From a virus, in IMG/VR virus record IMGVR_UViG_3300025668_000424, positions 1-26,250 of that record: a stretch of DNA of 26,250 bases. One strand, 5' to 3'. Positions 1 to 26,250 of the stretch are shown in pieces. Position 1 is the first letter of the stretch. Each line of letters starts with the position of its first letter. The notes under the pieces were generated by a model. The model did not search any database. It was not told the DNA's origin and saw only the letters and a list, made by a program, of their open reading frames with translations. A program made the position numbers and the translations under genes.

Positions 1-384
1 AATAGTGATTATGAAACAGAAAATAATAGATTATCATTAACCTTTCGTAAGTATCTTGGTGTATCTAAAAAGATGTGTGATGAACAAAACAAAATATTAT
101 TAGAGAATGAAAATTTAAGACAAGAACTAGAAATGCTTAAAGTTTGTCAAAGATATGCAGACAGACCTCTACCACCACAATTTGCAACGGTAGAAAAACA
201 TTGTAAAGGTTTAAGAGCAACTCCTAAAAGAGTAAAAGAAGAAGAGCCAGCTTGGGACAAATCTAAAAAAGAATGGGTAAAAGAAAATCCTGATATACCT
301 ATATACAATACTGAAAAGAAAACGTTGAAAATGCCACCAAAAGATTTCGTATTACCTGAGCCAGGAACACAGCCTATTAACTAG
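1..384 (+). CDS. Partial protein of unknown function, 5' end outside window
   Basis: The frame is open from base 1 to the TAA at 382-384, so this is the 3' part of a gene that begins outside the window. An internal ATG at 73 has no good ribosome binding site, so it is probably not the start. The visible 127 residues begin with a polar stretch, then a likely short coiled coil (NKILLENENLRQELEMLK), then a Lys/Glu/Pro-rich, probably extended C-terminus ending PEPGTQPIN. I do not recognise the family. It lies directly before a tail-tube-like gene with a late promoter, so a virion or assembly role is possible by context only. Confidence 0.6.
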   Translation, partial: NSDYETENNRLSLTFRKYLGVSKKMCDEQNKILLENENLRQELEMLKVCQRYADRPLPPQFATVEKHCKGLRATPKRVKEEEPAWDKSKKEWVKENPDIPIYNTEKKTLKMPPKDFVLPEPGTQPIN

Positions 385-392
385 TATAAATA
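385..392 (+). promoter_or_regulatory. T4-type late promoter TATAAATA
   Basis: An exact TATAAATA, the -10 element read by the gp55 late sigma factor in T4. It lies between the stop of the first gene and the ATG of the tail-tube-like gene at 398. With T4 spacing (last A at -6), the start point would fall on the A of the ATG, giving a leaderless or nearly leaderless transcript. A gp55 homologue is encoded at 3555. Confidence 0.6.
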
Positions 393-397
393 GTAGT

Positions 398-1021
398 ATG
401 ACAACTACAAATGCATTATCAAGACAACCAACTAAATTAGACTTAGCGTCTCCGGCGCAGTTTAAATTTAGTATTATCAAACTGCCAAAGGTGGAATATT
501 TCTGTACAGCAGCTAATATACCTGGAGTTAGTTTATCTTCAATTAAACAAATGACACCACTTGCAGACATACCTATTCCTGGTGAAAAGATAACTTTTGA
601 AAACCTAGAATGTACTTTTATGGTTGATGAAAATTTAGAAAATTATAGAGAGATACACGGTTGGTTAATGGGTTTAGGATTTCCAGCTTCAAGAACTCAA
701 TTTAGAGATATTGTAGCCTCTGGTTCTGATAGATTCCCATTACAAGGTTCTAGTCAAACAAATACAGACCCCGGTAAGGTAACAGGTGGTCCTGTGCCAT
801 TAGGTCCTGTGTTTTCAGACGCAACCTTAAACGTATTGTCAAGTAAGAATAGAGCTAATATTGAAGTGAGATTTAGTGATGTATTTCCGGTATCATTGAG
901 TGGGTTGAGTTTCAACCAACAAGGTATGGATGTTGATTACTTATCTGCTACTGTTACCTTTCAGTACAAAATATATGAATTCGCTGTAAAAGGTGGCAAG
1001 ACTTCTACTACGGTAACTTAA
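398..1021 (+). CDS. Tail-tube-like virion structural protein
   Basis: A 207-residue protein. The order of segments recalls the T4 gp19 tail-tube fold: an N-terminal strand (FKFSIIKLPKVEYFCTAANI), a Pro/Gly turn (PLADIPIPGEKI), a strand pair (FENLECTFMVDENLENY), then a helix with HGWLMGLG, and C-terminal strands ending in VTFQYKIYEF. In gp19 the equivalent parts are the first strand, the long loop, the conserved strand before the ring-facing helix, and the closing strands. It could be a tube protein, a tube-initiator or cap protein (gp48/gp54 class), or a related baseplate protein; sequence alone does not decide. A TATAAATA late promoter directly upstream fits a virion role. Confidence 0.5.
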   Translation: MTTTNALSRQPTKLDLASPAQFKFSIIKLPKVEYFCTAANIPGVSLSSIKQMTPLADIPIPGEKITFENLECTFMVDENLENYREIHGWLMGLGFPASRTQFRDIVASGSDRFPLQGSSQTNTDPGKVTGGPVPLGPVFSDATLNVLSSKNRANIEVRFSDVFPVSLSGLSFNQQGMDVDYLSATVTFQYKIYEFAVKGGKTSTTVT

Positions 1022-1066
1022 ACCACGCTTTACTTTTTTAATAAATTATGATAGATTGGATACATT

Positions 1067-1495
1067 ATGGATTTAGAAAAATTACAAGAACAAGTTGATA
1101 AAGATTTAAAACTAAATGAGACTGAATTAGATTTAGAATCTTTAAAAACTCCCCAATTACACAACCAATATATGAAACACTTAACAAAGTATAAACTTAT
1201 GTTGAGTAGAGCCGAGTCTGAACTTCACTCCATCAAAAGAGAGAAGTGGGAATATTACACAGGCAAATCAGAAGCTTCAGTATATGCAGAGAAACCTTTT
1301 AACTTTAAATTATTAAGACAAGATGTTGACAAGTATCTTGAATCAGATACAGATATTCAACGTGCAAAACAAAAAGTAGATTACTTACAAACTGCCATAG
1401 ATTTTTTAGATAGAACTATTAGACAAATTTCAAATAGAACCTTTACAATAAAAAATGCAATTGAGTGGCGTAAGTTTACATCCGGTGCCATTTAA
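1067..1495 (+). CDS. uvsY: UvsY recombination mediator
   Basis: A 142-residue homologue of T4 UvsY (137 residues), the mediator that loads UvsX recombinase onto gp32-coated single-stranded DNA in recombination-dependent replication and repair. The start MDLEKLQEQVDKDLKLNETEL aligns with the T4 start MRLEDLQEELKKDV, the middle has the KxEYYTGK segment (T4 DYYSGR), and the end has the TFTIKNAIEWRKF pattern (T4 FAIKHIQDMRAF). It is helical and charged with no catalytic motif, as expected. GGA six bases before the ATG is the likely ribosome binding site. uvsW follows two bases downstream, the T4 gene order. No clear promoter is seen in the 45-base gap before it. Confidence 0.92.
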   Translation: MDLEKLQEQVDKDLKLNETELDLESLKTPQLHNQYMKHLTKYKLMLSRAESELHSIKREKWEYYTGKSEASVYAEKPFNFKLLRQDVDKYLESDTDIQRAKQKVDYLQTAIDFLDRTIRQISNRTFTIKNAIEWRKFTSGAI

Positions 1496-1497
1496 TA

Positions 1498-2988
1498 ATG
1501 AAAAACATAAGATACCTTGTCATTGACAAGAAAGATGACGTTCATCTAAAGATAGAAGCTGATGAGGCAATTCGTAGAGATTTAGGAGAATTCTTTACCT
1601 TTGAAGTGCCTGGTTTTAAGTTTATGCCACAATATAGGGCTAGACAATGGGACGGTAAAATTAGATTATTTTCTTATCAGACAGGTCAAATATATGCAGG
1701 TTTATATCCTTACATTTTAAAGTGGTGTCAAGACAATGAAGTTGAAGTTGTTGACGCAACAAAAATAACTGATACTAAAGTTGATGAGAAAAGAGTAGAT
1801 AGTTTTATACAAGCATTAGAAATACCATTTAAGGTTAGAGATTATCAAAAAGAAGCCTTCATTTATGCAACAAGAAAAAATAGAACTTTGTTGTTGTCAC
1901 CTACTGCCTCTGGCAAATCTTTAATTACTTACTTGTTGGTAAGATTCAATATGTTAAGACTAAAAGAAGAAAAGAAAAAAATATTAATTATCGTACCTAC
2001 TACTTCTCTGGTTGAACAATTGTTTAAAGACTTTAAAGATTATGGTTGGTCACCTGAAAGTAATGTACATAGAATCTATCAAGGTCACGATAAAGATACC
2101 CACAAAAGAGTTGTAATATCTACTTGGCAATCAATATACAATCTACCTAAAAAATGGTTTCAACAATATGGTATGATTATAGGTGATGAAGCACACTTAT
2201 TCAAAGCACTTTCATTAACCAAAATAATGTCTAAACTTATTAAGTGCCCATATAGAGTTGGTATGACAGGTACATTAGATGGTTCTAAAACACACAAACT
2301 TGTTTTAGAAGGACTATTTGGTGCTGTAAATAAAGTTATATCTACAAGTGAATTGCAAGAGAAAGGTAAACTTGCAGAGCTTAAAATATACTGTTTAGTA
2401 TTAAAACACGGTAAACAAGAAAGAGAATTTTTAAAAGGTAAAACATATCAAGAAGAAATGGATTTTATTGTAACCAATGAGAAGAGAAACAAGTATATAA
2501 GAAACTTGGCCTCTGGTCTACAAGGTAATACATTGTGTTTGTTTCAATATGTAGAAAAACACGGAAAGGACCTTTATGAATCAATCAAACAAAAAGCTGA
2601 AGACAAACAAGTTTTCTATGTTCACGGAGGTGTTGAAACTGAACAAAGAGAAAAAATTAGAGAACTTACAGAAAAGGCTGACAATGCTATTATCGTTGCG
2701 AGTTATGGGACTTTCTCTACCGGCATTAACATTAGGAATTTGCATAACATTATTTTTGCTAGTCCTAGTAAATCCAGGATAAGAAACTTGCAATCAATTG
2801 GTAGAGGTCTCCGTTTAAAAGACGATAATACACACGCTACGTTATATGATATTGCAGATGATTTGACACACAATGAGAAAGAGAATTACACTCTGGCTCA
2901 CTTTAGAGAACGGATAAATATATACAGCGGCGAAGACTTTGATTATGAAATACATAACGTGGAGATGAACAATGCACCAACAAATTAA
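1498..2988 (+). CDS. uvsW: UvsW RNA-DNA / branch-migration helicase
   Basis: A 496-residue superfamily 2 helicase, close to T4 UvsW (about 500). UvsW unwinds R-loops and branched DNA, and helps switch replication from origin to recombination mode. An N-terminal accessory domain (about 1-110, with the RQWDGKIRLF segment) precedes Walker A SPTASGKS at about 134-141, DEAH at 230-233, motif III TGTL at 257-260 and motif VI QSIGRGLR at about 432-439. The start is two bases after the uvsY stop, so the two are probably translated together. The 3' end overlaps the next gene by 17 bases. Confidence 0.93.
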   Translation: MKNIRYLVIDKKDDVHLKIEADEAIRRDLGEFFTFEVPGFKFMPQYRARQWDGKIRLFSYQTGQIYAGLYPYILKWCQDNEVEVVDATKITDTKVDEKRVDSFIQALEIPFKVRDYQKEAFIYATRKNRTLLLSPTASGKSLITYLLVRFNMLRLKEEKKKILIIVPTTSLVEQLFKDFKDYGWSPESNVHRIYQGHDKDTHKRVVISTWQSIYNLPKKWFQQYGMIIGDEAHLFKALSLTKIMSKLIKCPYRVGMTGTLDGSKTHKLVLEGLFGAVNKVISTSELQEKGKLAELKIYCLVLKHGKQEREFLKGKTYQEEMDFIVTNEKRNKYIRNLASGLQGNTLCLFQYVEKHGKDLYESIKQKAEDKQVFYVHGGVETEQREKIRELTEKADNAIIVASYGTFSTGINIRNLHNIIFASPSKSRIRNLQSIGRGLRLKDDNTHATLYDIADDLTHNEKENYTLAHFRERINIYSGEDFDYEIHNVEMNNAPTN

Positions 2989-3421
2989 AACAAATATAAA
3001 GTTAATTAAACTGATTAATGGTGATGACATAGTTTGTCATTTACCGGAAAAAGATAATCAGTTACCAGATGATTCGCCTTTATTAAGATTAGAAAAACCA
3101 TTACAAGTTAAATATATTCCACAGTTTACACCTCAAGGATTTAAAGATTACATTGCTTTGATTCGTTGGGTAAACTTTTCTCCTGATAATATTATTACTA
3201 TTCCAAAAGATAAGATAATGACCATTGCTGGTGCTACTAAAGAAATGACTAAACAATATGGTGAAATATCAAGAGAGTATCATACAATAAGGCCACCACA
3301 ACAAGGTACTGGTGTAAAGTCTTATGAAGCTAAAGAATTAACTTCGGAAGACCAAAAGAAGATTAGAGAGATATTTGAAGAATGGGAAGATGATGATGAG
3401 TTTGAGAAAACTATCCATTAA
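2972..3421 (+). CDS. Small conserved phage protein, Sm-like fold (paralogue of the gene at 21438)
   Basis: A 149-residue protein. Its first half is related to the protein starting at 21438. Both begin with IK-hydrophobic-I-[KR]-L-x2-G-[DE]-D-I, continue with a short strand ending in KP, then a strand with W, then a DK/ESK-[IV]-[MV]-T-I-A segment and a short helix containing K-x-Y. A G-[DE]-[DE] strand followed by short beta strands resembles Sm/Lsm barrels; this fold call is an inference. The C-terminal third is acidic (EEWEDDDEF). It overlaps uvsW by 17 bases, so translation is probably coupled. Function is unknown; placement suggests DNA metabolism or RNA regulation. Confidence 0.7.
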   Translation: MHQQIKTNIKLIKLINGDDIVCHLPEKDNQLPDDSPLLRLEKPLQVKYIPQFTPQGFKDYIALIRWVNFSPDNIITIPKDKIMTIAGATKEMTKQYGEISREYHTIRPPQQGTGVKSYEAKELTSEDQKKIREIFEEWEDDDEFEKTIH

Positions 3422-3452
3422 AGGAGGTGTTCTTGAAAACGCTACACCGCTC

Positions 3453-3480
3453 ATTATACACAGGAAAAAAACATTGTCAA
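3453..3480 (-). promoter_or_regulatory. Consensus sigma70-type promoter on the minus strand
   Basis: Read on the minus strand, TTGACA (3480-3475) is followed after 16 bases by TATAAT (3458-3453), both perfect. Transcription would start near 3446 and run leftwards, antisense to the end of the Sm-like gene and uvsW. No gene is on that strand, so the product would be an antisense or small RNA. It is the only strong minus-strand promoter I found. Confidence 0.55.
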
Positions 3481-3505
3481 CCTTAATTTGAAATTAATCT
3501 TGGCA

Positions 3506-3534
3506 TTGACAATTAGATAAAAATAAGATATTAT
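3506..3534 (+). promoter_or_regulatory. Early promoter for the gene 55-47-46 cluster
   Basis: TTGACA (3506-3511), 17-base spacer, TATTAT (3529-3534), a near-perfect host sigma70-type promoter. The predicted start, about 3541, lies shortly before the gene 55 ATG at 3555, which has AGGA upstream. The -35 box is one arm of an 8-base inverted repeat (ATTGTCAA 3473-3480 / TTGACAAT 3506-3513) whose other arm holds the -35 of the opposed promoter. Confidence 0.8.
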
Positions 3535-3554
3535 GAATCTTAAATGAGGATATT

Positions 3555-4079
3555 ATGGCAAGACAAAAATCAAAACCAGAACATTACGTAAATAACAAAG
3601 AATTCTTAGCTGCTATGGTTGAGTATAGAAACTCTGTACTATTGGCTGAAAAGAAGAAACAACCTAAACCACCAGTAACCGATTATATTGGTAGTTGCTT
3701 TTTAAAAATAGCTAATCACTTATCGTATAGACCAAACTTTATTAATTACACATACAGAGACGATATGATTTCTGATGGTATAGAAAACTGTTTACAATAC
3801 CTAGGCAATTTTAATCCAGATAAATCTAATAACCCTTTTGCATATTTCACACAAATTATATATTATGCATTTATTCGTAGAATACAAAAAGAAAAGAAAC
3901 AAACTACAATCAAACAAAAGATGATTGCAGAGGGTAATTATGACGATATGACCTTACATCCAGGTGAAGATAGAGATTTTAAAAATCAGTTTAGTGAATA
4001 TTTAAGAGCTAATTTACCTAGAGAAGAAACATCCGAAGAAGACAAGAAGCCCAAAAAAGCAGTTAAGAAAAAGAAATAA
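3555..4079 (+). CDS. 55: Late-transcription sigma factor gp55
   Basis: A 174-residue homologue of T4 gp55 (185 residues), the small sigma-like protein that directs host RNA polymerase to TATAAATA late promoters. The HYVNNKEFLAAMVEYR start matches T4 NYVNNKELLQAIIDWK. The central DDMISDGIENCLQYLGNF and NPFAYFTQIIYYAFIRRIQ segments match the sigma region-2-like core of gp55. The C-terminus is Lys/Glu-rich, differing from the T4 tail that binds the clamp through gp45. The next ATG overlaps its stop (TAATG). It is driven by the consensus early promoter at 3506, and several TATAAATA elements in this window are its expected targets. Confidence 0.92.
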   Translation: MARQKSKPEHYVNNKEFLAAMVEYRNSVLLAEKKKQPKPPVTDYIGSCFLKIANHLSYRPNFINYTYRDDMISDGIENCLQYLGNFNPDKSNNPFAYFTQIIYYAFIRRIQKEKKQTTIKQKMIAEGNYDDMTLHPGEDRDFKNQFSEYLRANLPREETSEEDKKPKKAVKKKK

Positions 4080-5125
4080 TGAAGATAGCGATATTAAATG
4101 ATACTCACTTTGGTGTGAGAAACGATAGTCCAGCTTTTATAAAATATCAGAATAGATTTTATGATGAACTATTTTTTCCTTATCTAAAAGAAAATAATAT
4201 TAAAACGTTGATACATCTAGGTGATGTGGTAGATAGAAGAAAGTTTATTAACCACAATACAGCACACAATTTCAAAAATCATTTTTGGAATAAACTAGAA
4301 GAAGATGGTATTGATACACATATTATCATTGGCAATCACGACACATATTACAAGAATACAAATGAAGTAAACGCTTTACAGAATTTAGAGATTAATAAAA
4401 ATTCTAAAGTATACACACAAACAACAGAGGTTGAATTTGATAACTTACCTATACTATTCATACCTTGGATTTGTGACGATAACGAAGTAGAATCAGTAGA
4501 GAAAATTAAGAATAGTACCTCACCTATTGCAATGGGTCATTTAGAAGTCAAAGGCTTTGAAATGCACAACGGACATTTTAACGACCACGGACAAGAGAAG
4601 TCTATGTTTAAAAGGTTTGAAAAAGTATTATCAGGACACTTTCACAAGAAGTCAGATGATGGCCAAATATATTATATGGGAACACAATATGAAATGACTT
4701 GGTCAGATTATAATTGTCCAAAAGGATTTCATATATTTGATACAGACACCAGAGACTTGACAAGAGTATCAAATAATATTAAGATGTTTAAGAAAATAAT
4801 TTATGATGATAAACAAACTAATTACAATGAATTTGACATTACACCATATGATGAGTGTTTTGTTAAACTAATTATATCTCAAAAAACAGATAATGATATG
4901 TTTAATAACTTGATGGATAAACTGTACAATCAAATCAATGTACACTCGGTTGACGTTATTGAAGATATGTCAGATGTTAATGTGTCTGTTAAACAGGATA
5001 TAATTGAACAAGGCGAAGATACATTAACATTTTTAGGAAACTATATTGACCAAACAAATACAGACCTAGACAAACAAAAATTAAAAGCTTTTGCAAAAGA
5101 GCTATATAGTGAGGCAAGTGAATGA
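4079..5125 (+). CDS. 47: gp47 recombination nuclease subunit (SbcD/Mre11-like)
   Basis: A 348-residue calcineurin-like phosphoesterase, the nuclease partner of gp46 in the phage Mre11-Rad50-type complex that resects DNA ends. Metal-binding motifs are visible in order: D8-x-H10, GD49-x-x-DRR, GN86-H87-D88, GH153 and GHFH 186-189. Length matches T4 gp47 (339). The start overlaps the gene 55 stop (TAATG), and its stop overlaps the next start (ATGA). The 46 partner is separated from it by the oxygenase gene at 5122. Confidence 0.93.
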   Translation: MKIAILNDTHFGVRNDSPAFIKYQNRFYDELFFPYLKENNIKTLIHLGDVVDRRKFINHNTAHNFKNHFWNKLEEDGIDTHIIIGNHDTYYKNTNEVNALQNLEINKNSKVYTQTTEVEFDNLPILFIPWICDDNEVESVEKIKNSTSPIAMGHLEVKGFEMHNGHFNDHGQEKSMFKRFEKVLSGHFHKKSDDGQIYYMGTQYEMTWSDYNCPKGFHIFDTDTRDLTRVSNNIKMFKKIIYDDKQTNYNEFDITPYDECFVKLIISQKTDNDMFNNLMDKLYNQINVHSVDVIEDMSDVNVSVKQDIIEQGEDTLTFLGNYIDQTNTDLDKQKLKAFAKELYSEASE

Positions 5126-5802
5126 CAGTAGAAGTAAAAGGTAATTTTGGTGCAAATTTTGGTCCGTTTGTATATAATTATACAGCAGACGATAATCTAA
5201 TCAATGGACTATTAGAAAGAGCACAACAAAAAACACCAGGTAGTGGTAATAAAGAACTAGCAGGTGTGATAGAAGACCAACGTGGTTATTCTAGTGAAGA
5301 CAAAAAATGGTTTGTAGAGGCATTTCAACCATACATTTCAGATTATGCTAGAAAAAATTGTCACTTTAGAGGTGGTGAGTGGTCAAAAGGTTGGACAGAT
5401 AAATTTGAATTGATGAGTTTATGGATTAACTTTATGAAATCAGGAGAATCTAATCCTGTTCATCATCATAGTGGACAAATAACTTGGGTAATTTATTTAG
5501 AAACGCCTGATTTAGAAAAAGAACGAGAAGAGTATCAAGGTAGAAGTGTAGGACCTGGTGGTATTTGTTTTCATTATGGAGAACCACAATTTCCAGAATG
5601 GGCTTCACATACGTATGGTTATGTTCCTAAAAAAGGTGATATGTGGATTTTTCCAGCATTATTACGACACGAAGTTATCCCTTTCAAATCAGAGGGTACT
5701 AGAATTAGTGTATCAGGTAATTTCTTTTTCAAAAATCCAAATGAAAAATCTGGTATTATCGAAACAGCAATAGACCAAGACGCAAAGCATCCAAGAGCAT
5801 AA
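5122..5802 (+). CDS. Putative 2-oxoglutarate/Fe(II) oxygenase
   Basis: A 226-residue protein resembling the TIGR02466-type putative 2OG-Fe(II) oxygenases. The core has NPVHHHSGQ at about 112-119 with candidate metal histidines 114 and 116, a YLETP strand, a GGICF strand, then GDMWIFPALLRHEVIPF with a distal histidine near 183, and TRISVSGN with an arginine near 194 suited to bind 2-oxoglutarate. It sits between 47 and 46 with ATGA and TAATG overlaps, so it is translated with them. The substrate is unknown; hydroxylation or demethylation of a protein or base is possible. I have seen oxygenase genes in this slot described for marine T4-like phages, but have not checked. Confidence 0.75.
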   Translation: MTVEVKGNFGANFGPFVYNYTADDNLINGLLERAQQKTPGSGNKELAGVIEDQRGYSSEDKKWFVEAFQPYISDYARKNCHFRGGEWSKGWTDKFELMSLWINFMKSGESNPVHHHSGQITWVIYLETPDLEKEREEYQGRSVGPGGICFHYGEPQFPEWASHTYGYVPKKGDMWIFPALLRHEVIPFKSEGTRISVSGNFFFKNPNEKSGIIETAIDQDAKHPRA

Positions 5803-7517
5803 TGATATTATTTAAAAGACTAACTTATAAAAACTTTTTATCAACTGGTAACGTACCTATCGTTGTCAATCTTGATATGTCTCAAACTACATTAATTGTA
5901 GGAACAAACGGCTCAGGCAAATCTACTTTGCTTGACGCCTTATGTTTTGCCTTGTTTAATAGACCATTTAGAATTATTAAAAAAGAACAAATGGTCAATA
6001 CTATTAACAATGGTGATTGTGTGGTTGAGGTAGACTTTGAGGTTGGTACTAAAAAGTTTAAAGTACGTAGAGGTATCAAACCAAATATATTTGAGATTTT
6101 TTGTGACGGCAAAAAGTTAAATCAAGACGCCAACAATATAGATTATCAAAAGTATCTTGAACAAAATATAATGAAGTTAAACTACCGGTCTTTTATTCAA
6201 GTAGTATTACTAGGCTCATCATCTTACGAACCGTTTATGAAGATGAAACCAAGATACAGACGAGAAGTTGTAGAAGAGATACTTGATATTAGAGTTTTTG
6301 GCCTTATGGACCTAATTTTACGTTCCCAACAGAGTGATTTACAAAAAAAGTTGACGGAGGTGAGGCACCAATGTGAGTTAATAAAGACCAAGTACGAAAC
6401 TGAAGCAAAGTATCTAAAGACGCTGGAGACCAAAGGTAGCGACAACCAGGCGGTAGTGCAAAATAGACTAGAAGAAAATAACAAAAATAAGATAGAATAT
6501 GAAACAAAACTACAAAAACTAAATGAAGAGATAGCCATTAGTCAAAATGAACTACAAGGCAAGGAAGAAGTTGAAACTAAACTAAATCAGTTGAATAAAC
6601 TAGAAACAAAAATAGAAACAAATATATCTACACACAAGAAAACTTTAGACTTCTTTAAAGATAATGATAACTGTCCTGTTTGTACACAACAGATTGACCA
6701 AGATTTTAAGGGAAAGAAATGCGAAGAAGAACACGGTACAATTTCCAAACTAGAAAGTGGTCTAGTCCAGCTCGTAGAAGAAATATCAAAACACGAACAA
6801 AAAGTATCAACTTTCTCCAAGGTTTCAAACAAAATCTCCAATATGAATTTGGACTTGGCAAAAATAACATCATCATTAGAAAGTCTGAAATCTCATAGTG
6901 ACCAAATACAACTAGATATTAATAATTTCAATAATAAAGACGTAGATATAGAATCAATTAAACTTGAACTGGAAAAGATGTCAGCAGACCTTGGTGTTGC
7001 AGACGCTAACCTTACAGATGTACAAGAAGAAAAAGGTTATGTAGATGTGTTAAGAGAAATACTAAACGACAAAGGTGCTAAAGCACAAATCATTCGTAAG
7101 TATGTTCCTATTATGAATAGTCTTATTAACAAATATCTACAAGCAATGGACTTTTATATTTCATTCAACCTAGATGAAGAGTTTAACGAAACAGTTAAAT
7201 CAAGATTCAGAGATACCTTTAACTATAATAACTTTAGTGAGGGTGAGAAGATGAGAATAGACTTAGCATTATTATTTACTTGGCGTGATATTGCAAGAAT
7301 GAAGAATAGTACAAATACAAATCTACTAATACTAGATGAGATATTTGATTCATCACTAGACGGCCAAGGTATGGATGATTTCTTTAAAATCATTAAACAA
7401 TTTGAAAAAGAAAATATCTTTATTATATCTCATAAAGGTGATATACTATTTGATAAATTTACTAACATAATAAAGTTTGAAAAGGTACAAAACTTTACAC
7501 AACTAGGGACAATATAA
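5802..7517 (+). CDS. 46: gp46 recombination ATPase subunit (SbcC/Rad50-like)
   Basis: A 571-residue SMC-type ATPase, partner of gp47 in end resection. Walker A GTNGSGKST is at 34-42, followed by the Q-loop region (FIQVVLLGSSSYEPF). Two long coiled-coil arms flank a zinc-hook CPVC near residue 290. The C-terminal half has the ABC signature NFSEGEKMRID near 474 and Walker B NLLILDEIFD near 507. Length is close to T4 gp46 (560). Its start overlaps the oxygenase stop, and its own stop overlaps the deformylase start. Confidence 0.94.
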   Translation: MILFKRLTYKNFLSTGNVPIVVNLDMSQTTLIVGTNGSGKSTLLDALCFALFNRPFRIIKKEQMVNTINNGDCVVEVDFEVGTKKFKVRRGIKPNIFEIFCDGKKLNQDANNIDYQKYLEQNIMKLNYRSFIQVVLLGSSSYEPFMKMKPRYRREVVEEILDIRVFGLMDLILRSQQSDLQKKLTEVRHQCELIKTKYETEAKYLKTLETKGSDNQAVVQNRLEENNKNKIEYETKLQKLNEEIAISQNELQGKEEVETKLNQLNKLETKIETNISTHKKTLDFFKDNDNCPVCTQQIDQDFKGKKCEEEHGTISKLESGLVQLVEEISKHEQKVSTFSKVSNKISNMNLDLAKITSSLESLKSHSDQIQLDINNFNNKDVDIESIKLELEKMSADLGVADANLTDVQEEKGYVDVLREILNDKGAKAQIIRKYVPIMNSLINKYLQAMDFYISFNLDEEFNETVKSRFRDTFNYNNFSEGEKMRIDLALLFTWRDIARMKNSTNTNLLILDEIFDSSLDGQGMDDFFKIIKQFEKENIFIISHKGDILFDKFTNIIKFEKVQNFTQLGTI

Positions 7518-8095
7518 TGGCAGATAAGGAAATAAAACAATTAGGACTAATACCAGCAAATGACATTAGAGTAAACACAGCAATTGCTCCGTTTAAAGAT
7601 GAAATGTTAAAAGAACACAGCTTTGAAAATAGAGCTGAGGTTTCTAAAGCAATGTTTATGTGTATGAAAAAATACGGTGGTGTAGGTCTTACCTGTAATC
7701 AAGCAGGTCTTCCTTTTAGAATGTTTGTAATGGGTAATCATTTATCACTAAACAACGGTGAAAAGTATGCTTGTTGGAATCCTAGAATTGTAGCAACCTC
7801 TGAACAGACATTATTAGGTCAAGAGGGTTGTTTAACATTTCCGTATCTATTTTTAAAGATTGATAGACCACGTACTATCAATGTAGAATATGAAGATGAT
7901 GATGGCAAATTAATTAAGAAAGAATTTACAGACCTGTTCTCTCGAATCTATCAACACGAATTTGACCACACAATGGGTATTACATTTGTTGAAAAGGTAT
8001 CAAAACTCAAATTTGATATGGCCAGAAAGAAGGCTGAAAAAGCATATAAACGTGACCTCAAAATAGCAGAATTAGAAAAATCTAATAAGGCTTGA
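7517..8095 (+). CDS. def: Peptide deformylase
   Basis: A 192-residue peptide deformylase, the metalloenzyme that removes the N-terminal formyl group from nascent proteins. All three family motifs are present with small changes: GVGLTCNQ at 55-62 (usual GxGLAAxQ), EGCLT at 103-107 with the metal cysteine 105 (usual EGCLS), and HEFDH at 147-151 with metal histidines and the catalytic glutamate. A Lys-rich helical tail extends about 30 residues beyond the domain. Phage deformylases are known from cyanophages. It is the last gene of the 55-47-46 run, overlapping 46 as TAATG. The promoter at 8092 begins inside its stop region. Confidence 0.92.
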   Translation: MADKEIKQLGLIPANDIRVNTAIAPFKDEMLKEHSFENRAEVSKAMFMCMKKYGGVGLTCNQAGLPFRMFVMGNHLSLNNGEKYACWNPRIVATSEQTLLGQEGCLTFPYLFLKIDRPRTINVEYEDDDGKLIKKEFTDLFSRIYQHEFDHTMGITFVEKVSKLKFDMARKKAEKAYKRDLKIAELEKSNKA

Positions 8096-8120
8096 CATTT
8101 CTAATAATTTAATATAGGAT
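8092..8120 (+). promoter_or_regulatory. Promoter TTGACA-N17-TAGGAT
   Basis: TTGACA (8092-8097) overlaps the deformylase stop codon; a 17-base spacer leads to TAGGAT (8115-8120). The expected start, about 8127, leaves a leader of about 23 bases with a GAGAAAGAG ribosome site before the ATG at 8150. It is one of four promoters here with the same TAGGAT -10. Confidence 0.7.
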
Positions 8121-8149
8121 GAATATATTAATAATTGAGAAAGAGAATT

Positions 8150-9448
8150 ATGGGTTATTCGTGGAAGAAAGGTATGTCTGTTGACGACCAATGGCAAAGT
8201 TGGCAAGATAATACAGACTTATCTAAAATACCAGATATTGATACAGATACATTAAAAGAGACAATCATAAAAGATTTGACCTTTGTATCTGCTATGACAG
8301 TACAAGAGTATACCCTTTATCAAAAATTTCAAGAAGTAAAATTCAGATACCCTACAGCAGAAACTAATTCATTCTTTGATGATAAGCCTGCAATGTTGAG
8401 ACCTGACCAAGCAACAGTTATACAGGAAGTTAAAAACAATTTTTGGTTACCTGAAGACCCCGAAGAATATTTAGAATTACAACCTGAATTAATATGGACA
8501 GATGGTGCAGATGTTACCTCACATACAAATGCCAAAGGTTCTGAAATTTGGAATGCATTAAGAACATTTTTATCTACAATGAAAAACAATAGTAATATTG
8601 GTAGAAATCTTAACTTTCTAATTAGAGATAAAGTTACCAAGAAGTATCTTGGTGTCACTTGTATGAGTAGTGACTTTTTAGACCTTACACCTAGAGACAA
8701 TTATATTGGTTGGGAAAGAGAAGCCAAGACGCAGAGAATGATTAATCATACCTGTATCGGGTCTACAATTGTACCAATTCAACCTTTAGGGTACAACCTG
8801 GTAGGTGGCAAACTACTGGCACTTTTATGCCTATCTGATACAGTTGAAAAAACCTGGGAACACCAATATAAAGACAAATTAGTAGGTGTAACCACAACTA
8901 GTCTATATGGTAAGACAAAAGTAATACCATTATCACAATATGATAGACTAAAAAACTGGAAGAAAATGGGTTGGACTGCCGGTTCAGTTTCATATGAGCC
9001 TGAAAAAACAACCAACACTATGATACAACAATGGTTAATGAAGAATCACACATACAAATTCTTTGAATGGTATGTTGCTAAAAAAGATAGTGGTCAACCT
9101 CATAAAAGAGACCATAGAAATAGAAGTAGAGCATTCACATATAGTAAACTAGGTATTGATAAGAAATTACAAAAGTCTGAACACGCTAGAGGTATCTACT
9201 TTGGTGAATTATATGAAAACACTAATCAATTTTTAAGAGAAGAGATTAAAGAAGATAAATTGATTAGAAAATTTGATAATTCAGTAGAAGCATTAACAGA
9301 ATTATGGAAGACCAAGTATGCCAAGAAGAGATTAAACAGTTTAAAGAAACAAGATAGAGTTTCAAAAGAGACCCATTTCTATGATGATATAATCTATTTG
9401 AATTGGGAAGAGTGTAAATCAAAATATCTTGCTGATGTCGGCAGATAA
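8150..9448 (+). CDS. DUF4338 / DruA-like protein
   Basis: A 432-residue protein. I choose the ATG at 8150 rather than the upstream TTG at 8135, because the former follows GAGAAAGAG and begins MGYSW. The centre matches my memory of DUF4338 proteins (the DruA family of Druantia systems and relatives near transposases). It has a NFLIRDKVTKKYLGV strand, RDNYIGWE, then a PLGYNLVGGKLLALL segment, LVGVTTTSLYGK, and a Trp-rich stretch (KKMGWTAGS). The C-terminus is basic, with RDHRNRSR, suggesting nucleic-acid binding. It is expressed from its own promoter and stands between deformylase and mazG. Function in a lytic phage is unknown. The alternative is a divergent uncharacterised phage family. Confidence 0.65.
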   Translation: MGYSWKKGMSVDDQWQSWQDNTDLSKIPDIDTDTLKETIIKDLTFVSAMTVQEYTLYQKFQEVKFRYPTAETNSFFDDKPAMLRPDQATVIQEVKNNFWLPEDPEEYLELQPELIWTDGADVTSHTNAKGSEIWNALRTFLSTMKNNSNIGRNLNFLIRDKVTKKYLGVTCMSSDFLDLTPRDNYIGWEREAKTQRMINHTCIGSTIVPIQPLGYNLVGGKLLALLCLSDTVEKTWEHQYKDKLVGVTTTSLYGKTKVIPLSQYDRLKNWKKMGWTAGSVSYEPEKTTNTMIQQWLMKNHTYKFFEWYVAKKDSGQPHKRDHRNRSRAFTYSKLGIDKKLQKSEHARGIYFGELYENTNQFLREEIKEDKLIRKFDNSVEALTELWKTKYAKKRLNSLKKQDRVSKETHFYDDIIYLNWEECKSKYLADVGR

Positions 9449-9483
9449 TTTAACAACTTTCAAAAAAGGAAATATAAATAAAA

Positions 9484-9810
9484 ATGAATTCATTTGACGA
9501 ATATCAAAAATTAGCTAAGTCAACAGCAATTTACGACAAGAAACACGCTGTATTATATCCAGCTCTAGGCCTTGCCGGTGAAGCAGGCGAAGTAGCGAAC
9601 AAAGTAAAGAAACTATTAAGAGACGGATATGAGAACAATAAGGATTATCGTGAAGCGTTATCCTCTGAAATTGGCGATTGCCTTTGGTATATCAGTATAT
9701 TGGCTGATGATATTGGGTTTAAGCTTTCCGACATTGCTAACAATAATATCGTAAAACTAAAAGACAGACAGGCAAGAGGCGTAATTGGTGGCTCTGGTGA
9801 CAACAGATGA
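9484..9810 (+). CDS. mazG: MazG-type nucleotide pyrophosphohydrolase
   Basis: A 108-residue MazG-like enzyme that hydrolyses nucleoside triphosphates to monophosphates; in marine phages it has been linked to (p)ppGpp or dNTP control, which remains debated. The metal-binding pattern is visible: AGEAGE at 31-36 and SEIGD at 61-65 on paired helices. Length fits single-domain phage MazG. AAAAAAGGA at 9462-9470 is the likely ribosome site, although it lies rather far from the ATG. Its stop overlaps the next start (ATGA). Confidence 0.9.
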   Translation: MNSFDEYQKLAKSTAIYDKKHAVLYPALGLAGEAGEVANKVKKLLRDGYENNKDYREALSSEIGDCLWYISILADDIGFKLSDIANNNIVKLKDRQARGVIGGSGDNR

Positions 9811-10586
9811 AACACAGAGTCGTAATCGCAACAGGTGGATTTGACCCCTTACATTCAGGACATTTAGAATACCTAAAGTGTGCCAAAGCACTAGGTGAGG
9901 TATTGATTGTAGGTCTGAATTCAGATGAGTGGTTGACCAGAAAAAAAGGTAAATCCTTTTTACCATTCTACGAGAGAAGAGAAGTCTTATTTAATCTAAA
10001 ATCGGTAGACAATGTTATCAATTTTGATGACTATGACGATACAGCTATTGACGCAATTCTAAAAGTAAAGAAGTTTTATCCACTAGCAGATATTATATTT
10101 GCAAATGGTGGAGATAGAAACAATGACAATATACCAGAGATTGAATACTTTAAAAGTGATGATTGGATTAAATTTGAATCTGCTGTAGGTGGTTCTACCA
10201 AATCTAACTCCTCATCTAACATACTTGAAAATTGGGTCACCAGTACAACGGAGAGAGATTGGGGTCACTATAAAGTATTACATAATGATAGTGGCATTGT
10301 AAAAGTAAAAGAGTTAATTGTTGAGCCTGGCAAGTCTTTATCAATGCAGAAACATCAAGAAAGAGCTGAACATTGGTTCATTTCAAGTGGTAAGGCTACT
10401 GTTTATACAATTGGTGACGGTGCAGATAAACGAGAAGACTTACTTGGAACGTTTAAAATGTTTGATAATTTACATATTAACAGAGAACAATGGCATAGAC
10501 TTGCAAATGAGACTAGCGAATCGTTGCGAATCGTTGAAATCCAATATGGTTCCAGCACAAGGGAAGACGATATTATACGAAAATAG
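9807..10586 (+). CDS. Nucleotidyltransferase fused to a mannose-6-phosphate isomerase-type cupin
   Basis: A 259-residue two-domain protein. Residues 1-140 are a cytidylyltransferase-like Rossmann domain with GGFDPLHSGH at 10-19 (the HxGH motif at 16-19), as in RfaE/HldE and glycerol-3-phosphate cytidylyltransferases; the usual ISSTxIR segment is not evident. Residues about 145-259 match type II mannose-6-phosphate isomerase/mannose-1-phosphate guanylyltransferase C-termini: ERDWGHYKVL, then VEPGKSLSMQKHQERAEHW with histidines 183 and 189, then QWHRL (histidine 230), ending EDDIIRK. Probable role is making or modifying an activated sugar for virion or host-surface glycan. It overlaps mazG by four bases. 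Either domain could have lost catalysis. Confidence 0.8.
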   Translation: MKHRVVIATGGFDPLHSGHLEYLKCAKALGEVLIVGLNSDEWLTRKKGKSFLPFYERREVLFNLKSVDNVINFDDYDDTAIDAILKVKKFYPLADIIFANGGDRNNDNIPEIEYFKSDDWIKFESAVGGSTKSNSSSNILENWVTSTTERDWGHYKVLHNDSGIVKVKELIVEPGKSLSMQKHQERAEHWFISSGKATVYTIGDGADKREDLLGTFKMFDNLHINREQWHRLANETSESLRIVEIQYGSSTREDDIIRK

Positions 10587-10611
10587 AACAAAAGTAGAAC
10601 ACTATCAAGTC

Positions 10612-10630
10612 GGTAATCGTTACCTGGTAA
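10612..10630 (+). repeat. Overlapping inverted repeats upstream of the cobT-like promoter
   Basis: GGTAA (10612-10616), TTACC (10620-10624) and GGTAA (10626-10630) follow each other, so the middle arm can pair with either neighbour. The rightmost copy is part of the CCTGGTAAC element repeated at 12991. It could be a protein-binding site or a small switching hairpin. It is not a terminator on the + strand, because an A-run follows. Confidence 0.35.
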
Positions 10631-10638
10631 CAAAAAAA
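10623..10638 (+). repeat. Upstream element CCTGGTAAC plus A-run, copy 1
   Basis: CCTGGTAACAAAAAAA is repeated exactly at 12991-13006. Both copies lie shortly before the -35 box of a TAGGAT promoter, so the A-run may act as an UP element and CCTGGTAAC as an operator. Confidence 0.7.
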
Positions 10639-10654
10639 ATAATTAATTTAACGC

Positions 10655-10683
10655 TTGACTTTCATAAAAAACTCCTGTAGGAT
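10655..10683 (+). promoter_or_regulatory. Promoter TTGACT-N17-TAGGAT for the cobT-like gene
   Basis: TTGACT (10655-10660), 17-base spacer, TAGGAT (10678-10683). The predicted start, about 10690, excludes the ATG at 10693 as a normal start and supports the ATG at 10711, which has AAAAAGGA at 10696-10703. Confidence 0.75.
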
Positions 10684-10710
10684 ATATACATAATGAAAAA
10701 GGACGACACT

Positions 10711-12972
10711 ATGATAAATCTTGATGTTAAAGGCTATCTAGCCAAACTAATCGCTACAGAGAATATAATAATTCAACACAACAAAGTATCAACTGCCTCT
10801 TTTGATGTAAAAAATAGAGTGCTTACATTACCTATCTTTAAAGAACAAAGTGGTGATGTATATGATATGTTAATTGCTCACGAATGTGCTCACGCTTTAT
10901 ATACACCATATAAAGAATGGGAAGGCATTACTGACCCCGAGTTAAGAGCATATGTAAATGTGTTAGAAGATACAAGAATAGACAAATTAATTCAAGCAAA
11001 ATACCCTGGTATTGTTAAAAACTATATGAATGGTTTTGACATACTTGAAACTAAAAATTTCTTTGGTCTTATGGGTAAAGACATTAATAAAGAACTAATG
11101 ATTATTGACAAAATTAATTTAAGAAGTAAATCTCTTAACAGGCTCCCTTTTGTTTTTGGTGATGTTGATAATAAATGGTTGGCTAAAGTTGACAAGATTG
11201 TTACCTTTGAAGATACAATTACTTTAGCCAAAGAATTGTTAGAATATCAAAAAGACCAAGTACAGGAAATGAAAAAGTTACCTGACTTTGATAATTTAGA
11301 AATTGTTAAATCATACAATCTAGGTAAAGATGAGTTTGATTTTGATGATGAAGAAGACATTGAAGAGAATCCGGACAAAGGTGATGAAGCAAATGATTTT
11401 AATAATTTTGGTGATGAGCAAGCTGATGATGAAAAACCAGCAGAGCAAGACGGCGAATCAAATAACGTAGAAGAAGACAAAGAGTCTGATGAGAATGGTA
11501 AAGAAGCTGCTACTCACTATGGTCCTGGTTCAGGTGGTGATAGTGAGTCTGATAAACTATTAAGAGCGGTGACTCAAGATTCATTTGATAATAAAAAAGA
11601 ACAATTGTTAGATGAAAAAGTTAAAGGTCTTATATATGGTAATATTCCAGAGCCATCATTTAAAGATGGTTTGACTTCTTATAAAGATTTCTTAAAAGCT
11701 TTTGATACACTAAAAGTAGAATCTAAAAAATATGGTACAGATGTTGTTAAGTACGATTCTTGGTTACAAGAAAAATACAAAAAGTTTCTTAAAGATAACA
11801 AGAAAACTGTTTCATATCTTGTAAAAGAATTTGAAATGAAGAAAGCTGCAACTGCTTATAAGAGAGCAAGTACAGATAAAACTGGTATTATTGACCCATT
11901 AAAATTACCTAATTACAAACATAGTGATGACATCTTTAAAAGATTAACAGTTATTCCTGATGGTAAAAACCACGGTATGATTATGTTGCTTGATTGGTCA
12001 GGTTCTATGAGTGATGTATTGAATCAAACTGTACACCAATTGATTAACTTGGTAGAGTTTGTTAGAAGAGTTAATATACCTTTTGAAGTTTACTTCTTTA
12101 CTAGTGAAAGAAAATATGCAAGTGAGCATTCTAATTATGACAAATCATTCAACCATAAAAATGGTGATTGGTATTTTGAAAACTTTAATTTAGTTAATTG
12201 TGCTAGTCACAAAATGACTAAAAGACAATTAGACGCCGCTATGATGTATATGTTTCATATGGGCGATTATTATTCATCTAATTATGGTAGATATAATCCT
12301 AGAATTCCTTATGACTATAAGCCTTCTTGTTATGGGTTACCTAGAGAATTCAATCTTGGTAATACACCTTTGAACGAAGCACTTATATATCTTAATAAGT
12401 TGGTACCAATGTTCAAAAAGAAATATGGTATTGAGATTATGACACTAATCACATTAACAGATGGTGGCGCTAACGGTATTAGAGGTAGAGTTAAGGGTTC
12501 AGAGGGTGATGAATACGGTAGTGATTGGCATAAAACAAAAGTTTATAATATTGGTAAAAAAAGATTGCAACAACCAGCTCATACTGATGGTGAAAATCTA
12601 ACAGCAATGTTATTAAACCACATTAAATCTGAGCACAATGTAAATGTTATTGGTTTCTTCCTTCTAAAAAGAATTAGAAAGTGGGACCTAGAGAGAATGT
12701 GTGTTGGTAAAACATATATTGATAGAGAAAAAGAATACAATCAGATGAGAAAGCAGATGACAAAAGAAAAAGCAGTTGCTGTTGACAAGCCTGGTTATAA
12801 CAAATACTTTATCTTAAATGGTAAAACTATGGATGTTAAAAACTTTTCAATGGCTGACGCTACTGTTAAGAAAGGTACTTCAAGTGAATTGAAAAGAATC
12901 TTTGCTGGTTCTATGAAAGACCGAATCACTTCAAGAGTAGTTTTAAATAAATTCATTCAGGAGGTTGCATAG
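10711..12972 (+). CDS. cobT: Metallopeptidase-like/VWA protein, CobT-like
   Basis: A 753-residue protein. The start at 10711 is chosen because AAAAAGGA lies before it and the promoter would begin at about 10690. The N-terminal region has a zincin-like HECAH at 57-61, and VLEDTR near 84-89 that could supply a third metal ligand. An acidic low-complexity linker spans about 206-281. The C-terminal VWA domain has DWSGS at 428-432 (MIDAS) and a LTDGG segment. With the AAA+ gene after it, this is a MoxR/VWA or CobS/CobT-type pair; in aerobic cobaltochelatase these work with CobN, not seen here. Remodelling of a protein complex is equally possible. The cobT symbol follows the marine phage habit and is tentative. 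Confidence 0.75.
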   Translation: MINLDVKGYLAKLIATENIIIQHNKVSTASFDVKNRVLTLPIFKEQSGDVYDMLIAHECAHALYTPYKEWEGITDPELRAYVNVLEDTRIDKLIQAKYPGIVKNYMNGFDILETKNFFGLMGKDINKELMIIDKINLRSKSLNRLPFVFGDVDNKWLAKVDKIVTFEDTITLAKELLEYQKDQVQEMKKLPDFDNLEIVKSYNLGKDEFDFDDEEDIEENPDKGDEANDFNNFGDEQADDEKPAEQDGESNNVEEDKESDENGKEAATHYGPGSGGDSESDKLLRAVTQDSFDNKKEQLLDEKVKGLIYGNIPEPSFKDGLTSYKDFLKAFDTLKVESKKYGTDVVKYDSWLQEKYKKFLKDNKKTVSYLVKEFEMKKAATAYKRASTDKTGIIDPLKLPNYKHSDDIFKRLTVIPDGKNHGMIMLLDWSGSMSDVLNQTVHQLINLVEFVRRVNIPFEVYFFTSERKYASEHSNYDKSFNHKNGDWYFENFNLVNCASHKMTKRQLDAAMMYMFHMGDYYSSNYGRYNPRIPYDYKPSCYGLPREFNLGNTPLNEALIYLNKLVPMFKKKYGIEIMTLITLTDGGANGIRGRVKGSEGDEYGSDWHKTKVYNIGKKRLQQPAHTDGENLTAMLLNHIKSEHNVNVIGFFLLKRIRKWDLERMCVGKTYIDREKEYNQMRKQMTKEKAVAVDKPGYNKYFILNGKTMDVKNFSMADATVKKGTSSELKRIFAGSMKDRITSRVVLNKFIQEVA

Positions 12973-12990
12973 ATGGTTCCACAACCATTG

Positions 12991-13006
12991 CCTGGTAACA
13001 AAAAAA
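12991..13006 (+). repeat. Upstream element CCTGGTAAC plus A-run, copy 2
   Basis: An exact second copy of the 16-base element at 10623-10638, placed just before the promoter of the cobS-like gene. Confidence 0.7.
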
Positions 13007-13013
13007 TAAAGGG

Positions 13014-13042
13014 TTGCCAAATGCTAATTTCTATGATAGGAT
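13014..13042 (+). promoter_or_regulatory. Promoter TTGCCA-N17-TAGGAT for the cobS-like gene
   Basis: TTGCCA (13014-13019), 17-base spacer, TAGGAT (13037-13042), start near 13049. The leader from here to 13086 resembles that of the cobT-like gene: TAATGAAAA, AAAGGAC, then ACACTATG. An AATAAATA at 13051-13058 might be a weak late promoter. Confidence 0.7.
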
Positions 13043-13085
13043 ATACGTATAATAAATAATGAAAACTGTGAAAGGACATTACACT

Positions 13086-14282
13086 ATGTTAAATACGAAA
13101 CAACAAGAGTTTGTAGACCACGCCGTTAAAAAGTTTGGCACAAACGAATTAACTGTTATGCAACTTAAAGAAGCCAACAAAAAGTTTGGTTGTAAGTATG
13201 CACCACAATGGTTGATTAAGAATACTGATTACAAAGTTGGTAAATCTTTATTCAAACTACCTACTGAAAACGATACAACTGAAAGCATAGTCGGTGAGAC
13301 CGAGAATGTTTTACCAGTTGAGAAGACTAATACTGAAGCTGCATATGTGGTTTCTTCATTAGTTGGTAACATTGTTCCTAAAAAGGATCCTGTGTTCGTT
13401 TCATTTGGTAATTATCCAGATTTAAAATCAATTGTAAAATCTAATATGTTTTATCCTGTATTCATTACAGGTTTATCTGGTAACGGTAAGACTATGGGTG
13501 TGACCCAAGCTTGTGCCGAATCAAAGAAAGAACTTATTAGAGTTAACATTACAATTGAAACAGATGAAGATGACCTTTTAGGTGGTTACAGACTTAAAGA
13601 TGGTCAAACTGTTTGGCAAAATGGTCCTGTTATCGAGGCGATGGAGAGAGGTGCATTATTACTTCTTGATGAGATTGACCTTGCTTCTAACAAGATTATG
13701 TGTTTACAACCGATACTTGAAGGTTCAGGTGTTTATGTTAAGAAGATTAACAAGTTTGTAAAACCTGCTAATGGTTTCAATGTTGTTGCTACTGCCAATA
13801 CAAAAGGTCAAGGTAGTGATGACGGTAAATTTATAGGTACTAACGTACTTAACGAGGCGTTCTTGGAAAGATTTCCAATTACCTTTGAGCAAAAGTATCC
13901 TACTGCTAAGATTGAAGAAAAAATCCTAGTTGGTACTCTTGCCAAGTCTGGTAAAAAAGACGCTGACTTTTGTAAGAAGTTGGTAACTTGGGCTGATGTA
14001 ATCAGAAAGACCTACTTTGATGGTGGTGTTGATGAGATTATATCAACTAGAAGATTAGTACACATTATTCAAGCCTATACAATCTTTAATAGCAAAGTAA
14101 AAGCGATTGAAGTTTGTACGAATAGATTTGATGATGATACAAAGAATTCGTTTATGGAGTTATACACCAAGGTTGACGCTGGCGCTTCTGCTGAGCAGAT
14201 TGCCGAACAGACTCGACAGAGTGAGATAGCTGCTCAAACGGATGAGGACGATAATTCCTCGGATGACGCTGACGTTATCTAA
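13086..14282 (+). CDS. cobS: AAA+ ATPase, CobS/MoxR-like
   Basis: A 398-residue AAA+ ATPase. I choose the ATG at 13086 over 13059, because AAAGGAC sits at the right distance and the leader matches that of the cobT-like gene. An N-terminal domain of about 60 residues (starting MLNTKQQEFVDHAVKKFG) precedes Walker A GLSGNGKT near 129-136 and Walker B LLLLDEID near 192-199. A sensor ATANTKG and an acidic tail follow. Marine T4-like phages carry cobS-annotated genes of this type. CobS with CobT powers metal insertion by CobN in B12 synthesis, but MoxR-type ATPases with VWA partners also remodel other complexes. The adjacent VWA gene with a duplicated promoter argues that the two act together. Confidence 0.82.
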   Translation: MLNTKQQEFVDHAVKKFGTNELTVMQLKEANKKFGCKYAPQWLIKNTDYKVGKSLFKLPTENDTTESIVGETENVLPVEKTNTEAAYVVSSLVGNIVPKKDPVFVSFGNYPDLKSIVKSNMFYPVFITGLSGNGKTMGVTQACAESKKELIRVNITIETDEDDLLGGYRLKDGQTVWQNGPVIEAMERGALLLLDEIDLASNKIMCLQPILEGSGVYVKKINKFVKPANGFNVVATANTKGQGSDDGKFIGTNVLNEAFLERFPITFEQKYPTAKIEEKILVGTLAKSGKKDADFCKKLVTWADVIRKTYFDGGVDEIISTRRLVHIIQAYTIFNSKVKAIEVCTNRFDDDTKNSFMELYTKVDAGASAEQIAEQTRQSEIAAQTDEDDNSSDDADVI

Positions 14283-14291
14283 ATTTATATA

Positions 14292-14338
14292 GTGTAAGTC
14301 CTAGTGGTGAGGTGTAGTGGCCTCACCACGTTTTACAC
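14292..14338 (+). other. Strong two-part hairpin after cobS
   Basis: GTGGTGAGG (14304-14312) pairs perfectly with CCTCACCAC (14321-14329) around an 8-base loop. An outer stem GTGTAA (14292-14297)/TTACAC (14333-14338) closes the structure. Only TTTT is inside the outer arm and no U-run follows, so it may be a weak terminator, an RNA processing site, or a leader element for the tiny ORF and rpsU. Confidence 0.6.
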
Positions 14339-14348
14339 GGAAAGAATT

Positions 14349-14468
14349 ATGTTTGATATAGAACACGCAATATTATTTTTGTTTATAAGCATACCATTTA
14401 CTATTGGTATTTTGTATTTAATACTTAATTGTATTGATTCAAGTAATGATGATGAGGAGAGGAGGTAA
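14349..14468 (+). CDS. Tiny membrane protein, 39 residues
   Basis: An ATG at 14349 with GGAAAG upstream opens a 39-residue frame ending at TAA 14466-14468. The product is one hydrophobic helix (about residues 6-28, ILFLFISIPFTIGILYLIL) and a short acidic-basic tail ending NDDEERR. The last codons (GAG GAG AGG AGG) form the ribosome binding site of rpsU, so the two are probably coupled. It resembles the 30-residue protein at 26155 (SIP in the helix, NDEExR at the end). Function unknown; a small inner-membrane factor. Confidence 0.6.
   Translation: MFDIEHAILFLFISIPFTIGILYLILNCIDSSNDDEERR
14454..14465 (+). promoter_or_regulatory. Extended Shine-Dalgarno sequence for rpsU
   Basis: GAGGAGAGGAGG, two overlapping perfect SD cores, seven bases before the ATG at 14473 and inside the end of the preceding tiny ORF. 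It sets the start of the bS21 gene at 14473, not further upstream. Confidence 0.8.
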
Positions 14469-14472
14469 TAAT

Positions 14473-14676
14473 ATGAGTATAACAGTAGAAGTTAGAGGCG
14501 GAAACCTTGAAAAAGCTATGAGAGTGCTAAAGAAAAAAGTACAAAAAGAAGGCATTGTCAAGGAGTTAAGAGCCAAACAATACTATCAAAAACCTTCCGA
14601 AATCAAAAGAGAGAAGAAAAAAGAGGGTATCAAGAATTTCAAAAAAAAGATGAAGAAACTTGAACAACAAAGATAG
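14473..14676 (+). CDS. rpsU: Ribosomal protein bS21 homologue
   Basis: A 67-residue protein that follows bacterial bS21 along its length: a short strand (ITVEVRGG), a helix with LEKAMRVLKKKVQKEG, the ELRAKQYYQKPSEIKREKK segment (bacterial pattern R-x2-[FY]-Y-x-KP-[ST]-x2-[RK]-x2-[RK]), and a basic tail. bS21 sits near the anti-Shine-Dalgarno end of 16S rRNA and helps initiation. Phage bS21 genes are known in marine viruses, including Pelagibacter phages, and are thought to replace the host protein. A very strong SD precedes it. A putative structured RNA begins 38 bases after its stop. Confidence 0.9.
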   Translation: MSITVEVRGGNLEKAMRVLKKKVQKEGIVKELRAKQYYQKPSEIKREKKKEGIKNFKKKMKKLEQQR

Positions 14677-14700
14677 ATTTCCCGCCTGTGCTTAAATGAT

Positions 14701-14708
14701 GATAAATA
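14701..14708 (+). promoter_or_regulatory. Late-promoter variant GATAAATA before the putative ncRNA
   Basis: GATAAATA differs from the T4 late consensus in its first base only. With T4 spacing, transcription would start at 14714, one base before the first stem of the putative ncRNA. The fit in position is the main support. Confidence 0.4.
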
Positions 14709-14713
14709 TGGTG

Positions 14714-15045
14714 AGTAGGCAGCTCGTAAGACCTACGGCGTGGAGAGGCGACCAGAGCCTGTTGAAATAAACGAACTGGTTAGAGTTTGGTGATTCTCTA
14801 TAAAAATCACCACCTAATTCGGGTTCATTGGTCTTCGTAGCACTACGGTGATAGGCTTAGTAAGATAAGTTAGTATAATGAGGGTGAGACCTACCTCAAC
14901 CCAAATGTATTCAGTAGAGCGAGAGTGAACCTGAATAGTGGATTGTTTCAGCATTTGCGCTTAGTTTCGCACCACTTTAAACAAACAAACTAAAGCTGCG
15001 AGTTAATGTTTTGGTAGTTTTAAACTCAAAAAAGAAAAACTACCA
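14714..15045 (+). ncRNA. Putative structured non-coding RNA, about 330 bases
   Basis: A gene-free stretch, visibly richer in G and C than its surroundings, with no open frame of useful length. Many perfect stems can be drawn: GTAGG 14715/CCTAC 14732; ACCAG 14751/CTGGT 14776; TGGTGATT 14788-14795/AATCACCA 14805-14812; CGTA 14836/TACG 14844; TGAGG 14879/CCTCA 14894; TATTCAG 14908-14914/CTGAATA 14931-14937; TTAGTTT 14961-14967/AAACTAA 14987-14993. AGTGG 14937-14941 can pair with CCACT 14972-14976 in the last loop, as a pseudoknot. The 3' end is a 10-base hairpin at 15012-15045. I do not recognise tmRNA, RNase P, SRP RNA, 6S RNA or a group I intron core. It could also be a long rpsU 3' region. 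Confidence 0.55.
15012..15045 (+). terminator. Hairpin ending the putative ncRNA
   Basis: TGGTAGTTTT (15012-15021) pairs perfectly with AAAACTACCA (15036-15045), 10 base pairs, loop of 14. No U-run follows; instead the late promoter TATAAATA starts at 15047. It may terminate or protect the upstream RNA. Confidence 0.55.
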
Positions 15046-15046
15046 T

Positions 15047-15054
15047 TATAAATA
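15047..15054 (+). promoter_or_regulatory. Late promoter TATAAATA
   Basis: An exact T4-type late element two bases after a hairpin. The context TATAAATAACAATGA nearly repeats at 16313 (TATAAATAACTATGA). Predicted start about 15060, with a 73-base leader before the gene at 15133. Confidence 0.65.
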
Positions 15055-15064
15055 ACAATGAACC

Positions 15065-15107
15065 GGTTGTTTATTAAATTCTAGTAGAATTTTTTAAGTA
15101 AACAATC
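15065..15107 (+). other. Leader hairpin before the gene at 15133
   Basis: GGTTGTTTATT (15065-15075) pairs, with two G-U pairs, with AAGTAAACAAT(C) (15096-15107). Inside it AAATTCT (15076-15082) pairs with AGAATTT (15086-15092), leaving a TTT bulge. This AT-rich hairpin fills the leader between the late promoter and the GAGGAG ribosome site. Confidence 0.45.
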
Positions 15108-15132
15108 ATTAATAATACGAGGAGTATTAGAT

Positions 15133-16269
15133 ATGTATATATCAGACCTAAGAAAAGGTGACTACAAGTTACCTGACGCAGTAAAAAATATCGACTTAAA
15201 AAAATCACTAAACGCCTATGAAGAAAGCAAACATTTGTTTTCAATTAGTGAACAAGTTGATAAACATTTTAACAAAAGACTAAAATTTCCATTTACACCA
15301 ACAGAATTAAAATCTGACAAAGGATGGAAAGAAATAGGTATCAAACCTGACGGTGTTGATTTTCAAACAATCGACCAGAAAGTTAGAAAAGGCCGTAGTT
15401 TTGACACTTATGCTTGGATTCCTAATGATATGGTATACACCAATACTATTCATAATAGAGGAGACAATATTAATTTTACAAATATATCTACACATTTGGA
15501 TTTGAGAGGCGGCCTATTTTGGCAAGCTCTGAATATTACCGTAGTTGTATATTATGCTAAAGATGGAACATATAAATTTGTGACCGTGATTGGCAATCAT
15601 TGTACAGCAAAATCCATTATTGTAAGTGGACTTGGTGCACCTGTATTTGCTAGAGTTGTTTGTTTAGGTAAAGAAACATCTTTAGATGAAATCAGAAAGT
15701 TTGGTGCTATTATTCACCATACAGATAGTGATAGAAGAACAAATCAAGGCGCTGAAGATAGATTAGTTTCAGGTGCTCAAGCTGGCGAACCTCAATATGA
15801 AAATACAATGAGAGTTTTGGTTGATATGGGATTTGATATTAAAAATCAGGTAAAACAAAACGGTAAAGTTTTGAAAAAAATATCTTCTCCTACATCTTTA
15901 ATGGCTATTATCAAAGAGTTTGATTATGATTTAGTAAAAGAAAATGTTGCTTTATTAAACTCTGCTTATCCAAATGATACAACAATACTAACGGGTGGGT
16001 TATCAGTATTGACAACAATTAGACATTATTTTGATAATAAGATTAATAAACAAGATTTTGAGAATTGGTTTATGGAGTGGTCAGGCCAATTTGAACAATC
16101 AGATATATTTCCTAATTCAGGTAAAAACAAAGAAGTTATGATACCTGTTATGGAATTAATTAAAAATATCAATAGATGGAGTAAAAAAAATCTGAAAAGA
16201 AAACAGGTTTTAATTAGTATGAAAGATATTTACAAAGTTATTCCAGAAGATAAACTAGAAAATATCTAA
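15133..16269 (+). CDS. Unknown protein with possible ParB/sulfiredoxin-like domain
   Basis: A 378-residue protein; GAGGAG precedes the ATG. I do not recognise it firmly. Around residues 140-215 the order resembles ParB-like domains: a strand (TYKFVTVIGNHCTAK, where ParB has GxHR), a helix, a strand (APVFARVVCL), then DEIRKFGAIIHHTDSDRRTNQ, which recalls the helix and R-rich segment after the ParB motif. The usual arginine after GNH is replaced by cysteine. The C-terminal third is helical and basic. A late promoter and hairpin leader suggest late expression. Function unknown; a DNA-binding or nuclease role is only an inference. Confidence 0.7.
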   Translation: MYISDLRKGDYKLPDAVKNIDLKKSLNAYEESKHLFSISEQVDKHFNKRLKFPFTPTELKSDKGWKEIGIKPDGVDFQTIDQKVRKGRSFDTYAWIPNDMVYTNTIHNRGDNINFTNISTHLDLRGGLFWQALNITVVVYYAKDGTYKFVTVIGNHCTAKSIIVSGLGAPVFARVVCLGKETSLDEIRKFGAIIHHTDSDRRTNQGAEDRLVSGAQAGEPQYENTMRVLVDMGFDIKNQVKQNGKVLKKISSPTSLMAIIKEFDYDLVKENVALLNSAYPNDTTILTGGLSVLTTIRHYFDNKINKQDFENWFMEWSGQFEQSDIFPNSGKNKEVMIPVMELIKNINRWSKKNLKRKQVLISMKDIYKVIPEDKLENI

Positions 16270-16276
16270 TAAAAAT

Positions 16277-16318
16277 TTTATATGGGGGTTGTAATTTTAA
16301 AAACAATCCCCATATAAA
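16277..16318 (+). terminator. 16-bp hairpin overlapping a late promoter
   Basis: Left arm 16277-16292 and right arm 16303-16318 pair over 16 positions with one G-U pair, around a 10-base loop. The core is GGGG/CCCC. No U-run follows on the + strand; on the minus strand an AT-rich, T-containing run follows. The right arm contains the first six bases of the late promoter at 16313. Confidence 0.6.
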
Positions 16319-16320
16319 TA
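16313..16320 (+). promoter_or_regulatory. Late promoter TATAAATA for hsp20
   Basis: An exact late element whose first bases are inside the right arm of the preceding hairpin. The predicted start, about 16326, is at the foot of the hairpin at 16325-16345. Confidence 0.65.
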
Positions 16321-16324
16321 ACTA

Positions 16325-16345
16325 TGATACGCTCATAAGAGGTAT
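16325..16345 (+). other. 5'-terminal hairpin of the hsp20 leader
   Basis: GATAC (16325-16329) and CTC pair with GAG and GTATC (16341-16345), with one bulged G and an ATAA loop. It would lie at the very 5' end of the late transcript and may protect it. A thermosensor role is possible for a small heat-shock gene, but the AAGGAG ribosome site near 16367 is outside the stem. Confidence 0.4.
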
Positions 16346-16378
16346 CAAACATTAACTTGCTTAACAAAGGAGATTAAA

Positions 16379-16831
16379 ATGACTAATCACAAAGCAATTC
16401 ATTCAATTTTTACTGGACTAAAACCGTTTACCGTGGGGTTTGACGATATGTTTGAACATTTAGATAGTGTTCACAACCATATTCCACATATGACGGCTAA
16501 TAACTATCCACCATACAATATCGTAAAGACAGGTTCTTTGACATATGATATTGAAGTGGCATTGGCTGGTTATGGTAAGAAAGATGTATCAGTAAACTAT
16601 GAGGATAATATCCTTAAAATCGAATCAGTAAAAAGTAAAGACGAAAAAGAAGTTGAAGACAATGATGGTGTATTACACAAAGGCATTGCTAAAAGAAACT
16701 TTATGAAACACTTTACAATCGCTGATGATGTTGAAGTTAAAGGTGCTGAATTAAAAGATGGACTTTTGAAAGTATCTTTAGAGAAGATTGTTCCAGACCA
16801 TAAGAAGGCTAGAACTATCAATATCAAATAA
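16379..16831 (+). CDS. hsp20: Small heat-shock protein Hsp20
   Basis: A 150-residue alpha-crystallin-type chaperone. The domain runs from about 45 to 142: LTYDIEVALAGYGKKDVSV, a central region, and the signature AELKDGLLKVSLEKI (pattern AxLxxGxLxV). It ends with the INI motif that links oligomers. AAGGAG precedes the ATG closely. Marine T4-like phages often carry hsp20, probably to assist folding or scaffold proteins in infection. It is served by the late promoter at 16313 and followed by a hairpin at 16841. Confidence 0.92.
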   Translation: MTNHKAIHSIFTGLKPFTVGFDDMFEHLDSVHNHIPHMTANNYPPYNIVKTGSLTYDIEVALAGYGKKDVSVNYEDNILKIESVKSKDEKEVEDNDGVLHKGIAKRNFMKHFTIADDVEVKGAELKDGLLKVSLEKIVPDHKKARTINIK

Positions 16832-16840
16832 TAATAAAAC

Positions 16841-16876
16841 TAGAGGCGTTCCACTATTGACAATGGGACGCCTTTA
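16841..16876 (+). terminator. Terminator hairpin after hsp20 with a promoter -35 in its loop
   Basis: TAGAGGCGTTCC (16841-16852) pairs with GGGACGCCTTTA (16865-16876) over 12 positions, including two G-U pairs. The 12-base loop holds TTGACA (16857-16862). A short T-run is part of the right arm. Confidence 0.65.
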
Positions 16877-16885
16877 GTATATGAT
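16857..16885 (+). promoter_or_regulatory. Promoter TTGACA-N17-TATGAT inside a terminator
   Basis: TTGACA (16857-16862) in the hairpin loop, 17-base spacer made of the right arm, TATGAT (16880-16885). It would start near 16892 and drive the gene at 16918. Confidence 0.6.
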
Positions 16886-16886
16886 G

Positions 16887-16894
16887 TATAAATA
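16887..16894 (+). promoter_or_regulatory. Late promoter TATAAATA next to an early promoter
   Basis: An exact late element two bases after the TATGAT -10. It gives a start near 16900 and an 18-base leader with AAGGAA before the ATG at 16918. The downstream gene therefore has early and late promoters in tandem. Confidence 0.65.
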
Positions 16895-16917
16895 ATGATG
16901 ATAAGGAATTTTATATA

Positions 16918-17355
16918 ATGTGGTCAAATGATGAACAATCTGTTATTACAGAAATCAATAAACTACCTATATTTGCAAATGATAATTTAAATCTGGTCAG
17001 TACAAACTATGCTAGGTTTGACGCTGAAAATGATAATTACATTTGTGAAATCAAAAAAAGAAATTTTGAAAGTTACCATAAGTATGCAGTAGAGGGTTTG
17101 ATTCTTGAAAAAAAGAAGTACGAATCACTCTTAGCAAAAGCAACACCTGGTAAACAAGCACTATACGTTAATCTATTTACAGATAACAAAATGGTGATAT
17201 GGAATTTAACACAACTTACAAACGAAGGCCACGATTTCTCTTGGTTTAACAAGAAAATGAATAGAGCCACATTTAGAAGTGTTAATAATAAGACCGATAA
17301 AGAAGTTTCTTTATTGAAGATTGAAACCAGCATTGACAATAATGCTAAAGTTTGA
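16918..17355 (+). CDS. Small protein with possible PD-(D/E)XK nuclease-like core
   Basis: A 145-residue protein I cannot name. Residues about 30-75 read RFDAENDNYICEIKKRNF, then a helix EGLILEKKKYESLL, followed by a strand ALYVNLFTDNKMVIWNL. An acidic residue ahead of a strand with ExK, a helix, then another strand is the arrangement of the PD-(D/E)XK fold, so a nuclease or nuclease-derived protein is a reasonable guess. It has tandem early and late promoters. The end of the gene contains the -35 box of the promoter for the tRNA-like element and gene 45. Confidence 0.7.
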   Translation: MWSNDEQSVITEINKLPIFANDNLNLVSTNYARFDAENDNYICEIKKRNFESYHKYAVEGLILEKKKYESLLAKATPGKQALYVNLFTDNKMVIWNLTQLTNEGHDFSWFNKKMNRATFRSVNNKTDKEVSLLKIETSIDNNAKV

Positions 17356-17361
17356 TATATT
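17333..17361 (+). promoter_or_regulatory. Promoter TTGACA-N17-TATATT before the tRNA-like element and gene 45
   Basis: TTGACA (17333-17338) lies in the last codons of the preceding gene; a 17-base spacer leads to TATATT (17356-17361). The predicted start, 17368-17369, falls one or two bases before the first acceptor-stem base of the tRNA-like element. Confidence 0.65.
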
Positions 17362-17369
17362 ATAAAAAT

Positions 17370-17443
17370 GCGGATGTCGTATAAAAGTATTATGAGACGT
17401 TACCAACGTTTAGAAGTAGGGGCAGTACCTACCATCCGCTCCA
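17370..17443 (+). tRNA. Degenerate tRNA-Gly-like element (anticodon ACC)
   Basis: A 74-base sequence folds as a tRNA: acceptor GCGGATG (17370-17376)/CATCCGC (17433-17439), seven perfect pairs; discriminator T at 17440, then encoded CCA (17441-17443). The anticodon stem AGACG/CGTTT has one G-U pair and loop TTACCAA (17400-17406), so anticodon ACC. The T stem GTAGG/CCTAC is five perfect pairs with a 7-base loop. Glycine identity bases are all present (G1-C72, C2-G71, G3-C70, U73, C35, C36). Odd: the D stem is only about three pairs, the D loop lacks GG, and the T loop GGCAGTA lacks the usual TTC-R-A. It may be a divergent tRNA, a tRNA mimic, or a decaying gene. Confidence 0.55.
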
Positions 17444-17468
17444 TTAATACTATGAGGAGAACTACATA

Positions 17469-18131
17469 ATGAACCTAACAAGTGATACGGTTGCCATACT
17501 AAAAAACTTTTCTGACATTAATCAGAATATTTTGGTAAAACCAGGCAACAAAATTCAAACTATCTCTACGTTGAAAAACATTTTAGCAGAAGCTGAAATT
17601 ACAGAGAAGTTTGACCAAGAGTTTGCTATCTATGATTTACCTGAATTTTTAAGAGCTATTGACCTATTTGATAAGTCAGACCTTAATTTCAATGGTGGTC
17701 AGAATTTAGTAATCAAAGACAACAATTCAAAACAATCAATTAAATATTTCTTTGCAGATAAATCGGTTGTGGTTGCACCAACAAAATCAATTAATATGCC
17801 TGATAAGTTTATTACATTTACATTGTCTAAAGACAATCTTGCTAAACTTATGAGAGGTGTTAATACATTAAATCTACCAGACATTGCAGTAAAAGGTGAT
17901 GGTAAGACTTTAAGTATTGTTGCTGTTGATAAGAAAACACCATCAAACGATTATTCAATTTCATTAGGAGATACAGACAAAACATTTACTGCCTATTTCA
18001 AGACAGAAAATATGAAGATGATTCCTGATGATTATGATGTTGCAATTTCACAACAGAAAATAAGCCATTTCATATCAAAAGGCAAACCTATTCAATACTG
18101 GATTGCTATTGAACCTGACTCTGAATTTTAG
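17469..18131 (+). CDS. 45: Sliding clamp gp45
   Basis: A 220-residue homologue of the T4 sliding clamp (228), the trimeric ring that tethers gp43 polymerase to DNA and, in T4, also activates late transcription with gp33 and gp55. Family features are the N-terminal MNLTSDTVAILKNFSDINQNILVKPG, the YDLPEFLRAIDLF segment, a middle strand set with FKTENMKMIPDDYDV, and the C-terminal IQYWIAIEPDSEF ending. GAGGAGA precedes the ATG. It is transcribed from the promoter at 17333, with the tRNA-like element forming its leader, and followed 12 bases later by gene 44. Confidence 0.92.
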   Translation: MNLTSDTVAILKNFSDINQNILVKPGNKIQTISTLKNILAEAEITEKFDQEFAIYDLPEFLRAIDLFDKSDLNFNGGQNLVIKDNNSKQSIKYFFADKSVVVAPTKSINMPDKFITFTLSKDNLAKLMRGVNTLNLPDIAVKGDGKTLSIVAVDKKTPSNDYSISLGDTDKTFTAYFKTENMKMIPDDYDVAISQQKISHFISKGKPIQYWIAIEPDSEF

Positions 18132-18143
18132 AGGTAGGTATAT

Positions 18144-19088
18144 ATGAGTGAATTTTTGTGGGTTGAAAAATACCGTCCTAAAAAAATACAAGATTGTATT
18201 TTACCTGAAGATACTAAAAAAACATTTTCAGAGTTTTTAAAACAAAAAGAAATACCTAATCTACTTCTATCTGGTACTGCTGGTACAGGTAAAACTACCG
18301 TAGCACGTGCCTTATGTGAAGAATTAGGTGTTGACTATATTATAATCAATGGGTCAGATGAAGGCCGACAGATTGATACGTTGAGACATAAGATTAAAAA
18401 CTTTGCCTCTACTGTATCATTAACTGAAACATCAGCACATAAAGTGGTGATTGTAGATGAGGCAGACTATATGAATGCCGAATCAGTACAACCTGCTTTA
18501 AGAAACTTCATTGAGACTTTTCATAATAATTGTAGATTCATATTTACTTGTAATTACAAAAGTAAAATTTTACCAGCATTACATAGTCGTTGTACCGTAA
18601 TTGACTTTGCCATTAGGAATGGTCAAAAGGTTAAGACAGCACAGGCGTTGATGAAACGACTAGGTAAAATACTTAAAGATGAACAAGTTGAATATGATGA
18701 AAAGGTATTAGCTGAACTTATACAAAAACATTATCCAGATTTCAGACGGACTATCAATGAACTTCAAAGATATTCTGTACGAGGTAAGATTGATAATGGT
18801 ATTCTGTTTAGTTTATCAGAGGCAAATACTAAAGAGTTGGTGACCATTCTTAAAGAGAAAAGGTTTAATGATATGCGAAAGTGGGTCATTAACAATCTTG
18901 ATAAAGAACCATCATCTTTGTTTTCAACAATTTATAATCTGTTGTACTCTACGTTAGAAGGCAATTCTGTACCTCAAGCTGTATTAATTATTGCAGGATA
19001 TCAATATAAATCTGCTTTTGTTGCTGACCAAGAGATAAATATGGTCGCTTGTTTAACAGAAATTATGGCAAATTGTAAATTCAAATGA
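18144..19088 (+). CDS. 44: Clamp-loader large subunit gp44
   Basis: A 314-residue AAA+ clamp-loader ATPase, forming a 4:1 complex with gp62 that opens gp45 and places it on primed DNA. Starts FLWVEKYRPKKIQDCILP, the usual clamp-loader opening. Walker A GTAGTGKT is at 44-51, Walker B VVIVDEAD at 101-108, and SRC at 148-150 supplies the arginine finger. GAGGTAGG precedes the ATG. Length matches T4 gp44 (319). Its stop overlaps the start of the small frame at 19085. Confidence 0.94.
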   Translation: MSEFLWVEKYRPKKIQDCILPEDTKKTFSEFLKQKEIPNLLLSGTAGTGKTTVARALCEELGVDYIIINGSDEGRQIDTLRHKIKNFASTVSLTETSAHKVVIVDEADYMNAESVQPALRNFIETFHNNCRFIFTCNYKSKILPALHSRCTVIDFAIRNGQKVKTAQALMKRLGKILKDEQVEYDEKVLAELIQKHYPDFRRTINELQRYSVRGKIDNGILFSLSEANTKELVTILKEKRFNDMRKWVINNLDKEPSSLFSTIYNLLYSTLEGNSVPQAVLIIAGYQYKSAFVADQEINMVACLTEIMANCKFK

Positions 19089-19240
19089 TAAGAAGTTTAA
19101 GAAAATTAATTGTAAAAGTCAGAATGACCTACGCAGACATACGAGGTCACCACGGTAAAAGGTGGAACTATGAACCTGGCGATTACTATATGGGTAGAGC
19201 GAATGTACGAACTAAAAGATTATCTAAAAGCGATAAATGA
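19085..19240 (+). CDS. Possible 51-residue protein between genes 44 and 62
   Basis: An ATGA overlap with the gene 44 stop opens a 51-residue frame that ends at TGA 19238-19240, overlapping the start of gene 62 by 38 bases. The product is basic (MIRSLRKLIVKVRMTYADI, then YEPGDYYMGRANVRTKRL). ATGA coupling, filling of an otherwise gene-free 114-base gap, and a plausible protein composition support it. It could carry ribosomes from 44 to 62, whose own ribosome site is weak. No family recognised. Confidence 0.45.
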   Translation: MIRSLRKLIVKVRMTYADIRGHHGKRWNYEPGDYYMGRANVRTKRLSKSDK

Positions 19241-19598
19241 GACCAAAACACCATTACTAGACACAGACGATATAACTTGGGAAAAGAAATTTTCCCCTTT
19301 TGTTATTAATAGATGTTTGTCTATGTTCTATGATACAATAATGCACAGCAACGAAATGAATGGCTTGCATTTCTTACCAAAACGTATGCAATTCCACTAT
19401 TTGATAAATAGTATTAGGAAGAAAAAGCGATTTGGTGGGAAGTGGTTATCACAATCCAAACTAAAGAATTTAGACGTTGTAAAAGAGTATTATGGATATA
19501 GTAATTCAAAAGCAAAAGAAGCTCTTAACCTACTTTCAGACGGCCAGATTGAAGAATTAACAATGAGCCTGAATAAGGGTGGGAGAAAAAGAAAATGA
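19203..19598 (+). CDS. 62: Clamp-loader small subunit gp62
   Basis: A 131-residue protein in the slot of T4 gp62 (187), between 44 and regA. I prefer the start MYELKDYLKA at 19203 to the upstream in-frame ATG at 19170, since residues before it lack gp62 character. The segment FHYLINSIRKKKRFGGKWL matches the T4 segment FNYLMAAVPRGKRYGKWAK. It is shorter than the T4 protein. The ribosome site is weak, and the start lies inside the preceding small frame, so translation is probably coupled; T4 gp62 is coupled to gp44 too. Its stop overlaps the regA start (ATGA). Confidence 0.82.
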   Translation: MYELKDYLKAINETKTPLLDTDDITWEKKFSPFVINRCLSMFYDTIMHSNEMNGLHFLPKRMQFHYLINSIRKKKRFGGKWLSQSKLKNLDVVKEYYGYSNSKAKEALNLLSDGQIEELTMSLNKGGRKRK

Positions 19599-20044
19599 GT
19601 GAAAATATTAATTGGTCGCCAGAGCAAATGCTTGAAGTAACCATAAAACAACCTGACGATTTTCTAAAAGTCAGAGAAACATTAACAAGAATCGGTGTAG
19701 CAAGTAGAAAAGATAAGACATTATTTCAGTCTTGTCACATCTTACACAAACAAGGCAAATACTTTATAACACATTTTAAAGAACTGTTTGCTTTAGATGG
19801 CAAATCATCTACATTAGTTATCAACGATATTCAAAGAAGAAACACAATTGCATTATTATTACAAGACTGGAATTTGATTGATATTGTTGACAAATCAAGA
19901 GTAGAAGACAAGGCGCCATTATCTCAAATCAAGGTTTTACCGTTTAAAGAAAAGAATGATTGGACATTAAACGCTAAATATAATATAGGTAAAAAACCAA
20001 CAGATATGGATAAAGATGGCAACAATGCAGGTCAGCAAGTTTAA
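19595..20044 (+). CDS. regA: RegA translational repressor
   Basis: A 149-residue homologue of T4 RegA (122), which binds start regions of early phage mRNAs and blocks initiation. The core is nearly colinear: LEVTIKQPDDFLKVRETLTR (T4 IEITLKKPEDFLKVKETLTR), DKTLFQSCHILHKQGKYFITHFKE (in part), LLLQDWNLIDIV and WTLNAKYNIGKKP. It has about 11 extra N-terminal residues (MSENINWSPEQ) and a short C-terminal extension; an internal ATG at 19628 would give the T4-like start. It is cotranslated with 62 and overlaps the RimK-like gene by 29 bases. Confidence 0.93.
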   Translation: MSENINWSPEQMLEVTIKQPDDFLKVRETLTRIGVASRKDKTLFQSCHILHKQGKYFITHFKELFALDGKSSTLVINDIQRRNTIALLLQDWNLIDIVDKSRVEDKAPLSQIKVLPFKEKNDWTLNAKYNIGKKPTDMDKDGNNAGQQV

Positions 20045-21410
20045 AGACTATCTAACAGAAGCAAAAGAACCAAAAGACTTTTTAAGGTTACTGATTATTA
20101 CAGATGAACCTGAAGAGGCTAAAACTTTTCATACTGCTGATAGATTAAAAGAAGAATGTGATAAGTTAAATTATCCATATTATCTTTTCAAACTATCTGG
20201 TGGTTACACTACGTTAGAAGATGGTGTCCGTAAATTTCATAACAAAGACGATAAAAAAGGTTTTGAAGTTGGTGCTATGACAGTTGCTGTAGTACGTGGT
20301 TCTATTACAAGAAAAGATAGTTGGTTAGATTTAGTTTCTATACTAGAAAGAGCTAATGCAACACTTGTAAACCCTAGAACTACAATTAATATATGTGCTG
20401 ATAAGTATAGAACAGCATTAAGACTTGCAGATTATGGTTTAACACAACCACAAACTAAATTAATTAGTGACCCCGAAAAATCAAATGAACAAGTTGATGA
20501 ATCAGGTATTAAGTTTCCTCTTATAATGAAAACATTAAGAGGTAGTAAAGGTGTTGGTGTATTATTTGTTGATAGTCCAAAAGGTTTAGATTCAATAGTA
20601 CAGTTAATTCATAAACAAGATGAAGACGCTGACTTATTAATACAAGAATATATTAAAACAGATTATGATGTTAGAGTACATATCCTAGGTGGTAAATTTC
20701 TAGCGGCTATGAAAAGACCAGTTATCGAAGGAGATTTCAGGTCGAATGTATCACAAGGTTCAGAACCACAAAAAATTAAACTAACAGAATTAGAGATAGA
20801 AGAATCTTTAAAGGCTTCTAAAGCAGTTGGTGGATATTGGACGGCAGTTGATTTTATACCTAGTAAAGACAGAGTGAATAAACCACCGTTTATGTTAGAA
20901 GTAAATTCATCACCTGGAACAGAGGGTATTGAAGACGCTACAGGTATGAATATTGCAAAAGAAGTTATTACACACTTTGCAAAAAAAGAAAATAGATACA
21001 CAGTACCAACAGAATGTGGGTACAAAGAAGTGGTCACAATTAAACCTTTTGGTAAAATTGTGGCAAAGTTTGATACGGGTAATTCTGGAATGCCAGTTAT
21101 TCATTCAGACAAATATAAAATTGATGGTAAGAAAATTACTTGGTCATTATTTAATAAAACTATTACGAGTGATATTATACGTAAAGAAGAAATATCGGTT
21201 GGTGGTTTAAGAGATTATGATGAAGACCGATATGTTGTAAAATTAGATGTTGATTTTGCAGGTGGTCATTACAAAGATATAGAATTTACCATTGATAATA
21301 GAGAAGATAGGTCTCCTATTCTTCTTGACCGTGCATTTATGACTAGATTAAATGTTATGGTAAATCCCCAAAGAAAATATGTGATAACAACAAAATACAG
21401 CATTGACTAA
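20016..21410 (+). CDS. rimK: RimK-like ATP-grasp ligase fused to retropepsin-like protease, with possible capsid-targeting peptide
   Basis: A 464-residue protein. ATP-grasp region about 120-310: MKTLRGSKGVGV near 171-182, YDVRVHILGGKFLAAMKRP near 217-235, FRSNVSQG, and EVNSSPG at 295-301, the RimK family pattern. RimK adds glutamates to ribosomal protein uS6. From about 335 a second domain has AKFDTGNSGMPVIHSD with DTG at 353-355, as in the PF05618 (RimB-type, retropepsin-like) family. The first residues, SKFKDYLTEAKE, resemble T4 internal-protein capsid-targeting sequences (MKTYQEFIAEA in T4), with an L-x-E/A cleavage site for prohead protease at 13-16. Start could be 20016 or 20025. It overlaps regA. 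Confidence 0.85.
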   Translation: MATMQVSKFKDYLTEAKEPKDFLRLLIITDEPEEAKTFHTADRLKEECDKLNYPYYLFKLSGGYTTLEDGVRKFHNKDDKKGFEVGAMTVAVVRGSITRKDSWLDLVSILERANATLVNPRTTINICADKYRTALRLADYGLTQPQTKLISDPEKSNEQVDESGIKFPLIMKTLRGSKGVGVLFVDSPKGLDSIVQLIHKQDEDADLLIQEYIKTDYDVRVHILGGKFLAAMKRPVIEGDFRSNVSQGSEPQKIKLTELEIEESLKASKAVGGYWTAVDFIPSKDRVNKPPFMLEVNSSPGTEGIEDATGMNIAKEVITHFAKKENRYTVPTECGYKEVVTIKPFGKIVAKFDTGNSGMPVIHSDKYKIDGKKITWSLFNKTITSDIIRKEEISVGGLRDYDEDRYVVKLDVDFAGGHYKDIEFTIDNREDRSPILLDRAFMTRLNVMVNPQRKYVITTKYSID

Positions 21411-21431
21411 TTCAATGTTTTATGATAGGAT
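21403..21431 (+). promoter_or_regulatory. Promoter TTGACT-N17-TAGGAT for the second Sm-like gene
   Basis: TTGACT (21403-21408) overlaps the rimK stop; 17 bases on is TAGGAT (21426-21431). The start would be about 21438, on the ATG itself. The AGGA inside the -10 could instead serve as ribosome site on read-through transcripts, so dual use is possible. Confidence 0.55.
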
Positions 21432-21437
21432 GTGAGA

Positions 21438-21755
21438 ATGAAAAATATAAAAATAATAAGACTACAAACAGGTGAAGATATAATAGGCGAAGTTAACGAT
21501 TCTGAAGGAATTGTATCAATTACTAAACCATTTACAATCATACCAATGCAATCTCAACCAGGTAAACCAGTACAATTAATTTTGACACCTTGGATGCCAT
21601 ATACAGATGACAAGAGTTTGACTATTGATGAAAGTAAAGTGGTTACGATTGCTAATCCAAAAGAAGATATTTTAAAATCTTATGAACAGAATACTAGCTC
21701 TCTTATAACTAAACCATCAGGTCTAATAACAGAAACTAATTTACCTAAACTATAA
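21438..21755 (+). CDS. Small conserved phage protein, Sm-like fold (paralogue of the gene at 2972)
   Basis: I take the ATG at 21438 rather than the GTG at 21432, because GGA lies seven bases before it and the protein then starts MKNIKIIRLQTGEDIIGEV like its paralogue. 105 residues: a G-E-D strand, a KP-ending strand, a PWMPYTDD segment and ESKVVTIANPKEDILKSYE. It lacks the acidic tail of the paralogue. Its own promoter overlaps the rimK stop, and its stop overlaps the ferredoxin start (TAATG). Function unknown. Confidence 0.72.
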   Translation: MKNIKIIRLQTGEDIIGEVNDSEGIVSITKPFTIIPMQSQPGKPVQLILTPWMPYTDDKSLTIDESKVVTIANPKEDILKSYEQNTSSLITKPSGLITETNLPKL

Positions 21756-22081
21756 TGATAACCGTTTACTTTATCAGAAATGGTAAAGAACGGATTGGTG
21801 TTGATATAGAACCGGGCTTTACTCTTATGGAAGCTGCTAGAAAGGCAGACTTACCAGAAATACCAGCAACGTGTGGTGGTTGTCAAGCTTGTGGTACTTG
21901 TCACGTACATATAAACACGCTTGACAAATGCGAGCCGGCAGAGTATAATAGCCTTGAAACTGAATTATTAGAGTACGAAAAAGATTACGATAGAATGACA
22001 AGTAGGTTGTCGTGTCAAATACAACTTACTAATAAACATAATGGACTTGAAGTGAGATTGAGAGATAATGAACTTTTATAA
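21755..22081 (+). CDS. [2Fe-2S] ferredoxin, adrenodoxin type
   Basis: A 108-residue ferredoxin. The loop CGGCQACGTCHVHI has the adrenodoxin-type C-x5-C-x2-C spacing, and the fourth ligand is in SRLSCQIQL near residue 86. An additional cysteine lies inside the x5 loop. It would carry electrons to an unknown partner; ribonucleotide reduction, oxygenase (a 2OG enzyme is encoded at 5122, though those need no ferredoxin) or host iron-sulfur metabolism are all conceivable. It overlaps polymerase 43 by 14 bases and contains a perfect internal promoter. Confidence 0.9.
   Translation: MITVYFIRNGKERIGVDIEPGFTLMEAARKADLPEIPATCGGCQACGTCHVHINTLDKCEPAEYNSLETELLEYEKDYDRMTSRLSCQIQLTNKHNGLEVRLRDNELL
21921..21949 (+). 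promoter_or_regulatory. Perfect TTGACA-N17-TATAAT promoter inside the ferredoxin gene
   Basis: TTGACA (21921-21926), a 17-base GC-rich spacer, TATAAT (21944-21949). It would start near 21956, about 110 bases before polymerase 43, giving it independent early expression. Confidence 0.65.
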
Positions 22082-24557
22082 AAATGTAATAGAACACAAA
22101 GGTAAACTTCTTATTCGTGGTGTTATGAATGGGAAAGATTACAAAGAAAAAATAGATTTTGGTCCAACTCTCTACGCCTTATCACAATCAAAAACAGATT
22201 ACACATCTTTACAAGGTCAGTATCTTAAACCTATAAAGTTTAATGATATTAGGTCTGCTCGTAATTTTAGAAAAGAATATGGCAACCAATCGCCATTGTA
22301 TGGCCTTGAACGATACCATTATCAGTACATTGGTCAAAATTATCCTGAAGATAATATAGATTGGTCTAAAGAACATATTAAAATCTTTACACTTGATATT
22401 GAGACAACTTGTGAAAATGGTTTTCCAGATGTAGAAAATCCTATTGAAGAGTTGTTGTGTATCACAGTAAAGAATCAATCTAATAAACAAATCATAACTT
22501 GGGGTGTTGGTCAATATAAAACTGATAGACCAGATGTTACCTATGTTTATTGTAGAGACGAAAAACAATTGATGTTTGAGTTTATGAAATTCTGGATTAA
22601 AAATCATCCAGATGTTATCACAGGTTGGAACACCAAGTTTTTTGACTTGCCTTATATGATGAATAGAATTAAACTGATTGCAGGTGATAAAGTTGCAAAC
22701 AGAATGTCGCCTTGGAATTTAGTCAATCGTGAAGAGATTGTCGTAAGAGGCCGACCACAAACTGTTTACAAGTTGTTTGGTATTACTATGTTAGATTATC
22801 TTGACTTGTATAAGTGGTTTATACCAACAAGGCAAGAGAGTTATAGACTTGACTTTATTGGTGAATTAGAACTTGGTCGTGGTAAAGATGACGCAGGTTA
22901 TGATACATTTAAAGATTGGTATACAAAAGACTTTCAATCATTTATTGATTATAATATTCAAGACGTTGAGATTGTTGACGCATTAGAAGATAAACTTGGT
23001 CTAATTGATTTGAGTTTAACTGTTGCGTTTGAATCTAAAGTTAACTTTGATGATATATTCTCACAAGTTAGAGTATGGGATACATTGATTGCAAATCACT
23101 TAATGAAGAAAAAGATATGTGTACCACCAAGAGAAGACAATGTTAAGTTAACAAAGTATGAGGGTGCTTACGTAAAAGAACCTCAAGTTGGTCAGCACAA
23201 ATGGGTGGTATCGTTTGATATTAACTCACTATATCCACATATTATTATTCAATACAATATTTCGCCAGAAAAAATACTTGGTGAAAGTGGTCACGGCGTC
23301 AATGTTAATAAAATGATTGATATGTCCGTACCACTTAATTATCTTAAAACAGAGGGTGCTTGTATCACACCTAACGGTGCAAAGTTTAAAAATGATAGTC
23401 AAGGTTTTCTACCTGAAATGATGGAAACAATGTACAATGAACGTGTCATTTACAAAAAAAGAATGTTGAAGGCTAAAAAAGAATACGAGGTTACAAAAGA
23501 CCCTAAACTTGTCAAAGAGATTGCAAGGTGCCACAATATTCAATGGGCAAGAAAGATTGCGTTAAACTCGGCTTATGGTGCAGTTGGCAATCAATACTTT
23601 AGATACTATGATGTAAGACAGGCAAGTGGTATTACTACAGCTGGTCAATTTATTATTCGTTTCATTGAAGGTAAAATGAATGAGTATCTAAACAAAGTAT
23701 TACAAACAAAAGATAAAATAGATTATGTTGTGGCTTCCGATACAGATTCCATTTATGTGACATTAGATAAACTTGTAGAACAAACTTGTCAAGGTAAAAC
23801 AAATGACCAGATTGCAGACTTCATTGGTAAAGTATGTGACAATAAACTAGAACCTGAAATTGAAAAATGGTTTGCTGATTTATCTGATTACTCTAACGCT
23901 TTTAAAAATGCAATGGTGATGAAACGAGAAGTTATTGCCAACAAAGGTATATGGGTTGCAAAGAAAAGATATATGTTAAATGTTCTTGATGAAGAGGGTA
24001 TTAGACTTTCGGATCCCAAACTTAAACTTATGGGTATCGAGGCAGTTAAATCATCAACACCTGGCGTTTGTCGAGTTAAGATTAAAGAGGCAATCAAAAC
24101 CATTATGGGTAAAGAAGAAACAGATTTACATAAACTTGTTGCAGATTTCAGAAAAGAATTTTTACAGTTGCCACCAGAATCAATTGCCTTTCCTAGAAGT
24201 TGTAATAATTTAAAGAAGTATCGTTCTTCTAATCAAATCTTTATTAAAGGTACACCAATTCACGTTAAAGGTGCGTTGATATATAATTATCAAATACAAA
24301 AACTTGGTTTGCAAAACAAATACCCTTTGATACAAGAAGGCGACAAGATTAAATTTATCAAATTGAAAGCTGCAAATCCATTTAAGTTTGATGTTATTAG
24401 TTATATGACCACACTACCAAAAGAATTTGAATTACAACAGTATGTAGATTACGACATACAATTTGAAAAAACATTCCTAGACCCTATGAGATTTATATTA
24501 CAAGCGATAGGCTGGGAAGATGAACCAAAAGCAAGTTTGGAGGCATTTTTTGGATGA
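22068..24557 (+). CDS. 43: DNA polymerase gp43 (family B)
   Basis: An 829-residue replicative polymerase with 3'-5' proofreading (T4: 898). Exonuclease motifs: TLDIETT with D110 and E112, GWNTKFFD near 186-193, YNIQDVEIVDAL near 293. Polymerase motifs: A FDINSLYP from D384; B KIALNSAYGAVGN near 496-508; C SDTDSIYV with D558 and D560. The C-terminal PMRFILQAIGWEDEPKASLEAFFG includes the end that binds the gp45 clamp (Phe-rich tip as in T4). It starts inside the ferredoxin gene and its stop overlaps the next gene (ATGA). Confidence 0.95.
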   Translation: MNFYKNVIEHKGKLLIRGVMNGKDYKEKIDFGPTLYALSQSKTDYTSLQGQYLKPIKFNDIRSARNFRKEYGNQSPLYGLERYHYQYIGQNYPEDNIDWSKEHIKIFTLDIETTCENGFPDVENPIEELLCITVKNQSNKQIITWGVGQYKTDRPDVTYVYCRDEKQLMFEFMKFWIKNHPDVITGWNTKFFDLPYMMNRIKLIAGDKVANRMSPWNLVNREEIVVRGRPQTVYKLFGITMLDYLDLYKWFIPTRQESYRLDFIGELELGRGKDDAGYDTFKDWYTKDFQSFIDYNIQDVEIVDALEDKLGLIDLSLTVAFESKVNFDDIFSQVRVWDTLIANHLMKKKICVPPREDNVKLTKYEGAYVKEPQVGQHKWVVSFDINSLYPHIIIQYNISPEKILGESGHGVNVNKMIDMSVPLNYLKTEGACITPNGAKFKNDSQGFLPEMMETMYNERVIYKKRMLKAKKEYEVTKDPKLVKEIARCHNIQWARKIALNSAYGAVGNQYFRYYDVRQASGITTAGQFIIRFIEGKMNEYLNKVLQTKDKIDYVVASDTDSIYVTLDKLVEQTCQGKTNDQIADFIGKVCDNKLEPEIEKWFADLSDYSNAFKNAMVMKREVIANKGIWVAKKRYMLNVLDEEGIRLSDPKLKLMGIEAVKSSTPGVCRVKIKEAIKTIMGKEETDLHKLVADFRKEFLQLPPESIAFPRSCNNLKKYRSSNQIFIKGTPIHVKGALIYNYQIQKLGLQNKYPLIQEGDKIKFIKLKAANPFKFDVISYMTTLPKEFELQQYVDYDIQFEKTFLDPMRFILQAIGWEDEPKASLEAFFG

Positions 24558-25030
24558 AATATAAAGATAAGATAAATGATTTTTTTAAATGGGTCAAAGG
24601 TACTGAATTAATCGAACTAGATGACATTGATGTATCAGAGGATCCTGTTAGACCTGAATTAACTTTGGGTTTTAGAATTACAAACGGCCGAAAAATATTT
24701 GGCCTAAAATATAATGATGAAGTTGAAGCTATTATTTGTGTAGCATTTTGTCCTGAAGTACCTTATACTGTAAGAGAAATGGATTATATGTCAAGAGTAA
24801 ATGATTTAAAAGATGTTGCAGTTGCATATACAGTATGGTCAAGAAAACGAGGTGCAGGTAAAGAGATTGTAAATAAATTGGGTCAATGGGCAAAACAAAA
24901 TAAAGTAGGTAGATTGGTTACTTTATCACCATTAACACCAATGGCAACACACTTTCATATTAAAAATGGTGCAAAACAAATACACATAAACGAAGAGACA
25001 CAAAATTTTGAATATAAACTTTCCGAATAA
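24554..25030 (+). CDS. Putative GNAT N-acetyltransferase
   Basis: A 158-residue protein with a GNAT-like layout: a strand pair around GFRITNGRKIFGLKYNDE and AIICVAFC, a central strand VAVAYTVWS, then RKRGAGKEIVNKLGQWA, where R-x2-GxG[KR] is the acetyl-CoA pyrophosphate loop and helix. A VTLSPLTPM strand and HFHIKNGAKQIH at the C-terminus fit the closing strands. Substrate unknown; ribosomal, polymerase-associated or small-molecule targets are possible. It overlaps gene 43 (ATGA) and the methyltransferase by 23 bases. Confidence 0.68.
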   Translation: MKYKDKINDFFKWVKGTELIELDDIDVSEDPVRPELTLGFRITNGRKIFGLKYNDEVEAIICVAFCPEVPYTVREMDYMSRVNDLKDVAVAYTVWSRKRGAGKEIVNKLGQWAKQNKVGRLVTLSPLTPMATHFHIKNGAKQIHINEETQNFEYKLSE

Positions 25031-25547
25031 AAAATATGGTGTGATATACGCCGACCCACCTTGGTATTTTAAATCAAGGTCAAAGAAAGGTGAGGGCAGA
25101 AATCCTAATCAACACTATAACTGTATGGAATTAAAAGACATATGCGATTTACCTGTTAAGGATATATCTGCTGATGATTCTGTATTGTTGATGTGGGTAA
25201 TTGACCCTATGTTAGATTTAGCCTTTGATGTAATAGAGGCTTGGGGTTTCCAATATAAGACGGTTGGATTTACTTGGGCAAAAACAAATAAAACAAATAT
25301 GGGAATGTTTACCGGTTTAGGATATTGGACTAGAGGCAATCCCGAAATGTGTTTACTTGCAACTAAAGGTAAACCAAAAAGAATTTTTAAAGACGTAAAA
25401 CAATTAGTAGTATCTCAAAGAGGAGAACACTCAAAGAAACCTTTAATGCATAAAGAGATTGAAAGGTTAGTTGGTGGTCCTTACATTGAGTTATTTGCTA
25501 GAAACAAACCATATAAAAATTGGGATTATTGGGGTAATGAAGTATGA
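25008..25547 (+). CDS. MT-A70-type adenine methyltransferase
   Basis: A 179-residue methyltransferase with YADPPWYF (DPPW at 16-19), then HYNCMELKDI, LLMWV, EAWGFQYKTVGFTWAK and GNPEMCLLATKGKP, closing with GPYIELFARN, the order seen in MT-A70 proteins that make N6-methyladenine. Phage members usually modify DNA, perhaps to evade host restriction; an RNA target is also possible. The start is a TTG at 25008, with GAAGAG nearby, inside the GNAT gene; a GTG further in is the alternative. Its stop overlaps thyX (ATGA). Confidence 0.88.
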   Translation: MNINFPNKKYGVIYADPPWYFKSRSKKGEGRNPNQHYNCMELKDICDLPVKDISADDSVLLMWVIDPMLDLAFDVIEAWGFQYKTVGFTWAKTNKTNMGMFTGLGYWTRGNPEMCLLATKGKPKRIFKDVKQLVVSQRGEHSKKPLMHKEIERLVGGPYIELFARNKPYKNWDYWGNEV

Positions 25548-26155
25548 ATGTTCAATTGATTGATAAAATGGGAAGTGATTTGTCCGTAGTAAATGCAGCT
25601 AGAGTTTCATTTGCTAAAAGAAAAGAATTGTTAGAAGAAAAAGATGAGAAATTAATTAAGTATTTGGCCGAACACGACCATTGGTCACCATTTGGTCATA
25701 CTAGTTTACAATTCTTAATCAAAGCACCTATCTTTGTTGCAAGGCAACTTGTAAAACATCAAGTTGGTTTAGTATGGAATGAAGTGAGTAGAAGATATGT
25801 AGATGATGAACCAGAATTTTACATACCTTTTATGTGGCGAAATCGTGCTGAGAATAAAAAACAAGGTTCAGGTGATGAAGAAATTGAGTATGATATAACA
25901 CCTACTATTCAATGGTGTAAAGAAACCTACCGTAATATGTTAAAAGCAGATATAGCACCAGAAATGGCAAGAATGATTCTACCACAAAATATGATGACTG
26001 AATGGTATTGGACTGGTTCATTAATGGCATTTGCTAGGGTGTGTAATTTAAGAAGTAAGGAAGATACACAAGCAGAAACAAGAGTGATTTCAACACATAT
26101 AGATAAACATTTGAAGGACCACTTTCCAATAAGTGCGAAATATTTACTTACATAA
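25544..26155 (+). CDS. thyX: Flavin-dependent thymidylate synthase ThyX
   Basis: A 203-residue FAD enzyme that makes dTMP from dUMP. Recognised by LAEHDHWSPFGHTSLQFLIK and the signature region RQLVKHQVGLVWNEVSRRY at 67-85. The classical RHR-x7-S motif is here KHQ-x8-S, keeping histidine, NE, serine and RRY. The C-terminal NLRSKEDTQAETR supplies the conserved Arg-rich FAD/dUMP contacts. It supports the large thymidine demand of AT-rich phage DNA next to polymerase and methyltransferase genes. TAATG overlap with the following tiny frame. Confidence 0.93.
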   Translation: MNVQLIDKMGSDLSVVNAARVSFAKRKELLEEKDEKLIKYLAEHDHWSPFGHTSLQFLIKAPIFVARQLVKHQVGLVWNEVSRRYVDDEPEFYIPFMWRNRAENKKQGSGDEEIEYDITPTIQWCKETYRNMLKADIAPEMARMILPQNMMTEWYWTGSLMAFARVCNLRSKEDTQAETRVISTHIDKHLKDHFPISAKYLLT

Positions 26156-26247
26156 TGACTTATTTACTGGTTGCCATCTATCTTATTTTGTGTTATAGTA
26201 TTCCTTTATTAATGTTAAAAATGTGGAATGATGAAGAAGTTAGATAA
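26155..26247 (+). CDS. Tiny membrane protein, 30 residues
   Basis: A 30-residue frame overlapping the thyX stop (TAATG), ending at TAA 26245-26247. One hydrophobic helix (YLLVAIYLILCYSIPLLML) and a short charged end WNDEEVR. It shares SIP in the helix and an NDEExR end with the 39-residue protein at 14349. Overlap-coupled start and this similarity support it as real. Function unknown. Confidence 0.5.
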   Translation: MTYLLVAIYLILCYSIPLLMLKMWNDEEVR

Positions 26248-26250
26248 AGA

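What the first reader, a model, noticed from the sequence alone, without database searches (positions are those of the whole stretch)
14701..15045. Structured non-coding RNA directly after a phage bS21 gene
About 330 bases with no frame, visibly more G and C than around it, and many perfect stems (8 bp at 14788/14805, 7 bp at 14908/14931, 7 bp at 14961/14987, plus a possible pseudoknot AGTGG/CCACT). A late-promoter variant GATAAATA would start transcription at 14714, one base before the first stem, and a 10-bp hairpin closes it at 15045. It matches none of tmRNA, RNase P, SRP RNA, 6S RNA or group I introns that I can recognise. Placement after bS21 invites a role in translation or packaging.
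Basis: partly seen in the sequence, partly recalled or inferred. Interest (0 to 1): 0.82.

Follow-up and report, generated by a model that had tools for sequence, protein, structure and literature searches.

The report
New modular pseudoknot RNA in ocean phages
[quoted passage not shown] it is clearly real and conserved, but what it does is still unknown.

Summary
14677-15046 is a folded, non-coding RNA on the + strand, conserved in Pelagibacter phage Mosig and hundreds of marine viral contigs, with no Rfam match. Comparative evidence is strong: a 19-sequence alignment supports 89 pairs, 36 of them with compensatory double changes (0 of 500 shuffles). The "stems" are mostly parts of four H-type pseudoknots and a domain with a loop-loop contact.

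Three corrections. (1) The RNA begins at the bS21 stop codon, not 14714: helix P1, upstream of the putative late promoter, covaries. (2) The 15045 "closing hairpin" is stem 2 of a pseudoknot; no U-run follows, so it is not an ordinary terminator. (3) bS21 is not the anchor. The locus is CobS-(bS21)-(small gene)-[RNA]-hsp20; 95 of 240 loci lack bS21 directly upstream, and Melnitz, whose host is OM43, has a divergent copy.

The core is hairpin Hp1 (loop YUCRUAA) plus a terminal pseudoknot. Between them sit exchangeable modules. The smallest forms (about 70 nt) look like the hsp20 leader; larger ones usually have hsp20's own promoter behind them and persist where hsp20 is gone. Best guess: a leader that became a stand-alone phage RNA. 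Partner and function are unknown, and no transcript data exist.

The parts
14473..14676 (+). phage bS21 gene (67 aa), upstream neighbour in this lineage
   Evidence: Pfam PF01165 2.2e-16, PHROG 21469
14677..15046 (+). the structured RNA, whole (ends inferred from structure, not measured)
   Evidence: alignment A3, 19 sequences; 76% identity over 342 nt to Mosig
14681..14742 (+). P1: CCCGCC (14681-14686) with GGCGTG (14737-14742), one C.U mismatch here; encloses the promoter-like motif and Hp1; only in bS21-type loci
   Evidence: swap test 8.20 vs 6.43 +- 0.12; 9 of 9 pairs with double changes in A1
14701..14708 (+). GATAAATA, T4-late-promoter-like motif, conserved as ATAAATA or ATATATA
   Evidence: TAWATA invariant in 40 of 40; promoter function inferred
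14715..14736 (+). Hp1: GTAGG/CCTAC, inner pair C14720-G14730, loop AGCTCGTAA (consensus NNYUCRUAA), bulged A14731
   Evidence: covariation of pairs above a tree-based null (E below 0.05)
14746..14780 (+). PK0: S1 14746-14749/14757-14760, S2 14751-14755/14776-14780
   Evidence: S2 has double changes in 5 of 5 pairs, but only 69% of cells paired; S1 58%: the weakest of the four
14781..14812 (+). PK1: S1 TAGAG/CTCTA, S2 TGGTGATT/AATCACCA
14820..14903 (+). Domain 3: outer helix 14821-14824/14899-14902; loop-loop GGTCT 14830-14834 with AGACC 14887-14891; hairpins 14841-14850, 14856-14869 (loop GTAAGA), 14879-14898
   Evidence: A2, 24 sequences: 89.4% paired, 17 of 26 pairs with double changes, 0/500; loop-loop UA:14 CG:10, no exception
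14908..14937 (+). hairpin P5 TATTCAG/CTGAATA
   Evidence: 100% of cells paired, double changes in 3 of 6 pairs
14937..14993 (+). PK2: S1 AGTGG/CCACT (14937-14941/14972-14976), S2 TTAGTTT/AAACTAA (14961-14967/14987-14993), inner GC/GC 14951-14952/14959-14960
15000..15045 (+). PK3, terminal H-type pseudoknot: S1 GAGTT/AACTC (15000-15004/15023-15027), S2 TGGTAGTTTT/AAAACTACCA (15012-15021/15036-15045), A-rich loop 3
   Evidence: same fold at -20 kcal/mol or better in 200 of 224 relatives vs 35 of 224 shuffled, 113 distinct S2
15047..15054 (+). TATAAATA, late-promoter motif of the next gene, starting 2 nt after the pseudoknot
15133..16269 (+). 378-aa gene of unknown function inserted between the RNA and hsp20
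   Evidence: PHROG 15918, 5.7e-12; no Pfam
16379..16831 (+). hsp20, the usual downstream neighbour
   Evidence: PF00011 7.6e-15; downstream in 219 of 240 loci

Best explanation
A phage-specific structured RNA gene, one copy per genome examined, at the site between CobS/bS21 and hsp20. Core: hairpin Hp1 with the near-invariant loop NNYUCRUAA, followed by a terminal H-type pseudoknot with a U-rich first and A-rich third loop. In bS21-type phages a closing helix P1 and optional modules (further pseudoknots, Domain 3, a 3' hairpin module) are added and exchanged by recombination. Shown: fold, strand, site, single copy, modularity. Inferred: the smallest forms are the 5' leader of hsp20; in the larger forms a second promoter after the RNA has made it separate, and it acts as a stable RNA that offers the Hp1 loop to an unknown protein or RNA, while the terminal pseudoknot protects or insulates its 3' side. 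I give about 0.95 to a real conserved new RNA family and about 0.35 to this mechanism.
For: Covariation: P1+Hp1, Domain 3, whole RNA, tree-based test for Hp1, alignment-free swap test. + strand: 60 G.U against 14 A.C in the four Hp1 pairs scored. Terminal pseudoknots far above shuffles, loop 1 54% U, loop 3 56% A. Pattern hits chosen without context lie at one site, hsp20 downstream in 219 of 240. Single copy: pattern in the window and HTVC008M, one model match per phage record searched. Small form with sigma70-like promoter: exact -35 in 15 of 22, and no promoter before hsp20 in 21 of 21; larger classes have one in 45 of 47 and 112 of 126. Independent of hsp20: in L153 and L158 hsp20 lies elsewhere, in six others it is not found in the DNA held. 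Module exchange: L013 and L017 agree almost base for base up to Domain 3, then carry different modules.
Against: No transcript, end mapping or binding partner is known. P1 needs RNA from upstream of the putative promoter, so in the bS21 class either read-through RNA is the active form or the motif is not the promoter. No excess of sites complementary to the loop near phage gene starts (9 against 7.9 +- 5.2). A second TCGTAA-type loop (Hp2) is seen only in one class.
Confidence: 0.5

Rival explanations
1. A cis-acting 5' leader that controls hsp20 (or whatever gene follows), as a riboswitch, thermometer or mRNA stabiliser.
For: Smallest class: promoter, Hp1, pseudoknot, leader hairpin, ribosome site, hsp20, with no promoter in between (21 of 21). 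hsp20 follows in 219 of 240 loci.
Against: Larger classes usually have their own promoter between RNA and hsp20. In the window another gene with its own late-promoter motif follows. The RNA stays where hsp20 moved or is missing.
Confidence: 0.25
2. A 3'-UTR element of the upstream operon: pseudoknots block 3'-5' exonucleases or read-through and so stabilise CobS/bS21 messages.
For: In bS21 loci the structure starts at the bS21 stop codon; the terminal pseudoknot with U- and A-rich loops is the type expected to be very stable.
Against: Does not explain the near-invariant Hp1 loop nor the promoter at its 5' edge in the CobS-only class; the upstream gene changes between classes.
Confidence: 0.17
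3. It works together with phage bS21 in translation, for example by binding the altered ribosome.
For: 80 of 80 bS21 loci have it.
Against: Found without bS21 between CobS and RNA in 22 loci; Melnitz has a divergent copy with no bS21 annotated nearby.
Confidence: 0.06
4. The region encodes short peptides, as annotated in Mosig (Mosig_00014, _00015).
For: Two short CDS are annotated over it in MT647606.
Against: Longest ORF in the window is 24 aa; length changes are not in threes; the variation is that of base pairs.
Confidence: 0.02

Closest known systems
manA RNA (RF01745)
   Same: Structured RNA of marine T4-like phages, with a pseudoknot; reported upstream of ibpA-type chaperone genes among others (PMC2864571).
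   Different: Not matched by this RNA; in Mosig a true manA RNA (64 bits) lies elsewhere, before what looks like the gp32 gene, at the same time.
L17 downstream element (RF01708)
   Same: A conserved RNA just after a ribosomal protein gene.
   Different: No Rfam match; this RNA survives without the ribosomal protein gene next to it.
tmRNA (ssrA)
   Same: A long RNA with several pseudoknots in a row; Melnitz carries a two-piece tmRNA elsewhere (PMC9004378).
   Different: No tmRNA found by ARAGORN or Rfam, and no tag reading frame recognised.
T4 gene 32 leader pseudoknot (from memory)
   Same: An H-type pseudoknot upstream of a phage gene followed by A/U-rich RNA.
   Different: Here a conserved hairpin and many modules accompany it, and the next gene has its own promoter in most classes.

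Membership tests
manA RNA RF01745 | covariance model score at or above 55.2 bits | tested here: not met
   no gathering hit in the window and none at E up to 10 over 14600-15135; the model finds a separate locus in Mosig
Glutamine riboswitch RF01739 | covariance model match in the RNA | tested here: not met
   none in the window; seen only as separate elements further downstream in L047, L054, L060
tmRNA | tRNA-like domain and tag reading frame | tested here: not met
   ARAGORN 0 genes in the window; no Rfam tmRNA
6S, RNase P, SRP RNA, group I intron, any other Rfam 15 family | covariance model match at gathering score | tested here: not met
   0 hits in the window; representative loci gave only tRNA and glutamine riboswitch at other positions
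ribosomal-protein autoregulatory RNA (bS21) | linked to the r-protein gene | tested here: not met
   95 of 240 loci without bS21 directly upstream; 22 with none between CobS and RNA
ribosomal-protein autoregulatory RNA (bS21) | bound by the protein and represses it | not testable with these tools
   needs a binding assay
stand-alone late phage ncRNA | discrete transcript with own ends | not testable with these tools
   no RNA-seq of pelagimyophage infection found; the transcriptome paper found uses podoviruses
H-type pseudoknot (structural class) | two crossing stems supported across relatives | tested here: met
   loop composition

The most novel reading that the evidence does not exclude
A new class of phage RNA made as a cassette: an invariant recognition hairpin followed by pseudoknot and kissing-loop modules that phages swap by recombination, acting in trans on a host or rival-phage factor late in infection of the ocean's commonest bacteria.
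Probability: 0.25. Interest if true: 0.9.

Novelty: categorically new. Interest (0 to 1): 0.73.

Why it matters
It appears to be an undescribed RNA family in phages of SAR11 and of OM43, spread over hundreds of viral contigs, at one fixed locus. It is unusually modular: close relatives share the 5' part nearly letter for letter and then carry different pseudoknot modules. The size series from about 70 to 370 nt suggests how an mRNA leader may become a separate RNA gene. Cultured phages with both forms exist (Mosig, HTVC008M, Melnitz), so transcription and function can be tested directly. "Categorically new" refers to the RNA family; its building blocks are ordinary.

Tried and rejected
Known RNA families: Rfam at gathering and at E up to 10, ARAGORN. 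Host origin: a genome scan gave 26 scattered hits with no Pelagibacter among the titles (not inspected one by one), and 385 Alphaproteobacteria gave none, though that search had no positive control. Cyanophage homologue at hsp20: in those looked at, hsp20 sits elsewhere (between regA and gp43 in several) and no Hp1 was found, only the leader hairpin. Loop as antisense seed to phage gene starts: no excess, no shared target. Reading GGC-NNY-TCR-TAA as a short ORF end: no open frame leads into it in the window. Late promoter as the 5' end in bS21 loci: P1 argues against it as the only 5' end. P1 in the other classes: absent. The tree-based covariation test on the MAFFT alignment of the 5' domain gave significance for two Hp1 pairs only; P1 was not significant there because its strands are misaligned, hence the swap test. 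A loose pseudoknot count in the window alone was no better than shuffles. Literature searches for such an RNA found nothing; the library lacks most subscription papers.

Full report
What was claimed.

The sequence. The stems exist at the stated places. The region is richer in G+C than its flanks and its longest ORF is 24 aa. Rfam finds nothing in the window and only chance hits for the region at E up to 10; ARAGORN finds no tRNA or tmRNA. Folding alone gives z = -2.57, suggestive only.

Relatives. Pelagibacter phage Mosig has the same RNA after its bS21 gene, 76% identical over 342 nt, where two short 'hypothetical proteins' are annotated. A scan of IMG/VR with bS21 gave 80 loci; all 80 have the key hairpin within 160 nt of the stop codon. 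After merging, 240 distinct loci remain: 145 with bS21 directly upstream, 95 without. hsp20 lies downstream in 219 of 240. The gene order is CobS, optional bS21, optional small gene (that of HTVC008M), RNA, hsp20, gp45. The Methylophilales phage Melnitz has a divergent copy before hsp20 (21.7 bits, rough E 0.18 for the record); its fold, Hp1, a second hairpin and a terminal pseudoknot, was read by eye. Of the cyanophages looked at, none shows the RNA at hsp20. No host copy was found, with the limits named under Tried and rejected.

Hp1. The hairpin has the form GG-C[NNYUCRUAA]G-N-CC with a freely varying outer stem: pair types CG, UA, GC, AU, GU, UG at one position. Two of its pairs exceed a tree-based null (scores 121.7 and 103.1 against a null maximum of 66.2). 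G.U outnumbers A.C 60 to 14 in the four pairs scored, which marks the + strand as the RNA.

P1. In bS21 loci the sequence just after the stop codon pairs with the sequence just after Hp1: TTTTACGCC/GGCGTAAAA, TTTTAACAC/GTGTTAAAA, TTTGTCCTC/GAGGACAAA, CCATCGC/GCGATGG and others. Own strands pair better than swapped strands (8.20 against 6.43 +- 0.12), and all nine pairs show double changes in an alignment made without structure. In the other classes there is no P1. Since the promoter-like ATAAATA/ATATATA motif lies inside P1, RNA made from that motif would lack P1's 5' strand. So 14714 cannot be the only 5' end that matters in this lineage.

Pseudoknots. In the window clade 89 pairs in 19 helices, four pseudoknots included, were counted on 19 sequences: 36 pairs with double changes, covariation 0.231 against 0.122 +- 0.006, no shuffle as high, and sliding the partners destroys the signal. 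The sequences are related and the shuffles ignore that, so the slid control and the swap test matter. PK0 is the weakest. The terminal pseudoknot is the other general feature: -20 kcal/mol or better in 200 of 224 natural 3' regions against 35 of 224 shuffled, with 113 different second stems, U-rich loop 1 and A-rich loop 3. It is not followed by a U-run in the window; TATAAATA of the next gene starts two bases on. In HTVC008M and the window the Hp1 pattern occurs once, and R1 finds one match in each phage record searched.

Domain 3 (14820-14903) is found in 24 distinct relatives with 17 of 26 pairs doubly changed and a loop-loop contact that is GGUCU-AGACC in 14 and GGCCU-AGGCC in 10, without exception.

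Modules. L013 and L017 agree almost base for base through PK1 and into Domain 3, then carry different Domain 3 cores and different PK2 types. A hairpin with GGGAACTGGTAGGGATCCTNAGCC occurs in 57 IMG/VR contigs, and in 28 of 33 distinct contexts it sits behind this RNA.

Size series. In the CobS-only class the RNA is only Hp1 plus one pseudoknot, behind a sigma70-like promoter (exact -35 in 15 of 22), and runs without any further promoter into hsp20 (21 of 21). In the HTVC008M-like class and the bS21 class a promoter motif stands between RNA and the hsp20 leader in 45 of 47 and 112 of 126. In L153 and L158 hsp20 lies elsewhere and the RNA has stayed; in L093, L097, L112, L122, L171 and L185 hsp20 is not found in the DNA held.

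Reading. I think the small form is the original: a structured hsp20 leader. Larger forms look like a separate RNA. The near-invariant Hp1 loop, kept in loci with and without bS21 and hsp20 and also present in Melnitz, asks for a specific partner, protein or RNA; the terminal pseudoknot probably guards or insulates the 3' side. These last steps are inference. A search for loop-complementary sites at phage gene starts gave no excess.

Known relatives. manA RNA, the nearest known marine phage RNA, is present in Mosig at another locus, so the two coexist. The published tmRNA and glutamine riboswitch of Melnitz (PMC9004378) are described at another place, beside the ssrA gene. Literature searches gave no description of this RNA.

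Noticed in passing
L345-L350 and pelagimyophage loci, just before hsp20: The hsp20 leader hairpin (GNNNCGCC...GGGNNNC, then CTTGCTT/CTCGCTT and the ribosome site) is shared by cyanophages and pelagimyophages.
   Followed up: partly
L340 1501-1708 (-), Mosig 108164-108371: A manA RNA above the Rfam cut-off upstream of what looks like the gp32 gene; weaker relatives in HTVC008M (5037-5223) and L343.
   Followed up: partly
L047 1398-1448, L060 3053-3103, L054 2988-3038: Glutamine riboswitches (RF01739) further downstream on the same contigs.
   Followed up: no
L008, L047, L060, L359 and other loci, right after the RNA: A near-identical hairpin module TTCACTAGGGAACTGGTAGGGATCCTCAGCCTAGTGAA that looks recently spread.
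   Followed up: partly
L085, L114, L140 after the terminal pseudoknot: Another shared module, AAGCGATTATGGTTCTAGTTTACTAGAATCCCGGAAATAAA, resembling a tRNA T-arm.
   Followed up: no
L073 1680-1829: Two tRNA genes on the same contig downstream of a variant whose 3' half was replaced.
   Followed up: no
window 15133-16269: 378-aa gene of unknown function (PHROG 15918) inserted between RNA and hsp20, with its own late-promoter motif.
   Followed up: no
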